Origin: Phycisphaerales bacterium | GTDB taxonomy: Bacteria > Planctomycetota > Phycisphaerae > UBA1845 | Direction: 5' to 3' | Assembly: GCA_020852275.1 (NCBI GenBank) | Contig: JADZBE010000011.1 | Coordinates: forward strand, 124,001 to 188,000 | DNA: 64,000 nucleotides | Shown here: positions 1-64,000 of the stretch, piece by piece | How positions within the stretch are numbered: position 1 is the stretch's first letter | Layout: the number at the start of each line of letters is the position of its first letter | Translations under genes and position numbers: made by a program | The notes under the pieces: model-generated | What the model saw: only the letters and a program-made list of their open reading frames with translations | What the model was told of the DNA's origin: nothing | The model's database searches: none

Positions 1-1
1 G

Positions 2-1642
2 GCCGGGTGCGCGGCCGGCACGACGGTCGAAGTCCGCGACCTGTTCTACAACGTTCCCGCGCGGCGCAAGTTTCTTAAGGCCGCCGCGACGGAAACGGGG
101 CACATTACCGAAGTTTTCACGCGCGCGGCGCTGGCGTTTCCCGAGGTGGGTCTGCGGCTGATCAACAATGGGAAGACGGTCCACAATCTCCCGCCGACGC
201 CTAGCCGTGCGGCGCGCATCGCCGCCCTTTTCGGGCAGGAGCTGTCGAATGCCCTTCTGAGCATCGAGCGAAATGAGCGCGGGCTGATTCTCCACGCCTG
301 CGCCGCCCCGCCGGCGCAGTCGCGCGCCACCGGGACGTGGCAGTACTTCTTCGTCAACGGGCGCTACATCCGCGACCGCTTCCTGCAACACGCGGTGAAG
401 GAAGCGTATCGCGGGCTGATGGAGCCGATTCGTTTCCCCGTCGTGTTTCTCTACCTGACGATCGACCCGCACTTGGTGGACGTGAATGTGCATCCGACCA
501 AGATCGAAGTCCGCTGGGCCGACTCGAACCTGATCCACTCGCAGGTGCTCAGCAGTCTGCGCGAGGCGCTGCAGCGAGCAGACCTAACTCCCGGGCTGCG
601 GACGGACCGCGCGCGCCCGCCGATCGACCCGGCCGAGCAGGATCGCCTGCGCCGCGAGTTCGCCGAGTTGTTGCTGTCGAAGCCGCCCCTGCTGCAGTCG
701 CCGGGGGATTACTCGAACAGGCCGCCGCACGAGGGCCCGGCAGCCACCGGCAATCACGGTTTCGCAGCCGCGCGAGGCGAGGGAGGACTACAGGCCGATC
801 GCGGCATGGGCGGATTCCATGGCGGGCACGGCGAGGGCGCGTGCACGCCGCCGGCTGGACCCGGGCAGCCCACGCTCCGCGACGCCGCGCAGATGTGGCG
901 GTCGTTCTACGACAGACCCGATCGGGCGCCTGCGAGGGTTGATTCGCCTGTGGCGCAGCAGTCTGCGCATACGGACGGTCCCATGCCGGAACCGTGGCGG
1001 GCGCCGGATGCCCTGCGTGCCGCCGAGGGATCCGCGCAAGCCGGCATCGGCGCGGCCTTCGGTCTGGATCCGCAGCGCCGTGCCATTCAGCTTCACAACA
1101 TGTACATCGTCGCCGAGACGGATGATGGACTGCTCATCATCGACCAGCACGCGCTGCACGAGCGCATCATGTACGAGGTGCTGCGCTCGCGGATCATGAG
1201 CGGACCGCTCGAGTCGCAGCGCCTGCTCCTGCCGGAGACGATCAAGGCCTCGCCGCAGGATCTGGCGGTCATCGAATCGCGCCGCGACCTGCTGGAGCGT
1301 CTGGGCATCGAGGCGGACGCGTTCGGCGCGGATCGCATCGCGGTCCACGCGTTCCCCACGCTGCTGCGCGAGGCGGATGTCCCCGCGTTCCTCCGCGACC
1401 TGCTCGACCGCCTCGCGCGGCACACGGAGCATGAGCAACCCGAGGCGCTGATCCACGCCGTGCTGGACATGATGGCATGCAAGGCCGCGATCAAAGCCGG
1501 CGATCCGCTGACGCCCGACGAGATCGACGCGCTGGTGGCGCAGAAGCAGTTGGTCGAGCGGTCGAGCAACTGCCCGCACGGGCGTCCGACGACGCTGCGC
1601 TTGACGAAGTCCGACCTGGAGCGGCAGTTCAAGCGGACCTAG
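2..1642 (+). CDS. mutL: DNA mismatch repair protein MutL (5' end outside window)
   Basis: The reading frame is open from the first bases and has no start in view, so this is the C-terminal ~546 residues of MutL. The first visible residues contain the GHKL-ATPase motif GTTVEVRDLFYNVPARRKF. The N-terminal domain continues to the conserved VDVNVHPTK segment. A low-complexity Gly/His/Pro linker follows (about nt 690-1000), then the C-terminal dimerisation/endonuclease domain. That domain has the nuclease metal motif DQHALHERIMYE (nt 1142-1177), ACKAAIKAGD, and CPHGRPT near the end. The intact DQHA(X)2E(X)4E motif predicts the nicking type of MutL, as expected in bacteria without MutH; that is family knowledge. 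A strong terminator follows the stop codon. Confidence 0.96.
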   Translation, partial: AGCAAGTTVEVRDLFYNVPARRKFLKAAATETGHITEVFTRAALAFPEVGLRLINNGKTVHNLPPTPSRAARIAALFGQELSNALLSIERNERGLILHACAAPPAQSRATGTWQYFFVNGRYIRDRFLQHAVKEAYRGLMEPIRFPVVFLYLTIDPHLVDVNVHPTKIEVRWADSNLIHSQVLSSLREALQRADLTPGLRTDRARPPIDPAEQDRLRREFAELLLSKPPLLQSPGDYSNRPPHEGPAATGNHGFAAARGEGGLQADRGMGGFHGGHGEGACTPPAGPGQPTLRDAAQMWRSFYDRPDRAPARVDSPVAQQSAHTDGPMPEPWRAPDALRAAEGSAQAGIGAAFGLDPQRRAIQLHNMYIVAETDDGLLIIDQHALHERIMYEVLRSRIMSGPLESQRLLLPETIKASPQDLAVIESRRDLLERLGIEADAFGADRIAVHAFPTLLREADVPAFLRDLLDRLARHTEHEQPEALIHAVLDMMACKAAIKAGDPLTPDEIDALVAQKQLVERSSNCPHGRPTTLRLTKSDLERQFKRT

Positions 1643-1746
1643 GTCAGCGCCGCCACCGCGGTCGCCTCGAACCCGCCCGCGGAGACAGGGCTGCGTTGAC
1701 GGCGCGCTGCGCCGCGGATAACGTCAGCCTGAAAGAGCGGCGAGGC

Positions 1747-1773
1747 AGGCCCGGCGTCGGGCCTTCTTTTTTT
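1747..1773 (+). terminator. Intrinsic terminator after mutL
   Basis: A perfect 7-bp stem (AGGCCCG, loop GCGT, CGGGCCT) is followed at once by TCTTTTTTT. It lies 105 nt after the mutL stop and only 28 nt before the likely purA start. It therefore ends mutL transcription and could also act as a leader attenuator for purA. Confidence 0.85.
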
Positions 1774-1800
1774 GGGCGCAGTTCAAAGACGCAAGGCGAC

Positions 1801-3156
1801 TTGAATCAGACATCAAAAACCGCCGTGACGGACGTGCATCCGGGGCACTCCTGTGTCTTCGGTCTGATGTGGGGCGACGAGGGCAAGGGAAAGATCGTGG
1901 ACCTGCTGGCCGGCGGGTTCGACTGCGTCGTCCGTTACAACGGCGGCGCGAATGCCGGGCACACGGTCTGGATCGGGCCGGAGAAGTTCGCTCTGCACCT
2001 GCTTCCCGCAGGAATCCTTCGCACCGGCGTCGTCGCGGTGATCGGTCCGGGCGTGGTGGTCGATCCGCAAGCGCTGGTGCAGGAGATCACCGGTCTGACC
2101 GCCCGCGGCATGAAGATCGGCGACCAGCTCAAGATCAGCAGCCGCGCGCATCTGGTCATGCCGTATCACAAGCTCGAAGACCAGCTCAGCGAAGGCGTCG
2201 CGTCGGGCGGACAAAAGCTCGGCACCACCGTTCGCGGGATCGGTCCGTGCTACGCGGAGAAGGCACGGCGATCCGGCGGGATTCGCTTCGACGATCTGCT
2301 GCACGAGCCGGCGCTGGCGGACCGCGTCCGGCGCATCGTAGACAACAAGGCCCGCATCCTCGCAGCGCTCTACGGGCACGCACCGCCGCCGGATGTCGAA
2401 GCTTGCCTGCGGGTCATTGAGGACGCTCGGGCGTCGCTGTCCGGCTACATTTGCGACACGACGAAGTTTCTGGACGACGCCGTCCGGTCAGGGCGCAACC
2501 TGCTCTTTGAGGGCGCCAACGGGCTTCTACTGGATATCGATCATGGAACGTTTCCGTTTGTGACCTCCAGCAGCACGGGTCCGGCCGGGGTGGCGTCCGG
2601 CGCGGGCGTGCCGCCGACGGTTCTGCGGCGAACCCTCGGCGTGACCAAAGCGTATTCAACACGAGTGGGGTCCGGGCCGTTCGTGACGGAGCTTTCGGAT
2701 GCGGTGGGGGATCGCATCCGCGAGCAGGGGCACGAGTACGGCACGACGACGGGTCGCCCGCGGCGCTGCGGCTGGTTCGACGCGGTGGCGTGCCGGTACT
2801 CGGCGAGGCTGGGCGGGGCGACGGACATTGCCGTGATGCACCTGGACACGCTGGCGGGCTTTGAGCGCGTGGGGATCTGCACGGCCTATGAATGCGATGG
2901 CGAGCGGCTTGAGGTTCCGCCGGCGGGAGTCGCGCGACTCGAGCGTTGTCGTCCGGTGATTGAGTTTCTGCCCGGCTGGGCCGACGAGGTGCGCGAAGCG
3001 CGAACACGAGCGGAATTGCCGCCCCACGCGCGGGCGTATGTGGAGCGCATCGAATCCCTGATCGGCGCGTCGGTGACGATCGTCAGCGTCGGTCCGGAGC
3101 GATCTCAGACGCTGCTGGGGGGCGGCTGGGATCGCGTTGTCGGAGGGGCGGCGTAG
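1801..3156 (+). CDS. purA: Adenylosuccinate synthetase
   Basis: PurA catalyses IMP + aspartate + GTP to adenylosuccinate, the first committed step to AMP. The P-loop-like motif GDEGKGKIVDLLA and the NGGANAGHT segment are near the N-terminus. The C-terminal nucleotide/base region GTTTGRPRRCGWFD is present, and the length (~451 aa) is normal for the family. The frame is open further upstream, but the family begins just before FGLMWGDEGKG. TTG at 1801 has AAGG a few bases upstream and gives a short extension; GTG at 1825 is the alternative. No ATG precedes the P-loop. The start lies only 28 nt after the mutL terminator, so its promoter must overlap the terminator region or transcription is controlled there. 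Confidence 0.95.
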   Translation: MNQTSKTAVTDVHPGHSCVFGLMWGDEGKGKIVDLLAGGFDCVVRYNGGANAGHTVWIGPEKFALHLLPAGILRTGVVAVIGPGVVVDPQALVQEITGLTARGMKIGDQLKISSRAHLVMPYHKLEDQLSEGVASGGQKLGTTVRGIGPCYAEKARRSGGIRFDDLLHEPALADRVRRIVDNKARILAALYGHAPPPDVEACLRVIEDARASLSGYICDTTKFLDDAVRSGRNLLFEGANGLLLDIDHGTFPFVTSSSTGPAGVASGAGVPPTVLRRTLGVTKAYSTRVGSGPFVTELSDAVGDRIREQGHEYGTTTGRPRRCGWFDAVACRYSARLGGATDIAVMHLDTLAGFERVGICTAYECDGERLEVPPAGVARLERCRPVIEFLPGWADEVREARTRAELPPHARAYVERIESLIGASVTIVSVGPERSQTLLGGGWDRVVGGAA

Positions 3157-3384
3157 AGTGTGCGGGGCCCGCGCAACCGCGGGATCGTTGTCGGCCTGAC
3201 GAGGACGCCGGTGCTGTGCGTCCTCGGTATCACAACCGGCCGAGACGGGCGCGACATCAGAACCCCGCACGCAAGTGAGGGGCCTTGCGGCGCTTGGCTT
3301 TCCGTCGTGCGCGACTCGAACGATGCGAGATGCGCTGCCTTACGGGCGCGGCGGGGTACGGCGGCGGAAGCGGATGGGTGTCAC

Positions 3385-4260
3385 TTGAACGAGGTCGAGG
3401 TCATTCTGGAGCACACGCCGCAACCGACGGCGCCGCCTGTGCCGTCCGCGCCGCCTTCACGCGCGGCGCAACCCGCGCTCGACGTCCAGGCGGAACTCGG
3501 ACTCGCCCGAGCGCAATTGCCGCGGCACGTGGCGATCATCATGGACGGCAACGGCCGGTGGGCGAAGGCTCGCGGGTTGCCGCGGATCCGCGGGCATGAG
3601 CAGGGCGCGAAAACCGTCCGCCGCCTCGTGACGCACTGCGCGCGGCTGGGTCTGGACGCTCTGACGTTGTACTCCTTCAGCACGGAGAACTGGAAGCGTC
3701 CGCGCGAAGAGGTCGAGTTCCTGATGGGCCTCTATGCGGAGTACCTCGTCGCTGAAAGGCCCACGATCCTCGACAACAACGTTCGGTTCATCCACCTCGG
3801 CCGGCGCGAGGGCTTGCCCGCGTCGGTTCTGGAGGAGATGGATCGCACGGTCCGGCTCAGCGAGGGGAACGCGGGGCTGAAGCTGTGCCTCGCGCTGAAC
3901 TACGGATCGAGGGAGGAAATCCTTGACGCGGTGCGCGCCATCAGCCGGGAGACCGCGGACGGAACACTGAAGCCGTCGGAGATTGAGGAGCGCACCCTCC
4001 GGGATCGCCTCTACACGGCGGGCCTGCCGGACCCGGACCTGCTCATCCGCACGGCCTCGGAGTGGCGGCTCAGCAACTTCCTCCTGTGGCAGCTCAGCTA
4101 CGCGGAGATCTACGTCTGCGATACGTACTGGCCTGACTTCGGTGAGGCGGATTTCAACGCTGCGCTTCAGTCGTATGCCCGGCGCGAGCGACGCTTCGGC
4201 GATATCGGGACGAGCGCTTCCGCCGCCGCCGCGCCCGGCGCTGCCGTTGCCCCCCGTTGA
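3385..4260 (+). CDS. uppS: Isoprenyl transferase (undecaprenyl diphosphate synthase family)
   Basis: This is a cis-prenyltransferase that extends farnesyl diphosphate with isopentenyl diphosphate to the C55 lipid carrier for peptidoglycan and surface polysaccharides. HVAIIMDGNGRWAKARGLPR holds the catalytic Asp and the diphosphate-binding residues. YSFSTENWKRPREEV and the C-terminal DLLIRTASEWRLSNFLLWQL are family hallmarks (DLLIRTSGE.R.SNFL). It is ~291 aa with a ~45-residue Pro-rich N-terminal extension and an Ala-rich tail. The TTG at 3385 was chosen because it follows GGATGG; the frame upstream is open but carries a dispersed CTTACGGGCGCGG repeat (about 3340-3353) and is probably not translated. 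It sits 228 nt after purA. Confidence 0.94.
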   Translation: MNEVEVILEHTPQPTAPPVPSAPPSRAAQPALDVQAELGLARAQLPRHVAIIMDGNGRWAKARGLPRIRGHEQGAKTVRRLVTHCARLGLDALTLYSFSTENWKRPREEVEFLMGLYAEYLVAERPTILDNNVRFIHLGRREGLPASVLEEMDRTVRLSEGNAGLKLCLALNYGSREEILDAVRAISRETADGTLKPSEIEERTLRDRLYTAGLPDPDLLIRTASEWRLSNFLLWQLSYAEIYVCDTYWPDFGEADFNAALQSYARRERRFGDIGTSASAAAAPGAAVAPR

Positions 4261-4387
4261 GTTTCGGCGAGTTCGACAGGCCAGACCCAGCCGCTCTCTC
4301 GAAATCGCCGGCCGCGGCCATTGGAGGCTTCTACGGAGCTTCGGCACCTGCTCGGTCCAGGACAACCGGGGGCGGACCCGTCGTTGT

Positions 4388-4431
4388 AAAAAAGGGGGTG
4401 CCGCTCTCCCTCAGGGGAAGGAGAGCGGCAC
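4388..4431 (-). terminator. Possible intrinsic terminator between convergent uppS and thrC
   Basis: There is a perfect 12-bp inverted repeat, GTGCCGCTCTCC at 4398-4409 and GGAGAGCGGCAC at 4420-4431. Read on the minus strand it is followed by four C and then six T. That orientation would terminate the thrC transcript, although thrC ends ~390 nt earlier. The C spacer makes it imperfect. The hairpin could work in both directions. Confidence 0.45.
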
Positions 4432-4818
4432 TGTGGTCGTCCGCGTCACGAGGAGGGTGTGACGCGCTCAGGAGGAAAGAAGCCATGCGCCTTTCGGCGC
4501 CGCATCTGACAAGCACGCCGCGGACTTGAAATCCGCGCGCCTCCTCAACCCGTCGCCCACCCGCGGAAAATCCGCGCGTCGGCGTTCAACGGCTCTGGAT
4601 GTACACGCTCAGCGCAAAAACGCGATCTGATCGTTCAACTCACTCAACCGGACCCTGGAAGTTCAGACTTGATGACGCGAAATGATCTTGATCTGTAGCA
4701 GACGGTGCTGCTTCGCGTTGTTCCAAGGTTCGTCCATATTATTACCCCCCCGTTTCGGGAAAGCAAGGCCTGCGGAAAAAGTTTTTTCGCTTTTTCTTGG
4801 GGGATCAGGGGGCACGGC
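4432..4818. other. Gene-free stretch between uppS and thrC with two similar hairpins
   Basis: I see no credible gene here. Two short hairpins share the same arms: CGCGGA...TCCGCG at 4519-4537 and GCGGA...TCCGC at 4563-4575. The first superficially resembles a tRNA anticodon arm, but no D or T arm fits around it. A/T-rich runs occur near 4736-4795. Confidence 0.5.
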
Positions 4819-6024
4819 TCACAGCAGGGGGGCGGCTTCGGGGAGCAATGGACAGTTGAGGCAGGATTGGGCGGCCTCGATGTACTTCATTCCGCTCCCC
4901 GTGTTGAACAAGACCACGCATTCTTCCGGCTTTATCCAGCCTCCCGTCTGCAGCTTCCGTGTTGCGGCGAGGCACGCGCCGCCCTCCGGACAGGCGCACA
5001 CCCCCGTGGCCGACGCCAACGTCCGCATAGCCGCGAGAAGCTCTTCGTCCTCGATCATGACGGCGCATCCCCCGCTGCGGCGAAGCTCGCGCAGGATGAT
5101 GAAGTCCGCGATGGCCTGCGGGACACGCAGCCCCGCCGCCACCGTGCCGCCCTTGCCCCAGCGGTCGGCGAACTCCCGTCCGGCCTCGAACGCGCGCACG
5201 ATGGGTGCACACCCGCTGGACTGCACGGCGACGAACCGCGGTCGCTTCGCCCCGATCCAGCCCAGCGCCTCCATCTCGTCGAACGCCTTGGCCATGCCCA
5301 CCAGCCCCGTGCCGCCTCCCGTCGGATATACGATGACATCGGGCAACACCCAGTCGAACTGCTCGGCCAGCTCGTAACCCATGATCTTCTTGCCTTCCAC
5401 GCGGTACGGCTCCTTAAGCGTGGAGACGTCGAACCAGCCTTGCGAGGCCTTGCGAAGGGCGACCTCGCGCCCGCAGTCGTCGATCAGTCCGTCGATCAGC
5501 GTGACGTGCGCGCCGGACAGCTCGCATTCCAGCCGGTTAACAACGGGCACGTCCGCGGGCATGAACACGAAAGCTTCCAGCCCGGCCGCCGCCGCGTAGG
5601 CCGCCAGCGCGCCGCCCGCGTTTCCCGCCGAGGGCGCCACAAGCTTGCGCTGTCCGAAGTGCCGCGCCATGGTCACGGCCACGCTCATGCCCCGTGCCTT
5701 GAAGGAGCCGGTGGGATTGCAGGCTTCGTCCTTGACGAAGAGTTTCGGCAGGCCTAGCCGCTCTCCGAGGGCTTGCGCATGAATCAGGGGGGTGTCGCCT
5801 TCGCCGAGCGTGACGGGTTGCTCGCCGGGCGGAAGCGGCAGCAATTCGCGCCAGCGCCACGTGCCCGCGGGGCGGCGGCGGATCTCCTCGCGCGTCACGG
5901 CTCGCGCGACCTGCGCAAGGTCGTAGCGGACGGCCAGCGGCTTGCCGCAGGAGCAGAGGTTGATGCAGCGATCGGCGCCCTGCCGGGCACCGCAGGCGAA
6001 ACACTCAAGGGATTCAACGAACAT
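4819..6024 (-). CDS. thrC: Threonine synthase, PLP-dependent
   Basis: This enzyme converts O-phospho-L-homoserine to threonine in the cytoplasm. It is ~401 aa. The N-terminus has a small metal-binding-like knuckle (C8, C11, C24, C26). LGEGDTPL precedes the PLP lysine in CNPTGSFKARGMS (Lys about 109), and the phosphate-binding glycine loop is YPTGGGTGLVGM. This fits the archaeal/plant-like short threonine synthase branch; a related PLP lyase is less likely because of the knuckle plus GEGDTPL. The ATG at 6024 was preferred to one 39 nt upstream because GGGGGGAAA lies just before it. It is 110 nt downstream of the sarcosine-oxidase-like gene, with a REP-like hairpin between them. Confidence 0.9.
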   Translation of the reverse strand: MFVESLECFACGARQGADRCINLCSCGKPLAVRYDLAQVARAVTREEIRRRPAGTWRWRELLPLPPGEQPVTLGEGDTPLIHAQALGERLGLPKLFVKDEACNPTGSFKARGMSVAVTMARHFGQRKLVAPSAGNAGGALAAYAAAAGLEAFVFMPADVPVVNRLECELSGAHVTLIDGLIDDCGREVALRKASQGWFDVSTLKEPYRVEGKKIMGYELAEQFDWVLPDVIVYPTGGGTGLVGMAKAFDEMEALGWIGAKRPRFVAVQSSGCAPIVRAFEAGREFADRWGKGGTVAAGLRVPQAIADFIILRELRRSGGCAVMIEDEELLAAMRTLASATGVCACPEGGACLAATRKLQTGGWIKPEECVVLFNTGSGMKYIEAAQSCLNCPLLPEAAPLL

Positions 6025-6097
6025 GGTTTCCCCCCACGGGTTGGCGGGCCCTGCGGACCGCACCGCCCACGCGTCCCGTGAGTCTGGCCCCGCATTG

Positions 6098-6125
6098 CTG
6101 GATTCCCGCCTGCGCGGGAATGACG
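6098..6125. repeat. REP-like inverted repeat
   Basis: The sequence is GGATTCCCGCCTGCGCGGGA followed by ATGAC, a palindromic unit (TTCCCGC...GCGGGAA). Relatives occur at 10246-10269 and 63276-63380, so this is a dispersed family in this genome. It lies in the gap between two same-strand genes, where such hairpins often stabilise mRNA ends. Confidence 0.7.
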
Positions 6126-6134
6126 CGCGGAAAC

Positions 6135-7271
6135 TTACCTCCCAGGGTCGAATCGCTGCAGACCGAGGAAGCCGATCGGCGCATCCGTGCGACCCTCGAG
6201 CGCCATTTCCGCAAGGACGGCTCCGACGACCGGTGCAAACTTGAACCCGTGCCCGCTGAATCCCGCGGCGATGAAGACGTTGTCGTGGCGCGGGTGGCGG
6301 TCGAGGATGAAGTGCTCATCCGGCGTCAGGGTGTACAGGCATACAGCGTGGCGCAAAACGTCGGATTGCACGCCGGGAAGAAACGCCGACGCGAACTCGG
6401 CCACGCGCTCGACGTCCGCCCGGCTCAGGTCGCGATCCACTCTCGACGGATCGGGCACGCACTCGCCGCCGGTGTGCTCCGCGATCTTCATGGACGTGCC
6501 GTCCAGCGAAGGAAACCCGTAAAAATACCCCGCTTCTGTCTGAGCTATGAAAACCGGGCAATGATGCTCTGCGCCGTGCCAGCGGCTCCGCGTCCGAAGC
6601 CACAGTTGCACCTTGCGTTTCACGGTCAGGGGAAGGCCCAGCTCGCGCACCAGGGGCCCGGTCCATGGACCTGCGCACAGGAACAGCAGCGGGGCGCGGT
6701 ACGACTCGCCGTCCGTGTACACCGTCGCGCCCTCGGCGTTTGCCACCCAGGAGCGCACCGTCGTGTTCAGCACCAGCGTCGCGCCGAGCCGCCTGGCGAG
6801 ATCGGCGTGCGCCATCACGCAGCGCTCCACGTGAAGGAAGCCCGCGTCGCCTTCAAAGAGAAGCTCCATCTCCTCGTCCGGCGCGAAGCCTCCGAAGCGC
6901 CGCTCCCATTCGTCGCGCGGCACGGCGGGGATGTCCAGGTCGTGCTCGATCGCGGAGCGCCGCGCGCCGGCGATGAGGGCCTTGTGCGGATTCCCCGCCA
7001 GCAGCAATCCGCAGCGCACGAACAACTCGACGCCCATCTCGCGCGACAACTCATCCCACATCGGATACGCGCGGTGCAGCAGCGGCACATAGTCGGGATG
7101 CTCGAAGTAGGCCTTGCGAATGATTCTCGTTTCGCCGTGCGAACTGCCGCGATCATGGGCGAGGTCGAACTGCTCAAGACCCACCACGTCCACGCCGCGC
7201 CGGGCGAGGTGCGCGCACACGGCGCCGCCCATGCCGCCTAAGCCCACGACGATGGCCTGGCAGGTCCTCAC
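6135..7271 (-). CDS. FAD-dependent oxidoreductase, monomeric sarcosine oxidase / N-methyltryptophan oxidase type
   Basis: This is a DAO-superfamily flavoprotein that probably oxidises N-methyl or secondary amino acids to H2O2, an aldehyde and the amine. The N-terminal Rossmann motif VVGLGGMGGAVCAHLARRG is followed by the acidic end of strand 2 (VVGLEQFD) and SSHGETRIIR, typical of monomeric sarcosine oxidase. HAVCLYTLTPDEHFILD carries the cysteine that links FAD covalently in that family, and GFSGHGFKFAPVVG is the C-terminal FAD motif. It is 378 aa. The GTG start at 7271 overlaps the stop of the upstream DUF2723 gene (GTGA), so it is translationally coupled. The true substrate cannot be read from sequence. 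Confidence 0.88.
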   Translation of the reverse strand: MRTCQAIVVGLGGMGGAVCAHLARRGVDVVGLEQFDLAHDRGSSHGETRIIRKAYFEHPDYVPLLHRAYPMWDELSREMGVELFVRCGLLLAGNPHKALIAGARRSAIEHDLDIPAVPRDEWERRFGGFAPDEEMELLFEGDAGFLHVERCVMAHADLARRLGATLVLNTTVRSWVANAEGATVYTDGESYRAPLLFLCAGPWTGPLVRELGLPLTVKRKVQLWLRTRSRWHGAEHHCPVFIAQTEAGYFYGFPSLDGTSMKIAEHTGGECVPDPSRVDRDLSRADVERVAEFASAFLPGVQSDVLRHAVCLYTLTPDEHFILDRHPRHDNVFIAAGFSGHGFKFAPVVGAVLAEMALEGRTDAPIGFLGLQRFDPGR

Positions 7272-8917
7272 GGCGGTGAATCCTCCATCACCACGCGATA
7301 CACCGGTCCAACCGGCTCGAACCGGACCGGCTGATGCTCCAGCCAGTTGGGCAGGTAACCCGCATCCGTGCTCCCCACAAAATACGTCCCTGAACGCAGA
7401 TGATGGCGGCGCAGCGTCTCCGCGTCCACCGGCGGCGCCAGCCAGCCTTGCGCGTCGCGCCAGGGATCGAGACGAATGTCGCGCCGTCGCGCGTCGGACA
7501 CCTGCGCATACACGATCGCGCTGGCGAACTGCGAATCAGAAAACAGCATCGCGTCCGGCGGCAGAGCGTCGAACAGGTCGTTCAGGAAGCGCTCCGTCCC
7601 GTCGTCGCCGACCCGCCACGGCTGAAGGAACCAGTTGAAGGCGTCGCGATGGGCGATCTGCCGGGTGGGAAGCAGCGGGCATCGCGGCCAATACGCGCGC
7701 ATCAGGAGCGGGACCGTTGCATAAGCAAGCGGCGCGAGGGTACACGCCCCGAGCAAGGCGACCTCGCGCCGCACGCGCGCTCTTCGACCGGGCCCGCCCG
7801 GGCGCGGCGCGACCCACGCCTCGATGCCCACGGCGCAGGAAAGGGCGATGATGACGTGGACCGGCGCGAAAAACGTGTACTGATCGGCCACGTTGTAACG
7901 CACCACGAACGCCAGAAGCACCGCGGCATGAACGGTCATGAACGTCCACAGAGACCGCGGAACGCGCGATCGCAGTGCCCACCATCCTGGCAGACCCAGG
8001 ATGAGGACCGGCGTGGGGAAATTCATCACGACGTAGCCCGCCGACAGGGCGCAGAGCGCCGGCAGGTTGGACACATTCATGATGCCGCCCGCGTATGCAC
8101 CGACAAGCCACGAGTGCAGCGTCGCCGTCGCGCCGCCGAGTTGATCGAACGTGGCGAGCATCAGTGCCAGCAGCGGCGAAGCTCCCGCCAGCCAGCCCAC
8201 CAGGCCGGCACACGCCGCTCGCAGCGGGCCTCCAGCGCGGGGTGCGCGTCTCGTTCCTGACAGCGGGCTTCCTGATCGAGGCGCGGTTCCGGTTCCTGAC
8301 AGGGGGGCACCGGCTTTCCAGCCGGGGATTGCAAGGAGCGCGTACGCGGGCCAGGAGAGCAGCGCCAGATTATGCGTGGCCACTCCCAAGCCGTTGCACA
8401 CTCCCACAAGCACCGCCCACCCCGCGCGGCGCGTCTGAACGAACTGGGTCACGGCGATCCACTCGGCGGTCATCAAGGCGGTCGTCAGCGAAAGCACCTC
8501 CGCCCCCGTGCTCAGCCGCCACAACGTATGCGACAGCATGAGCAGCAGCACTCCGCAAACGACCGCAAGACGTCGCACGCGCCAGCAACCCAGCAGGTAC
8601 GCGGCGTTGGCCACGGTGATCGCGCCGAACAGTGCCGCCGAGAGATTGGCCGCCCGGGCTGCCGAAAGATCGGTCAAGGCGACCAGTGCCCGCGTCAACG
8701 CGTAATACGCCACGTGCGAGCGGCAGATCTGTCCGCTGACCAGCCACTGCCGCAGCAGCACGTGAAGCTGCGTCTCCCCAGAATCTCCCCACAGAAGCCC
8801 CGGCGCGCTGGTGGCGGCGTACAACGCGCCGCTGACGCCAAAGGCCAAGGCCCATGCGCGCAGCCCGCCGACTCGCCGGCCTGATGCAGGAGCAACATCG
8901 GCGAGAGGGCCCTTCAT
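7268..8917 (-). CDS. DUF2723 (TMEM260-like) multi-spanning membrane protein
   Basis: It is 549 aa with about ten or more hydrophobic segments. SAPGLLWGDSGETQLHVLL near residues 35-55 matches the WGDxGE signature of DUF2723, a family of GT-C-fold membrane glycosyltransferase-like proteins. The C-terminal ~130 residues are soluble and probably face outside. It lies between a GT4 glycosyltransferase (ATGA overlap) and an oxidoreductase (GTGA overlap), which suggests glycoconjugate or protein glycosylation work. An insertion of about 30 residues rich in G, P, S, T and R (about residues 200-232) is encoded by a dispersed repeat, not by family sequence. The exact reaction is unknown. Confidence 0.82.
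   Translation of the reverse strand: MKGPLADVAPASGRRVGGLRAWALAFGVSGALYAATSAPGLLWGDSGETQLHVLLRQWLVSGQICRSHVAYYALTRALVALTDLSAARAANLSAALFGAITVANAAYLLGCWRVRRLAVVCGVLLLMLSHTLWRLSTGAEVLSLTTALMTAEWIAVTQFVQTRRAGWAVLVGVCNGLGVATHNLALLSWPAYALLAIPGWKAGAPLSGTGTAPRSGSPLSGTRRAPRAGGPLRAACAGLVGWLAGASPLLALMLATFDQLGGATATLHSWLVGAYAGGIMNVSNLPALCALSAGYVVMNFPTPVLILGLPGWWALRSRVPRSLWTFMTVHAAVLLAFVVRYNVADQYTFFAPVHVIIALSCAVGIEAWVAPRPGGPGRRARVRREVALLGACTLAPLAYATVPLLMRAYWPRCPLLPTRQIAHRDAFNWFLQPWRVGDDGTERFLNDLFDALPPDAMLFSDSQFASAIVYAQVSDARRRDIRLDPWRDAQGWLAPPVDAETLRRHHLRSGTYFVGSTDAGYLPNWLEHQPVRFEPVGPVYRVVMEDSPP
8304..8325. repeat. Dispersed 22-bp palindromic repeat inside the DUF2723 gene
   Basis: GGGGCACCGGCTTTCCAGCC + GG is identical, in inverse orientation, to 18950-18971 upstream of rsmA. 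Near-copies of a second motif (GGTTCCTGACAG-like) flank it. The core CCGGCTTTCCAGCCGG is palindromic. Here it lies in frame and adds residues to the protein. Confidence 0.8.
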
Positions 8918-10149
8918 GTCGCCACCTCTTCGAGCAGCTTGAGGACGCGCGTCGAGAGCCTGTCGCGGTTGAACTCCGTCTCCGCCAGCCGACGCGCCGC
9001 GCGACCCATCTCCGCCAGCCGCGCGGGGTCCTCCATCAGCTCCCGCAGCCGCTGCGCGAAGCCATCGTCATCGCCTTGGGCACATCCAACGCCCGCTCCG
9101 CCTCGCTCCAGCGCTACGCGCTGCCAGCCGCCGTAGTTGATCAGCACGGGCTTGCCGGCCGCCAGGGCGTCGAACAGTTTGTTGGCGCTGTTGTGCTCCA
9201 TGATCGGCAGCGGCGTCACCGTGACCAGACACACGTCGGCCGCGGCGAAGATCGCGGGCATCTCCCGCTTGGGACGGCGATCCACGAACTGCACGTTGGT
9301 CAATCCCCGCCGCCGCGCCTCCGCCTCGAGCCGCGCCCGCTCGCTTCCCTCGCCCAAAAGGACGATCAGCAGCCGCGGATCCTCGCGCATCCGGTCGGCC
9401 GTGCGGATCAGCAGGTCCAGCCCGTTCGTGCGGCCCAGCGCGCCGGCGTGGAGACAGACAAAGCGAGAGGACCAGCCCATCGCGCGGCGAACTTCCGCGC
9501 CGTCCACCGCGGGCGAGAAGAGGTCCGTGTCAGCGCAGTTGGGCACGACCTCGACCTTCTTCCCCGCCGGGCTGCGTCGCGCGATCTCCTCCGCCGGTCC
9601 CGGCGCCAGCGCCACCACTGCCCGCGCGCCCGCGTAAATCCGCCGTTCCAGCCAGTGCAGAAACGCCGCGAGCACCTTCGAGCGCACGCCGCCGAAGGCA
9701 ATCGCCCCGTCGGGCCACAGATCGCGCACCTCGAACACGAACGGTCGGCGCCGAAGCCACCACCCCGCCAGCGCCGGCACGCCGACGGTCATCGGCGTGC
9801 TGCTGGCGAAGACGACGTCCACTTCCGGCAGCCTCAGCACGTACCCGATGCACGACACCATGAACCGCACGAACGCCCAGACGCGGGCCGGGGCGGACAT
9901 GGTCTGATGATAGGGGACGCGCAGGGCGATGACCTCGATGCCATCCACGTGGATCCGGGCGACGCGCGGACGGGTTTCCGCGTCCGCGCCGGGCTTGGGC
10001 CCCAACTCCTCCGCGGTGAGCTGGGCCTGGCTGGTGAGCAGGGTGACGCGATGTCCGGCGGAGACCCAGCGGCGAGCGAATTCATACGAGCGCGTGCCGG
10101 TTCCTCCGTGCGGGGTGGCGAAGTACTGATGGATGTAGAGGATGTGCAT
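8914..10149 (-). CDS. Glycosyltransferase family 4 (GT-B)
   Basis: It is 411 aa and begins MHILYIHQYFATPHGGTGTR, the N-terminal pattern of WbuB/WcaI-like GT4 enzymes. The donor domain has FVCLHAGALGRTNGLDLLI and the E-x7-E-type region ICLVTVTPLPIMEHNSANKL (read here as VCLVTVTPLPIMEHNSANKL), with a nucleotide-sugar binding pattern near residues 290-330. It likely transfers a sugar from a nucleotide donor during surface polysaccharide synthesis on the inner face of the membrane. It is the first gene of a minus-strand operon with DUF2723 and the oxidase; its stop overlaps the next start (ATGA). Confidence 0.9.
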   Translation of the reverse strand: MHILYIHQYFATPHGGTGTRSYEFARRWVSAGHRVTLLTSQAQLTAEELGPKPGADAETRPRVARIHVDGIEVIALRVPYHQTMSAPARVWAFVRFMVSCIGYVLRLPEVDVVFASSTPMTVGVPALAGWWLRRRPFVFEVRDLWPDGAIAFGGVRSKVLAAFLHWLERRIYAGARAVVALAPGPAEEIARRSPAGKKVEVVPNCADTDLFSPAVDGAEVRRAMGWSSRFVCLHAGALGRTNGLDLLIRTADRMREDPRLLIVLLGEGSERARLEAEARRRGLTNVQFVDRRPKREMPAIFAAADVCLVTVTPLPIMEHNSANKLFDALAAGKPVLINYGGWQRVALERGGAGVGCAQGDDDGFAQRLRELMEDPARLAEMGRAARRLAETEFNRDRLSTRVLKLLEEVAT

Positions 10150-10245
10150 GGTCGCGCCGCGGCCCGCGCCGCGCCCTCTGATTCATCTCGGCATTCGCCG
10201 GACATCTGTTGCAGCATTTGCCAGTCAGGCAACCCCGTGTCCGGC

Positions 10246-10269
10246 TTTCCCGCGCCGGCGGGAATCCAG
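10246..10269. repeat. REP-like inverted repeat in a 348-bp gene-free gap
   Basis: TTTCCCGCGCCGGCGGGAAT + CCAG is a palindrome of the same family as 6098-6125. The remaining gap (10150-10497) between the divergent GT4 gene and the small protein must contain both promoters, but no clear -35/-10 pair stands out. Confidence 0.65.
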
Positions 10270-10497
10270 TCCCGACCTTCCCGCGCAGGCCATGCGCGAA
10301 GTTCCGCACGATCCGCCTGATTTCGCCGCGGCGCCGTCTCCCTGCGAAACGGCACTCGATTCTCGGAACAACGCCCGTCGATAGCAACGGAAGCGCAGCG
10401 CCGCGATCGACGTCGCGCGACCGCCGCAGGGTGTGGCGCAGGAGGCGCCGCACGTGCAAGCCCACGGGTTTTGCGCACACAAGACAGGAGTCTGACC

Positions 10498-10749
10498 ATG
10501 AAACTCGCAACCATCGTTCGCCGGATCAACCTCGCCTGCCGCATCGGTATTTCGCTGGGAATCAGCGGCGGCACGGCGCTGAGCTTTGGAGGATGCGAGG
10601 CCCACGCCGACGAATTCCGCGAGGCCGCCGCGCCCGCGCTGCGCACCGGGGTCGATTCGCTCATGGACGGGCTGGTGGAAGGGGTTTTCGCCGTGGTCGA
10701 GCCGGAAGCCTCGAGCACGGACGATTCGGCCAGCACCGGTGGCGCGTAG
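10498..10749 (+). CDS. Small exported or lipoprotein-like protein of unknown function
   Basis: It is 83 aa. A basic N-terminus (MKLATIVRRI) is followed by a hydrophobic stretch ending ALSFGGCEA, which could be a weak lipobox (cleavage before Cys) or a normal signal peptide. The mature part is acidic and ends in a Ser/Asp/Thr-rich tail. The ATG has a good ribosome site (ACAGGAG, 7 nt before). An upstream in-frame start exists but lacks one. I do not recognise a family. Confidence 0.65.
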   Translation: MKLATIVRRINLACRIGISLGISGGTALSFGGCEAHADEFREAAAPALRTGVDSLMDGLVEGVFAVVEPEASSTDDSASTGGA

Positions 10750-10787
10750 GGCGTTTTCGCCGGGCTTGGTGATGTTGAACTCGCCTC

Positions 10788-10925
10788 CTTGCCGGGCACT
10801 GCGCTTCCTTGCGGGCGCGGCTCAGTCATACGGGCGCGGCGCTTCCTTACGGACGCGGCTCAGTCAGACCGGCACGGCGTTTCCCTGGGGGCGCGGCTCT
10901 GCCCTATGGGCGCGGACTCGTGGGC
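10788..10925. repeat. Cluster of degenerate GC-rich repeats
   Basis: Three to four tandem near-copies of GCTTCCTTACGGACGCGGCT lie here (variants TTGCGGGCGCGG, ATACGGGCGCGG, TATGGGCGCGG). The reverse complement (GAGCCGCGCCCGTGAGGAAG) occurs twice at about 17217-17262. Similar pieces lie upstream of uppS and inside the cysteine desulfurase gene. The cluster fills the space between two convergent genes. Confidence 0.75.
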
Positions 10926-10929
10926 TTGG

Positions 10930-11988
10930 TCAGTTCAAGTCTGACAGCTTGTTCCGCAGGAACTCCGCTCGTCGCGTGCCGCGCTCCTCGCCGTCCATGG
11001 CGTGCCCGCCTTGCTTTTGCAAATGGGCGGGCTGCGTCGGCATGATGAGATCGTTCAGCGCCGTCACGTCGAACTTGTCGAAGCGCCCCGTGGCGATGCC
11101 CAGCCGCAGGTGCGACAGGTGGTGCAGCGTCTCCTCGCTGCTGATGATCCGCGCCGAGCGCAGCGACCCGTAGGCCCGCCAGATGCGGTCGTCCAACTGC
11201 GCGGAGCGCTTCTCGATCAGCGCCTCGCGCGCCGCCCGCTCGTACTGCACGACCTTGGGGATGATCGACGTGCCGAACTCCTCGATGATCTGCTCCTCCG
11301 ACTTGCCCAGCGTCGTCTGGTTGGAAATCTGGTAGAAGTCGCCGACGGCCTCCGTCCCTTCGCCGTACAGGCCGCGGATCGCCAGGCGCAGCTCCTCGGC
11401 CGCGCGGGCGACGCGGACGATCTCATTGGTCAGCTTCAGCGCCGGCAGGTGCAGCATGACCGACACGCGAAGCCCGGTGCCCAGGTTGGTCGGGCAGGCC
11501 GTGAGGTAGCCGAGCCGCTCGTCGAACGCGAACTGCACGTGTTCAGAAAGCTCGTCGTCCAGCGGGCTGATCTGCCCCCAGAGGTCTTCAAGCTGCAGCC
11601 CGCTGCGCAGCCCCTGCATGCGCAGGTGGTCCTCTTCGTTAATCATGATCGCCAGCGTCTCGCCCTTCGACACGACCACGCCGCGCGGGCCGGGCGCGTC
11701 CGCGAGCTGCCGGCTGATCAGATGCCGCTCGACGAGCACCTGCCGGTCAATCTCCTCCGTCCCGTCCAGCTCAATGAGCGAAGCGTCCTTGCACGTGGCG
11801 CACGACATCGCCGCCTCCCCGACGGTGCGCAGAACCTCGCCGAGGTCAGACTCGCTCGCCCGGGGACGGAAGGCGTAGTTCGCCAGGTTGCGCGCCAGCC
11901 GGATGCGCGAGGAGATGACCACGTCGGACAGCGGTCCGCTGCCCTTGAGCCATTCGCCGCGCTGAATCATGAGATCGTCGATGTTCAT
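10930..11988 (-). CDS. mcsB: Protein-arginine kinase McsB (ATP:guanido phosphotransferase)
   Basis: McsB phosphorylates arginines in proteins. In Firmicutes this marks them for ClpC-ClpP and controls the repressor CtsR. It is 352 aa. VVISSRIRLARNLANYAF (ATP-binding arginines), NEEDHLRMQ, CPTNLGTGLRVSVMLHLP (catalytic Cys loop of guanido kinases) and GEGTEAVGDFYQISNQTTLG are all present. It overlaps mcsA by ATGA, so the two are co-translated. No ctsR or clpC gene is in view, so its target pathway here is inferred from the family only. Confidence 0.95.
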   Translation of the reverse strand: MNIDDLMIQRGEWLKGSGPLSDVVISSRIRLARNLANYAFRPRASESDLGEVLRTVGEAAMSCATCKDASLIELDGTEEIDRQVLVERHLISRQLADAPGPRGVVVSKGETLAIMINEEDHLRMQGLRSGLQLEDLWGQISPLDDELSEHVQFAFDERLGYLTACPTNLGTGLRVSVMLHLPALKLTNEIVRVARAAEELRLAIRGLYGEGTEAVGDFYQISNQTTLGKSEEQIIEEFGTSIIPKVVQYERAAREALIEKRSAQLDDRIWRAYGSLRSARIISSEETLHHLSHLRLGIATGRFDKFDVTALNDLIMPTQPAHLQKQGGHAMDGEERGTRRAEFLRNKLSDLN

Positions 11989-12473
11989 TCCTTCTCCATC
12001 GCCGAAATCTCGTCCCGGATCTTCGCCGCCCGCTCGTATTCCTCGCCGCCCACCGCCTCGCGCAGCGCCTTGTGGAGCTGGGTCAGCCGGGCGCGACGGC
12101 GCGAGCCTTCGCCCGCGGGACGCGGCGACTTGCCCGTGTGCTGCGTCGCGCCGTCCTGCGCTCGCTCGATGATCGGCTTGAGCAGGTCGCGGTACGCGGT
12201 GTAATCATACGGGCAGCCCAGCAGTCCCTGCTCGTGAAACTCCTTGAACGAGCCGCCGCACTGCGGGCACACCTTTTCTCCCAGCGACTTCAGACCCAGA
12301 CCCTGCTTGATGAACTCTTGCAGGACGGTGGCCGTGAGTGTGTGCTGCTTGACGGCCACGCCCTCGCGCGCGGCGCAGCCTTCGCAGAGGTGGCGCTCGA
12401 CCGGCTCGCCGGACGGCTTGATGTCCGTCAGGTGCACGGTTGCGGTCGCTTTCTGACATCCCTGGCACACCAT
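11985..12473 (-). CDS. mcsA: McsA-like zinc-binding activator with UVR motif
   Basis: It is 162 aa. Paired zinc knuckles are CQGCQKA / CEGCAAREG and CPQCGGSFKEF / CPYDY, with the second pair slightly degenerate. The C-terminal UVR motif is LHKALREAVGGEEYERAAKIRDEI. McsA stimulates McsB kinase activity in Gram-positives. Gene order and the ATGA overlap with the kinase support the same partnership here. The upstream region contains dispersed repeats. Confidence 0.92.
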   Translation of the reverse strand: MVCQGCQKATATVHLTDIKPSGEPVERHLCEGCAAREGVAVKQHTLTATVLQEFIKQGLGLKSLGEKVCPQCGGSFKEFHEQGLLGCPYDYTAYRDLLKPIIERAQDGATQHTGKSPRPAGEGSRRRARLTQLHKALREAVGGEEYERAAKIRDEISAMEKE

Positions 12474-12599
12474 CGCCGAGATGCTCCCATCCTCCTGCCC
12501 GCTGAGGCTCGCAGAGTGCGATGCTCAACCAGGCGCCCTCTTGAACCAAGACCCTTCTCCACGATCAACGGCAGAAAAGTCACATGATTTTACTTTCGG

Positions 12600-12810
12600 C
12601 GAGCTGGAAGGTCAAAGCGGGCGACCCTCGCTGGCGTTGCGGGTTCGCAAGACGCTCCCTTGCTGGTGCTGCGGGTTCGGAAGGCGCTCCTTTGTCGGCG
12701 CAACGGGTTCAGAACCCGAAGCGCAAGCGAGCGCGAAAGGGCGCGCCCCCAACCACGAGAGGTCTTGCCTGCACCCTCCACGCCCCGGCGAGTGTGAAGG
12801 ACCTCGCTTC
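12600..12810. repeat. Dispersed GC-rich repeat block in a 344-bp gap
   Basis: It contains two to three copies of a unit of type GACGCTCCCTTGCTGGTGCT followed by GCGGGTTCGnAA, and a unit GGTTCAGAACCCGAAGCGCA with AGCGAG downstream. The same units occur at 15235-15310. GGTTCAGAACCC is itself palindromic. No gene is supported in 12474-12817. Confidence 0.75.
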
Positions 12811-12817
12811 CGCCGGA

Positions 12818-13897
12818 TTACTCGATGCTCAGCGTTGGACCTGCGGGCTGGAGGAGGTTGCGGACGCTGACGCGGCCTGCGGTTCTCTGGACCATGCGGT
12901 CCACGGCCTGCCTCACGTAGTCGGGCGATTCGGTGAACATCTTGTCCGGGCGTCCCGCGTCGCCAAACACGCGGAGAGAGGCGTTGAGCGGAATGTCCCC
13001 GAGGAAGGGGACCTGCATCTCCTCCGCCGCGTTCGCCGCGCCGCCGTGGTCGAACAGCTCGTCGCGGTTGCCGCAGTGGGGGCAGAGGTAGTAGCTCATG
13101 TTCTCGACGATGCCGAGCACGTCCACGTTGAGCTGACGGAACATCATGATGGCGCGCCGCGCGTCGGCCAGCGCCACGTCCTGCGGGGTGCAGACGATGA
13201 CCGCGCCCGTCTGGGGAATGGACTGCGCCAGCGTGAGCGGCACGTCGCCGGTGCCGGGGGGCAGGTCCACGATGAGGTAATCCAGCTCGCCCCACTCCAC
13301 CTGGTCGAGGAACTGGCGCAGGATGCCGTGCAGCATCGGCCCGCGCAGCACCATCGGGCGGTCCGGCTCGACGAGCACGCCGACGCTCATGATGCCGATG
13401 CCGTGCGCCTCGATCGGCAGGAGCATCTTGTCGCGCACCTTCGGCTGCACGCCTTCGATGCCCAGCATCGTCGGGATGCTCGGCCCGTACACGTCGGCAT
13501 CGAGCAGGCCGACCGACGCTCCCGCGCGGCGCAGACCCACGGCGAGCATGGTGGCAACGGTGCTCTTGCCGACGCCGCCCTTGCCGGCCCCGACGCTGAC
13601 GATGTTCTTGACGCCGGCAAGCTGCGGTCGCGGCTGCGGGGCGCCGCGGACTTTCGCGCTCCACTCCAGCTCGACGGTCGTCACGCCGGGAATCGCGCGG
13701 ACGGCTTTTTCCACGTCGGCGCGAATCTGGTCCTTGAGCGGACAGGCGGGCGTGGTCAGCTCGACGTGCACCTTGACGCGTCCGCCGTCGATCGCCACCT
13801 CCTTGATCATATTCAGCGTGACGAGGTCCTGGTGTAGTTCGGGATCCTGAACCGTGCGGAGGCGGTCGATCACGGCGTTCCGGGTGATTGCGGTCAT
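12818..13897 (-). CDS. mrp: Mrp/ApbC-type Fe-S cluster carrier ATPase
   Basis: It is 359 aa. The N-terminal MIP18/DUF59 domain (about residues 1-90, QDPELHQDLVTLNMIKEV, TTPACPLKDQI) is fused to a P-loop NTPase with the deviant Walker A VGAGKGGVGKST and ADVYGPSIPTMLG. The DLPPGTGDVPLTLAQ switch and the CPHC motif (YYLCPHCGN) for cluster binding are present. It carries and delivers Fe-S clusters in the cytoplasm. The ATG at 13897 has AGGAG six nt upstream; an in-frame upstream extension of 61 residues has no homology. The cysteine desulfurase at 20.1 kb could be its sulfur source. Confidence 0.95.
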   Translation of the reverse strand: MTAITRNAVIDRLRTVQDPELHQDLVTLNMIKEVAIDGGRVKVHVELTTPACPLKDQIRADVEKAVRAIPGVTTVELEWSAKVRGAPQPRPQLAGVKNIVSVGAGKGGVGKSTVATMLAVGLRRAGASVGLLDADVYGPSIPTMLGIEGVQPKVRDKMLLPIEAHGIGIMSVGVLVEPDRPMVLRGPMLHGILRQFLDQVEWGELDYLIVDLPPGTGDVPLTLAQSIPQTGAVIVCTPQDVALADARRAIMMFRQLNVDVLGIVENMSYYLCPHCGNRDELFDHGGAANAAEEMQVPFLGDIPLNASLRVFGDAGRPDKMFTESPDYVRQAVDRMVQRTAGRVSVRNLLQPAGPTLSIE

Positions 13898-14126
13898 GTC
13901 ATGCTCCTGTCCGCCGCCCCGGTCCTGCCGGCGGCGGGCGTACGCGTGCGGCGCCCTCATGTTCAGCTGTAAGTGGATGCGCGCGCGGGGACGAATATAG
14001 TGATCCCCACACGTGCAAGCCAGCCGCCGCGCCGTGAATCGCCCACCAGGTGCCGAGTTTTCCCGCCCCGGTGATAGCATGCACGCAAAGAGTCATGCCT
14101 CGGGCCGGCGCTGACAACCAAGGATA

Positions 14127-15215
14127 ATGAAACCGATGCGGAGGATCATGAAGATGATACAGGGAAACTCGGACCCCTTGCCGTCTCTCGGCGCGCGGCA
14201 CGGTCTTGCCGTTGCAGGCCTGACATTGGCGATGGCGCTGCCCGCCGGCGCGCAGTGGACCGTCATCAGCCTGCACCCCGAGGGTACGACCGATTCGTCC
14301 GCCGTCGGGGTTGAAGGCGGCCAGCAGACAGGCTCGGGGCGGGTCGGCAGCTTCTATCACGCCGGCCTGTGGAGCGGCACTTCCGAATCCTGGCTCGACC
14401 TTAACCCCATGGGCGCGAGCACCTCGGATGCGTTCGCCGTACACAGCGGCCGGCAGGTGGGGCGCGCCCGCCTGAGCGGAGTCTTGCGCGCGAGCCTGTG
14501 GAGCGGATCGGCCTCGTCCTGGGTGGATCTAAGCCCGAACGGATCGACTCACTCCTCGGCTGTTGGCGTGGATGAAGACGAGGAGGTGGGGTGGGCGATC
14601 GTGGGCGGCGTCTATCGCGCCAGTCTCTGGAGAGGCAGCGCGGAATCGTGGGTGGACCTCAGCCCACCGGGAAACACTCACGCGTCGGCCAACAGCGTCA
14701 GCGGAGGGCAGCAGGCGGGCGTGGTGACCATGGCGGGCGCGCAGCGCGCCAGCCTCTGGACTAACTCGGCCGACTCATGGGTGGATCTGCACCCGTCCGG
14801 GTGGGAACATTCCAATGCCTACGGAGTGAACGCGGGACAGCAGGTGGGCTTCGCGCAAGCGGCGGGCGTCTACCGCGCCAGCCTGTGGAGCGGTACGTCC
14901 GAGTCCTGGGTGAACCTCCACCCGGCGGCGGCAAGTTCGTCGTACGCCGCCGGAGTGCATCGAGGGCAACAGGTAGGAGCGGCTACGGTGGACGGCGCGA
15001 ATCACGCCAGCCTCTGGAGCGGCACCGCGGATTCGTGGGTGGATCTGCACTCCGTTGTACCGCCCGACTTCACCCAGACCTACGCGCAGGGCATCTGGCA
15101 CGTCGGAAAGCTGACGTATGTGGCCGGCTACGGATTGAACAGTTCAACCGGGCACACGGAAGCACTGCTGTGGGTGCGGCTGCCGGCGTTATCCTCGATT
15201 CCCCCAGCCCGGTAG
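14127..15215 (+). CDS. Exported HAF-like repeat protein
   Basis: It is 362 aa with a signal peptide (hydrophobic AVAGLTLAMALPAGAQ, cleavage after AGA). About six tandem repeats of 46-48 residues follow, each with the pattern ASLWSGTSESWVDLHP ... AxGVxxGQQVG. This matches the extracellular HAF-type repeat, which is expected to form a beta-propeller. The last repeat is degenerate and ends LLWVRLP. It likely acts outside the cytoplasmic membrane; its role is unknown. An AAGGAT lies just before the ATG; the next in-frame ATGs (14136, 14148) are possible starts. It is divergent from mrp. Confidence 0.8.
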   Translation: MKPMRRIMKMIQGNSDPLPSLGARHGLAVAGLTLAMALPAGAQWTVISLHPEGTTDSSAVGVEGGQQTGSGRVGSFYHAGLWSGTSESWLDLNPMGASTSDAFAVHSGRQVGRARLSGVLRASLWSGSASSWVDLSPNGSTHSSAVGVDEDEEVGWAIVGGVYRASLWRGSAESWVDLSPPGNTHASANSVSGGQQAGVVTMAGAQRASLWTNSADSWVDLHPSGWEHSNAYGVNAGQQVGFAQAAGVYRASLWSGTSESWVNLHPAAASSSYAAGVHRGQQVGAATVDGANHASLWSGTADSWVDLHSVVPPDFTQTYAQGIWHVGKLTYVAGYGLNSSTGHTEALLWVRLPALSSIPPAR

Positions 15216-15547
15216 CCGCTCCCGTGCGGGGGCTCCGCGTTGGGAAGGCGCTCCCTTGTGGGCGCTACGAGTTCAGAACCCGACGCGCAGGCGAGGGCGG
15301 AAGGGCATGCGCGTAGTTTCGGGCAGGGTGGCAACCTCGATGCGCCGATCGCCGACGGCGCTGCCGTGAAGGCCGTTCGCATTGCCAAGAACGCCGTGCG
15401 CGCTGCGTTTGCCCGCAGTCATGCCGGCCTTGCGAGCGGGCTGCCCTGATTTCTCAGTATCCTTCGCGCTGCCGAAATTGAGTCCGACTTGCCGTGTCGG
15501 GGTCGGCGCGATATGAAATCCAGCGCTCACTTCCAGGGAGATCCGGC
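15216..15547. repeat. Gap before fabI with a dispersed repeat copy
   Basis: The part at about 15235-15310 repeats the unit at 12640-12765 (GGTTC/AGTTCAGAACCCGACGCGCA type, then GGCGAGGGCGGAAGGGC). The rest (15311-15547) has no recognisable gene and presumably holds the fabI promoter. Confidence 0.65.
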
Positions 15548-16327
15548 ATGTCGCTGCTGAAGGGCAAACGGGGATTGGTGTTCGGCGTGGCCAACGATCG
15601 CAGCATCGCGGTCGCCATCGCGAAGGAGGCCATCGCGCACGGCGCGACCTGCGGGTTTCCTTACCTGCCGGGCGACAAGAACGAGCGCCGGGCGGTCAAG
15701 GCGCTGGAAGAGATCGGGCTGTCCAGCCCGTGGCTGTTTCCGTGCGACGTCGCAAACGACGCGGACCTCGATGCGTGCTTCGCGGCCGCGCGGGAAAAGT
15801 TTGATTCGATCGACTTCGTGGTGCACTCGCTGGCGTTCGCGGATCGCGCGTGGCTGAAGCCCGGCAACTTCCACGAGACGCCGCGCGAGGCGTTTGCCCA
15901 GGCGGTGGACATCAGCGCGTACTCGCTGGTGGCGATCGCGCGCCGCGCCAAGGCCATGATGCCCAACGGCGGTTCGATCCTCGCCATGACGTACTACGGC
16001 AGCCAGAAGATGATCCCCGGTTACAACGTGATGGGCGTCGCCAAGGCGGCGCTGGAGGCGTGCAGCCGGTACCTCGCCGGCGAGCTGGGGCAGTTCGGCA
16101 TCCGCGTGAACACGATCAGCGCCGGTCCGCTGCGGACGCTGTCGGCGATGGCGGTCGGCGGCATCGACGAGATCTTCTCGTGGATCGAGAAGAAGGCCCC
16201 GCTGCACCGCAACATCACGCAGGAGGAGGTCGGCAAGACGGCCGCCTTCCTGCTCTCCGATCATGCCGGCGCGATCACGGCGGAGAACATCTTCGTGGAC
16301 GCGGGGTATAATGCCGTGGGGCTGTGA
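15548..16327 (+). CDS. fabI: Enoyl-[acyl-carrier-protein] reductase (NADH)
   Basis: It is 259 aa and performs the last reduction in each round of fatty-acid elongation. The FabI-specific cofactor loop is GVANDRSIAVAIAK. The catalytic Tyr and Lys lie in GYNVMGVAKAALEA (about residues 157-165), with RVNTISAGPLRTLSA following. The ATG at 15548 has AGGGAG six to eight bases upstream; an in-frame upstream ATG lacks one. The last 129 nt, with the stop, are duplicated 849 bp downstream. Confidence 0.96.
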   Translation: MSLLKGKRGLVFGVANDRSIAVAIAKEAIAHGATCGFPYLPGDKNERRAVKALEEIGLSSPWLFPCDVANDADLDACFAAAREKFDSIDFVVHSLAFADRAWLKPGNFHETPREAFAQAVDISAYSLVAIARRAKAMMPNGGSILAMTYYGSQKMIPGYNVMGVAKAALEACSRYLAGELGQFGIRVNTISAGPLRTLSAMAVGGIDEIFSWIEKKAPLHRNITQEEVGKTAAFLLSDHAGAITAENIFVDAGYNAVGL

Positions 16328-16329
16328 CG
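16201..16329 (+). repeat. 129-bp direct repeat, left copy (fabI 3' end)
   Basis: It is identical to 17050-17178 except at two positions by eye. It includes the last 42 codons of fabI, the stop codon and two bases after it. The 720 bp between the copies hold only the DUF433/DUF5615 pair and a little flanking DNA. Confidence 0.93.
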
Positions 16330-16374
16330 AGGCTGCTTGGTTGTAGAATGCGGCCGGTGTTCGGAGCGAGCGAC

Positions 16375-16617
16375 ATGAATCCTGAAAATGCCTGGCGGAG
16401 CCGAATCAGCATGGATCCGGCTGTGCATCACGGAGATCCCTGCATCGCCGGCACCCGCGTGCCGATCAGCGTGATCGTCGGAAGCATCGCCGACGGTGAT
16501 ACGATGGAGGATGTCATGCGCGGGTATCCGCACCTGAAGCGCGAAGACATCCAAGCGGCGCTGCAATTTGCGGCCGAGGCGGTCAATCGGTTCGATTTTA
16601 TTCCGCTTGCCGGTTGA
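16375..16617 (+). CDS. DUF433 antitoxin-like protein
   Basis: It is 80 aa. The DUF433 core (MDPAVHHGDPCIAGTRVPISVIVGSIADG, given in pieces: DPAVHHGDPCIAGTR then VPISVIVGSIADG) and the helical region YPHLKREDIQAALQFAAEA are complete. DUF433 proteins are HTH-type antitoxins usually paired with DUF5615 PIN-like toxins, as here. The ATG at 16375 follows GGAG; two earlier in-frame starts are possible. The stop is 8 nt before the next start. Confidence 0.88.
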   Translation: MNPENAWRSRISMDPAVHHGDPCIAGTRVPISVIVGSIADGDTMEDVMRGYPHLKREDIQAALQFAAEAVNRFDFIPLAG

Positions 16618-16625
16618 GGAATCGG

Positions 16626-16988
16626 ATGTCAGTTGCGTTCAAGGTGGATGAGGATCTTCCGGTGGACGTGGCGGACGTGTTCCGTTCCGGCGGGTTTGAC
16701 GCCGACACGGTTGCGGCGGAATCGCTTCTGGGCTTTCCGGACGAGAAGATATGGGCTTGCGCGCAGCAGGCACACCGATGCCTGGTTACGGCGGACAAGG
16801 GCTTCGCAGATGCCCGGTCGCATCCTCCCGGCTCGCACTGCGGAATCGTGTTGTTGCGTCTGCCGCGCGAGAGCCGTGCAAGCTACGTTCGCCTTGCTAG
16901 ATCGCTTGTCGGATCGCTCGATGCGAAACGACTGGCGGGCGCCATGACTGTCGTTGCGCCGGAAGGGGTCCGCGTTCGTGAGGGGTAA
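16626..16988 (+). CDS. DUF5615 PIN-like toxin candidate
   Basis: It is 120 aa. VDEDLPVDVADVFRSGGFDA has the first acidic pair, and CLVTADKGFADARSHPPGSH has the second conserved Asp of the PIN-like fold, followed by GIVLLRLPRES. DUF5615 proteins are presumed RNases of toxin-antitoxin pairs with DUF433. A TTG at 16614 overlapping the antitoxin stop is an alternative start; the ATG at 16626 has TGAGGAA just upstream. It is inside the interval bounded by the fabI 3'-end repeats. Confidence 0.85.
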   Translation: MSVAFKVDEDLPVDVADVFRSGGFDADTVAAESLLGFPDEKIWACAQQAHRCLVTADKGFADARSHPPGSHCGIVLLRLPRESRASYVRLARSLVGSLDAKRLAGAMTVVAPEGVRVREG

Positions 16989-17049
16989 TGGCCTCCCGGC
17001 AGCCGCGTTGGATTCGGAGACGATTCTCCTCCGGTCAAGCGGAATCTCC

Positions 17050-17178
17050 GCTGCACCGCAACATCACGCAGGAGGAGGTCGGCAAGGCGGCCGCCTTCCT
17101 GCTCTCCGATCATGCCGGCGCGATCACGGCGGAGAACATCTTCGTGGACGCGGGGTATCATGCCGTGGGGCTGTGACG
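17050..17178 (+). pseudogene. Duplicate of the fabI 3' end (right copy of direct repeat)
   Basis: It is 127/129 identical to 16201-16329. It encodes the last FabI residues (LHRNITQEEVGKAAAFLLSD onward) with stop, but no start or N-terminal part. The two differences are K-T to K-A (GACGG/GGCGG) and N to H near the end. It cannot make a reductase. Confidence 0.92.
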
Positions 17179-17496
17179 CCGGTGTCGCGCCGCCTGATGA
17201 TCGCGTCGTTTGTCTTTTGGAGCCGCGCCCGTTCAGAGCCGCGCCCGTGAGGAAGCGCATTCTGACTTCCGGAAGCGGGTTCTGACGCCCAGCAGCGGGA
17301 AGGCTCCCTCGCGGTCGCGGTTCGGAAAGGATGTGGTTGTAATGAGGCGCTGCACTGGCGCAGGCGCCGCCGCGGTCCGTCCGGAGCTTCATGCCGTGCG
17401 GCGCATCGGGGGGAACATCCACGCTGGTTTCGCAATCCATCAAGGCGGCGCAAGCCCGGGATCGCCGGCAAGGCGCTGGAGAATGGACGAGGATTC
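17179..17496. repeat. Gap with GC-rich repeat copies
   Basis: Two copies of GAGCCGCGCCCGT (17218-17249), then GAGGAAGCGCATTCTGACTT and CGGAAGCGGGTTCTGACGCC, relate to the reverse complement of the cluster at 10788-10925. I see no supported gene from 17179 to 17496. Confidence 0.6.
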
Positions 17497-17751
17497 ATGG
17501 CGGCATCGAGTTGCACATCGCAGTCACCAACCGGCAGTCCCGCCGATCTGAGGATTTGGAGGGACCGCTGGAAGCTCCTCCGGGCCGTGGAGGTGGAGGA
17601 ATTGCGCCGGCTGTCGCCCGCCGAGAAGCTGAGGCAACTGGTTGAGCTTCATGCGGATGCCAGAGCGTTCGGTCTCATTCGGGACGGCGATGACGACCGG
17701 CTGCGCTTGGACAGCCCCTGGTCCCGTCTCAGGAAGCGATGCGGTGTCTGA
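17497..17751 (+). CDS. Small partner of a nucleotidyltransferase-like protein
   Basis: It is 84 aa. The middle (VEELRRLSPAEKLRQLVELH ADARAFG) is a charged helical segment of a type often encoded directly before AbiEii-like nucleotidyltransferases in planctomycetes and related bacteria. The ATG follows GACGAGGA. Its stop overlaps the next start by 8 nt, so the two are coupled. It may be the antitoxin or a folding partner; that is inferred from position only. Confidence 0.6.
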   Translation: MAASSCTSQSPTGSPADLRIWRDRWKLLRAVEVEELRRLSPAEKLRQLVELHADARAFGLIRDGDDDRLRLDSPWSRLRKRCGV

Positions 17752-18325
17752 AACAGCTCCACTGACGCCCTTGCAGGTAGCGATTCAAGCGCTGAACGCA
17801 TTGCTTGCGCAGGCTCGGATACCTCATACATTCGTGGGCGGGGTCGCGGCGTCGCTGCTGGGTCGGCCCCGCTTCACGCGGGACGTTGACGTGCTGGTCC
17901 GTCTTGACGAGGGCCAGTGGCCTGACCTCATACAGACGGCTTTGCAGTTTGGTTTCAAAGCTCGTCGCGCCGATGCGCTCGCATTTGCCGCCAGGTCGCG
18001 CGTCCTGTTGTTGCGGCATGAGGCGACGGGAATCGACGTGGATGTTCTCCTCGCGCTGCTTCCCATCGAAGAGTCGTTCATCGAGCGATCAGGAGCTTCA
18101 GTCCACGGGGGACTCAGCCTCCGCCTCCCAACTCCGGAAGATCTCATCATCATGAAATCCGTGTCGCGGCGTCCGAACGATCAGGCGGATATCGCAAGCA
18201 TTATCGATGCGCATCCCAATCTCGACCGGGCGTTCCTGCTCGATTCAGTTGCCGGGATCGCGGCGTCGATGGAGGATCCTGCGATTCTCGAAGACCTTAG
18301 ACGCGCCCTCGATAAACGGGAGTAA
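17744..18325 (+). CDS. Nucleotidyltransferase-fold protein (AbiEii/DUF6036-like)
   Basis: It is 193 aa. FVGGVAASLLGRPRFTRDVDVLV has the GG loop and the Asp pair of the minimal nucleotidyltransferase fold. A third acidic position lies in GIDVDVLLALLP. LPTPEDLIIMKSVSRRPNDQADI is a typical C-terminal helix with a Lys/Arg substrate patch. Such proteins are toxins in AbiE-like systems or tRNA/protein nucleotidyltransferases. The GTG at 17744 has AGGAAG six nt upstream and overlaps the preceding gene. Confidence 0.8.
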   Translation: MSETAPLTPLQVAIQALNALLAQARIPHTFVGGVAASLLGRPRFTRDVDVLVRLDEGQWPDLIQTALQFGFKARRADALAFAARSRVLLLRHEATGIDVDVLLALLPIEESFIERSGASVHGGLSLRLPTPEDLIIMKSVSRRPNDQADIASIIDAHPNLDRAFLLDSVAGIAASMEDPAILEDLRRALDKRE

Positions 18326-18375
18326 CCGCCAACCGGCGGCCGCGACCGGCCTGAACCTCCCTGGGCTTCGCCGCA

Positions 18376-18858
18376 TCATCCCGGCCGCTTCGCCGCGCGG
18401 TCGAAGTGCCCCTCTTCGCATGCGGTAGCGAATTCCTCACAGGACGACTTGAGCTGCTCCCACGAGTTGCGGATGCGTTCCGCCTCCACGGGCTGGATGG
18501 CGCCGTCGTCGGCGATGGCGTGGGTGACGGTGGTCAGCAGTTCGCTGAACTCCTGCACAAGCTGCTGCGTCTCCGCCAGGAGGCGGGTGTCGAGGCTTCG
18601 CGGCTGCACGGGGGGATTTTGCACGAAGAAGCCGCCGGCGTGATTGCAGAGCCAGTTGACGATGCGACCGTCGTGCGTGACCTCGTGAATCAGCGCAAGC
18701 CGGTCGAGCGGATTGCGCGCGCCGCTGGTGGCTGGATCGGCCGCGTCGAACGGCTGGCACCACTTGTACACCAGCGCGGCGGAGACGCCGACCTTGCGCG
18801 CGACGATCTTCACGCCCACGGGTTCGATGGCCTGCCTGAGCACGTCATGAGATTGCAT
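18376..18858 (-). CDS. Phage CII/CP76-like regulator, probable DNA-binding protein
   Basis: It is 160 aa. The N-terminal HTH is VLRQAIEPVGVKIVARKVGVSAALVYKWCQ, broken here as VLRQAIEPVGVKIVARK and VGVSAALVYKWCQ. A helical region follows with IHEVTHDGRIVNWLCNHAGG and a long C-terminal helix. The layout resembles the phage regulatory CII (CP76) family. Homologues of this size are found outside prophages in planctomycetes, so it may be a domesticated host regulator. The ATG at 18858 has GGGGAG nearby; an upstream in-frame extension runs through repeat DNA. Confidence 0.6.
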   Translation of the reverse strand: MQSHDVLRQAIEPVGVKIVARKVGVSAALVYKWCQPFDAADPATSGARNPLDRLALIHEVTHDGRIVNWLCNHAGGFFVQNPPVQPRSLDTRLLAETQQLVQEFSELLTTVTHAIADDGAIQPVEAERIRNSWEQLKSSCEEFATACEEGHFDRAAKRPG

Positions 18859-18949
18859 AGGACTCCCCGTTGCCGCCCTGAGCCGCCTGCGTGAACGAAG
18901 GGGGATGCCGTTTCCGGCACGTCGCCCCCGCCGGGACGCCGACGAATCA

Positions 18950-18971
18950 CCGGCTGGAAAGCCGGTGCCCC
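18950..18971. repeat. Dispersed 22-bp palindromic repeat (copy upstream of rsmA)
   Basis: CCGGCTGGAAAGCCGGTGCC + CC is an exact reverse complement of 8304-8325. A diverged copy (GGGCTGCCAAGCCGGCGCTC) is at about 18999-19018. The stretch 18859-19155 contains no gene. Confidence 0.8.
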
Positions 18972-19155
18972 ATCCAAGATCGTCTTTCACCACTCACGGG
19001 CTGCCAAGCCGGCGCTCCACCCCAGAATGGCTTTCAGCACACGCCGTGAGCCAAGTGGTCCCCGGCGGAAGACGGCGTATGATAGCGAGCGTCGCGGGGA
19101 AGGGGCATCCGCCCGCCCGCGTGAGCAGACCCTCCGCAACGGGGATGTCGCCGGG

Positions 19156-20112
19156 ATGCAGTCGCACCTTCGCGTTCAAACCAAGAAGGACATCCACGAG
19201 CTGATGGAGTCGCGCGGTCTGCGTCCGCGCAAGCGGTTCGGGCAGAACTTCCTCATCGACGGAAACCTGATGCGCCGGCTGGCGGAATCCTCGCAGGCCG
19301 GACCGGGCGATGTGGTGCTGGAAGTTGGGGGCGGAACAGGAGGACTGACGGAGCTGCTGCTGGAGCGGGGCGCGGAAGTCATCTGCGTGGAGATCGACCG
19401 GGACCTCGCTGAGTTGCTGAGGGCAAGGTTCACCGGGCAAGGCCGGTTTGAGCTGATCGAGGGCGATGCCCTGGAGAACAAGAACAGCCTCAATCCGGCG
19501 GTGCTGGCGGCGCTTCAGAAAGGGAGACCCGGGTCGGAAGCAGCGGACCCGTGCCACCCCAGCGCTGCGGCGGACCCGTGCCACCCGCAGATCGGGGGTG
19601 ACGGCTTCGAATCGCCAGTGGCAACGGGCCGCGCGATGCTCGTCGCCAACCTTCCCTATCAGATCGCCACGCCGCTGGTAACCAATCTCCTGCTGGAAGC
19701 GCCGTGCATCCGGCGCTTGTGTTTCACGGTGCAGGCCGAGGTCGGCGATCGGATTCTCGCCGCGCCGGGCACGCGGGATTACGGACCCGTGAGCGTGCTG
19801 ATGCAACTGTGCTGCTCCCTGTCGATGATCGCGCGCGTGCCGGCGGCGGCGTTCTGGCCCGCGCCGCAGGTGGAATCGGTCATGCTCCGGGCGGACGTTC
19901 GAGAGCCTGCGGTTCAGGTGGGAATGGTGCTGAAGGAGTTCTCGCGATTCGTGCGCGGCGCGTTCGAGCATCGGCGAAAGACGCTCAAATCCGCGTTGAA
20001 ATACGTCGTGGGCGAGGAGGAGGTGAAGCGGTTGGCGGAGGGGTTCGATCTGAGCCGGCGTGCGGAGGACTTGCGCGTGGAGGAGTGGGTTCAACTCTTT
20101 GCGAGCCGATGA
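19156..20112 (+). CDS. rsmA: 16S rRNA dimethyladenosine transferase RsmA (KsgA)
   Basis: It dimethylates the two adjacent adenines in the 16S rRNA 3' hairpin. It is 318 aa. KKRFGQNFLID-like RKRFGQNFLIDGN precedes the SAM motif VVLEVGGGTGGLTELLLERG, and the catalytic NLPY motif is VANLPYQIATPL. The C-terminal F-x-HRRK (AFEHRRKTLKSAL) is present. Between motifs (about residues 121-158) there is a non-family insertion GRPGSEAADPCHPSAAADPC... encoded by two copies of a dispersed repeat. The ATG at 19156 begins just before the conserved region. The stop overlaps the next gene (ATGA). Confidence 0.93.
   Translation: MQSHLRVQTKKDIHELMESRGLRPRKRFGQNFLIDGNLMRRLAESSQAGPGDVVLEVGGGTGGLTELLLERGAEVICVEIDRDLAELLRARFTGQGRFELIEGDALENKNSLNPAVLAALQKGRPGSEAADPCHPSAAADPCHPQIGGDGFESPVATGRAMLVANLPYQIATPLVTNLLLEAPCIRRLCFTVQAEVGDRILAAPGTRDYGPVSVLMQLCCSLSMIARVPAAAFWPAPQVESVMLRADVREPAVQVGMVLKEFSRFVRGAFEHRRKTLKSALKYVVGEEEVKRLAEGFDLSRRAEDLRVEEWVQLFASR
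19544..19586 (+). repeat. Two in-frame copies of CGGACCCGTGCCACCC inside rsmA
   Basis: Copies lie at 19544-19559 and 19571-19586, each encoding ADPCHP. The same 16-mer occurs at 22354-22369 in non-coding DNA as one arm of a palindrome. This shows that a mobile or expanding repeat has entered a conserved enzyme gene without breaking the frame. Confidence 0.88.
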
Positions 20113-21326
20113 TTTACCTCGACAACAACGCGACGACGCGCCCACTGGATGCGGTGGTCGAGGCCATGCTGCCGTGGCTGCGCGAAGGATACGGCAACCC
20201 CTCGAGCACGCACCGCCTTGGGCAGGAGGCGCGGTTCGCGGTGGAGAAAGCTCGGCGGCAGGTGGCCGATCTGCTGGGCGCTGCACCGCGCCAGATCATC
20301 TTCACCGGCGGCGGCAGCGAGAGCATCAGCCTCGCTCTGCGGGGCAGCCTTGCGGCAAGGAGCGACTTTTCCTCAAGGGGCGGCCTGGCCTTACGGGGAA
20401 GCGTCGCCACGAACGGCGGTCCTGCGGAGGCTTCTTCGCGGCCCCGCATGGTCACGACGAACGCGGAACATGCGGCCGTGCTGGCGGCGACGCAGACCCT
20501 GGAGCAGGACGGCGTCGAGGTGCGGCGCGTCCGGGTTGATGCGAACGGCAGGCTGGACGTTGCCGAGTACGCGGCGAGCCTTGAGGATGGGGCGACGCTC
20601 GTGTCGCTGACGCATGTGAACACCGAGACGGGTGTCGTGGAAGATGTCGTCGAGTCGGCCCGGATCGCGCGGCGTCGCCGGGCGCTGGTCCACGTGGACG
20701 CCGTGCAATCGGTCGGGAAGCTGCCCGCGGGCGAGCTGTGCAGCGTGGCGGATCTGGTCAGCATCGCGGCGCACAAGTTCCACGGTCCCAAGGGCGTCGG
20801 GGCTTTGTTCGTGGCGGATGGCATTCGGCTGCGACCGCTCGTTGCAGGGGGCGGGCAGGAGCGCGACCTTCGCGGCGGGACGGAGAACGTCGCCGGCATT
20901 GTCGGCATGGGCGTGGCCGCGGAGGCCGCGAGGGAGGCGCTGAGCGAGGCACCGGCGCGGATGGCAGCCCTGCGCGATCGGCTGGAATCGGGCCTTGCGG
21001 CGCTGGGCGGCGGCGAGCGCGTCGTTGCTGCCGCGGCGCCGCGCGTGTGCAACACGGCGACGGTGCTGTTTCCCGGCGTCGTGGCGGAGACGCTGCTCAT
21101 CATGCTCAGCGAGTCGGGCCTCTGCGCTTCCAGCGGCAGCGCGTGCGCGAGCGGATCCGTCGAGCCTTCGCACGTGCTGCTGGCAATGGGGCTGTCGCCG
21201 TCGGAGGCGAGGTCGGCGGTGCGTTTCAGCCTGTCGCGGTTCACGACGGACGCGGAGATCGCACGGACGGTGGAGGCGGTCGCGGCGGCGGTGGGGCGAT
21301 TGCGCGGGCAAGCGGGAGGGCGCTGA
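20109..21326 (+). CDS. Cysteine desulfurase (NifS/IscS-like)
   Basis: It is 405 aa and removes sulfur from cysteine for Fe-S clusters and thio-modified tRNA. MIYLDNNATTRPLDAVVEAM starts the protein. The PLP lysine is in SIAAHKFHGPKGVG, and the persulfide-forming Cys is in SGLCASSGSACASG. Between LALRG (about residue 78) and RMVTTNAEH there is an insertion of roughly 30 residues (SLAARSDFSSRGGLALRGSV region) that the family lacks and that is built from repeat-like DNA. It overlaps rsmA by ATGA and is immediately followed by mtnP. Confidence 0.92.
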   Translation: MIYLDNNATTRPLDAVVEAMLPWLREGYGNPSSTHRLGQEARFAVEKARRQVADLLGAAPRQIIFTGGGSESISLALRGSLAARSDFSSRGGLALRGSVATNGGPAEASSRPRMVTTNAEHAAVLAATQTLEQDGVEVRRVRVDANGRLDVAEYAASLEDGATLVSLTHVNTETGVVEDVVESARIARRRRALVHVDAVQSVGKLPAGELCSVADLVSIAAHKFHGPKGVGALFVADGIRLRPLVAGGGQERDLRGGTENVAGIVGMGVAAEAAREALSEAPARMAALRDRLESGLAALGGGERVVAAAAPRVCNTATVLFPGVVAETLLIMLSESGLCASSGSACASGSVEPSHVLLAMGLSPSEARSAVRFSLSRFTTDAEIARTVEAVAAAVGRLRGQAGGR

Positions 21327-22205
21327 ATGGACGCGGTGGAGGTCGGCATCATCGGTGGGACGGGGCTGGACGCGATCTTGATGGAAGAGGCCGGCGGGCG
21401 GCGCATTGATATCGAGACGCCGTTCGGCGCGCCGAGCTGCCGGCCGATCGTGGCGCAGTGGCACGGGCGGCGCGTGGCGTTCATCGCCCGTCACGGCGAC
21501 GGGCACCGGCTGAACCCCTCCAGCGTTCCGTACCGTGCCAACATCATGGCACTGAAGATGCTGGGCGCCTCGGCCGTGCTGGCGAGCGGCGCGACGGGCA
21601 GCCTGCGCGAGAACATCCATCCCGGCGAGCTGGTCATCTGCGACCAGGTGATCGACAAGACGTTTCGTCGCGCCTCCACGTTTTTCGACGAAGGCGTGGT
21701 GGCGCACGTGGAGCTGGCCGACCCGTTCTGCCCGGCGCTGCGCGCCGCGCTGCTGGAAGTGGGCGGCGCGCCGGGGACGGCGCTGCACGATCGCGGCACG
21801 TACGTCTGCATGGAAGGTCCGCAGTTTTCCACGCGGGCGGAGTCGCACCTGCACCGGGCGTGGGGCGGCGACGTGATCGGCATGACGTGCATGCCGGAGG
21901 CGAAGCTGGCGCGCGAGGCCGAGATGTGCTATGCGCTGATCGCGTTGCCGACGGATTACGACTGCTGGCGCCCGCACTCGGCGGACCTGGAGAACTCGGC
22001 GCTGCTGGCGGAAATCATGGGCAACCTCAAGCGGGCGGCGCACGAGGCGTTTACGCTGATCGCGCGGTTTTTGCAGACCTATAATCCAGCGGCCCGGCGC
22101 TGTGCCTGCCGCGACGCGCTGAAGCTGGCGGTCTGGACGGACAAGAAGAAGGTGGACGAGGCCACACGGCAGCGACTGGGAGCGCTGCTGGCTCGATATC
22201 TGTGA
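21327..22205 (+). CDS. mtnP: S-methyl-5'-thioadenosine phosphorylase family
   Basis: It is 292 aa. VGIIGGTGLDAI is the phosphate loop, FIARHGDGHRLNPSSVPYRA is the conserved GHG...P.YRAN region, and GTYVCMEGPQFSTRAES and GMTCMPEAKLAREAEM (the MT.MPEA.LARE purine site) are complete. It cleaves methylthioadenosine with phosphate for methionine salvage; inosine-type variants exist, and exact specificity depends on residues after the Asp in PTDYDCW. It starts directly after the desulfurase stop, the third gene of the rsmA operon. Confidence 0.92.
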   Translation: MDAVEVGIIGGTGLDAILMEEAGGRRIDIETPFGAPSCRPIVAQWHGRRVAFIARHGDGHRLNPSSVPYRANIMALKMLGASAVLASGATGSLRENIHPGELVICDQVIDKTFRRASTFFDEGVVAHVELADPFCPALRAALLEVGGAPGTALHDRGTYVCMEGPQFSTRAESHLHRAWGGDVIGMTCMPEAKLAREAEMCYALIALPTDYDCWRPHSADLENSALLAEIMGNLKRAAHEAFTLIARFLQTYNPAARRCACRDALKLAVWTDKKKVDEATRQRLGALLARYL

Positions 22206-22337
22206 AGGAACGGCGGCATGCCGCGGCTGCGGCTGGGCCGGCGCGGGGATGTGCTCGGCAGGGATCAAGGCAGGAATGCGGAAGCGATTGCTCCCAAGCC
22301 ACGCTGCACGTCCGGTCAAGACCGCGCCTGGTGGGCC

Positions 22338-22369
22338 CACGGGTCCGCTGCTGCGGACCCGTGCCACCC
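22338..22369. repeat. Palindromic dispersed repeat in the mtnP-PQQ gap
   Basis: CACGGGTCCGC (22338-22348) and GCGGACCCGTG (22353-22363) form a perfect 11-bp inverted repeat with a 4-nt loop. The right arm extends into the CGGACCCGTGCCACCC unit shared with rsmA. This shows the unit is a hairpin element. Confidence 0.82.
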
Positions 22370-22407
22370 GCCGAAGGTCGCTCGTTGTGAGGTTCTGCTT
22401 GGCGCGC

Positions 22408-25400
22408 ATGGACAGGTTTGAGCACGGAGTGGAGAGCCTTCACGTGGCGCAACGCGCGCGGACGCGCCTGATCCGCGCGGTCCTTGCTTCGGCTCTGCCG
22501 TTGTTTTCCTCGGCGGCGCACGAGGCAGCGGCGCAGGACGCGCCGCCTCCACCTCCATCCACCCATGCACTGCATGACGTTTACGTGGACGACAGTTTTG
22601 AATCACGCGACGCGCTGAGCCGGGCGCGCGTGCTGGCGGACGCGGGGCGCTGGGAAGAGGCGGCGGCAACGCTGCAGCAGACGGTTGAGCGCTACGGCGC
22701 CATGCTCACCCCGGCGGACAGCGGCGTGTACATCAACGTTCGCACGCACGTCGCCCGGCTTATTTCCACCTGGCCGAATCAGGGCGTGGCCGCGTGGCGG
22801 CGGCTGTATGAGAGCGCGGCCGAGAAGGCGTTCGCGCAGGCGCAAACGGGCGCTGCGCTGGCGGATCGCGTCGCGCCGTGGGAGTTGTACTTCCCTTCGG
22901 GTTCCGCCGGTCGATGGACCGACTCGCTGGCCGAGTACGCGATCGAATCCGGGCGGCTCGCCACCGCGCGCCGGCTGTACGAAACCGCGCTTCAGTTCCA
23001 CCCCGATCGGCGGCAGCACGAGCCGCGCTGGCGCGCCCGGCTGGCGCTGATCCACGCCATGTCCGGCGATTTCGCCACGGCGCGGCACCTGCTTGACCTG
23101 TCCGGCAAGCCGGACCCGGTGCGCTGGATGGGGGAAGACCGCGAAATACCCGACATTCTGCGGGAGATCGAGCAGTCGTTTGCATCCCTCCACGCGCCCG
23201 CTCCGTGCGACGGTTGGCCGACCTTGAGCCTGGATCCGGCGCGAAGCGCGAACGCATCCTGCGAGGTGGACAATCCGGGGTTGTTGTGGCGGCTGGCGGA
23301 AGGGCCGTCGCCGCGCGCCGAGGGTCTGGCGGAGCCGGGCGACGAAGCGGCGACGATGCACATGACGACGCTGGAGGCGGGACGGTTGCTGTCGGGGCAG
23401 CCCGTGGTTGTGGGCTCGCTCGTCATTACGCAGCGCGGAGCGGACATCGTTGCATGTCAGTTGGCTTCGGGAACGAGGGTCTGGCGCGCGGTGATCTCCG
23501 AAACGCCGAGTCCGGAAGAGCTGGACGGCAGCCCGATCCTGGAAGCGCCGTGCGTGGCGGACGGGCGCGTGTATGCCGTGGCGCCGGAGCATCAGGCGCC
23601 GGGCTACGGTGCGGACAGCGTCGAGGCGACAACCGCCCTGATCTGCCTGGATGCGGATGACGGAACGGAATGGTGGCGGCGTCGCCCGGCGGAGTTCGGT
23701 CCGGAGCACGGCGACGTGGCATTCGACGCCGCGCCGCTGGCGCGGGGCGAGCAGGTGTTCGTCGTCGGGCGCAAACGGCGGGCGTTCGGCTTTGAGGATT
23801 GCTACCTGTACCGGCTCAGCCGCGCGGACGGCTCGCTGCTCTCCCGCGCGCATCTGGGCAGCGCGTCCACCGGCTCATTCGGCTACCGCCGCACCACGTT
23901 CAGCGTTCCCGCCGCCGACGCGGACCTGGTGTTCGTCTGCACCAACCTGGGAACCGTGGCGGCGATCCGCGAAGACAACGGCGCGGTCGCGTGGCTTCGC
24001 GCATATCCCCAGTCCCCCACGCGCACGCGCGCGGGGCGCTCCACCGCCGGCGAGACCGCCCCATGGCAGTTCGGGCCGCCCCTCGTGTGGGAGGATCATG
24101 TCGCCGTGCTTCCGAGTGATTCCGACGAGCTTCTGGTGCTTGGCGCCGGCGACGGGCGAATCCTGGCGCGCGCTCCGCGTGACCAACTCGGCGGCGCGGA
24201 AAGCCTGCTGGGCATGGCGGAGAAGCACATCTTCACGGTCGGCGCTTCAGTCGTTGCCTCCGACCTGGGAGCGTTGACGCCCGTGTGGAGCACGCCGTTG
24301 CCGGATGGAGCGGAGCTCTTCGGCAGGGGGGTCGTCCTGCGCGATCGCGTGCTTGTGCCGACGCCTCGGTGGCTGTGCAGCTTTCGAGTCAGCGACGGCG
24401 CGCGGACGCAGCGCCCGTGGGACGCGGAGGGCGAAGGCGGAAACCTGGTCGCGTTGCCCGACATGCTCCTCGTGGCCGGCGACGGCAAGCTCTCCGCCTA
24501 CCTCCGCCGCGAGGACATCTGGAACAGCATGCGCAGCCGGATGGCGGCCTCACCGGAGGATCCCGGGCCGGCGCTGGATTTCGCGGAGGCGGCGCTGCGC
24601 GACGGGGAGTGGGTCGAGGCCGAGGGGGCGCTGGAGGAGACGAACCGCCGCGCTGAGCGAAGTGCGGAGCGGCTGGAGCCTGGGTTCCGCAAACGATTTC
24701 AGGAGACGCTGCTGAACTTCGCGGAACGTTCGCGGCTCGCCGGTCGTCTTACGGGCGCGCAGATCGACCGGCTCTTCGAGTGGGCGGCGCCCTGCGCGGT
24801 GGATCGGGAGATGCACGTGGAGCAGCGCCTGCGGTTTTCGGAGTGGTACGAGGCGCTGGGCAACGTCGAGCGGGCGGTGCGGCTTCAGCAGCAGATTCTG
24901 ATGGATCGCTCGCTGCGCGGCGTCGAGGTGCAAGGGCGTGGAACCTGGAAACAGCCCGCCGCCTCCCTCGCGGAGCGCAACATCGCGCGGCTGCTGACGG
25001 CGCATGGGGCGGCGCCGTATGCGGCGTTCGAGGAGCAGGCGGCCCGCAGCCTTGAGACGGCCAAGACTTCCAAGGACGCAGCCCAGATCGGGCGCGTGGT
25101 GGAGTCCTTCCCCAACTCCGAGACCGCGCCTCGCGCGCTTCTTGCGCTGGGCGAGCTGCTGATGACCTTGAATCGCCCTCTCGACGCGGCACAGCGCCTG
25201 ACCGAAGCCTACTACCGCTATCCCAAAGCCCTCAACCGCCCGGACCTGATACGGCGCATCGCCGAGGCGCAGGATCGCGCCGGTCGCCGCGCGTCGGCCT
25301 ATGGATGGCTGACGAAGGGCGCGCGGGAGTTCCCCACGGCTACCGTTGAAACCGCGGGAGGTCGAACGACGTTCGCCGAGCTGCGGCGCTCGTTCGAGGA

Positions 25401-26655
25401 CGCCCGCGCCGCGCTGGAGCCAAGGCGCCCGGCTTTGAGGCTGCCGCTGCGCGCGGGCTATACGATTGAATTCGACGATGAGCCGACGCTGCTAACGCCG
25501 TGGTTCGATCAGCGCGCGGCGCATGATGCCTCGGGGTTCTTCGTTCACGTGGCCGGGCAGGTGCGCCGCTACGACGCGGCTTCAGGCGCGCCGACCTGGC
25601 CGGAGGGATTGGCCGTGTCGGGCAATCCGCGCGTGCTCACGTGCGACGCGCGCCAGGTGGTCATCGCCACGCCTCACGAAGTCGTCGGCGTGGATGCGCG
25701 CACCGGGCAGCGACGCTGGACGATCGGACGCGCGCCGCAGGATCTCAAGGATCCGGCGCGGGACTGGGAGGGCGTTCCCGTGTTCACGTCGTTCATCGTG
25801 CAGCAGGATCGGTTGCTGTGCGTGCGCGACAACGGCGAAGCCATGTGTGCAAACATCGAGGAAGGCCGCGTTCTGTGGGAGCAGGCGCTGCACCCGGCGC
25901 CGGGGCGCGACTTGGCCTGCGGCGACGATTGGATCACCTACACCGCGGTGGACGGGCGGCGGCTCGGCTGGTTCCGCATGGCGTGGGACGCGCCCGCGGA
26001 CGTTCGAGGAACGCCCGTGGATGAACTCGGTCCGATTCTGCGTGTTCTGAACACGTTCGACGGACAGGTGCTGCTGATCTCCGCGGAGAAGGTGGCCGCT
26101 TTCGATCCCGCCTCCGGCGAGTGCCGCTGGGTCGCCGCGCCGGGCGGGCGCATCCGCGAGTCCGCGCTGCTGGCGGACTTCGACGGGTTGTATCTGACGG
26201 TGGACGGCCGGTCGATGCTCAAGCTCAGTCTCAGCGATGGGCAGGAACTGTGGCGGTCGCTGCAGGTCGCCTCGCGCGGAGACGAGGGGCTTTCGCTCAT
26301 CCTGCAGGACGGAAACCTCATCGTCAGTGACGCTCGCGGCGTGACCGCGCTGGATGGGATGAGCGGTCAGACTTTGTGGAAGGGCACGGCCCCGGAGCGC
26401 TGCAACCTGCTCTTCCGCGCGGCGACGCAGTCCTACTTCGCGGTCATCGACGCGCGCCCCGCTTCCGATGACGTCCCGACGCGAGCTTTTTTCTACGACC
26501 ACCGCAACGCCAGCGGACTGCTTCCCCGCGAGGGGGGCGTGCTCAACTTGGCGCCCACTGGCGACATCACGACCGCGGTCGTATGCGACCACGCCCTTGT
26601 CGTGCAGATGGGCAAGACGTTGCAAGGCTGGGTCGACACCCCGGCCCGTCCCTGA
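22408..26655 (+). CDS. Giant exported PQQ-like beta-propeller/TPR protein
   Basis: It is ~1415 aa. A signal peptide-like segment (LIRAVLASALPLFSSAAHEA) is followed by TPR-like helices (about residues 55-250). A first PQQ-like propeller follows (ACQLASGTRVWRA, CLDADDGTEWWRR, LVLGAGDGRILA), then another alpha-helical TPR-like block, and a second propeller (VVGVDARTGQRRW, FDPASGECRWVA, LKLSLSDGQELWRS). Large PQQ-repeat proteins without a cofactor role are typical of planctomycetes. It is likely periplasmic and acts as a scaffold or binding protein. The ATG at 22408 is chosen before the signal; upstream frame is repeat DNA. The ribosome site is weak. Confidence 0.8.
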   Translation: MDRFEHGVESLHVAQRARTRLIRAVLASALPLFSSAAHEAAAQDAPPPPPSTHALHDVYVDDSFESRDALSRARVLADAGRWEEAAATLQQTVERYGAMLTPADSGVYINVRTHVARLISTWPNQGVAAWRRLYESAAEKAFAQAQTGAALADRVAPWELYFPSGSAGRWTDSLAEYAIESGRLATARRLYETALQFHPDRRQHEPRWRARLALIHAMSGDFATARHLLDLSGKPDPVRWMGEDREIPDILREIEQSFASLHAPAPCDGWPTLSLDPARSANASCEVDNPGLLWRLAEGPSPRAEGLAEPGDEAATMHMTTLEAGRLLSGQPVVVGSLVITQRGADIVACQLASGTRVWRAVISETPSPEELDGSPILEAPCVADGRVYAVAPEHQAPGYGADSVEATTALICLDADDGTEWWRRRPAEFGPEHGDVAFDAAPLARGEQVFVVGRKRRAFGFEDCYLYRLSRADGSLLSRAHLGSASTGSFGYRRTTFSVPAADADLVFVCTNLGTVAAIREDNGAVAWLRAYPQSPTRTRAGRSTAGETAPWQFGPPLVWEDHVAVLPSDSDELLVLGAGDGRILARAPRDQLGGAESLLGMAEKHIFTVGASVVASDLGALTPVWSTPLPDGAELFGRGVVLRDRVLVPTPRWLCSFRVSDGARTQRPWDAEGEGGNLVALPDMLLVAGDGKLSAYLRREDIWNSMRSRMAASPEDPGPALDFAEAALRDGEWVEAEGALEETNRRAERSAERLEPGFRKRFQETLLNFAERSRLAGRLTGAQIDRLFEWAAPCAVDREMHVEQRLRFSEWYEALGNVERAVRLQQQILMDRSLRGVEVQGRGTWKQPAASLAERNIARLLTAHGAAPYAAFEEQAARSLETAKTSKDAAQIGRVVESFPNSETAPRALLALGELLMTLNRPLDAAQRLTEAYYRYPKALNRPDLIRRIAEAQDRAGRRASAYGWLTKGAREFPTATVETAGGRTTFAELRRSFEDARAALEPRRPALRLPLRAGYTIEFDDEPTLLTPWFDQRAAHDASGFFVHVAGQVRRYDAASGAPTWPEGLAVSGNPRVLTCDARQVVIATPHEVVGVDARTGQRRWTIGRAPQDLKDPARDWEGVPVFTSFIVQQDRLLCVRDNGEAMCANIEEGRVLWEQALHPAPGRDLACGDDWITYTAVDGRRLGWFRMAWDAPADVRGTPVDELGPILRVLNTFDGQVLLISAEKVAAFDPASGECRWVAAPGGRIRESALLADFDGLYLTVDGRSMLKLSLSDGQELWRSLQVASRGDEGLSLILQDGNLIVSDARGVTALDGMSGQTLWKGTAPERCNLLFRAATQSYFAVIDARPASDDVPTRAFFYDHRNASGLLPREGGVLNLAPTGDITTAVVCDHALVVQMGKTLQGWVDTPARP

Positions 26656-26735
26656 CGAAACGCCGGGAGGCGAAGGAACGGGCTTGGAGGGGCTGCCCCC
26701 CATGGAAATCGGCCCCCGGGGCGGTGGCGGGCGAC

Positions 26736-26763
26736 TTGACAAGCGGAAGGGCGGGGCTAAAAA
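26736..26763 (+). promoter_or_regulatory. Sigma-70-type promoter for tRNA-Gly
   Basis: TTGACA (26736-26741), a 16-bp spacer, and TAAAAA (26758-26763) lie 35 nt before the tRNA. It is the clearest promoter in the window. Confidence 0.6.
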
Positions 26764-26798
26764 GGGGAGCAGCTTCCGGGACAGCCCGGAAGCGTCGC

Positions 26799-26870
26799 GC
26801 GGGTGTAGCTCAGTGGTAGAGCGTCACGTTGCCAACGTGAATGTCGTCGGTTCGAGCCCGATCACCCGCT
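26799..26870 (+). tRNA. tRNA-Gly(GCC)
   Basis: A complete 72-nt cloverleaf is present: acceptor GCGGGTG/CACCCGC, D arm TAGCTCAGTGGTAGAGC, anticodon arm with loop TTGCCAA (anticodon GCC), T arm with GGTTCGAGCCC, and discriminator T. CCA is not encoded. Its 3' 46 nt form the left attachment site of the integrated element and remain intact. Confidence 0.97.
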
Positions 26871-26875
26871 TTCCT
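26825..26875 (+). other. attL
   Basis: It is the left copy of the 51-bp attachment core. It starts in the anticodon arm of tRNA-Gly and ends 5 nt after it (TTTCCT). Identity with the right copy continues imperfectly (T versus G, then CCCG). Confidence 0.92.
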
Positions 26876-27337
26876 TCCCGACCGTGGTCCAGACGTGACA
26901 GCGGTTGCCAACTCTTGACGGGGGCGTCAGTTACGACGCACCTTCGCACGCTTCCCGAAGCCCTCCAAAACATGCCCGTTTTGCCAGCGGTTGACCCGAA
27001 CTGACTGGCGCGGACGCGCGTACGTGGAAGGTTTAGTGCAAGGTAAAGTCGAGCATCGCGCGCCTGAGAGTATGGCGCGTAGCGCGAGGGGCGGGGCGCG
27101 AGGCGCGCTGGGCAGGGGGGCCTGCGGTCGTCCGGCGGTGTGGGTGCCACTCAGGAGGGGGACGGCAACGTCCACCCAAGACGCGCGCACCGGGCTTCCC
27201 CCCAAAAGCGCACTGCCAGAACTGACAGAAGGGGCGCGGCCTTCGGCTGCGCGCACGGGATGCCCCTCGGATCGAATGACAGAACTGACAGAAGGGTGTC
27301 GGCGAGGACATGGGGACCCGGGGGCGGGCAAGTCGGC
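26876..27337. other. Left end of the element, non-coding, with candidate recombination sites
   Basis: No credible gene lies between attL and the integrase. TGACAGCGGTTGCCA (26896-26910) and TGCCAGCGGTTGACC (26982-26996) are similar 15-mers that resemble TGACAGGCGTTGTCA near the right end. Two direct copies of a CTGACAGAAGGG unit lie at 27213-27234 and 27275-27296. These are candidates for integrase arm-type or excisionase sites. Confidence 0.5.
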
Positions 27338-28846
27338 CTAGGCCGAGGCCTTCGCGCGACCGTGATCGATTGACGGCGACGTCGGCGTAGGGCTGGAGAG
27401 CGTCGGCAGCGCTGCCAGCGCCCCGGCCACGTCGAGCAGTTTCGGATCGGTGTAGACGTTGGCCGTGAGTTCCGGCTTGCTGTGCCGCATCGCCGCTTGG
27501 GCGGTTCGCAGAGGCACGCCCGCGGCGCAGAGGTGGGTGCCGAACGTGACGCGAAGGGCGTGGATGTCCACCACGCGGTTACGCTCGTCGCGCTTGGCGA
27601 TGCCCGCCACGGCAAGGTCACGGTCGAAGATCCGCGTCAGGCCGGAAGGCATGTTGAACAAGGGGGTATCCGCAGGCAGCCGCGCCGGGATCGGCTCTCC
27701 CCATGCGCGGCATTCATCCTGAAGGACCGCCAGCCGCTCGGCCATCCACGTACTCAGTTCCGACGCGAGGTCAGGCCTGAGGGGTATGCTCGATCCTTGG
27801 CGATTCTTCTCATCAGCAGCGTCAAGCACCGCGTACGGCATCGGGCCATCCAGTTCGAGCTGCCCGATCGTCAGGGAGGCCAGTTCTCCCTTCCGCAGGC
27901 CGGTGAGCGTGAGCGTCTTGTAGATCAGCGCCCGTTCACGGCCTTCGCGTTCGAGTTCGGCGATCAGCGACGGATTGTCTTCGAGCGCCTCCCTCGCGCG
28001 GTCCACGGCGGCGCCGATGTCGGCAGAGGTCAGCGGTGCGCGCTTCCAGGTGGCCCGGCTCTTCTTCGACCGCTGGCGATCATCCGCGCTGGCGATGGTC
28101 GCTCGGCCATGCTCTGCCAGTGGCCGCAGCCCGGCGACCTTCAGCAGCCGGGTCAATTCCGCCTCGGTCAGCGCCCGACGCTGGTGCCGCCGGTCGCTTT
28201 TCTGATCCGCGCGGGGCAGGTCGGTGAACGGGTTCCGCGTCAGACGCCCCGTCCGGCGGCACCAGTTGCCGAAGCCGACCAGCGCCTCGCGGTAACTGTT
28301 TCGCGTGGCGGCTCCCATGTCCTCATCCTTGCAGGCAACAAGCCACTGTTCAACTGCACCGGTTGACATCTTGTTGAGCCTGCCGAATCCGCATTCCCGC
28401 GCGAGCCGCTCCAGCCGGCAACGAAGCATTCCGATTCGCCGAGGCTCGCACCCCTTGGCCTCAAGGTGCTGCACGAAGGCGTCGAAGTGCCGCTTCAGCG
28501 ACACACCGGCATGGTCGGCGGCATCACCCTCGGCCCGCGTCAGTACGCCGGAGCGGACGAGTTCCGCGCGGCGTTCGAGCTGGGCCAGAACCGCTCGAGC
28601 CGCGACCGCGTCCTTGGCCCCCGTCGCAACTTCGACGACTTGGCCGTCACCGTCACGGTAGCGGGCCAGGTAATACCGCGACTGGCCACGCACGCGAATC
28701 AGCCCGTCCTCGCAGTTCACGACCTCGGCGGTCCGGAGTTGTCCGTTCCGCAGCCGCCAGCGCGCAATGCGTTGCCCGTCACGCTCGGTGATCTCCGCGC
28801 CGGGCGGCACAGGCATGGTGTAAGCTTTTCGGTAGACCATTCCCAT
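27338..28846 (-). CDS. int: Tyrosine-type site-specific integrase
   Basis: It is 502 aa. An N-terminal arm-binding-like region and a core-binding SAM-like domain (about residues 110-210) precede the catalytic domain. The catalytic Arg is in TLTGLRKGELASL, the H-x-x-R box is HALRVTFGTHL, the second His is in AAMRHSKPE, and the nucleophilic Tyr is in TANVYTDPK. It catalyses integration at the tRNA-Gly 3' end and is encoded pointing toward attL, as expected. It is longer than many integrases because of the insert between Arg and H-x-x-R. The ATG at 28846 follows GGGAGA; 28840 is an alternative. Confidence 0.95.
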   Translation of the reverse strand: MGMVYRKAYTMPVPPGAEITERDGQRIARWRLRNGQLRTAEVVNCEDGLIRVRGQSRYYLARYRDGDGQVVEVATGAKDAVAARAVLAQLERRAELVRSGVLTRAEGDAADHAGVSLKRHFDAFVQHLEAKGCEPRRIGMLRCRLERLARECGFGRLNKMSTGAVEQWLVACKDEDMGAATRNSYREALVGFGNWCRRTGRLTRNPFTDLPRADQKSDRRHQRRALTEAELTRLLKVAGLRPLAEHGRATIASADDRQRSKKSRATWKRAPLTSADIGAAVDRAREALEDNPSLIAELEREGRERALIYKTLTLTGLRKGELASLTIGQLELDGPMPYAVLDAADEKNRQGSSIPLRPDLASELSTWMAERLAVLQDECRAWGEPIPARLPADTPLFNMPSGLTRIFDRDLAVAGIAKRDERNRVVDIHALRVTFGTHLCAAGVPLRTAQAAMRHSKPELTANVYTDPKLLDVAGALAALPTLSSPTPTSPSIDHGRAKASA

Positions 28847-28989
28847 TTCGTCATCTCCCGCCCGGCACCCAACCGGGCAGGCACACTGAGCCTCAAGTCG
28901 CCGACAACCTCAAGGCGAAATCCGGGATTCCTGGCAGGATTCCTTCGCGCGGAATCACATGTTCGGTCCGGCGCATGATCCGGCGGCTC

Positions 28990-29208
28990 CTACGACGCGC
29001 GCTCCACCCAACGGCTCGGGCAACCGGCCATGATCCACTGTTCGATCTGGTCACCGCGCCAGCGGACCAAGCTGCCCAGGCGCACCGGCGCGGGCATGGC
29101 GGCGCGGTCGGCGAGCCGGCGCACATGCCGCGTGCTGCACCCGAGGAGGTCCGCGACCTGTTGAACGGTGAAAAGAGCAGCGCCTTGATCGTGTTGAACT
29201 TCATCCAT
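28990..29208 (-). CDS. AlpA/excisionase-type HTH protein
   Basis: It is 72 aa. The winged-helix signature FTVQQVADLLGCSTRHVRRL then ADRAAMPAPVRLGSLVRWRG is that of the MerR-like HTH_17/AlpA group used as excisionases and small regulators. It lies 143 nt upstream of int on the same strand. Its start overlaps the end of the DUF3987 gene. An earlier ATG at 29223 is possible but has poor spacing to AGGGG. It likely controls excision or integrase expression; that is inferred from position. Confidence 0.8.
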   Translation of the reverse strand: MDEVQHDQGAALFTVQQVADLLGCSTRHVRRLADRAAMPAPVRLGSLVRWRGDQIEQWIMAGCPSRWVERAS

Positions 29209-30934
29209 GATCGTCGTCTCCATTCCCCTGCTCGTCCGCTGGGATGTGGTCGGTTTCGGCCTTCGCTCGCGTGGATTCTCCCCTGGCAGGTACTGACAAA
29301 ACTGACAAAAGGGGTCTGAATGGGCCGACGGGGGGGCTTCTGTCAGTTTTGTCAGTTCTGTCAGTGGGTGCGGGGGCGGAGCATCGGAGCCTGGGATTCA
29401 CCTGATAGCGCGTCCGAGAGCGACCCGTGGTGGGCTCCACGACCTCGACCAACCAGTTCAGGTCCACGAGCATCTCGACGGCGCGGCTCGCCGCCTCACG
29501 GGTTCCCAATCCGATCCAGCCGTTCCGGTACACGTCGCGGAGTGCGAATTCATCCGGGAGTTCACCCGCCATGATCTTCTTGGCCAGGGCGATCGCCTCC
29601 GCCGTGTCCGGCGCAACGGCGACGGAGAAGATGCGTCGTGCATGGGATTCGAGATACCGGCCCCAGGCGATGGCGCGCTCCAATTCCTCGATCCCGACCG
29701 GACCGGTGCGGCCCTCCGCCAGATGGCAAAGCAACGCTAATGATGGGATCAGACTGCGGTACTTGGCCAGATGCGCGATGACGACCGGGTGTTCCGTGTC
29801 GCCTCGAAGGCACTGCTCCAAGTCCGTACGCCATTCATCGAATCGCTCCTGGGCCACGGGATCAAAACGCAAAAAGGGAATGCCGTCGGGGTCGTCGACT
29901 TGCGCGCCGACCGCGTCCGGATGGATTCGGTCCAGTGCGCTGATCGCTGCGTAGGCGCGATTCTTGGCCGCGGTGTCGGGCCATCGGTCCACGTTCCGCC
30001 AGGTCTTGGAAACATCGGGATAGACCGCCAGCTGGAACCTCTGCATCAATCCGTCCGCCCCGTCGCCGCCGGAGACCGCGCCGTGGAGGTAAGCGCGTAA
30101 CGGCCCCGGCTGAATCGAGCCGATCAGCGAAAAGATCGCCGCATCGATGTCGATCGTGCCGCGGCCGATGCGGTCGTAGGTGTAGCGCCCGGTGCCGTTC
30201 CACGCTTCCAAGTAGAACGAACGCGCCCCTTCCTGCCCTTCCTTGTCCAGCGATTTGAGCAGGCCGATCAGCTCGTCACGGTAACAAAGGACACCCGTCG
30301 GATTTTCGTTGAGGATTTCGCCGAGCTTCTCGACGGTGGAGTCATTGACCAGGTAACGTTTGCGGATGGGCGGCGGGACTTCCTCTTTCGTCGCGGCCTG
30401 CGCGACAGCCAGCGCGTCGCCATCTTCCTTGAGGGCATGCTTCACGGCCTGTTTACCCAGTAATTTCCGTTGCTCGGCGACCAGTTGGTGCGCTTCGTAT
30501 TCCTTCATCTCGGCGTCGAATCGCTTCTTCGCCTCGATCTCCAACCGCTTCAGAGGTTTGAGTGGCTCCTGAATTGCGGGCGTTTTCATGACACTCGGCG
30601 GGCCGATCGCTCCGCCCCACATGTTGGGGACCACCAGCCAGTCATCGTGGCGCTTGGGCCGAATTCCGATCTTGCGACCCACGACCGTCGCCAGGGCGAT
30701 CATCGCGGCGACCGCGGGGAAATCCGGCGGGCACTGAATGCGCTCGGCGACGTCGTGAATCCACAATCGCAACGATTCCGGAAGCAGCGCATCATTGAAC
30801 GCCATGACAGAAGGAAGTTCATCCGGCAACGGCTGCGGTTCAGGCCACTCGACCCCGGACTCGGCAGGCCGTTCGTTGACTGCGCCGCCAAGCAATTCCT
30901 GGGCAACGTCAGCGGCTCGAAATTCGTTCTTCAT
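29201..30934 (-). CDS. DUF3987 replication-associated protein
   Basis: It is 577 aa. The pattern GPPSVMKTPAIQEPLKPLKR, KRYLVNDSTVEKLGEIL, LCYRDELIGLLKSLDK and GTIDIDAAIFSLIGSIQP is characteristic of DUF3987, which often replaces or accompanies a helicase beside a primase in mobile elements. It has no classical P-loop (GPPSVMKT is degenerate GPPSxGKT). The C-terminal tail includes TDRTDKTDRS, encoded by the CTGACA repeats, and is probably not structured. It overlaps the upstream primase-like gene by ATGA and the downstream HTH gene. Confidence 0.82.
   Translation of the reverse strand: MKNEFRAADVAQELLGGAVNERPAESGVEWPEPQPLPDELPSVMAFNDALLPESLRLWIHDVAERIQCPPDFPAVAAMIALATVVGRKIGIRPKRHDDWLVVPNMWGGAIGPPSVMKTPAIQEPLKPLKRLEIEAKKRFDAEMKEYEAHQLVAEQRKLLGKQAVKHALKEDGDALAVAQAATKEEVPPPIRKRYLVNDSTVEKLGEILNENPTGVLCYRDELIGLLKSLDKEGQEGARSFYLEAWNGTGRYTYDRIGRGTIDIDAAIFSLIGSIQPGPLRAYLHGAVSGGDGADGLMQRFQLAVYPDVSKTWRNVDRWPDTAAKNRAYAAISALDRIHPDAVGAQVDDPDGIPFLRFDPVAQERFDEWRTDLEQCLRGDTEHPVVIAHLAKYRSLIPSLALLCHLAEGRTGPVGIEELERAIAWGRYLESHARRIFSVAVAPDTAEAIALAKKIMAGELPDEFALRDVYRNGWIGLGTREAASRAVEMLVDLNWLVEVVEPTTGRSRTRYQVNPRLRCSAPAPTDRTDKTDRSPPVGPFRPLLSVLSVPARGESTRAKAETDHIPADEQGNGDDDHG
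29291..29365. repeat. Inverted pair of CTGACA/TGTCAG arrays
   Basis: CTGACAAAACTGACAAAAGG (29293-29312) is followed ~25 nt later by CTTCTGTCAGTTTTGTCAG + TTCTGTCAG (29338-29363). Together they form a long imperfect hairpin in the 3' end of the DUF3987 gene. Single-direction copies are at 27213-27296 and 61180-61275. Confidence 0.85.
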
Positions 30935-32016
30935 GCGCGCCTCGCTTTCCGCGTCGTCGCATTCATGGCGGATTTGAACGCCGCCCGAGCTTCTCGCTCC
31001 GCCAAGCCGCACGCCGCCGCGCCGGCCAGGATCAATCGCTCCGCCGCGCGCTCATCCACTCCCCAACCAAGGAGATTTGCGCTCGCGGCAAAGGCCGACT
31101 GGTTGCGCGTGCCCTCGGCGGCATGCCCGGCGAGAAAGGTGCGAGTGCGGGCATCGATGCGATCCAAGAGATCGAGCTTGTGTTTCCAGTGAGGGGATCG
31201 ATTCGCCGGCGGAGGAGCCGCCGCGGCGCGCCTCTTTGAGAGGGCCGCGCGGGCCTCCGAGATGGAGGTTGACCAGGCTTCCGGATCGCATCGGGGTATG
31301 CGCTCCAGCGCCATGGGCTTGTCCTCGAACGGATCGACAATGACACCGCCGCCGTGCGCGGCAAAGGCCCCGGCGCAAGGCAAGGCCAGCGCCCACCCAT
31401 ACCCCGGCTTTGAGGTCGAGCGAGGCACGAGTTCCACGGCGCCTGCATCGCCGGGCCGGGCGATGGCCCCATTCGCGCGTCGGAAGGCCTGCGCCGTGCC
31501 GCATTCCGCCACATCGGAAGCCGCAACTTTGAACGCCGACGCCACCAGCGCGGCAACCCCAACAACCGCATCCGGCAGCGCGACCGAGTTGGGCAAGAGC
31601 AGAAATACGTGCCGCCCTCGCCCACCGCGCGAGCGGGCCACGAGCAAACCACTGAGCAGCCCGGCAGCATCCGCGCGCTCGGCGATGCAGCGCGCGGCGT
31701 GGACGGGATCGGCCAGCCCTTTTGCCCCGTGGTCCGTGGCGTCCAGGTCGATGCCTAGCCATCGGCACGACCCGTCGGAGCCTGGGCAATACGCGATCAG
31801 GGCGACGGCCTCCACGCGCTCGTTCCACGGCTGGTATCCGTCGGCATGAAAGGTCAACGTCATCGGCGCGCCACGCACATGCGCTTCGACCAGCGCCATC
31901 CGGGCATCTGGAGCGTCAGGCAGGCGGACGCGGCATGGCTTTCCGTTAGGTCGAACCGCGCTGGCCCACTCAGAGCCGTCCAACATGGAGAGCAGAAGTT
32001 CCGGTGCCGGCATCAT
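30931..32016 (-). CDS. Archaeo-eukaryotic-primase-like protein (PrimPol/TOTE type)
   Basis: It is 361 aa. WLGIDLDATDHGAKGL (about residues 87-102) supplies the DxD metal motif, and LLVARSRGGRGRHVFLLLP (about 121-139) supplies the conserved sxH strand of AEP primases. The C-terminal part is helical with KLDLLDRIDARTRTFLAGH, like the helical C-domain that follows primases in mobile elements. It probably primes element DNA replication. It is coupled by ATGA overlaps both to the HTH gene before it and to the DUF3987 gene after it. Confidence 0.75.
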   Translation of the reverse strand: MMPAPELLLSMLDGSEWASAVRPNGKPCRVRLPDAPDARMALVEAHVRGAPMTLTFHADGYQPWNERVEAVALIAYCPGSDGSCRWLGIDLDATDHGAKGLADPVHAARCIAERADAAGLLSGLLVARSRGGRGRHVFLLLPNSVALPDAVVGVAALVASAFKVAASDVAECGTAQAFRRANGAIARPGDAGAVELVPRSTSKPGYGWALALPCAGAFAAHGGGVIVDPFEDKPMALERIPRCDPEAWSTSISEARAALSKRRAAAAPPPANRSPHWKHKLDLLDRIDARTRTFLAGHAAEGTRNQSAFAASANLLGWGVDERAAERLILAGAAACGLAEREARAAFKSAMNATTRKARRA

Positions 32017-32213
32017 GCGCGCACCTCGCCTTCCACCTTGGGTGCGCTCTGCTCACGCAGCCAACTCGCGATTACCTCCGAGTCAAATCGAACTTCACCG
32101 TCGGGAAGGCGCACGCAGGGAATCAGCCCGCGCTTTGCGAGGCGAGCGGAGCGTCCACGTGGGTAACGCAGTAGCTCGTCAATTTCGCTCGGAAACAGGA
32201 GAACCGTGCTCAT
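32013..32213 (-). CDS. Small AlpA-like HTH regulator
   Basis: It is 66 aa. PSEIDELLRYPRGRSARLAK followed by RGLIPCVRLPDGEVRFDSEV and IASWLREQ is the AlpA pattern: a helix pair followed by a beta-wing and a recognition segment. It is the first gene of the HTH-primase-DUF3987-HTH block and likely activates it. There is nothing between it and the next upstream minus-strand gene except 80 bp. Confidence 0.7.
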   Translation of the reverse strand: MSTVLLFPSEIDELLRYPRGRSARLAKRGLIPCVRLPDGEVRFDSEVIASWLREQSAPKVEGEVRA

Positions 32214-32293
32214 GCCTAGAGCATTACACGGGTTTCAGGTATGGGAAGATGTCTGAGGGGATCAACTCTGAGTATTCAGACAAATCAGAGTTT

Positions 32294-33304
32294 TCATGGT
32301 TTCGGTTTCGGTGGATCGACCGGGACGATATGAGACCATTCTTTGTGTGCATCCGGCCAGCTATATCGCCAGTGCTTTCCGTGCCTGATCCGTCGTACCC
32401 GCCCCGCCTCAGCAGCCTTTGCGAGCGTGTCACTTCTCAGAGATTTAGGAAACGCACGTGAGGCCAGATAAGGTGCTCCATCTTCCGGCTCTTTGTCCAT
32501 CGGTCTTGCTGCTGTATGCCTCTCGCTGCTCCCGCTCACCGGGGACTCGGCGTTCGGCGGGTTGCCCGCCTGTTCGGTGAGGATGTCGATCGCAGCCGAT
32601 GAGGCTGAGAACAAGTCGTCCAGCTCGCTGGTGAAGGAGTGGGGCAGCCGTTCAAGCCAACGGTCGGGGAAGCTCAGTTGCGGTCCGAGGACGCGGTGGC
32701 GCTTCAACTTCCGAAGCTGTTGCAGGTCGTAGGGGAAGATTTGCTGGTGGTGGATGCAGTCTCGCTGCGCACGAAGCGCAGGCCACCGCTGCGTCCAGGC
32801 CCCATCGAAGAGCAGAAATATCCACCGCAGTGCCGGGTTTGCAGTGCGAAAGGTTTCAGCGGGAACGGGCGCGAAGTCGGTCAAGGGAATGGCGGAGATA
32901 CCCTCGCCTGCTCTGGTGGCGAGCGCGGTGAACACGTCCCATGCTCTCCGTTCTCCGAAGACGAGGACGGTGCGTTCAATCGGGGGGATGACAGCGAAGG
33001 GTTCACCCGAACGACTCGCGATTGGCGTACCATGAACATCCAAGTAGGGCTTGCTTCCCGGGGGGGCGAGAGTGGGGGTTGTCGGGAAGGAAGCGTCACG
33101 GTAGCAGCAAAACGTGGACCATGCAGGCGTCTCAGCGGGTCCGGCTTCGGTGTGCTTGACGGCGATACATTCACCTTCGTCGGGCTCGTCGTGCCCGAGC
33201 CAACAGCGCAAGCGTCCGTGATGGACCAGGGCTTCGTCGAACCGCGCACGCAGGGAACGAAGCGACTCGGTTGCTCTCCTTGCGTTCCTCGCCGCGTCCG
33301 ACAT
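32294..33304 (-). CDS. Unrecognised protein of the element
   Basis: It is 336 aa. It starts with a charged helix (MSDAARNARRATESLRSLRA), has a strand-rich middle (RTVLVFGERRAWDVFTALAT, LRWIFLLFDGAWTQRWPALR), and ends with a small HTH-like basic segment (DTLAKAAEAGRVRRIRHGKH). The middle resembles a TOPRIM or nuclease-like alpha/beta fold only vaguely. It is minus strand and sits between the replication block and the divergent restriction operon. I do not assign a function. Confidence 0.7.
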   Translation of the reverse strand: MSDAARNARRATESLRSLRARFDEALVHHGRLRCWLGHDEPDEGECIAVKHTEAGPAETPAWSTFCCYRDASFPTTPTLAPPGSKPYLDVHGTPIASRSGEPFAVIPPIERTVLVFGERRAWDVFTALATRAGEGISAIPLTDFAPVPAETFRTANPALRWIFLLFDGAWTQRWPALRAQRDCIHHQQIFPYDLQQLRKLKRHRVLGPQLSFPDRWLERLPHSFTSELDDLFSASSAAIDILTEQAGNPPNAESPVSGSSERHTAARPMDKEPEDGAPYLASRAFPKSLRSDTLAKAAEAGRVRRIRHGKHWRYSWPDAHKEWSHIVPVDPPKPKP

Positions 33305-33721
33305 GGTTCAACGTCCTATTTCGCCGGTCACCGCTGGCGCCGGGCGGACGTTGCGAGCCTCCGACGCCGGGCGACGATGCGGCGGGGAGCGGCCCCGCCT
33401 CCGGCTGGCGTCAGTATGCGGGGCAGGGGGCAGTTGACAAGCCGAGCGTGCGGCCAAAGAGGGCGACGGACTGAAACTCCGGCGCTCCACACCCTCCCCG
33501 AGTGTAACCCTCTTCATAACCACTCGAAAGATTGGTCGTGCGTCCGTGAATCCCGGGTTCGCGTCCCCACGGTCGTTTTCGAAGCGTGTGGGCTCGCCTT
33601 GAACGGGTGCAGCGGCCGAAACCCGGTGCAGGTTTTCATGCACGAATGCGCCTTCGCAAGGCTCCCCATTTCATCGCAACACGATCCTCGTGTACGATGA
33701 GGTGAACACAGCCCCCGAGCC
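33305..33721. other. Divergent control region of the restriction operon
   Basis: No gene is supported in these 417 bp. It must drive hsdR rightward and the unrecognised gene leftward. The sequence ATGAGGTGAACACAGCCCCC lies just before hsdR. I see no clear promoter. Confidence 0.45.
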
Positions 33722-36532
33722 ATGAACGTGCCATCAACGCCTGAAAACTTAGCCCGCGTCGCCATCGATCGCCTGCTGGCGCAGTGCGGTTGGATCGTCC
33801 AGGATTGGCGCGAGATGAACATCGCAGCCGGCGCTGGCGTCGCCGTTCGAGAGTTCCGGCTCACGAACGGCTTTGCCGACTACCTGCTGTATGCCGGCGG
33901 TAGAGCCATCGGAGTTATCGAAGCGAAACCCGAGGGGCACACGCTCCGGGGCGTCGAAACCCAGTCGGCCAAGTACATTACCGGGTTGCCCGAGGGCCTG
34001 CCGCGGTGGACGCCCGACGGCACGCCGCTCCCGTTCGCCTACGAGTCCACCGGTGCGGTCACGCAGTTCACGAGCAACCTCGACCCCGATCCCCGCAGCC
34101 GCGAGATGTTCTCGTTTCATCGCCCCGAAGAATTGGCCCGGCTGGCATCGCTCGACCAACAGCTCCGCGCCCGCCTCCGGGACATGCCGGCATTAGACAC
34201 GTCGAAGCTCTGGGGCAAGCAGGTCACGGCGATCCAGAACCTTGAAACCTCTCTCGCCGACACCCGCCCTCGCTCCCTGATCCAGATGGTCATGGGCGCC
34301 GGCAAGACGTTTACTGCCTGCAACATCGCCTATCGGCTCATCAAGTTCGCCGCCGCCAAGCGCGTGCTGTTCCTCGTGGACCGGAACAACCTGGGCCGCC
34401 AGACGCTTAACGAGTTCCAGCAGTTCGCCTCGCCGTACAACCAGTACAAGTTCACGGAGGAGTTCGGCGTCCAGCATCTCCGCAAAAACAGCATCGACCC
34501 CTCCGCCAAGGTGGTCATCACCACCATTCAGCGCCTCTACTCCATCCTCAAGGGCGAGGAAGAGTTCGACGAGGCGGGCGAGGAGTCATCGATGTTCGAG
34601 GGGGCCATCGAGAAGCTGGTGAAGGAGCCCCTGCCGGTCGTCTACAACCAGAAAATACCGCCGGAGTTCTTCGACTTCATCATTGTGGACGAGTGCCACC
34701 GCTCCATCTACAACGTCTGGCGGCAGGTGCTGGAGTATTACGACGCTTTCCTGATCGGCCTCACCGCCACGCCCAGCGCCCAGACCATCGGCTTCTTCAA
34801 CGGCAACCTCGTGATGGAGTACACCCACGAGGAAGCCGTGCTCGACGGCGTCAACGTCGGCTACGACGTGTACCGCATCGAGACGAAGGTGACGAAGGAC
34901 GGCGCGACGCTGGCCAAGCAGCCCGAATACCTCGTCCCGCGGCGCGACCGCACGACCCGCAAGAAGCGCTACGCGGCGCTCGACGACGATCTACCGTACA
35001 CCGGCACGCAGCTCGACCGCGATGTGGTCAACGAGAGCCAGATCCGGCTCGTCATCCGCACGTTTCGGGACAAACTCCCCGAGATTTTCCCCGGGCGCAC
35101 CGAGTGCCCAAAGACGCTGGTCTTCGCCAAAACCGATCTGCATGCCGACGACGTGACGCGCATTGTCCGCGAAGAGTTCGGCAAGGGGAACGAGTTCTGC
35201 CAGAAGATCACCAGCAAGTCCACGGGCAAGAAGCCCGAGGAGCTGCTCAACGAGTTCCGCAACTCCTACTTCCCGCGCGTCGCCGTCACCGTGGACATGA
35301 TCGCGACCGGCACCGACGTGAAGCCGCTGGAGTGCCTGCTCTTCATGCGGAACATCACCTCGGCGGCGTATTTCGAGCAGATGAAGGGCCGCGGCTGCCG
35401 GATCATCAGCCCCGACGCCCTTCAGTCCGTCACGCCCGACGCCCCCGGCGGCGTGAAAACGCATTTCGTCATCGTCGATGCCGTCGGCGTCACTGAATCT
35501 GAAAAGACCCTTTCCAAGCCGCTGGATCGGCAGCCGTCGGTCGCGCTGGAGAAGATCCTGAACACCGTCGCGGCCGGCGCTGTCAGCGCTGACATCGTCT
35601 CCACGCTCGCTGCCCGCCTGGCGCGGCTGGATCGGGAACTGGACGACGACCGCCGGAACGAGGTCACTGAGGCGGCGTCCGGCGAGGCCCCAACCTCGTT
35701 AGCCGCCACGCTCCTGGCAAGCATCGACACCGACACCAACGCCGCCCGCGCTGCCGCCCAGCTCAAACTTCCGCCGGGCCAGGAACCCACCGAGCAGCAG
35801 ATCGATCAAGTTGAGCGCGAGGCGATGACCGCAGCCCTCAAGCCGTTCCTCAACCCCAAGCTCCGCAACACCATCCTGCGCGTAAAGGCCGCGGCGGAAC
35901 AGGTCTTCGACGAGGTGAACCGGGACACGCTCCTCCGTTCCGGATTCGACGCGGCTGCGCTGGCCAAGGCCCGCTCGGTCGTCACTTCGTTCAAGGCGTT
36001 CATCGAGGAAAACAAGGACCAGATCGAGGCGATCCGCATCCTCTATAGCCGGCCGTACCGGGCGGGCCTGCGGTACGGGCAGGTGAAGGACCTGGCTCTG
36101 AAGCTCGGCGTGCCGCCGTTTTTCGTGGATGCCCGCAAACCTGAGACGGTCGGGCGGCTGTGGCAGGCGTTCGAGACGACCGAGCCGGGCAAGGTGAAAG
36201 GCAAGGGTGGGCGGCAACTGGTGGATCTGGTCGAACTCGTCAAGCACGCCATCGGATCGCCTTCGCCGCTGGTGCCGTTCGCCGATGTTGTGGAGGAGCG
36301 GTACGCGGCGTGGCTGGCGGACAAAGCCAAGGCCGGTGTCACCTTCACCCCCGCGCAGCGGCGCTGGCTGGACGCCATCAAGGATCACATCGCCGCGAGT
36401 CTGGCCATCGACGCCGAGGCGCTGGAGGATGTGCCCTTCAAGCAGATGGGCGGGCTGGGCGCGGCCTATGAGGTCTTCGGCGAGTCGCTGCCGACGCTCC
36501 TGAGCGAGATGAATGAGAGGTTGGTGGCATGA
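33722..36532 (+). CDS. hsdR: Type I restriction enzyme R subunit (EcoEI-like)
   Basis: It is 936 aa. The N-terminal PD-(D/E)xK nuclease is visible as GFADYLLYAGGRAIGVIEAK (Asp about 53, Glu-x-Lys about 68-70). A superfamily 2 motor follows with Walker A MVMGAGKTFTA (about 189-199), Walker B VDECHRS (about 322-328) and motif III LTATPSAQ. TVDMIATGTDVKPLECLL and MKGRGCR are the C-terminal motor motifs. The C-terminal helical region is EcoEI_R_C-like. It translocates DNA and cuts unmethylated DNA. It starts the six-gene operon; the stop overlaps the next gene by ATGA. Confidence 0.95.
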   Translation: MNVPSTPENLARVAIDRLLAQCGWIVQDWREMNIAAGAGVAVREFRLTNGFADYLLYAGGRAIGVIEAKPEGHTLRGVETQSAKYITGLPEGLPRWTPDGTPLPFAYESTGAVTQFTSNLDPDPRSREMFSFHRPEELARLASLDQQLRARLRDMPALDTSKLWGKQVTAIQNLETSLADTRPRSLIQMVMGAGKTFTACNIAYRLIKFAAAKRVLFLVDRNNLGRQTLNEFQQFASPYNQYKFTEEFGVQHLRKNSIDPSAKVVITTIQRLYSILKGEEEFDEAGEESSMFEGAIEKLVKEPLPVVYNQKIPPEFFDFIIVDECHRSIYNVWRQVLEYYDAFLIGLTATPSAQTIGFFNGNLVMEYTHEEAVLDGVNVGYDVYRIETKVTKDGATLAKQPEYLVPRRDRTTRKKRYAALDDDLPYTGTQLDRDVVNESQIRLVIRTFRDKLPEIFPGRTECPKTLVFAKTDLHADDVTRIVREEFGKGNEFCQKITSKSTGKKPEELLNEFRNSYFPRVAVTVDMIATGTDVKPLECLLFMRNITSAAYFEQMKGRGCRIISPDALQSVTPDAPGGVKTHFVIVDAVGVTESEKTLSKPLDRQPSVALEKILNTVAAGAVSADIVSTLAARLARLDRELDDDRRNEVTEAASGEAPTSLAATLLASIDTDTNAARAAAQLKLPPGQEPTEQQIDQVEREAMTAALKPFLNPKLRNTILRVKAAAEQVFDEVNRDTLLRSGFDAAALAKARSVVTSFKAFIEENKDQIEAIRILYSRPYRAGLRYGQVKDLALKLGVPPFFVDARKPETVGRLWQAFETTEPGKVKGKGGRQLVDLVELVKHAIGSPSPLVPFADVVEERYAAWLADKAKAGVTFTPAQRRWLDAIKDHIAASLAIDAEALEDVPFKQMGGLGAAYEVFGESLPTLLSEMNERLVA

Positions 36533-37317
36533 GCAAGGCACGATCCAAGCGAAACGCGCCTGCTCCTACTGATTGGGACACCGTTTGGCCAGGCTGTGAT
36601 ATCGTCACGGTGAAGGAACTGAAGGACGAGGCGGTCGCAGAGTACGTGGGGTGGATTGACTTGATGGGTGCGAAGGGCTGGATGGCGGGTTCAATTCGTC
36701 ATGCCGCAGAGTTGGTCGGACTCATCCACATCGCCGGCAAGAGTGCGGCCAAGGCAACAACGGGGGCCCATGCCTATCCCGTTATTGACGGCGTCTACAT
36801 CACCAGCCCGGACAAGGCGGCGTTCAGGAAGGCAACCCATCAAACGATGCGGACACTCGCACGCACCTTTGAATCGCGGAAACAAATCGATCGATTCCTC
36901 GTTCGCGGAGGCGTTGCGTATGGTCGAGTGCTTCATGGAGAGGCGATCGCAGCGCTTCATGGTCAGCTTAGGAACGACGAGGAATATGCCCGGTGTCTGG
37001 CCATTGGAGCATCCATTCGGCAGGCATATCTCGCTGAGGGCAGCGCACCACCCTTCGGTTTCTATGTGGACATGACCGCCAGGTCAGTGGCGTCGAACAA
37101 CGACTCCCCCTACATCTCAAGCTTTGATCGATGGTGGAGACTTGATGAGCCGGGTCAAAAGAGAATCGCGACCCGTTTCGGGCGATTGCTCGACGATCAC
37201 TTTGTCTATCTAGAACGAAAACACAGGGGAATCGAATATCCGCTAGCCAGGCTTCAGGAGCATCGCGCCCTAGGCTGCGAGTACTTCCGGCTTGAAACGC
37301 CGAATGCGACGAAATGA
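36529..37317 (+). CDS. Nucleotide-cyclase-fold-like protein inside the type I operon
   Basis: It is 262 aa. YVGWIDLMGAKGWM (about residues 39-52), YPVIDGVYITSPD (about 84-96) and FLVRGGVAYGRVLHGE (about 125-140) follow the order and spacing of class III cyclase/GGDEF-like strands. An Asp lies at the end of the first strand, a second Asp in the following hairpin (VIDGVYI), and then R-GG-x-x-x-G. Both metal Asp positions appear to be kept. No membrane segment is seen. It is fused to the operon by ATGA overlaps with hsdR and hsdS. It could make a signal nucleotide or be a catalytically dead relative. This assignment is from motif shape only. Confidence 0.5.
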   Translation: MSKARSKRNAPAPTDWDTVWPGCDIVTVKELKDEAVAEYVGWIDLMGAKGWMAGSIRHAAELVGLIHIAGKSAAKATTGAHAYPVIDGVYITSPDKAAFRKATHQTMRTLARTFESRKQIDRFLVRGGVAYGRVLHGEAIAALHGQLRNDEEYARCLAIGASIRQAYLAEGSAPPFGFYVDMTARSVASNNDSPYISSFDRWWRLDEPGQKRIATRFGRLLDDHFVYLERKHRGIEYPLARLQEHRALGCEYFRLETPNATK

Positions 37318-38951
37318 GCGGACCTGAGTCACAGCAGCGGCAATCGGTATGGCCCTGTGGTTGGGCACTGTCGCCGATCGACGAGCTTTTCGAGCCGCTC
37401 GGAGACGGCCGAAAACTGCATCACGGCTGGAGTCCGCAATGCGAGACGGGGATCGCGGGCGACGACGAGTGGGGCGTGCTGAAAACCACCGCCGTGCAGG
37501 ACGGCGCGTTCTTGCCAGAGCACAACAAACGCCTGCCCGCGAAGCTGAAGCCGCGAGCACAATTCGAAGTGCGGAAGGGCGATGTTCTGATCACCTGCGC
37601 CGGGCCGCGTGTCCGCTGCGGTGTTCCGTGCCTAGTCCGAGAGACCCGTAGCAAGTTGATTCTCTCGGGCAAGATGTACCGCTTCCGTGTTCGACCTGAG
37701 TGCATCGACAGCCGGTACATGGAGGCATACCTGCGCTCGCCCGAAACCCAACGGCTCATCGACGCAATGAAAACGGGGATCAGCGACAGCGGCCTGAACC
37801 TGACTCACGGCCGGTTCTTCCAGTTGCGGGTACCCGTCGCCCCTCTCCGTGAGCAGCGTCGCATCGTGGCGAAGATCGAGGAACTGTTCAGCGATCTGGA
37901 TGCGGGTGTGGCGGCGCTGGAGCGGGTGCGGGCGAACCTGAAGCGGTACCGCGCAGCCGTGCTCAAGGCCGCCATCGAGGGGCGTCTGACCGAGGCGTGG
38001 CGCACGCGAAACCCGGCGACCGAACCGGCCGCCAAACTGCTCGAACGCATCGTCGCCGACCGCCGCGCCAAGTGGGAGCAGGACCAACTCCGCAAGTTCA
38101 AGGAGAAGGGGAAGACGCCGCCGAAGGGGTGGAAGGAGAAGTACGAACAGCCGTCCGCATCCACTGGCGAAGACGCCAAACCGCTCCCTTCGAGTTGGTG
38201 CTGGGCGACAATGGAGCAACTCACCACCGATGGACCACAAAACGGCGTCTACTACCCCAAATCGCTGTACGGCCGCGGCACGCCGATCATTCGGATTGAC
38301 GATTACCAGAACACCTGGAGCCGCGCTTCCGACGAACTTCAACTGGTGGACACACCGCCGAAGGACATGGAGACCTACGGAGTGCGACCGGGCGACATCA
38401 TCATCAACCGCGTCAACAGCATGACACACCTGGGGAAATGTCTCGTGGTCGAATCGAAGCACGTCCCTGCCGTGTTTGAGTCAAACATGATGCGGCAGTC
38501 GCTCACCACCGATGTATTGCCGCCGTTCGTCGCTCACTACTTGAAGTCCAACGTCGGCAACGCCCGCCTGATCGCCAACGCGAAGTGGGCTGTCAACCAA
38601 GCGAGCATCAATCAGACCGACGTTGGCAACACGCCTGTCCCGCTTCCTCCCCTCGCCGAACAATCCGAGATCGTCGCGGAGGTCGATCGCCGCCTGTCCG
38701 TGGCGGACGCCGCCGAGGTGCAGGTGGAGCACGCCCTCCAGCGCGCCGCCCGCCTCCGCCAGTCCATCCTCAAGCGCGCCTTCGAGGGCCGGCTCGTGGA
38801 CCAAGACCCCTCCGACGAACCGGCCGCGGCGCTGCTGGAACGCATGACGATCCAACACGATCGCCGGACGGCTGGAACTGGCCGACCGGCGAACCGCCAT
38901 CGGTACGGACGCCGAAAGCCACCCGTTGCAAAGGCCTCCGGCAGGAGTTAG
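37314..38951 (+). CDS. hsdS: Type I restriction specificity subunit S
   Basis: It is 545 aa with two target-recognition domains. TRD1 ends in GRFFQLRVPVAPLREQRRIV, followed by the helical spacer KIEELFSDLDAGVAALERVR. TRD2 ends in QTDVGNTPVPLPPLAEQSEI and a second spacer VDRRLSVADAAEVQVEHALQ. It dictates the bipartite recognition site for both methylation and cleavage; the target cannot be predicted here. The first TRD is unrelated in sequence to the second. It overlaps the cyclase-like gene by ATGA and is 25 nt before the DUF5131 gene. Confidence 0.94.
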   Translation: MSGPESQQRQSVWPCGWALSPIDELFEPLGDGRKLHHGWSPQCETGIAGDDEWGVLKTTAVQDGAFLPEHNKRLPAKLKPRAQFEVRKGDVLITCAGPRVRCGVPCLVRETRSKLILSGKMYRFRVRPECIDSRYMEAYLRSPETQRLIDAMKTGISDSGLNLTHGRFFQLRVPVAPLREQRRIVAKIEELFSDLDAGVAALERVRANLKRYRAAVLKAAIEGRLTEAWRTRNPATEPAAKLLERIVADRRAKWEQDQLRKFKEKGKTPPKGWKEKYEQPSASTGEDAKPLPSSWCWATMEQLTTDGPQNGVYYPKSLYGRGTPIIRIDDYQNTWSRASDELQLVDTPPKDMETYGVRPGDIIINRVNSMTHLGKCLVVESKHVPAVFESNMMRQSLTTDVLPPFVAHYLKSNVGNARLIANAKWAVNQASINQTDVGNTPVPLPPLAEQSEIVAEVDRRLSVADAAEVQVEHALQRAARLRQSILKRAFEGRLVDQDPSDEPAAALLERMTIQHDRRTAGTGRPANRHRYGRRKPPVAKASGRS

Positions 38952-38976
38952 GATTCTGTTTAAGTCGGGAGTATGA

Positions 38977-39783
38977 ATGAGCGATCATTCGAAAATTGAA
39001 TGGACGGACGCGACGTGGAACCCTGTTCGGGGATGCACGAAGATCAGCCCGGGCTGCGCCCATTGCTACGCCGAGACCTTCGCCGAGCGATTCCGCGGCG
39101 TGCCGGGTCACCCCTATGAGCAGGGGTTCGATCTGCGTCTCGTGCCCGAGAAGATTGGCGAACCGCTGCGCTGGGCCACGCCGAAGATGATTTTCGTCAA
39201 TTCGATGAGCGACCTATTCCACGCTGATGTTTCGGATGAGTACATCGCTGCGTGCGTCGGAGTCATGGAGACCGCAAACTGGCACACCTATCAGGTCTTG
39301 ACGAAACGTTCGGATCGACTGCGCGACCTGCTCAAAACGAAACTGCGAGGGGCCGCCGGACTTGCTCATATTTGGTGGGGTGTGAGCGTGGAGAATCGCA
39401 AGCATGGGCTGGTGCGGATTGAGCATCTTCGTGCAGCGCCGGCGGCCGTGCGATTTCTCTCGATTGAACCGCTCCTCGAAGACGTTGGGAAGCTCAACCT
39501 GCGAGGCATCCATTGGGTGATTGTGGGCGGCGAGAGCGGGGCGGGCGCGCGACCCATGCAGTCAGATTGGGTAATCAACATTCGAGATCAGTGCCGCAGC
39601 GCGCGTGTGCCGTTCTTTTTCAAACAATGGGGAGGCGTCCGCAAGTGTGAAACCGGGCGCGAGCTCGACGGCCTTACGCATGATGCCATGCCCGCGCTGG
39701 CGCATCGCATGGTGGCGCCTCTCGCTGCACGGCAGCACGCGATCGCGTCATTGCCGATCCTGGCCCTCGGAGCGGCACAATGA
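38977..39783 (+). CDS. DUF5131 (phage Gp37/Gp68) three-Cys protein
   Basis: It is 268 aa. IEWTDATWNPVRGCTKISPG CAHCYAETFAERF holds the three-Cys motif (C-x6-C-x2-C) that gives the partner family its name and may bind a metal or Fe-S cluster. VPEKIGEPLRWATPKMIFVN SMSDLFH and the C-terminal WVIVGGESGAGARPM and PFFFKQWGG are diagnostic. The fold resembles radical-SAM/TIM-barrel enzymes, but the activity is unknown. It is coupled by ATGA to tcmP. Neither gene is usual inside a type I operon. Confidence 0.9.
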   Translation: MSDHSKIEWTDATWNPVRGCTKISPGCAHCYAETFAERFRGVPGHPYEQGFDLRLVPEKIGEPLRWATPKMIFVNSMSDLFHADVSDEYIAACVGVMETANWHTYQVLTKRSDRLRDLLKTKLRGAAGLAHIWWGVSVENRKHGLVRIEHLRAAPAAVRFLSIEPLLEDVGKLNLRGIHWVIVGGESGAGARPMQSDWVINIRDQCRSARVPFFFKQWGGVRKCETGRELDGLTHDAMPALAHRMVAPLAARQHAIASLPILALGAAQ

Positions 39784-40961
39784 GCGAGGGCGATCTCTAC
39801 GCCGGCCGCGAACAGACGCTCGTCAAGCATTACATTCTCGAGCACTATCTCGAACGGTTCGCGCACATTGTCGGAAGCGCCTGGGACGCGATCACGTATG
39901 TCGACTGCTTCTCGGGACCGTGGAACGCGCGGTCTGAGCGGCTTGAAGATAGTTCGTTCGCCGTGGCCCTCGCACAATTGCGGGCGGCACGAACAAACCT
40001 CACTGATCTGAAACGGGCACGCGGCCGCCCGCTGCTCGAACTGCGGTGTTACTTCCTCGAGAAGGACGCCGCCGCGTTTACCAAATTGCGTGAATTCGCG
40101 ATGGGCATTGGCGATGTGGAGATCGGGACACGGAATGCCGCGCTGGAGGAATCGATACACGAGATCGTCGCGTTCGTTTCAGAGCGCCAGAGCGACGCGT
40201 TCCCATTTATCTTCGTAGACCCGACAGGGTGGACAGGTTTCGGACTCGATGTCATCCAGCCACTGCTGAGGCTCCGACCGGGTGAGGTGCTGGTCAACTT
40301 CATGACGGGGCACATTCTGCGGTTCGCTGAACACCCAGACCCAACGATCCAACAGAGCTTCGATCGCCTGTTTGGTTCGACGGAGTATCGTGCCCGGATT
40401 GTCGGACTTGCGGGCTTGGATCGCGAGGACGAGCTCGTCCGTTGCTATTGCGACGCGATCCGTCAGGCCGGCGGTTACGACTACGTTTGCACTGCGATCG
40501 TGCTCCATCCTGAATACGATCGGACGCATTTCCATTTGATCTATGCGACGCGAAGCCAGAAGGGCGTGGAGGTTTTCAAGCAGGTCGAGAAGAAGGCGAT
40601 GGGGGTGATGGAGAAGGCCCGCAGCGACGCTCAGAAGCGAAGGCGCGAGGCGCAAAGCGGGCAATTGGACCTGCTCAGCGCGACCCAGATGCACGACCCG
40701 CGGCATTACGACTCGCTCCGAGAGCGGCATTTGGCCGTTGCGAAATCCAAAACTGAGGAACTCCTGCAGGCGAGCAGGACGCTGGCATTTGACGACGCGT
40801 GGGTCGCTGCCTTGTCGCACCCGTTGGTGTGGGAAAGCGACCTGAAGTCATGGATCGGAGAGTGGAAGAAGGACGGCCGAATCGAAATTGCCGGCATGAA
40901 GCCGAATGAGCGCTTCCCCAGCCGGGGAAGAGGGCATCAACTCGTCAGGAAAGGCCAGTAG
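39780..40961 (+). CDS. tcmP: Three-Cys-motif partner protein TcmP
   Basis: It is 393 aa. Its N-terminal region is LVKHYILEHYLERFAHIVGS with the strand ITYVDCFSGPWNAR. FPFIFVDPTGWTGFGLDVIQ gives the conserved DPxGw segment, and VLVNFMTGHILRFA follows. The C-terminal half is helical. The fold with its D-x-F-S-G-P start looks methyltransferase-like. TcmP is defined by co-occurrence with the three-Cys protein, here its immediate neighbour. It ends 6 nt before hsdM. Its function is unknown in the family; placement suggests DNA or RNA modification linked to restriction. Confidence 0.9.
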   Translation: MSEGDLYAGREQTLVKHYILEHYLERFAHIVGSAWDAITYVDCFSGPWNARSERLEDSSFAVALAQLRAARTNLTDLKRARGRPLLELRCYFLEKDAAAFTKLREFAMGIGDVEIGTRNAALEESIHEIVAFVSERQSDAFPFIFVDPTGWTGFGLDVIQPLLRLRPGEVLVNFMTGHILRFAEHPDPTIQQSFDRLFGSTEYRARIVGLAGLDREDELVRCYCDAIRQAGGYDYVCTAIVLHPEYDRTHFHLIYATRSQKGVEVFKQVEKKAMGVMEKARSDAQKRRREAQSGQLDLLSATQMHDPRHYDSLRERHLAVAKSKTEELLQASRTLAFDDAWVAALSHPLVWESDLKSWIGEWKKDGRIEIAGMKPNERFPSRGRGHQLVRKGQ

Positions 40962-40966
40962 CACAA

Positions 40967-42478
40967 ATGAGCGCCGACACCTCTCAAATCGTCAACAAAG
41001 CCTGGAACTACGCCCACGTCCTGCGCGACGACGGGCTGTCGTACATGGCGTACACCGAGCAGATCACGTTTCTGCTCTTCTTGAAGATGGCCGACGAGAT
41101 GACGCGGCCGCCGTACAACCGGCCGCCGATCGTCCCGGCCAAGTACTCGTGGGAGTCGCTGCTCAAGCTCGACGGCGCGGAGTTGGAGACGCACTACCGC
41201 ACCGTGCTGGAGACACTGGGCAACAAGCCGGGGATGCTCGGGGAGATCTTCAAAAAGGCCCGGATGGAGATCCAGAATCCGGCGACGCTCAAGCGGCTGA
41301 TCGTGGACCTGATCGGGACCGAGCAGTGGACGAAGATGGACTCGGACATCAAGGGCGACATCTACGAGGGGCTGCTGGCGCGGTCGGCCGCGGAGAGCCC
41401 CAAGGGCGCGGGGCAGTACTTCACCCCGCGCGAGCTGATCAAGGCGATCGTCGATGTGATGCGTCCCACGCCCGAGGACACCGTCTGCGACCCGGCCGCG
41501 GGCACGGGGGGGTTTTTGCTGGCGGCCCACAAATACGTGGTGGACCACTTCGGCAAGGACCTGGACCCCGACCGCAAGAAGCACCTGAAGAAGAACTTCG
41601 TGCACGCCTGGGAGCTGGTCGCGGCGACTGCCCGGCTGTGCATCATGAACCTTTACCTTCACGGCATCGACGCCGATCCGTGCCCGGTGAAGAGCGGCGT
41701 GGATAGCTTGGCGAGTGACCCCGGCGAGCGGTTCAGCATGATCCTGACCAACCCGCCGTTCGGCAAGAAGAGCAGCATCTCGATCGTCGGCGAGGACGGC
41801 GAACTGGAGAAGGAAGAGCACGCCTACGAGCGCCAGGACTTCTGGACGACGACGAAGAACAAGCAGCTCAACTTCGTGCAGCACGTCAAGACGCTGCTTA
41901 AGGTGAACGGCCGTGCGGCGGTGGTGGTGCCCGACAACGTGCTCTTCGAGGGCGGCGCTGGCGAGACGGTGCGGCGGAACCTGCTGCGGCAGTTCGATGT
42001 GCATACACTCCTCCGCCTGCCCACGGGCATCTTCTACGCTCAGGGCGTAAAGGCCAACGTGTTGTTCTTCGACGCCAAGCCGGCGCAGGAGGCGCCGTGG
42101 ACCAGGAAACTGTGGGTCTACGACCTGCGGACCAACATGCACTTCACGCAGAAGGAGCGTCCGCTCAAGCGGGCGGATCTCGACGAGTTCGTGGAGTGCT
42201 TCAACCCCGAGAACCGGCACAAGCGCAAGGCGACGTGGGCGGAGGCGGAGGGTAAGCGCGGCGTCGGGCCGGAGGGGCGGTGGCGGGGGTACGACTACGA
42301 AGAGCTGATGAAACGCGATAAGGCGAACCTGGATGTCTTCTGGCTGAAGGACAAGTCGCTCACCGACGGCGATGACCTGCCCGAGCCGGATGTTCTGGCG
42401 GCTGAGATCGTCGATGATTTGGAGGACGCAGCGGCCCAATTCGCCAAGCTTGCCATCCATGTCCGGACGGATCCCTGA
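40967..42478 (+). CDS. hsdM: Type I DNA methyltransferase subunit M
   Basis: It is 503 aa. The N-terminal HsdM helical domain (YAHVLRDDGLSYMAYTEQIT FLLFLKMADE) is followed by the SAM motif DPAAGTGGFLLAA (about residues 175-187) and the catalytic adenine-methylase motif NPPF (about 261-264). With HsdS it methylates adenine in each half of the recognition site. It is the last gene of the operon, unlike the common R-M-S or M-S-R orders. In this window hsdM and hsdR are separated by four genes. Confidence 0.96.
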   Translation: MSADTSQIVNKAWNYAHVLRDDGLSYMAYTEQITFLLFLKMADEMTRPPYNRPPIVPAKYSWESLLKLDGAELETHYRTVLETLGNKPGMLGEIFKKARMEIQNPATLKRLIVDLIGTEQWTKMDSDIKGDIYEGLLARSAAESPKGAGQYFTPRELIKAIVDVMRPTPEDTVCDPAAGTGGFLLAAHKYVVDHFGKDLDPDRKKHLKKNFVHAWELVAATARLCIMNLYLHGIDADPCPVKSGVDSLASDPGERFSMILTNPPFGKKSSISIVGEDGELEKEEHAYERQDFWTTTKNKQLNFVQHVKTLLKVNGRAAVVVPDNVLFEGGAGETVRRNLLRQFDVHTLLRLPTGIFYAQGVKANVLFFDAKPAQEAPWTRKLWVYDLRTNMHFTQKERPLKRADLDEFVECFNPENRHKRKATWAEAEGKRGVGPEGRWRGYDYEELMKRDKANLDVFWLKDKSLTDGDDLPEPDVLAAEIVDDLEDAAAQFAKLAIHVRTDP

Positions 42479-42701
42479 ACTGTAAAGCCCGGTTCGATGC
42501 GGGTCTGCATGGTGGCGTTTCGCGAGCGGGCGATGACCAATGTATTCGCTCGTCGAAAACTCGAATGGCGTCGAGCCACTTCAGCGCAGCGTTTCGCTAC
42601 CACGGACCGAGTAGAGTGGTATCCGTCCGGCGAACACCATCGTCCGATTGCTGATCCCCTGCGCGAATATGTTTCCGTCCTGACGGATGGAGGCAGGTGT
42701 C

Positions 42702-42884
42702 ATGCGCAGAGCGAGATCGGATGAGAGGAAGGCGGCGTTCTGGCGGCGGGTGATTGCCGGGCAACCGAGCAGCGGGCTGCCCGTTCGGGCAGGGTGCGGG
42801 CGTCACTGGGTTCGCGCGTCGTCGTTCTACTGGTGGCGTCGACGGTTGATCCGACGCCGCCAAGGCTACCCCGCCGCAGCCTGA
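42702..42884 (+). pseudogene. IS66-type TnpA-like fragment
   Basis: The 60 residues include DERKAAFWRRVIAGQPSSGL PVRAGCGRHWVRASSFYWWR RRL, which follows the N-terminal pattern of the IS66 accessory protein (FCRxxGVSxxSFYxWRRxL). GGAGGCAGGTG precedes the ATG. The rest of that protein and the transposase are missing, so this is probably a remnant. Confidence 0.6.
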
Positions 42885-42989
42885 CTGCCCCCGCGGACTC
42901 CGCGTCGTCACCCCCTGGGCCCTGTACCGCACCGGCCCGTCCACCCACCGGGTTCGCCGGACGGATACGTTCACTTGCACCAGCCGGCC

Positions 42990-43335
42990 TCAGCAGCCCG
43001 TGCTCGCCCCGCCGTCCAGCGTGACCACGACGTTGTAGTTGGCGTCTTGCAGCATGTAGACGACTTCGGCATTGTCGGTCGCACAGTGCGCGCAGTTTCC
43101 GGTGCCGCAGTTGTCGCCATCCTCGCCGCCGCCCCCGCAGGTGGATCCCGATGCGCAGTCGCAGGCCGGTGAGTGGATCCGCGCAACGTGCTTATCGATG
43201 TAATCAGGGTCGCCGATGCTCTCGCGCGTGGTGGCCCACGTTCCGAACTCGTTTCGCAGACCACCGCAGTCGCCGGATTCCGCATATCACTGCTCCTGCA
43301 GCCGCCGCGTCCAGTCATAATAACGATGCCGATGC
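42990..43335 (-). pseudogene. Orphan RHS tip fragment
   Basis: Read on the minus strand this gives HRYYDWTRRLQEQ, a stop, then WATTRESIGDPDYIDKHVAR and CATDNAEVVYMLQDANYNVV VTLDGG, ending in a stop. It aligns with the RHS protein at YYYDGVRRIQEQ and PVYYLQDANYNVVATLDDG. It has no start, one internal stop and no toxin part. It is a displaced, decayed RHS C-terminal cassette. Confidence 0.85.
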
Positions 43336-43490
43336 TGTAAACCGTTTAACGTGGAACTAACCTTGATAATCGTCCGTAGTAGTCGGCCCAAGGCAAGGTT
43401 GTCGCCGTCGAAGCCGCGGTCGCGAGCGATTAATGCAAGCGAGAGCAAGACACACTGCAGGAAGCTGCGCTGCTCCGCCCCCCCTGTGTA

Positions 43491-43994
43491 TCATTGACGC
43501 TTCCGTCCTAAGCCACGCTTCTGGGATTTCGTCCGACCTTTGCCCGATTCAGCTGACGGTGCGCTACGCCCTTGGTTGCCCCAGAACTCAGGATCGATTT
43601 CCCGCATCACGCGGTACGCCTCGTCTAGGGCGCGATTCGCAATCTCATCGTCGCTCATCCCTCGTAGCGGCGGTAGAAGTCTCGCAACGCCCCTAAGTCG
43701 CGCCACAGCACGCTCTATGTACCGGGCATGGTACCGGAAATGTGCGAACTCGCCTGCTAGCTCCGCAAGGCAATCATGGAATGTCAGCACGTTGTTTTGT
43801 GCGCCATCCATTGCTTTTGCGAAACGAGCAAACAACGTGGTAAGGTCGCTCATAGAGCCGAGCAATTCCTCTACGTGAAACCGAAACGTGTCAGCCTGTT
43901 TAGCCGAGAAAAACTCTGAGGCAGTCAGGCTCTTGAGCAAAGATGCACACTCCTTCCGCTTTCTGAGACACAATCTCGATGTTCGCTTACTCAT
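43491..43994 (-). CDS. Unrecognised protein, candidate immunity protein of the RHS toxin
   Basis: It is 167 aa, mostly alpha-helical, with a basic N-terminus (MSKRTSRLCLRKRKEC) and a basic Lys/Arg/Gly C-terminal tail. There is no signal peptide. It starts 6 nt after the RHS stop, on the same strand, in DNA of visibly lower GC than the RHS core. That location is where immunity genes lie for polymorphic toxins. I see no family match; the immunity role is inference from position. Confidence 0.6.
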   Translation of the reverse strand: MSKRTSRLCLRKRKECASLLKSLTASEFFSAKQADTFRFHVEELLGSMSDLTTLFARFAKAMDGAQNNVLTFHDCLAELAGEFAHFRYHARYIERAVARLRGVARLLPPLRGMSDDEIANRALDEAYRVMREIDPEFWGNQGRSAPSAESGKGRTKSQKRGLGRKRQ

Positions 43995-44000
43995 ACAGAA

Positions 44001-47000
44001 TCATCCTGGAGCCGTAGGTGGAGGACCCAATCTGTGCTCAAGCCATTCAAAAAACTTCTGGGCAAACTGCCGCCATTCAATCTGCGTCTTGCCCCGCATA
44101 TCGCCAGTCTTTTGAATTATCTTATTGAGCCATGCTTTTATCTCCTTTGTCCAATGATTGAAATTCGGATCGTTAGGCCCGCCTGCAGCCACCTTGGCGG
44201 CGTGTGCATAAAGTTCTGGAAGCAAGGACAAACTGGCGGCTTTCGCTGCCGCCTGAGCTGAAGCCATGAACACCGTCAGGGCCTCAGCAGCGCCGAATGC
44301 CATTTCCGCGGAAGCATACGCGCCAGTCATCATTTGGTCGACCCCTTCAAGCAGGGAATCGAACCCGGCACTTGACATTCCTCCGCCGACGCCCCATCCG
44401 GTGGCAATCATGGGGCCAAGCATGCTTAGGAGCAAAGCTGCTGCCAAGCCGACTCGTTTTGCATCCTCCGCGCGCAAGTCCGCGCCTATCGCCGTGGCCC
44501 CGAGCAGATCTCCGTAACTAAACAACCCCAGCGCATCCAATAGATTGACCGGACTGCTTCCCAAGGAGCCGTAGAGGTTCATCCCGTCCCCATACGCGCC
44601 CATGGGCGAGTAATCCGAAATCACTCCCGAGCCGACCATCGCCAGCGCTGTCGGCGGCGTGCCGTGGTAGGTGGCGCCCTCGATCAGCGGGATGGCCGAA
44701 CTATTGGGATCCGGCGTGGTGAACCGTCCCAGTTTGGGGTGATAGAACCGGTTGCGGTTCTGGTAGAGGCCTTTGTGGTTGACCAGGATGCAGGGGTCGG
44801 TCGGGGTGTTGGCGCAGTAATGGTCGAAGATCAGGCCTTGGTGGCCGAGGGTGTTTTGCGGGGGTGTGGCGACGAACTTGTCGATGGCCGCGGGCTGGCC
44901 GTAGGGCTCGTAGGTATATTGCTCATAGATCGCCACCGGGCCGTCGGGGCAGAAGGCGCCCTGCTCGCCACATCCGCCGCTGCCGCTGCCGCAGTCGCCC
45001 GACGGACACCCGTCATCCAACGTCGCGACCACGTTGTAGTTGGCGTCTTGCAGGTAATATACGGGCAGCGAATCATCCGTCGCGCAGTGCCCCGCGGTAC
45101 TGCCGCCGCCGCCGGGGCCGTCGCAGGCGGGGTTAAGCACCTGTGCGACGAACTCATCGACATAGTCCGGGCCGTGCAGATACTCGCGTTTCGTCGCCCA
45201 ACTGCCCGTGGGCGCGCCCCCGCCGCAGCCGCTGGTTTCGGTGTACCACTGCTCCTGAATGCGGCGCACGCCGTCATAATAATAATGCTGATATTGCCGG
45301 CAGGCCGAACCGTAAGACGCCGGCAGCACGCGGGCGACGATCCGCCCCAGGCCGTCGTACACATACGTGGCCACCAGATCGCCGAGGTCCGATTCCTCGC
45401 CTGACAATAGTTTGCCGTCATCATCAAACGAGGCGGCATTAAGCAGGCCCTTGCGGTTCGTCTGCACCAGCCGGCCCCAGGCGTCGTACTGGTAGAAGTA
45501 GTCGCCGTCGAGGACGAGATTGCCCGCGGAGTCGTAGACGCTGTCGACGGTGACGGGAGAGTTGTTGTTGGTCTTGGATGTGAACGCGTCGATTTCATTG
45601 AAGCCGTTGGTCGCGTGGTGAACTTTGACCGTGGTTTCGGGCGTGCCGTCGCCGGTCGCGTCGTCGGCGCGGACGAAGCTGCCGTTGGTGGAATCGCCGC
45701 CCGACCAGTTGCCCAGGTCGTCCAAGTCCCACGTCAAGGCGCGGTCGAGGGGAACGTCGGTGTCGGGTTCGATGGCCGTGTTGGCCGCGTTAAGCTGACC
45801 CATGCGCGCGCCGGCGAGGCGCTGCAGACCGTCGTACTCATAAAGCCACGAGCGCACATTGTCACGGCCGGGGTCCGCACCACTGGTCATGTTCCGATGT
45901 GCGACGCGCGCGTACGCGCGGTTGCCCGCGCGATCATAACCATATTGGTACCGGTGAATCGTCGACGGATTGGGGGCGTTTGCGGTAGTGTCCTTGTAGT
46001 GCAGGTCCTTGATTCGCCCGAACCGGTCCAGCCCCGCCAGCCCGACCTCGCTGCCGAGCTTGTACGACTGCGCGGCGCCGTTGCCGACAGACAGGCCCGA
46101 GCGGCGCGACAGGCCGGCGTAGTTATACTGCGCGACCTTGTACGTCATCAGCGCATCTGTGATGGCGGTGACGCGATTGGCGGCGCTGTCGAGACCGGCC
46201 TCGTTGTCGCCGTAGTCAAAAGAAAGCTGCCGCGGATCGCCGCCGTCGGCTCGCTGCGGGTAGAGGATCGATGCCAGCCGGTCGAAGTTGTAAGTTTCCG
46301 CGCCGGCGGGACTGTAGGCCCACTCGTAGGTCACGGTGGGGATGAACGACAGCCCGGTTGCGGCTGCGTGGTTCTGTTCTTCGGAGAGCAGATTGCCGCG
46401 ACCGTCGTAGTCATACTCATTGTCGGCCACGTCAGCGGCGGTGGTTTCAGAATGGTTCTCCGCGTGGACCGTGAGCAGGTCGCTACGGTCATTGTAGGTG
46501 TAGTCGATCTGGTGCACGCGCAGCGGCGGGGCGTAGCCAACTTCGTTGCCGGCCTCGCCGTACCAGCCGGAGTCGTCGGCCCCCACGCGGGTCAGCCGGC
46601 CCAGCTCGTCGTAGGAGTAGTTGAAGAGGCACGCCCGCGCGTCGGCGCGAGAGGCCACCGCGCCGTCGAAGTAATAGGAGAACGACAGCGTCGGCCCCTC
46701 GCGCGTGCCGTCGAGGTCCGGATAGTGTACGCCGGCGATCCAGCCGGGGTTCTCGGAGACCGCCGCCGAACCCGGCTGCCCGTTCACGATTTCGCGCACC
46801 GATCCGCCGTAGGTGAAGGCCGTCACCTGGATCGAGCCGTCGTCTTCTTCCCAATCGATCTCGTCGTACACCGTAACGTCGCCATCGCCGTGCTGGGCGA
46901 GCACCGCAGCCATGGCATCGAGCAGACCGCTGGCTTCGCCGTACTTGTATGCGGTGCGGCGCTTGTCGGCGCTGTTCGTCGCCGTCGCGTTTTCGATGGT

Positions 47001-50000
47001 CAGGCGCAGCCGTCCCAGGCCATCGTACTCGGAGCGCGTGACCGCGCCATCGGGATGAGCGACGCCGATCTGCCGTCCGTCGTCGTCATATTCGTAGCAG
47101 GTGCAGAGAGTTTCCTCGCCAAACTCGCTGCCGTCGCACCCACTGAGGCGACCGTTGCCGTCGAAGGAAGCGGCCGGCGGATCGAGCGGATCCTCCGGGT
47201 CGTAGTCCGGAGGGGGGAGTTCGTTCACGAACTCGTTGGCACCTGAGGATTCGTTCTGGCCGCTGTTGGTCCCGAAGTTCGCCGTGGCGATGAGCCGGCC
47301 GGCGATGTCGAACCAACTGTAGACCCAGGTGCTCACACTGTTGTCGTCGTCGAGAGCGTCGCCGTTGCCATTGACTCGTTCGTACGTGCGCGTGGCGATG
47401 GGGCGACTGTCGGCGTCGTATTGGGTTTCAGTGCGCGTCAGCTCGATCTCGCCCGCCCATGTGGATGATGCGATCTGGCGCCCGAGTGCGTCATAAGTGT
47501 ACGTCTGCCGCGGGGCGTTGGGCGACAGGGTTTCCGTGGGCTTGGATAGGTGATTGTAATAGGTGCGCGTGGCCGTGTAGCTGAAGGGCGATTGCGTGTC
47601 CGACACGTCGTAGGTGCGAACTTCCTCCACCTGGCCTCGGTCGTTGTAGAGGTTCTCGGTGAGGGAGATGGGAGCGCTGCCCAGGAGCGTGGCCACGTCG
47701 GGCAGTGCGCAGTCCGCCCCGAGTGCGCGCGGATCGGCATTGCCCGAGGGCGGCGTGGGCCCATATTCAAGCTGGAACTTCACGCGATCCTGGTGATCAA
47801 GCCAGGTGACGGAGTGCGTCAACGCGGCGCCGGATTCATCGCGCCGCTGGGCCATGATTTCGCGCATGCGCCAGTCATAATAGTGACGGATCACATGGCC
47901 CAGTGCATCCTCATTGTTATTGGAGCAGTCGTCGATGCAGTACGGATCCGTCACGGCCTGCCGGTAGGACCGAACCTTGGTCAGCAGCCCCGCGTCATGC
48001 ACGCCTTCGCCGAAGTAGGATTCCGGATCGGTGTCCGTGGTTCCGTCGCTGTAGTAGCGCCGCTCAAGCAGGACAAGATCGTCGTCGGGATCTTCGGTTG
48101 GCGGGATGTTGCGCCAGAATGGGTGTTTGTCCCTGCTGCCGCGATAGGTTTTCTCAAGGCGGCCAAGGTCGTCATACGTGTTGCGCGTGAGTGTCCCCGC
48201 CGGATCCTGCTGGCGCGCGACTTGGCCAAAGCCGCTGTAACTGATGGCGGCGCTGAGCGACTCGCCGCCGGACTCGCCGGACATGCCGGTAAGGCGCCCC
48301 CCAGCGTCGTAGGAAGGCACGAGCGTCGCCAGAATGTCCTCCGCCCCATACGTTTCCAGTCCGTCGGGCGGATTGTGGAGCGCGTCGAGTTTGACTTTCT
48401 CCGTCTTGGAGAGTTTGCGTCCGGTGATTTCCTCGATTTGGACGGGCGAAAGCGCGGCGTAGGCCTGACCGTCGAGCACCACGTCGCGGTACGTCCATTT
48501 CTTCGTTATCTCGTCCGGTTCTTCGACATAGACGACGTGCTCCTGCCGGCCGTTGGGGAACGTGGTGACGTGGAGGCGCCAACGATCATCGTAGGAATAA
48601 GTGGTTGTGTACTCCAGCGGAGTGCCAGGGCCGATGCGCTGATAGTTCGAATCCTCCGGGTTGCCCGGATGATCGACGATCTGGGTAATGGGCCGGTCAT
48701 CCTGGTCGTACTCGAACTTGGTTATGAAGAAGGCGTCATGATCGCCGGCGCCGGGTGAACCGGGCGTCTTGAGGCTGCCAAGTCCGTGCCACAGCGTGTT
48801 GCCCTTCTCGTTGAACTGCCACCGCTCCACTCCGTAGTATGAGTCGGCATCGGCCTGATGCAGACGCGAGGCTGGTGCGACAACCTCTTTCTCAAGCACG
48901 GCGCGTTCGAAGGAACTCTCGCCTTCTTCCTGGTCGGCCAACGTGTACTCGTAGTTTGTCACGGCCACCGTGGATCCCGCGGCATCGAAATCTGTGGTCG
49001 GAACGAGAAAGCTCTTAGATGCGGTGACCAGGTCTGGGCGGAGCGTGTGATGATCGACGCGCGAAAGCCAATAGACGGAATCCTGGAGAGGATCCTGAAA
49101 AGGTTCGCTGGCGCCGCGTTTGATTCCCACACCGTGCAATTCGCCGAGCCGGCCGTTCGGACCGGAAGGCTCGTAGGTGAGGACGCGAACGAGGCCGTCC
49201 GTCTCCTTTGTGTTCAGGTTTGCGACGGCGTTCCATCCGGTGCTGCGGATTTCGAGCAGGTAACCTTCGCCGACTCCGTCCGCCAGCTCGTCCCCGTCCG
49301 GTCCATCGAGCATGAAGTCGTAGAGGCGGCTCTGGCGGAAGCCGCTTTGCTGGATGAACTGTTCTCCGTCCTGTGTAAACTGCCACTCCTGGTTGAATAC
49401 CTCGAACCCGGCCTTGTTAAACTCAACGTAGCGACGACTGCGCAGACCTTTGTTCTCGGTCGGGATATAATACGCAGAGTACGCATCATATGGGTCAAGA
49501 TTGTCGGCCTTCGACTCGATTTGGTCAGCGTCCAATTCGTCGACGATCGTGGCATAGAAACCTTCAGCCAAGGACGGCAACTGCGGATCGCATTGATATC
49601 CCGGGCCCAGCGAATACGGGTAATGGCCCATCATGCCCATGAAGGAAACATCATAAGAGTGCGCGCATTCAATCGGCAGTTTCAGATATGGATAATACGC
49701 GTACCAGCCCTGCGAGGAGCTGTCGGGCCGCCGGTCGATCAGGTGCGTCACGGAAGCCTGCTTGACCGGCATATGTTGATGATCGCCGTGTTGAACATAG
49801 TTGTCCGCGAAGTACGTGTCCGCCCCATCGTACTGTCCCGAGTAGCGATCGCTCGGACAGACGTCACACCCGGGTATCATGTAGCCGATCGTCAGGTCGG
49901 CATACTCCCAGAACTCTCTTCCTTCGGGTTCCGTGGGATCCGGCAGGAGCTCATCGCGCTCCAATGTAAGGAGTTCGTTGGCGGAGAGGCCGGAAACCGC

Positions 50001-51626
50001 CATGAGTTTGGCGACCGTTGATGGTTCGTAGATCTCCGTGGGAAACATGAGCTCCGGGACGCCGATCCAGCCGGCGCCGTTGTCGTTATCCCGCTCATAG
50101 AAATAAAGATAATGCGAGGATTCCGTCTCGAAGTTGACGGAAGACGGACGGTGATTCACAGTGGCCTTGGCGAGTTGGTTGTGAACCGGGGGGTCGCTGA
50201 TGTAATTGGATTCCCGGAAAAGTGTTTTGCTCTGACAGTAGCCCAACGGATCAGGGCAATCATCCGTGGAGACGTTCTCCCAGGCAAGCATATACGTGTA
50301 CCGGGCCTCGAGTTTCCAGCCCGTCGGCAAGTCCTCATGGTTTAGGGCGTCAATCTCATCCAAAGATTGCGCACAACAGAACGGCCCACTCGTCTGTCCA
50401 TTGCCCGGCGCGTAGTCGTCAATCGTCAGGCAGGAGTCGCTGAAGTCCACGTCGCCTTCATACACATGGATCGAATGAAGCGCGTTCTTTCCCTTGAGGT
50501 TTTCAGGCCACAGCCCGAAGCCTCGATACGTGTAAACAAGCGTCCAGACGACGGGCCCCGGCCCTTGTGCGGCAGGCGCCGTTCGAAGCCGAATCCGCCG
50601 AATCTGTCCTTTTCGCACGCAATCCTGGCAACAACATGGGTCGTTCGGCGGCTGAGAGGTCTGGCACGGGTATCGGTCTGTGTCGCCGCAATACTCGTAG
50701 TCGATCGAGTTTCCGTATCGATCTTCGATGCTGCGAATCAACCCATAAACCGGCCATTCGGGGTACTCGCCATCATAGGGTTCTCCCTCCGCGGTCCGCC
50801 AGGCATCCTCCGCATGAAGCTCGAATGTGTACTTGATGGATTGCCTTTGGAGCCAGACGTACACCTCGGTCGGCCGCTGACCGGATGCACCATTGTGATC
50901 GAGAATGGCGTCGAACCACTGGGGCGCAATGTAGGCGTTTTGATTCGTGTCGTAGAGGAACGGAATGGAGTGATGCGAATCGGGGATGAGGTAGCATCGC
51001 TTCGGAGGGCCCTCGGATCCACCGCCGCCGTACTCGCCCAGCCATTCCCACCAGGCATCAAATAGCAGGAAGGGCTGCTCACTCATCATCCAACCTTGCC
51101 CCTGCCAATCCCAGCGTGTGACCCCTTCCAAGGCAGCTTGTGCGTCTGATTGGTGCGGGAAGAAATCCGCCGACCAGGTTCGAATGTGACGGAAGACCGC
51201 CCCGCCGAACGGCAGCTCGAAATCAGTCGCCTGAATCAACGGCAGCCCGGTCACCAAGTCCACGACACCCCCATGAAGCGGCCGCTGAGGAAATGGGCTG
51301 GGCCCTTGGAACCCATCCGTCCGGGGGGGAAGAAGCGGCAGAGAACTCGTAAGCGGATCCGTGCTCCGCGGCGGAAACTCCGGCGGACCGAACCCGCAGG
51401 ACACGTCGAAATGCAAGGGCCAGACGGTACGGATGGGCGGCTGGCTTTCTTCGGGGCACTCACCCTGTGCGAAGTCAGGCCCGCAGCGCGAATCGGGACA
51501 CGGCTCCTGCCGGCCCATTGCGGACCCCGTGAGCATAAGGCTCAGCGCGCCCAGCGCCATCGACAAGACGCAACCGCGCGCGCCGTTCACTCGCACAACA
51601 AACCGTGTCGAATTGCAACCGTACAT
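44001..51626 (-). CDS. Large RHS/YD-repeat protein with variable C-terminal tail
   Basis: It is 2541 aa. It begins with an N-terminal signal (CVLSMALGALSLMLTGSAMG) and Cys-rich start, a region with VTGLPLIQATDFELPFGG, then many YD repeats (YDDLGRLEKTY, YDALGRQIASS, YDGLGRLRLTI, YDELGRLTRVG). The RHS-associated core ends with GDGMNLYGSLGSSPVNLLDA (about residues 2345-2365). The last ~170 residues are unrelated to the core, Ala-rich then lysine/tryptophan-rich (NHWTKEIKAWLNKIIQKTGD), in a lower-GC region, as in toxin tips. The strong AGGAGGAG before the ATG fits high translation. It is probably secreted and forms a shell around the tip. Tail activity is unknown. Confidence 0.9.
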   Translation of the reverse strand: MYGCNSTRFVVRVNGARGCVLSMALGALSLMLTGSAMGRQEPCPDSRCGPDFAQGECPEESQPPIRTVWPLHFDVSCGFGPPEFPPRSTDPLTSSLPLLPPRTDGFQGPSPFPQRPLHGGVVDLVTGLPLIQATDFELPFGGAVFRHIRTWSADFFPHQSDAQAALEGVTRWDWQGQGWMMSEQPFLLFDAWWEWLGEYGGGGSEGPPKRCYLIPDSHHSIPFLYDTNQNAYIAPQWFDAILDHNGASGQRPTEVYVWLQRQSIKYTFELHAEDAWRTAEGEPYDGEYPEWPVYGLIRSIEDRYGNSIDYEYCGDTDRYPCQTSQPPNDPCCCQDCVRKGQIRRIRLRTAPAAQGPGPVVWTLVYTYRGFGLWPENLKGKNALHSIHVYEGDVDFSDSCLTIDDYAPGNGQTSGPFCCAQSLDEIDALNHEDLPTGWKLEARYTYMLAWENVSTDDCPDPLGYCQSKTLFRESNYISDPPVHNQLAKATVNHRPSSVNFETESSHYLYFYERDNDNGAGWIGVPELMFPTEIYEPSTVAKLMAVSGLSANELLTLERDELLPDPTEPEGREFWEYADLTIGYMIPGCDVCPSDRYSGQYDGADTYFADNYVQHGDHQHMPVKQASVTHLIDRRPDSSSQGWYAYYPYLKLPIECAHSYDVSFMGMMGHYPYSLGPGYQCDPQLPSLAEGFYATIVDELDADQIESKADNLDPYDAYSAYYIPTENKGLRSRRYVEFNKAGFEVFNQEWQFTQDGEQFIQQSGFRQSRLYDFMLDGPDGDELADGVGEGYLLEIRSTGWNAVANLNTKETDGLVRVLTYEPSGPNGRLGELHGVGIKRGASEPFQDPLQDSVYWLSRVDHHTLRPDLVTASKSFLVPTTDFDAAGSTVAVTNYEYTLADQEEGESSFERAVLEKEVVAPASRLHQADADSYYGVERWQFNEKGNTLWHGLGSLKTPGSPGAGDHDAFFITKFEYDQDDRPITQIVDHPGNPEDSNYQRIGPGTPLEYTTTYSYDDRWRLHVTTFPNGRQEHVVYVEEPDEITKKWTYRDVVLDGQAYAALSPVQIEEITGRKLSKTEKVKLDALHNPPDGLETYGAEDILATLVPSYDAGGRLTGMSGESGGESLSAAISYSGFGQVARQQDPAGTLTRNTYDDLGRLEKTYRGSRDKHPFWRNIPPTEDPDDDLVLLERRYYSDGTTDTDPESYFGEGVHDAGLLTKVRSYRQAVTDPYCIDDCSNNNEDALGHVIRHYYDWRMREIMAQRRDESGAALTHSVTWLDHQDRVKFQLEYGPTPPSGNADPRALGADCALPDVATLLGSAPISLTENLYNDRGQVEEVRTYDVSDTQSPFSYTATRTYYNHLSKPTETLSPNAPRQTYTYDALGRQIASSTWAGEIELTRTETQYDADSRPIATRTYERVNGNGDALDDDNSVSTWVYSWFDIAGRLIATANFGTNSGQNESSGANEFVNELPPPDYDPEDPLDPPAASFDGNGRLSGCDGSEFGEETLCTCYEYDDDGRQIGVAHPDGAVTRSEYDGLGRLRLTIENATATNSADKRRTAYKYGEASGLLDAMAAVLAQHGDGDVTVYDEIDWEEDDGSIQVTAFTYGGSVREIVNGQPGSAAVSENPGWIAGVHYPDLDGTREGPTLSFSYYFDGAVASRADARACLFNYSYDELGRLTRVGADDSGWYGEAGNEVGYAPPLRVHQIDYTYNDRSDLLTVHAENHSETTAADVADNEYDYDGRGNLLSEEQNHAAATGLSFIPTVTYEWAYSPAGAETYNFDRLASILYPQRADGGDPRQLSFDYGDNEAGLDSAANRVTAITDALMTYKVAQYNYAGLSRRSGLSVGNGAAQSYKLGSEVGLAGLDRFGRIKDLHYKDTTANAPNPSTIHRYQYGYDRAGNRAYARVAHRNMTSGADPGRDNVRSWLYEYDGLQRLAGARMGQLNAANTAIEPDTDVPLDRALTWDLDDLGNWSGGDSTNGSFVRADDATGDGTPETTVKVHHATNGFNEIDAFTSKTNNNSPVTVDSVYDSAGNLVLDGDYFYQYDAWGRLVQTNRKGLLNAASFDDDGKLLSGEESDLGDLVATYVYDGLGRIVARVLPASYGSACRQYQHYYYDGVRRIQEQWYTETSGCGGGAPTGSWATKREYLHGPDYVDEFVAQVLNPACDGPGGGGSTAGHCATDDSLPVYYLQDANYNVVATLDDGCPSGDCGSGSGGCGEQGAFCPDGPVAIYEQYTYEPYGQPAAIDKFVATPPQNTLGHQGLIFDHYCANTPTDPCILVNHKGLYQNRNRFYHPKLGRFTTPDPNSSAIPLIEGATYHGTPPTALAMVGSGVISDYSPMGAYGDGMNLYGSLGSSPVNLLDALGLFSYGDLLGATAIGADLRAEDAKRVGLAAALLLSMLGPMIATGWGVGGGMSSAGFDSLLEGVDQMMTGAYASAEMAFGAAEALTVFMASAQAAAKAASLSLLPELYAHAAKVAAGGPNDPNFNHWTKEIKAWLNKIIQKTGDMRGKTQIEWRQFAQKFFEWLEHRLGPPPTAPG

Positions 51627-51886
51627 GGCCTTCTCCTCCTATTATCCAAGGGCCGGCCCGCAGCGTCGAGAGCCTCGATACGGCGAGCCTCAAACGATCC
51701 GCTATTGAGAATTCAACAATTCCACATCGCCAACCATCCCCGCGACCCCCGACCGGCCGGCGACAGCGGGCTGGCGTGGCCAAATCCTCGGACGGCCGAG
51801 CCCCGTGCCTTCGAGGGAAACACCGCCAGCACAACTCCGCGAGTTGACAGCCTTGCAGCGCCCACGAGCGATCGGCCCGCCAGCCT

Positions 51887-51988
51887 CCGCATGGGTTCAA
51901 GCAACGATCCGCATGGACTCAAGCCAGTCTCCGCACGGGTTCAAGCCACTCTCCGCATTGGCTCAAGCCGGTGTCCGCATTGGTTCAA
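51887..51988. repeat. 22-bp tandem repeat upstream of the RHS gene
   Basis: Four full units (CCGCATGGGTTCAAGCAACG + AT and variants) and a partial fifth are contiguous with no spacers. Units share CCGC(A/T)GG..TCAAGC. They begin 260 nt upstream of the RHS start codon. Confidence 0.8.
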
Positions 51989-52719
51989 AAGCGTTTCTGC
52001 GTACCTCGCCCCTCGTCCCTGCATCGGCTCCGCTGTTTCCCGCCACGCGCTGCGCCGGCAGCCATCAGGAAACGGCCATTCACCACTCCAGCTGCGATGC
52101 TGCTCCAGCGTCTTGCCGCTCGGGATAAATCTCACAGGTGCGCCCCAGATGTCGGGTGAGCGCAGGCGCGGTCGAAACGCCGGAGTCGCCGAAGCTTTGG
52201 CACTGAAGGAGGAGGGATGGAACTCGCCGGAGTCAGACGGAGACGCGACGCTCGGATGCGCGGCAAGGGAAAAGGGCTCCTGAGGAGCCAGCGACCGCAA
52301 ACCTCTTGGGAACGCAAGAGTTCTGGCCACCGTGGGGGCCTCCGACGGCAAGCGGACGACTCGCCTTGACGCTGGGCAAACCGTACGATGCTTCTATGGC
52401 GGATAATACTGGACGTCGAACGCAGTGTCAAGCGTTAGTCCCATAACGAACTTGCCGGGGCTGGCCACCGATCTTGGCAACCTCGTGCTCCCTCTTGGCG
52501 AAATGGCCTTATCGGCCCGGGAGGCGCACGCGAGAATCTCGAGGTGCGTCGTTTGCCAACAAGAACGACCAGAGCATCGGCACCCGGAGCCAAGGCCGGG
52601 GAATGCCTCCCCTCCGGGCATCGGTGCTAGACGCAGGCGTTGTTGACTGAAAGGCGCGATCCGAACCAGGTTGGGCTGCCGCAGGAGAAGTGTCGATCAG
52701 CGGGGAAGCCAGCGATGGT

Positions 52720-52824
52720 TCATTTGATGCCGGCGCTCTCTCATTCGATGCCGGCGATGGTTCATCTGAGGCCGGCGGTTGCTTGTTCCATGCAGGCGAA
52801 AGTTCCTTCGAGGCCGGCGTGCAC
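52720..52824 (+). repeat. 21-bp tandem repeat of about five units
   Basis: Each unit, if read in the frame of the first, encodes SFDAGxx or SSEAGxx (SFDAGAL, SFDAGDG, SSEAGGC, LFHAGES, SFEAGVH). It may be the remnant of a repeat-coding gene or a non-coding expansion. The reading frame extends to 52971, but I cannot support it as a real gene. Confidence 0.7.
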
Positions 52825-52903
52825 CGCGTGGTCGTCTTTCAGCGTCCCGACGGCGGCGCGTTCGACGAAGGGCCCGCTTGGGAAGGCACAGTGTCTGCCC
52901 GCA

Positions 52904-54628
52904 TCACAGCAAGAACGCCACGGTCCCATCCCACCCCGGGTCGGTCAGCCCGGCGCGGCCCAGCGCCATGATGCCGGCGACGGTGCCGTCGATGCGCTGC
53001 GTGGACTTCTTCTTCGAGGGTTTCAAGTTGCCCGCGGCGTCGGTTTCGACGGCGACGTTGCTGGCCATCCAGCGGAGGACGGGGTTTCCTCCGTGGCGGA
53101 GCTTGCGGCAGAGGATGAGCTTCTCCCATTCCTTGGTCGGCGCGGTCATGTCCTTGAACCCCTGACCGAACGTGACCACCGGGATGCCATCGCTTTGCAA
53201 CTGCGAAGTGATGTGCGTGGCGTTCCACGGGTCGATGGCGATTTCCCGGATGTCGAAGATGTCCCGCCATTCATTGATCCGCTGCCGGATGACGTCGTAA
53301 TCGACGACGTTGCCGGACGTCATCTCGATCAAGCCCTGCCGCGCCCAGGTCTCGTACGGCACGCGGTCCCGCCGCTCGCGCTTCTGCGCGTTCTCCGCCG
53401 GTATCCAGAACTTTGGCAGCACGGTGATGCCGCCGTCCTCGTCTTGGAAGACCATGACGAACGCGGAAATGTCCGTCGTCGTAGACAGGTCCAGTCCCGC
53501 CCAGCAGGTCCGGCCACGCAGCGCCTCCTCGTCGATCGGCGGTCCGGCCGAGGCATCCCACTGCTCCAGCGCCAGCCAGCGGACGTCCTGCTGCGTCTTC
53601 ATGTTCAGGTGCAGTCGCTTGAAAGTGTTCTCGTACGTCGGCGTCTCCCGCGCCCGGCGGCATTCGCGTTCCATGTATTCCATGCTCAGCGACACGCCCA
53701 AGTTGGGATTGGCCTTGGCCCAGACGTCCGGGTCGGTCCACTCCTCGTCGCGGGACGCTTCGTAGATCACCGGCAGGAACGCCGGATCATCGATCACGCC
53801 GTCTCGCACCTTGATCGCGTAGTCGTACTTCTCGTTGCAGATGGAATCCCGGTCATAGTCGGCGGTGGTGATGTAGATGATCAGCGGCTGTCGCCGGGCG
53901 CCGGTCGAGGTGGTCAGGACATCGACCAACTCCCGGTCGGGCTGGGCATGCAGTTCGTCGATGATCACGCCGTGCGCATTGACCCCGTGCTTGGTGTAGG
54001 CTTCGGCGCTGACCACCTTCAGCACGCTGCCCGTGGCCGGCACGGTGATGGCGTTCGTGTAGATGCGGGATCTTCCGGCCAGTTCCGGCTCGGCCAGGAC
54101 CATCGTCTTGGCAGCATTGAACACCAGGCGCGCCTGCTCGCGATCGGCCGCGGCGCAGTAGACCTGCGCGCCCGGCTCGCCGTCCGCAAAGGTCAGCAGG
54201 TTGCCGAGTCCCCCGGCCAGCGTGCTCTTGCCCGATTTGCGCGGCACGTAGATGAACGCCTCGCGGTAGCGGCGCATCCCATTGGAACGCTTCCAGCCGA
54301 AGAGGTTGGCCACGACGGCTTGCTGCCACGGTTGAAGGCGGAAGGGCTGGCCCATCCATTCCCCGGCCGTGAACGTCAGGCATTCCTCGAAGAAGTCCAG
54401 CGCCCGCTGCGCGGCCTTGGGATCGAAGCACGACTCGCCGGAAAACAGGAACGGGTCGTATCCGGGAATGTTCCGGCAGATGATTTCCAGCGAGGGAGGT
54501 GCGGGTGTGAACAGGCGCGATTTGGATGAACGGCCGGTCCGCTGAGCCTGTCCCGCGGCCTTTCGCATGGCGCGCTTCGGCGTGCTGTCTGACATGTCTG
54601 ACAGGGCCGCATCTGCCTCACCCGACAT
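52904..54628 (-). CDS. terL: Phage terminase large subunit
   Basis: It is 574 aa. The ATPase has Walker A YVPRKSGKSTLAGG (about residues 118-131), Walker B VIIDELHAQPD, and the motor motif TTADYDRDSI. The nuclease domain starts CWAGLDLSTTTDISAFV with its Asp, and EIAIDPWNATHI follows. It packages DNA at the portal. The ATG at 54628 overlaps the end of terS; 48 nt of upstream frame is inside terS. The downstream region has no portal or capsid genes, only repeats and the RHS gene. Confidence 0.9.
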   Translation of the reverse strand: MSGEADAALSDMSDSTPKRAMRKAAGQAQRTGRSSKSRLFTPAPPSLEIICRNIPGYDPFLFSGESCFDPKAAQRALDFFEECLTFTAGEWMGQPFRLQPWQQAVVANLFGWKRSNGMRRYREAFIYVPRKSGKSTLAGGLGNLLTFADGEPGAQVYCAAADREQARLVFNAAKTMVLAEPELAGRSRIYTNAITVPATGSVLKVVSAEAYTKHGVNAHGVIIDELHAQPDRELVDVLTTSTGARRQPLIIYITTADYDRDSICNEKYDYAIKVRDGVIDDPAFLPVIYEASRDEEWTDPDVWAKANPNLGVSLSMEYMERECRRARETPTYENTFKRLHLNMKTQQDVRWLALEQWDASAGPPIDEEALRGRTCWAGLDLSTTTDISAFVMVFQDEDGGITVLPKFWIPAENAQKRERRDRVPYETWARQGLIEMTSGNVVDYDVIRQRINEWRDIFDIREIAIDPWNATHITSQLQSDGIPVVTFGQGFKDMTAPTKEWEKLILCRKLRHGGNPVLRWMASNVAVETDAAGNLKPSKKKSTQRIDGTVAGIMALGRAGLTDPGWDGTVAFLL

Positions 54629-55106
54629 TGAAGAACCGCGCCTTGCCACTGGGCTTCTCCTGGCCTTGCGGAGCAAGCTGTAGTCTTGCCCGGGCCGACG
54701 GCGTCATGCCGAACTCCTGCTCCAGCCGGGTGAGGTGCTGCGCCAGCCGGTGGGCGATGGCCACCTGCGGCCACTGCTGGAAGCACTTCACCTGTCCGGC
54801 GTCGTCCTTGATCGGGTACATTTCCCCGCGCTCGCGGATGAATTCTTCGGCCTTGCGCCACCGCGCCCACAGATGGCAGTAGCGCCCCAGCGCGTGACCG
54901 TCGAGACGGGAGAGGACGCCCATGCCGTCCAGCATGGGCAGGAGTTCATCCCATGCGGCGCGGGCGTCGGCGTCGAGCCAGGCGGGGGGGTCGGGAACCC
55001 CCGTCGGGGCCTGCACCTCGCGGGCTTCGCGCTGGCGGGTCACCAGCGTGCTGCCGCGGAGCTTCAGGATGTTCGTCGGCGTCGGGGCCGGTCCGCGGCG
55101 TCCCAT
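54618..55106 (-). CDS. terS: Phage terminase small subunit, P27 family
   Basis: It is 162 aa. MGRRGPAPTPTNILKLRGST starts the protein as in P27 family members, and the helical region WDELLPMLDGMGVLSRLDGH and WRKAEEFIRERGE follow. The C-terminal FGMTPSARARLQLAPQG matches the P27 fold end. It recognises the packaging start. It overlaps terL by 11 nt, a standard packaging pair. The HNH gene upstream fits the known HNH-TerS-TerL order. Confidence 0.9.
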   Translation of the reverse strand: MGRRGPAPTPTNILKLRGSTLVTRQREAREVQAPTGVPDPPAWLDADARAAWDELLPMLDGMGVLSRLDGHALGRYCHLWARWRKAEEFIRERGEMYPIKDDAGQVKCFQQWPQVAIAHRLAQHLTRLEQEFGMTPSARARLQLAPQGQEKPSGKARFFNVG

Positions 55107-55397
55107 GAAAGAAGCTCCTAGCTGTTAGCTGCTAGCTTTTGGCCAGAGGAACAGGAACGGCATACCGATTCATGATGGCTGACTCCCCGACCGGGCGCTG
55201 TCGCCCGGCCTGCCCGGGCCAGGCTCTCCGGACCTCCCCCCCCTATGGCAAAACCCTCGAACGAATGCGCGATGGCGGACGCGTGGTTTCCCGCGAAACC
55301 TGTAGAGTTTTGACCGGCCTACCGGTCAGCGCCCGTGTGATGCGCACAGGTGCTTCCTTCCCAAAGTTGGCGTCAGCAGCACTCCGCAGTGCAGCAT
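55107..55397. other. Short gap with a TAGCTG repeat
   Basis: The 290 bp between HNH and TerS contains AGCTCCTAGCTGTTAGCTGC + TAGCTTTT (55112-55139), with several AGCT/TAGCTG units. No gene is seen. Confidence 0.5.
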
Positions 55398-55742
55398 TCA
55401 TGGCACGGCCTTCGGCCTTCCGAACCCGCCGTCGAACCCGATTGTCTTGCGCGAGTGACACGATGCACACAGCGTCTGAAGATTGCTCCACTCGTTCGTT
55501 CCCCCACGCGCCAGCGCCACGGCGTGATCCACGTGCTCGCCGCGCACTCGGACATGACCGTGGTGGCCGAACGGGTCGGCACAGAACGGATGCTCCAGCC
55601 GGAAGCGCTGCGCGAGCTTCTGCCACGCTTTGTCGTAACCCCGCGCGTGCGACGACGGCCGGGCGATCTCGTGCCTGAGCACGCCCTTCGGCTGCGGCGG
55701 TCGATGTCGCGGTGCTTGGGTCGGCATGAGGATTTCATCCAT
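55398..55742 (-). CDS. HNH endonuclease of the packaging module
   Basis: It is 114 aa. The HNH core is GEHVDHAVALARGGTNEWSN LQTLCASCHSRKT, with the paired Cys of the second half (LCASCH) and an upstream CADP. Such HNH proteins work with terminases during cohesive-end packaging. The ATG at 55742 follows GGAAG; a TTG nine bases upstream is possible. It is 292 nt upstream of terS on the same strand. Confidence 0.85.
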   Translation of the reverse strand: MDEILMPTQAPRHRPPQPKGVLRHEIARPSSHARGYDKAWQKLAQRFRLEHPFCADPFGHHGHVRVRGEHVDHAVALARGGTNEWSNLQTLCASCHSRKTIGFDGGFGRPKAVP

Positions 55743-55813
55743 CGCTTCCAATCATAGCCGGCGGCGTCGAACCAGAGTCCAACCGCTGGAACATCAGTGG
55801 CACATCCACGCCA

Positions 55814-56059
55814 TCATTCCATGAGCAGTTTGAACCGGCAGCCGCAGCCGTCGGCCATGCAGCGCACCCAGGCGAGCGCACTGCCGTCGCCCTGGTCGGC
55901 GATGGAGCGGTACTTCATGAGCCGCACGCCGTCGCATGCCGGGCAGCGCGGGCGCTGGACGACGACCGTGGCCAGACGTTGATAGCGGCGCGGTTCATGG
56001 CGCGGCGCTTCGGTGTTGGCGACCCACGGCGTCAGGGATGGATTCCGGTTTGTCTGCAT
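55814..56059 (-). CDS. Small zinc-ribbon protein
   Basis: It is 81 aa. A CPACDGVRLMKYRS ... CMADGCGCRFKL pattern (C-x2-C ... C-x4-C-x-C) suggests a zinc ribbon like small phage transcription factors. The ATG at 56059 has AGGTGG six nt upstream; a GTG at 56068 is an alternative. Its role is unknown; the context suggests late gene control or replication. Confidence 0.6.
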   Translation of the reverse strand: MQTNRNPSLTPWVANTEAPRHEPRRYQRLATVVVQRPRCPACDGVRLMKYRSIADQGDGSALAWVRCMADGCGCRFKLLME

Positions 56060-56182
56060 CTCGTCCACCTACGCCGAATCTCCAGGAATCATGGGAATTC
56101 CAGCGAATTTCGCTTGATGAGATCGCCGCGTCTTGCCCTCATGGTGACGTACGCAATGGGGCGTACGCGAAGGAGAAAAGAC

Positions 56183-56374
56183 ATGACTACGCAGAAGCCA
56201 GAACGATTGCCGGGGGGGACGCGGGTGGTGAACACGAACGACGGAGAGCCGGGGCGCATCGATGGAACGCTCGGGGTCGACGGTTGCGGGCGTGCCACGA
56301 CCTACTACGTCGAGACCGCCTATGGCCGCGAGGTCTGGCGCGCCGGCGAGATCGTGGTGATCGAACAGAACTGA
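56183..56374 (+). CDS. Small phage-like protein of unknown function
   Basis: It is 63 aa. MTTQKPERLPGGTRVVNTND then GEPGRIDGTL and TTYYVETAYGREVWRAGEIV suggest a small beta-rich fold (like a KOW/SH3 type). It has a strong ribosome site (AGGAGAAA, 7 nt). It is the first of three short plus-strand ORFs. Confidence 0.65.
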   Translation: MTTQKPERLPGGTRVVNTNDGEPGRIDGTLGVDGCGRATTYYVETAYGREVWRAGEIVVIEQN

Positions 56375-56392
56375 AGCCAGGGGGACACGACC

Positions 56393-56638
56393 ATGACCGC
56401 GAACGAAACGAAGAGGACCGCGATCGAAACGTACACCGCACGCCGCGCCGACGTGGTCCGTCTGCTCGACGTGCTCGATATGGAACTGACCAAGTACGAC
56501 GAACGCGCCAAGGCGAAAGGCGACAAGTGCTGGGACCAGGCCGGCACGATGGACTACGTCCGCTCGACGCTCATCGACCTGGTCGAAGGCCTGTCGGGCA
56601 TCGAGCGCGGCGAGATCGAGCGATTCCTCAGCGAATGA
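56393..56638 (+). CDS. Small helical phage-like protein
   Basis: It is 81 aa, highly charged and helical (YTARRADVVRLLDVLDMELT, IDLVEGLSGIERGEIERFLSE). The ATG follows GGGGGACACGACC. It has no recognised family. It lies 18 nt after the previous gene, so the set is an operon. Confidence 0.65.
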   Translation: MTANETKRTAIETYTARRADVVRLLDVLDMELTKYDERAKAKGDKCWDQAGTMDYVRSTLIDLVEGLSGIERGEIERFLSE

Positions 56639-56650
56639 AAGGAGCGACCC

Positions 56651-56881
56651 ATGAAAACCATGACGATTGAAGCGATCGAGTTCGATTCGGCCCACGAGGC
56701 CATCCAGCACTACTACGCCGGCGGCTACGGCGATCGGGTCATCGCCCTGGACAGAAAGTACTACCTCCTCAAGCAGGCGGAGGCCGAGCGCCTCGAGACT
56801 GCGGGCGTCGAATTCGCCTATGTCTTCGACCACGACCTGCCCGACGGCCGCAACGTTCTCATGACCGTGCCGGTGAATTGA
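56651..56881 (+). CDS. Small phage-like protein
   Basis: It is 76 aa. MKTMTIEAIEFDSAHEAIQH YYAGGYGDRVIALDRKYYLL has alternating strand/helix character. GAGCGACCC precedes the ATG (AAAGGAG). No family is recognised. It is coupled by proximity to the ORF before it. Confidence 0.65.
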   Translation: MKTMTIEAIEFDSAHEAIQHYYAGGYGDRVIALDRKYYLLKQAEAERLETAGVEFAYVFDHDLPDGRNVLMTVPVN

Positions 56882-56962
56882 CATCGACCCGCGCGCGCGT
56901 CCGCCACGGCGGACCCGCGCCCGGGCCGCATGGGGCGGCTCGAGGTTTGATGGAGATGATCG

Positions 56963-58003
56963 ATGAAGAAGAACGCGGTTCACCCGGGCGGGACGTACAC
57001 CGCCAAGGTGAGTGGCAAGATCGTGCGCGTCCGCATCGATGCGGAAAGCCCGTACGGGGGCTGGAACGCGACCAACCTGGGCACGGGCAAGGCGATCCGC
57101 GTCAAGAGCGCCCAGCGCCTGCGGAGCGCCGTTGGCGAGGCCGCTCCGACGGTCAAAGACATCGTGCGCGGCCTGCACACCGATACGTCGAGCGCCAAGG
57201 CGACGATCGACAGGCAGGCGAAGACCGAGGACGCGGCGAAGGTCAGGGCCTACGACCCCGACCGCTGCGGCACGCCGCGGTGCAAGGGCGAGCCGGCGCT
57301 GACCTACCTGGGCAAGCCGCTCTGCCAGAAATGCTGGGAGCGGCATTGCGCGGAGGAACGCCCCAGCGAGATGGTTACCGAGGGCGCCGTCCCGCTCGCG
57401 GAGACGCCGGCCGAGGTTGCCGTTCCATTCGCAGAGGCCTTGGCGAAGTCCGAAATCGGCGCGGCGAACAAGGCCTCCTGGGAACAGGCGATGCCGGCGC
57501 CGGATGACGTGAACGAGGACGACGACGAAGAGGATGACGAACGAGACGATGCCGGCGAAGCGCCGGCCAACACCGGCGATGCCGGAGAATCGGAGACCGA
57601 AGACATGGCTACGAAGACGAAGAAAAACGTGATCAAGAAGGGGAAGGCCCGCACGGCCGTGACGAAGGCGCCGACGACGCGCAAGCCGAAGACCGACGCG
57701 AAGGTCGAGGCGCCCGCGACCCGGAAGGCCAAGGCCGCAACCAACGGCGACGCCAAGCCGACGCGCGTCAGCGCCATCGACGCCGCGGCGGTGATCCTCA
57801 AGGCGAAGGGAGAACCGATGCGCTCGCGGGAGATCATCGAAGCGGCTGCGGCCAAGGGCCTGTGGTCCAGCCCGGCCGGTAAGACGCCGCACGCCACGCT
57901 CGACGCGGCCATGCGCCGCGAGATCAACACCAAGGGCAAGGACGCGCGCTTCACCATCGAAGGCCGCGGCCTGTTCGGGTTCAACGCGAAGGCGAGCGCG
58001 TAG
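56963..58003 (+). CDS. Zinc-knuckle / acidic / H1-like / HARE-HTH fusion protein
   Basis: It is 346 aa with four parts: a small beta-rich N-terminus; a zinc knuckle CGTPRCKGEPALTYLGKPLC QKC (about residues 102-124); a very acidic run (NEDDDEEDDERDD, about 188-200); a Lys/Ala/Thr-rich histone-H1-like linker (TKTKKNVIKKGKARTAVTKA); and a C-terminal HARE-HTH winged helix (SAIDAAAVILKAKGEPMRSR EIIEAAAAKGLW). HARE-HTH domains link chromatin or restriction enzymes to modified DNA. This may bind DNA in the element. A terminator-like hairpin follows. Confidence 0.75.
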   Translation: MKKNAVHPGGTYTAKVSGKIVRVRIDAESPYGGWNATNLGTGKAIRVKSAQRLRSAVGEAAPTVKDIVRGLHTDTSSAKATIDRQAKTEDAAKVRAYDPDRCGTPRCKGEPALTYLGKPLCQKCWERHCAEERPSEMVTEGAVPLAETPAEVAVPFAEALAKSEIGAANKASWEQAMPAPDDVNEDDDEEDDERDDAGEAPANTGDAGESETEDMATKTKKNVIKKGKARTAVTKAPTTRKPKTDAKVEAPATRKAKAATNGDAKPTRVSAIDAAAVILKAKGEPMRSREIIEAAAAKGLWSSPAGKTPHATLDAAMRREINTKGKDARFTIEGRGLFGFNAKASA

Positions 58004-58035
58004 GTCGCTGACTCCCGAATCCTGAAGCCCCGAGA

Positions 58036-58060
58036 ACACCTCGGCCACGCCGGGGTGTTT
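58036..58060 (+). terminator. Probable terminator after the HARE-HTH gene
   Basis: A 10-bp stem, ACACCTCGGC/GCCGGGGTGT with loop CAC, allows one wobble pair. A weak TTTGTC follows. It is 33 nt after the stop. Confidence 0.55.
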
Positions 58061-58138
58061 GTCCGGCGAGGCATCCGCAGGTTGCTGTGAACTCCATGAT
58101 GGATTGGTGCTCTGGCCAACAGCGGCTAAGATGCTTGC

Positions 58139-58780
58139 GTGACTCCTGAATCGTTGCACCGCGGAAGCCCCAGGATCGTACTCCTCTCCGTCCTTTCCGC
58201 TCTCGGGCTGCTGTTGTGGCTGACGGTTGATTCGCCTTGGCTGAAGTGTTTTGGCCTCCCCTTCCTCTTGCTTGTTCTGTACCCGACCGTTTTGCTCATT
58301 CGCCCGGTCCGGCAACACCGTCCGCCACAGTCGCTCGTTGCTGCGACGACTTGGCTTTCCAGTCTCGCACTTTTGATGTGGATCGTGAGTTTGGTTCTCG
58401 TTGTCGATTTCCATACCGGGCCGGACTCTATGTGGAGCTTCGGCCACGGTGCAATCATTCATACCCCTTACGGTGCGCGGCATGGCGGCGCCTCAAGAAT
58501 CCAGATGCGAGTGGACTTTGATCCGTTGGCAGCGTTCGAACTTGGATACATCGGCATCAGGCTTACGGCGTGGGGGTGTGTGCGAGAGGACGCGACACCT
58601 ATCTGGCCGCTGGTCGTCGCCAGCGTCGTTCCCGCGTGGGCAATCCGGCGATTGCGCCGCGAACGAGTTCCACACGGCGCTTGTGAACGTTGCACCTACG
58701 ACCTTCGAGGTAACCTGTCCGGACGATGCCCAGAATGTGGCGCCCTGATTAACCATGCCGCTCCGCCTTCCGTCCCGTGA
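58139..58780 (+). CDS. Membrane protein with C-terminal zinc ribbon
   Basis: It is 213 aa. There are about three to four membrane segments (IVLLSVLSALGLLLWLTV, GLPFLLLVLYPTVLLI, LSSLALLMWIVSLVLVV, and one near TPIWPLVVASVVPAWA). The tail CERCTYDLRGNLSGRCPECG is a zinc ribbon typical of planctomycete hypothetical proteins. The GTG start is unusual. The gene has lower GC than neighbours and overlaps the convergent methyltransferase by 32 nt. Function unknown. Confidence 0.7.
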   Translation: MTPESLHRGSPRIVLLSVLSALGLLLWLTVDSPWLKCFGLPFLLLVLYPTVLLIRPVRQHRPPQSLVAATTWLSSLALLMWIVSLVLVVDFHTGPDSMWSFGHGAIIHTPYGARHGGASRIQMRVDFDPLAAFELGYIGIRLTAWGCVREDATPIWPLVVASVVPAWAIRRLRRERVPHGACERCTYDLRGNLSGRCPECGALINHAAPPSVP

Positions 58781-60941
58781 ACCGCTCCCAGCGCTGCACG
58801 ATCACATCCGCGTAGAGGGCATCGAGCTCCATCAGGAACGCCCGCCGCCCGGTCTGCTCCGCCGCAATCAGTGTTGAGCCGCTTCCGCCAAACAGATCCA
58901 GCACGTTCTCGCCCGGGCGCGACGAGTATTGCATCGCGCGCACGGCCAGCTCGACGGGCTTCTCGGTCAAATGCACCATGCTCTGCGGATTGACCTTCTT
59001 GATGTGCCAAAGGTCGGTCGCATTGTTCGGACCCAGATACACATGCGCGGCGCCTTCGCGCCATCCATAGAAGCAGTTGTGCGTGACCAGTCCGTCGGCG
59101 ACGTAGTGGCGGTAGCGATCGACATCCATCGAATACACATCACCATCGAACGCGCAGCGCTCGACCGCATCGATCGGCGACCACCGCACGGCCTGTCCAC
59201 GCTCAGGCACCGGGACCATCATGACCTCGGGCAGCAGATTGCAGCCGCGCGTGAGCGTCGAAACCCGCCGGCTAATCTTGGGCTTCGTGCCTTCCACGCG
59301 CACAAACGGATGCTTCGCCGACCGGCCGTGATCCGCCAAGAGCCGCAGGGCGTTGCTCTGCAGCGCCTTCAAATCCAGCCTGTCGTACAGACGTCCAACA
59401 TCGGCAACGGTTCGTCGGGATGACGCCGACTCCGACCAGGTCGTGGTGGGAATCCCGTACTCGGCCAGCATCACCTGCTCCATGATCGTGGCTTCGACGT
59501 TCGACGGATGGACCGTGAGAATCCACGCCTCTTCGCCCCCTTCGGTCTTGAGGCGGTGCTTGACGCCGAATCCCCAGGTCGAGAGCAGCTTGGACTTTCC
59601 CACGCGCCACCAGTCGCCGCGGCGCATCACATAGACGCACCAGTAGGACTCAGCGACCGGCGAGAGCTTCGTGCTCCACAGATGTCCCGGTGTACACCAG
59701 GTAGTCTTGCCGCCCACGCGAACGCCGTGCATTGTGCCCTGATAGGGTCGCGCGGTGGGGCGCACTGCCAGGCCCTCGCGCAACCCAACCATCGCGTGGT
59801 GGTTCCGGCTGTAACCGATGACCCGGTCACCTTCCCGCAGGGAGCAGATTGGAACGGGTCCATCAGGCGTCTCCACTTGGGTTCCGGCGGGCTGACACCA
59901 CTCATGTGCGCCCATGTAATCCTTGCGGGTGAGCACCGGATGCTGTTTGTCCCAGATGATCGCTTGCGAGAAGTAGAGGCCCGTGGCCTTGAGCACCGGT
60001 GGGTAATTGCCGACGTTTGCGTACCCGCCCCAGATGTAGAACGCGCGCCCGGGTTCGAGCACGCGGGCGATGTTGCCGAACCACGCGGCCAGCAGCCGGT
60101 CGAACTCCTCGTCGCTCACGAAGTCGTTGGCCAGAGGGCGGTCCTTGGGTCGCAGCTTGGCATGCGTGGCCTGCTTCGGTCCCTGCCGCGCCACGTCGAA
60201 TGCCTGATGATGGTGCAGGCCCTTCTCACCCCGCGCGGCATCGACCGCCTGGGTCAACGACTGGCTCTTCATTAAAGAGAATGAACTGTTGCCCGCGGCG
60301 ATGGCGTTGTTGCTGCGCGGCTCGACCTTCACATTGTAAGGCGGATCGGTATTCGCGAGATGGATCGGGGTGGGCCGGCTCGCCGAGCCACCAGTCCCCA
60401 GCAGCCGATCCACGTCGGCCGCGCTGCTTGAATCGCCGCACATCAACCGGTGGTCGCCAAGGACCCAGATATCCCCGCGCTGCGTCGTCGCCTCGTCCGG
60501 CGGATCGGGGACGGCATCCGGATCGGTCAGTCCGTCTTTCACGCCGACATCAAACAACTGGGCCAACTCGTCGACGGTGAACCCCAGCGCTTCGAGGTCG
60601 ACATCCATCGCCTGAAGATCACCCAGTTCAACGGCGAGCTGCTCCAAGTTCCACGCGGTCAGCTCGTGCAGCTTGTTATCCGCGACGCGGAACGCCTTGG
60701 CCTGCTCCGCTGTCAGCTCACGCGCCACGTGGACGGGCACCTCGGTCAGCCCCAGCCTCCGTGCCGCCAGCAGTCGCGTATGCCCGGCAATCAGCACGCC
60801 GCCGCCGTCCACGACCACCGGCACGCGCCAACCATAGTTGCGGATCGACTCCGCCACGGCGGCCACCGCGCGCTCGGAAATGTCGCGCGGGTTGCGGTCG
60901 TATGGTTTGATGCGGTCAATGGACCACATTTCGATGTTCAT
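58749..60941 (-). CDS. ParB-like/adenine DNA methyltransferase interrupted by an intein
   Basis: The precursor is 730 aa. Residues 1-95 are a ParB/Srx-like nuclease-fold domain (SIDRIKPYDRNPRDIS, VLIAGHTRLLAARRLG). TDPPYNVKVEP (about residue 199) is the adenine methylase catalytic motif. After MGAHEW at residue 348 comes a 274-residue intein, and the C-extein resumes as CFYGWREGAAHVYLG and DLFGGSGSTLIAA, the SAM site. The spliced enzyme would be 456 aa, normal for the ParB-MTase fusion in phages and plasmids. It likely N6- or N4-methylates element DNA. AAGGAGGT lies just before the ATG. The intein must splice for activity. Confidence 0.9.
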   Translation of the reverse strand: MNIEMWSIDRIKPYDRNPRDISERAVAAVAESIRNYGWRVPVVVDGGGVLIAGHTRLLAARRLGLTEVPVHVARELTAEQAKAFRVADNKLHELTAWNLEQLAVELGDLQAMDVDLEALGFTVDELAQLFDVGVKDGLTDPDAVPDPPDEATTQRGDIWVLGDHRLMCGDSSSAADVDRLLGTGGSASRPTPIHLANTDPPYNVKVEPRSNNAIAAGNSSFSLMKSQSLTQAVDAARGEKGLHHHQAFDVARQGPKQATHAKLRPKDRPLANDFVSDEEFDRLLAAWFGNIARVLEPGRAFYIWGGYANVGNYPPVLKATGLYFSQAIIWDKQHPVLTRKDYMGAHEWCQPAGTQVETPDGPVPICSLREGDRVIGYSRNHHAMVGLREGLAVRPTARPYQGTMHGVRVGGKTTWCTPGHLWSTKLSPVAESYWCVYVMRRGDWWRVGKSKLLSTWGFGVKHRLKTEGGEEAWILTVHPSNVEATIMEQVMLAEYGIPTTTWSESASSRRTVADVGRLYDRLDLKALQSNALRLLADHGRSAKHPFVRVEGTKPKISRRVSTLTRGCNLLPEVMMVPVPERGQAVRWSPIDAVERCAFDGDVYSMDVDRYRHYVADGLVTHNCFYGWREGAAHVYLGPNNATDLWHIKKVNPQSMVHLTEKPVELAVRAMQYSSRPGENVLDLFGGSGSTLIAAEQTGRRAFLMELDALYADVIVQRWERFTGRKAERHG
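59076..59897 (-). other. Intein with GIY-YIG-like endonuclease domain
   Basis: It is 274 residues. Block A is CQPAGTQVETPDGPVPICSL with REGDRVIGY, block B is TTWCTPGHLWSTKL, and block F/G is VYSMDVDRYRHYVADGLVTHN followed by Cys+1 of the extein. All splicing residues (Cys1, block-B His, penultimate His, terminal Asn, Cys+1) are in place. Between B and F, CVYVMRRGDWWRVGKSKL, then GVKHRLKTEGG and TIMEQVMLAEYGIP, look like the GIY-YIG nuclease core with its Arg and Glu. I see no LAGLIDADG or HNH motif. Confidence 0.85.
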
Positions 60942-61698
60942 GCTCAACCTCCTTGTTGGTCGTGGATGGCCACCACGCCTGCGCCGATCATCTGTCTGCC
61001 ACGAAAACGCCGCCGGTGGTATCCACCAACCACTCGCCCGCCCCGCGTCGCCCCAGACGCCCCGGCTCGCGTCCTGGGGCCTTCTGGACGCCGCCCCCAA
61101 CGCCAAGCAAAGACTCGCTATGGCGGTGCGGTCCCGCGCAAACCTCGCGGCGTCCCATCCACCGGTAGGACCCGTGGGGCCTTTTGTCAGTTTTGTCAGG
61201 TGGCTCCAGGGGCGTAGGCGCGCAATTCGCAGGCCGGCGGATGGTTGCAACAGGCCTTCTGTCGGTTTTGTCAGTGACCGGCTGGGGGAAACCCGTGAAT
61301 TGGCGAGCATGGCGCACCCCCGTCGGCCCTCCCCAACGGTTCGGTGAACTATGATTGCGCGTGCCCACATAGAACCTTCTGCGTGGCCACCAACAAAAGG
61401 CAAGGCGCCGCCATCAGGATTTTCCAACAACTAGACATGACGAATGACCGGGCTTGACAGGCGTTGTCAGCAGTACCGAACGAGCAGCAAAATAATATCC
61501 AGAGAGCCGTGCGAAATGCGCGGCGGCGTGCTGGCAAGCAGATTGATCGCATGAGCGCGCAAGGCGTATGTGGGTAATAGTGAGGCGTTACAGATGGTCC
61601 ACGCAAACGGGGGAGGCTTCTGCTGGAAGGTCCAGTGCAAGGTGTTTCGTCATGCGCCGTAACTCTTGTAGTTGTGCGAACTTGGAACCGCCCGCGCG
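60942..61698. other. Right end of the element, non-coding, with inverted TGTCAG repeats
   Basis: No convincing gene lies in 757 bp. CCTTTTGTCAGTTTTGTCAG (61180-61199) and CTTCTGTCGGTTTTGTCAG (61257-61275) are in opposite orientation to those at the left end. TGACAGGCGTTGTCA (61455-61469) is a perfect TGACA/TGTCA palindrome. Confidence 0.55.
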
Positions 61699-61749
61699 CA
61701 CGTTGCCAACGTGAATGTCGTCGGTTCGAGCCCGATCACCCGCTTTCCT
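61699..61749 (+). other. attR (tRNA-Gly 3' fragment)
   Basis: It is the 51-bp perfect copy of 26825-26875. It includes the 3' half of tRNA-Gly but no 5' half and is not a functional tRNA. Confidence 0.92.
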
Positions 61750-61950
61750 GCCCGCACGGTTTCCTGATCCGGCATCGGTTGCTGACCATCGATCGCGTCG
61801 GACCCTTCAGACTCCACATGGCTCAGATGGCGCGCCCGGGGCCTGAACGTCCATCATGTCGGACGGCGAGATCGTGACCGGACCGAATGACATGGACAGG
61901 AACGTAAAAACTGAAGCTGTGCGACCGTCACCTTTGCACTTCGCGGAGTG

Positions 61951-62895
61951 TCATGGACATGGGTAGGACTTCTCGTCCGTGGCACCGCAGCCCCAGGTGG
62001 CGGCGGCCGTGCCTTCGCCAGCCGCGGGACGCTTGAAACGAGCGCGGGCTTTGCCTGCGGCGTCGAGCGTGCCGGAGTGCGAGTCACCGGAGGAGAGTCT
62101 CACGGTGAAAGCGTCGCCTGGGAAGCCGTCGACCAGGCGGATAGTTAGCTTATTGCCGTTGGGCCCCGCGCGGCAGCGTGCCTTGGCGATGCGCTCGCTG
62201 CCGGTGCAGCAGGTTCCTGAGGTGGCTTCGATCCGATAGGCGCTGTCACCGGCGCCGTAATCCGCATCTCCGGCGGACCGCCACTCCGTAAAACCATATC
62301 CGCCTTCCCCTTCGTTCACGGGTCCATCGCGCAAGAACGAGTCGGTTCCCGCAGGTATGTTGTCGCGGACAGTATAGGCCCAATCATCGGAACTTGAGTA
62401 GACCTGAACGTCGAGGTAGTATTCATGATTTGGCAGAAGACAAATCTCAAGTCCTGAAATCGAGGAAAGCACGCCCTGCAGCCCGAACACTCCGTCTGTA
62501 AACCTTTCGTTGATTACATTGAGTCCCAGCTCGCTCGCACGTGCCGAGTACACTGCCTCTTCGGCAGGTCTGTCATCGGCCTTTTCGAAGATGCTGATCC
62601 TGGCATCCTGCGGCAGCACTCCGAAATAAGTAAGGTTGCCGACGGTTACTTCCGTGACGACATGCCCTGTGTCCGTAGCACGGAAATCGTCGGCTACCTG
62701 GATAGCGGTGCGACGTCCCCAAAGGTTCTCACCCCCGATCGCGTTGCCATTCGCTGTGTCAAAGTCCGTGCGCAAGATTCCAAGCTGATCCATGATAGTT
62801 TCGGCGCAAGCGGCGGGCAAAGCAAGAATGCTCGCGGCGAAGATCAAGGCGATGAGCTGCCATCGGCCATGTGCCGGCCGTTTCTTCAAGGACAT
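61951..62895 (-). CDS. Exported protein, unknown function, planctomycete type
   Basis: It is 314 aa. A signal peptide (RWQLIALIFAASILALPAACAE) is clear; the mature part is probably outside the cytoplasm. The middle has LTYFGVLPQDARISIFEKAD and ICLLPNHEYYLDVQVYSSSD patterns of a beta-sandwich. The C-terminus (RLVDGFPGDAFTVRLSSGDS ... WGCGATDEKSYPCP) is repeated, broken, just upstream. The ATG at 62895 precedes the signal; further upstream frame is the pseudogene. Confidence 0.75.
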   Translation of the reverse strand: MSLKKRPAHGRWQLIALIFAASILALPAACAETIMDQLGILRTDFDTANGNAIGGENLWGRRTAIQVADDFRATDTGHVVTEVTVGNLTYFGVLPQDARISIFEKADDRPAEEAVYSARASELGLNVINERFTDGVFGLQGVLSSISGLEICLLPNHEYYLDVQVYSSSDDWAYTVRDNIPAGTDSFLRDGPVNEGEGGYGFTEWRSAGDADYGAGDSAYRIEATSGTCCTGSERIAKARCRAGPNGNKLTIRLVDGFPGDAFTVRLSSGDSHSGTLDAAGKARARFKRPAAGEGTAAATWGCGATDEKSYPCP

Positions 62896-63245
62896 TGGTA
62901 CGACTCCTCGCCGCTCGCCCCGCAGCCCCAGGCGGCGGCGGCCGTGCCGTCGCCGGACGCAAGCCTCTTGTAGCGCACGCGCGCCCTGCCGGTTGAGTCG
63001 AGCGCGCCGGATTGTGCTTCGCCGGAGGAGATCTCCACGTTGAACGTGTCGCCTGGAAAGCCATCGACCAGGCGCACCGTCAGCTTGTTGCCTCTCCTCG
63101 CGCGCGGCAGCGCGCCTTGGCGATGCGCTCGCCGCCGGCAGCGCGCCAATCCGTCCAACCATACCCGCCCTCCCCTTCGTCCACGGGTCCATCGCGCAAG
63201 AACGAGTCGGTTCCTGCAGGTATGTTGTCGCGGACAGTATAGCAG
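62886..63245 (-). pseudogene. Broken tandem copy of the exported protein's C-terminal half
   Basis: YTVRDNIPAGTDSFLRDGPV DEGEGGYGWTDWRAAGGERI AKARC is followed, after one frameshift, by RGNKLTVRLVDGFPGDTFNV and GDGTAAAAWGCGASGEESYQCP with stop. The order and sequence match the intact protein, but a middle segment is deleted. It has no start; its stop overlaps the intact gene's start. Confidence 0.85.
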
Positions 63246-63275
63246 CCCGTGGTGAAACCCAAAACCAGACGTGGG

Positions 63276-63380
63276 ATCCGTCACCCCCGCGGAAGCGGGG
63301 GTCCAGTCCGCCCGGGAAAACCGCTGGATTCCCTCTCCTCGCAATCCACCGACTGGATTCCCGCCTTCGCGGGAATGACG
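63276..63380. repeat. Pair of REP-like inverted repeats
   Basis: CACCCCCGCGGAAGCGGGGG + TCCAG (63282-63306) and GGATTCCCGCCTTCGCGGGA + ATGAC (63352-63376) are palindromes of the same family as 6098-6125, facing each other. The rest of 63246-63747 holds no convincing gene. Confidence 0.7.
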
Positions 63381-63747
63381 CGCGTCGCCTTTCGCCACAG
63401 GCTGCTGGTACTCTCTGGTCAGGCGCTCGGCGAACCAGCGATGCAGATCAGACTGGCGGGCGAAGCGCGACAAGCCGCCTGCGTCGCTGCGCGGTGCTCC
63501 GGAAGGGTCGCGCCGTTAGACGGATTCAACCCGATCGGTTTCGGTGGAGCTTCCGCTCCCAAGGGGAGCAGTCGGCGGACGGAGGCGTCGATGCTGGAGT
63601 TCCACTGATGGGGTTCCCAGAAGTCCATGACGGACCGCTCAACGACCGCTCGGTCAACTCGCGGGGGATGGGAACTGTCTGAAGAGTCGCGCCGACCGTG
63701 GGAATCAGCGGCGGGCGGCAGGGTAAACCGTCCCGCTCGCAGCGGGA

Positions 63748-63821
63748 TGGGCGATATAGGACTCGAACCTATGACCTCTCGGGTGTGATCCGAACGCTCT
63801 AACCAACTGAGCTAATCGCCC
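63748..63821 (-). tRNA. tRNA-Val(CAC)
   Basis: The minus-strand 74-nt cloverleaf has acceptor GGGCGAT/ATCGCCC, D arm TAGCTCAGTTGGTTAGAGC, anticodon loop ATCACAC (anticodon CAC), T arm AGGTTCGAGTCCT, and discriminator A. CCA is not encoded. Confidence 0.95.
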
Positions 63822-64000
63822 GCCGCCGGCGAGGGTTCTGAGGAACTCGGTTCGCACTTGCGATCGCGCTCCGCACGGGCTTCCTCACCGCGTGGAGGAG
63901 CGATTCTATCGAGCGCCGCAGTCCACGCAAGCGCGGTCGTTTCGGTGCGAACGGAGCACCAGGACACCCGCACGGGCAGCGCGTGGTAAAACTCGAAATC

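Follow-up and report, generated by a model that had tools for sequence, protein, structure and literature searches.

An intein with a putative GIY-YIG homing endonuclease in a phage-type DNA methyltransferase gene of a planctomycete

Introduction

A phage-type DNA methyltransferase gene of a Phycisphaerales bacterium contains an in-frame insert, which raises two questions: whether this insert is an intein, and which type of nuclease lies in its middle. The locus was analysed within a window of 64,000 nucleotides (contig JADZBE010000011.1, positions 124,001 to 188,000 of the forward strand), and all positions given below refer to this window unless a relative is named. The original prediction, made from the sequence alone, had proposed an intein carrying a GIY-YIG-like homing endonuclease. 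A survey from 2006 described GIY-YIG nucleases only from free-standing genes and from group I introns, with none in inteins (PMC1564403). A GIY-YIG intein was likewise not found in full-text searches of the open literature.

Results

Host gene and genomic context

The methylase precursor most likely starts at the ATG at 60941, the frame being open as far as 61430 (Table 1). The methylase is of the phage type, as it matches the DNA methyltransferase family phrog_498 of PHROGs with an E-value of 1.7e-117. This, together with the nearby terminase large subunit gene, confirms the host gene originally proposed, and the terminase gene marks the region around the methylase as phage-derived. The GC content is 0.642 for the insert and 0.643 for the exteins, and the host genome, of 5.05 Mb, contains a single copy of the intein.

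Two further features of the region were observed. Short degenerate tandem repeats are found at 51879-51988 and 52708-52819 (units of 22/44 and 21/42), just beyond the 3' end of the terminase gene, and an open frame of 2541 amino acids on the minus strand (44001-51626), adjoining phage-like genes, possibly encodes a large secreted repeat protein.

Table 1 Features of the intein-bearing methylase locus, with their window coordinates
Feature	Position	Strand	Basis
Terminase large subunit gene	52904..54676	-	phrog_9, 1.8e-181; about 4 kb from methylase
Methylase precursor gene with intein (ParB domain and N6-N4 adenine-type DNA methyltransferase)	58749..60941	-	ORF, Pfam, PHROGs
N-extein, ParB-like domain and first methylase part, ending ...YMGAHEW	59898..60941	-	phrog_498
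C-extein, CFYGWREG...LFGGSGSTLIAAEQ...	58749..59075	-	Pfam N6_N4_Mtase; Cys+1 codon at 59073-59075
Intein, 274 aa	59076..59897	-	Frame, splicing residues, HINT fold
Splicing block A, CQPAGTQVETPDG (C1)	59859..59897	-	Sequence and conservation in relatives
Splicing block B, ...TTWCTPGHLWS (T69 and H72, in WCTPGHLW)	59670..59708	-	Conservation in relatives
Splicing blocks F and G, ...GDVYSMDVDRYRHYVADGLVTHN (H273-N274, then C+1)	59076..59153	-	Sequence, intein_Cterm, conservation
Predicted GIY-YIG nuclease domain, residues 84-152 (strand-strand-helix-strand-helix)	59442..59648	-	Profile comparison, predicted structure
GIY motif equivalent CVYVM (Tyr89)	59625..59639	-	Y89 in 65/65; aligned to GIY of UvrC/URI-type proteins
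YIG motif equivalent RVGKS (Arg98, Gly100)	59592..59606	-	R98 and G100 both in 65/65
Arg115, candidate catalytic Arg, first helix	59553..59555	-	64/65; helix 111-119
Glu140, candidate metal-binding Glu, second helix	59478..59480	-	65/65; helix 133-147
Helical extension, residues 153-219, candidate DNA-recognition part	59241..59441	-	Helices 164-172 and 176-189; role putative

The insert and its splicing domain

The insert comprises 822 bases, or 274 codons (CQPAG...VTHN), and lies in frame between HEW and CFYGW, the first residue of the latter being Cys+1. It contains the residue set of class 1 inteins, namely C1, T69 and H72 of block B, H273-N274, and C+1. T69, H72 and N274 are shared by all of the 65 relatives compared, a diverse set, as is C1 by every row that reaches it, and position 273 is a histidine in 53. 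The claim that splicing blocks A, B and F/G are complete was thus upheld, both in the sequence and in its relatives. For the single sequence, family HMMs are weak but consistent: the matches to the Pfam models Hint_2 (E 9e-5) and Intein_splicing (E 0.0019) fall short of their curated cut-offs, while the intein passes the cut-off of the NCBIfam model intein_Cterm, which also matches all 65 relatives.

An AlphaFold2 model of the intein, built with the 65 relatives, had a mean pLDDT of 95.8 and a pTM of 0.91. It superimposed on the NpuDnaB intein structure with a Z-score of 20.1 (rmsd 1.4 over 133 residues) and on a hedgehog structure with a Z-score of 20.4, these alignments spanning 133-138 residues.

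A contiguous HEWCFYGW-type site was found at 63 related loci lacking the intein, where the DNA is joined exactly and nothing is duplicated; intein-free homologues with exteins 83-92% identical carry this motif. Such intein-free homologues had been named in advance as a check, and they also bear out the proposal that the insertion point lies at a conserved methylase site. The coordinates and reading frame initially assigned to the intein proved exact. HINT fold, splicing residues and empty site together confirm that 59076-59897 encodes an intein with a HINT splicing fold of class-1 type, which would excise itself and ligate its exteins. A genome belonging to the same order (G084) carries an intein-bearing methylase plus intein-free methylases, indicating that homing would not be saturating.

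The putative nuclease domain

The middle of the intein displays the layout described originally, CVYVM...WWRVGKS followed by Arg and Glu, the last two corresponding to Arg115 and Glu140. Y89, M91, R98, G100, W125 and E140 are identical in all 65 relatives and R115 in 64 of them; Y89, R98, G100, R115 and E140 are as invariant as the splicing residues. The position of the YIG tyrosine is occupied by arginine (Arg98) in all members. In the AlphaFold2 model, this region is composed of strands 86-93 and 96-103, helix 111-119, strand 123-130 and helix 133-147.

When predicted alone, the nuclease domain reached a pLDDT of 91.9. A Foldseek search of this domain against the PDB gave no match under an E-value of 0.65, and GIY-YIG matches emerged only on realignment of the Foldseek candidates: among 298 aligned chains, 13 entries had a Z-score of at least 2, and every one was GIY-YIG, with modest Z-scores of 3.3-4.6. 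These entries comprise Slx1, UvrC and I-TevI, as well as UPF0213 and a 5hmC-specific restriction enzyme, which also belong to the GIY-YIG nucleases. Among viral models, the best named matches outside the intein family were one labelled GIY-YIG and one labelled homing endonuclease (E 1e-3 and 2.6e-3).

Profile-profile comparison (hhalign) of residues 84-156 with planctomycete GIY-YIG domains yielded a score of 25.3 (P 2.4e-4), at a probability of only 43%. The controls remained lower: the best of 150 column shuffles scored 18.6, the reversed profile 13.5, and the best of 24 natural windows 17.1. The register places VYVM on GIY and RVG on YIG, with A136/E140 on the Glu helix in the full-length alignment.

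Family HMMs gave a different result. Alignment of the middle to GIY-YIG HMMs had been suggested, with noise-level scores counting against the assignment, and this is literally what the Pfam scan returned: none of the 65-69 members had a GIY-YIG match, nor did any match LAGLIDADG or HNH. No credible nuclease match was obtained for these members with Pfam, NCBIfam or PHROGs, and the nuclease profile, run with hmmsearch on the sequences of the PDB, likewise found no match. As Pfam PF01541 detects GIY-YIG proteins in 29 of 30 related genomes, the model itself works, and the intein nuclease family appears to be divergent. The GIY-YIG call thus stood with respect to predicted fold and invariant catalytic positions, but not with respect to the Pfam HMM. 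Kinship at the level of sequence profiles, which supports membership of the superfamily without defining it, was mixed, the score exceeding all controls at a low probability. Taken together, the controlled profile comparison, the predicted structure and the invariance of the catalytic positions support the assignment of the middle as a putative GIY-YIG domain.

Relatives, hosts and insertion sites

A scan of viral contigs, GTDB genomes, phages and plasmids revealed 116 distinct related inteins, and a layout kept in so many relatives excludes chance. They are inserted in methylases at HE[WP]^C (83), in UvrD-like helicases at GDxxQ^[SC] (29) or GDx^CQ (3), and in one other gene. Named carriers include Bacillus phage SPO1 (gp34.33), CampHawk, Streptococcus suis phages and coliphages such as muut and phi92; plasmid carriers come from Nostoc, Stanieria, Thermobispora and Providencia. 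In 392 genomes of the phylum and in the phage and plasmid records, no free-standing copy of the nuclease was found.

Selection, recombination and loss

The nuclease is under purifying selection, with a dN/dS of about 0.11: over 157 pairs, the nuclease has a median of 0.114 and the splicing part one of 0.097. The intein tree and the extein tree are strongly at odds, each being rejected by the other (delta lnL of about 1057 and 1088). Between the splicing and nuclease parts, delta lnL is 108-155, so that the histories of these two parts are far closer to each other than either is to that of the exteins. The trees of the N- and C-exteins of the methylases (61 intein-bearing loci) also conflict strongly, so the methylase gene flanking the intein is itself a mosaic produced by recombination. 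Part of the conflict between intein and extein trees therefore reflects general phage recombination. As clean proof of homing, this conflict is weakened by that between the two extein halves.

In a Pirellulaceae MAG (L122:1733-2164), a mini-intein of 144 amino acids occupies the same methylase site; the stretch from block B to block F, and with it the nuclease, is gone, which provides natural domain borders. Three other loci (L116, L120 and L121) hold degraded or chimeric copies, with an intein fragment in a frame of 171 amino acids and frames whose N-terminal half has been replaced. The co-occurrence of filled sites, empty sites and loss forms is consistent with a putative cycle of cutting and homing, for which empty sites, tree conflict and purifying selection are indirect signs only.

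Discussion

We consider it very likely that the methylase locus carries a mobile intein of class-1 type with a GIY-YIG homing endonuclease inside its HINT splicing domain, which would cut and home. The methylase precursor would be translated whole, and Cys1, Thr69 and His72 of block B, Asn274 and Cys+1, judging from residues and fold, would release the intein and ligate HEW with CFYGW. The GIY-YIG domain, with Tyr89, Arg98, Gly100, Arg115 and Glu140, would cut intein-free alleles at the methylase motif, probably assisted in DNA recognition by the helical extension and by parts of the splicing fold. Cutting would take place when two phages or prophages share a cell, and the site would then be filled as the break is repaired with the intein-bearing copy as template.

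Three other explanations were weighed. That there is no intein at all, but an in-frame insertion or another HINT type (hedgehog-like or BIL) that cleaves and does not splice, could be argued from the scores of hedgehog and BIL HINT folds, which are as high as those of inteins. This seems scarcely credible in view of the His-Asn end with Cys, Ser or Thr next to it, the precise position of the insert within a conserved methylase motif that is contiguous in empty alleles, and the annotation of the relatives in SPO1 and CampHawk as inteins. It is also very improbable that the middle represents a homing nuclease with a different fold, either a known one (LAGLIDADG, HNH, PD-(D/E)xK or EDxHD) or an unknown one, whose likeness to GIY-YIG is convergent. 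The lack of a match to the GIY-YIG family HMM would favour such a fold, as would the fact that LAGLIDADG is the nuclease of most known inteins (PMC5050341). Nevertheless, the LAGLIDADG and HNH profiles did not match either, the confident model aligned at a Z-score of at least 2 with GIY-YIG structures only, and profile register and catalytic positions agree with GIY-YIG.

A working intein whose middle retains the GIY-YIG fold but has lost homing, its positions being kept for other reasons such as structure or regulation of splicing, is somewhat less remote, albeit unlikely. The modest structural Z-scores, the arginine at the YIG tyrosine and the coexistence of intein-free and intein-bearing methylase genes in one genome leave room for such a case. 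Against it stand the invariance of Tyr89, Arg98, Gly100 and Glu140 in all 65 relatives, across three kinds of host gene, and the low dN/dS. The existence of a mini-intein without the domain further implies that the domain is dispensable for persistence of the intein. We therefore retain the mobile GIY-YIG intein as the preferred reading.

The closest known system is the intein in the UvrD-type helicase of SPO1 (gp34.33) and CampHawk, which is homologous over the full 274 amino acids (35% identity, E 5e-42) and has the same splicing residues and GIY-YIG-like middle, but resides in another host gene and at another site, the helicase motif GDDDQ^S. The SPO1 and CampHawk records call the insert an intein, the annotation notes examined naming no nuclease type, and none is named in the CampHawk paper (PMC3868849). 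I-TevI and Seg, which are group I intron-borne or free-standing phage GIY-YIG nucleases, share the fold class and the catalytic layout, with the tyrosine of GIY, the glycine of YIG, an arginine in helix 1 and a glutamate in helix 2. In contrast to these, the methylase nuclease lies inside an intein, has an arginine in place of the YIG tyrosine, and shows no NUMOD or zinc finger. In T5orf172/MUG113, of the GIY-YIG clan, the sequences examined show a lysine at the YIG tyrosine position and a similar Arg-to-Glu spacing, so a basic residue at this position is not foreign to the clan. T5orf172 was not retained as the closest subfamily: the register is plausible by eye, but the profile score of 16.3 was reached by 2 of 150 shuffles, which is noise level, and Pfam gave no match.

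LAGLIDADG domains are larger than the insert between blocks B and F of the methylase intein, which is about 136 amino acids. LAGLIDADG inteins of phage terminases and other genes (PMC5050341) are likewise phage-borne and mobile and occupy a conserved motif of an essential-type gene, but differ in nuclease family. In the actinophage ShiLan, a methylase insertion hides an HNH endonuclease (PMC11855218); this insertion differs from the methylase intein in lacking a splicing domain and in having its nuclease in another frame.

The relatives probably constitute a distinct class of mobile inteins with a divergent GIY-YIG endonuclease, marked by the invariant arginine for the YIG tyrosine and previously unrecognised as GIY-YIG inteins. 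The class would reside in UvrD-like helicases and methylases of phage type and would span Planctomycetota, Acidobacteriota and Pseudomonadota, phages of Streptococcus and Bacillus, coliphages, and plasmids of cyanobacteria. GIY-YIG would then be a further nuclease fold captured by inteins, in the form of a compact insert offering a small intein-nuclease chassis, and the full, mini and degraded forms would provide a natural series for the homing cycle. Since members are present in laboratory phages (SPO1 and coliphages related to muut and phi92), splicing, cutting and homing are open to phage crosses.

Several individual members show peculiarities. One (L231:3001-3909) represents the third kind of host gene; it separates ICRDEK from CPFFDKCP in a cysteine-rich motif of a 593-aa frame. 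Within one helicase motif, the insertion points of L011, L012 and L013 (GDP^CQAI) and of L009 (GDDDQ^S) are 2 residues apart. The Providencia rettgeri plasmid unnamed2 (L010:1613-3721) contains an intein-bearing methylase frame of 702 amino acids without a gene in the distributed table. Finally, the members in a planctomycete PcrA/UvrD-like helicase (L253) and in the helicase of E. coli phage muut (L014) have an extra segment after the GIY-YIG domain, which ends in a beta-plus-helix pattern (RYRVRKYFNSYREALSFAQ) and is possibly an additional DNA-binding domain.
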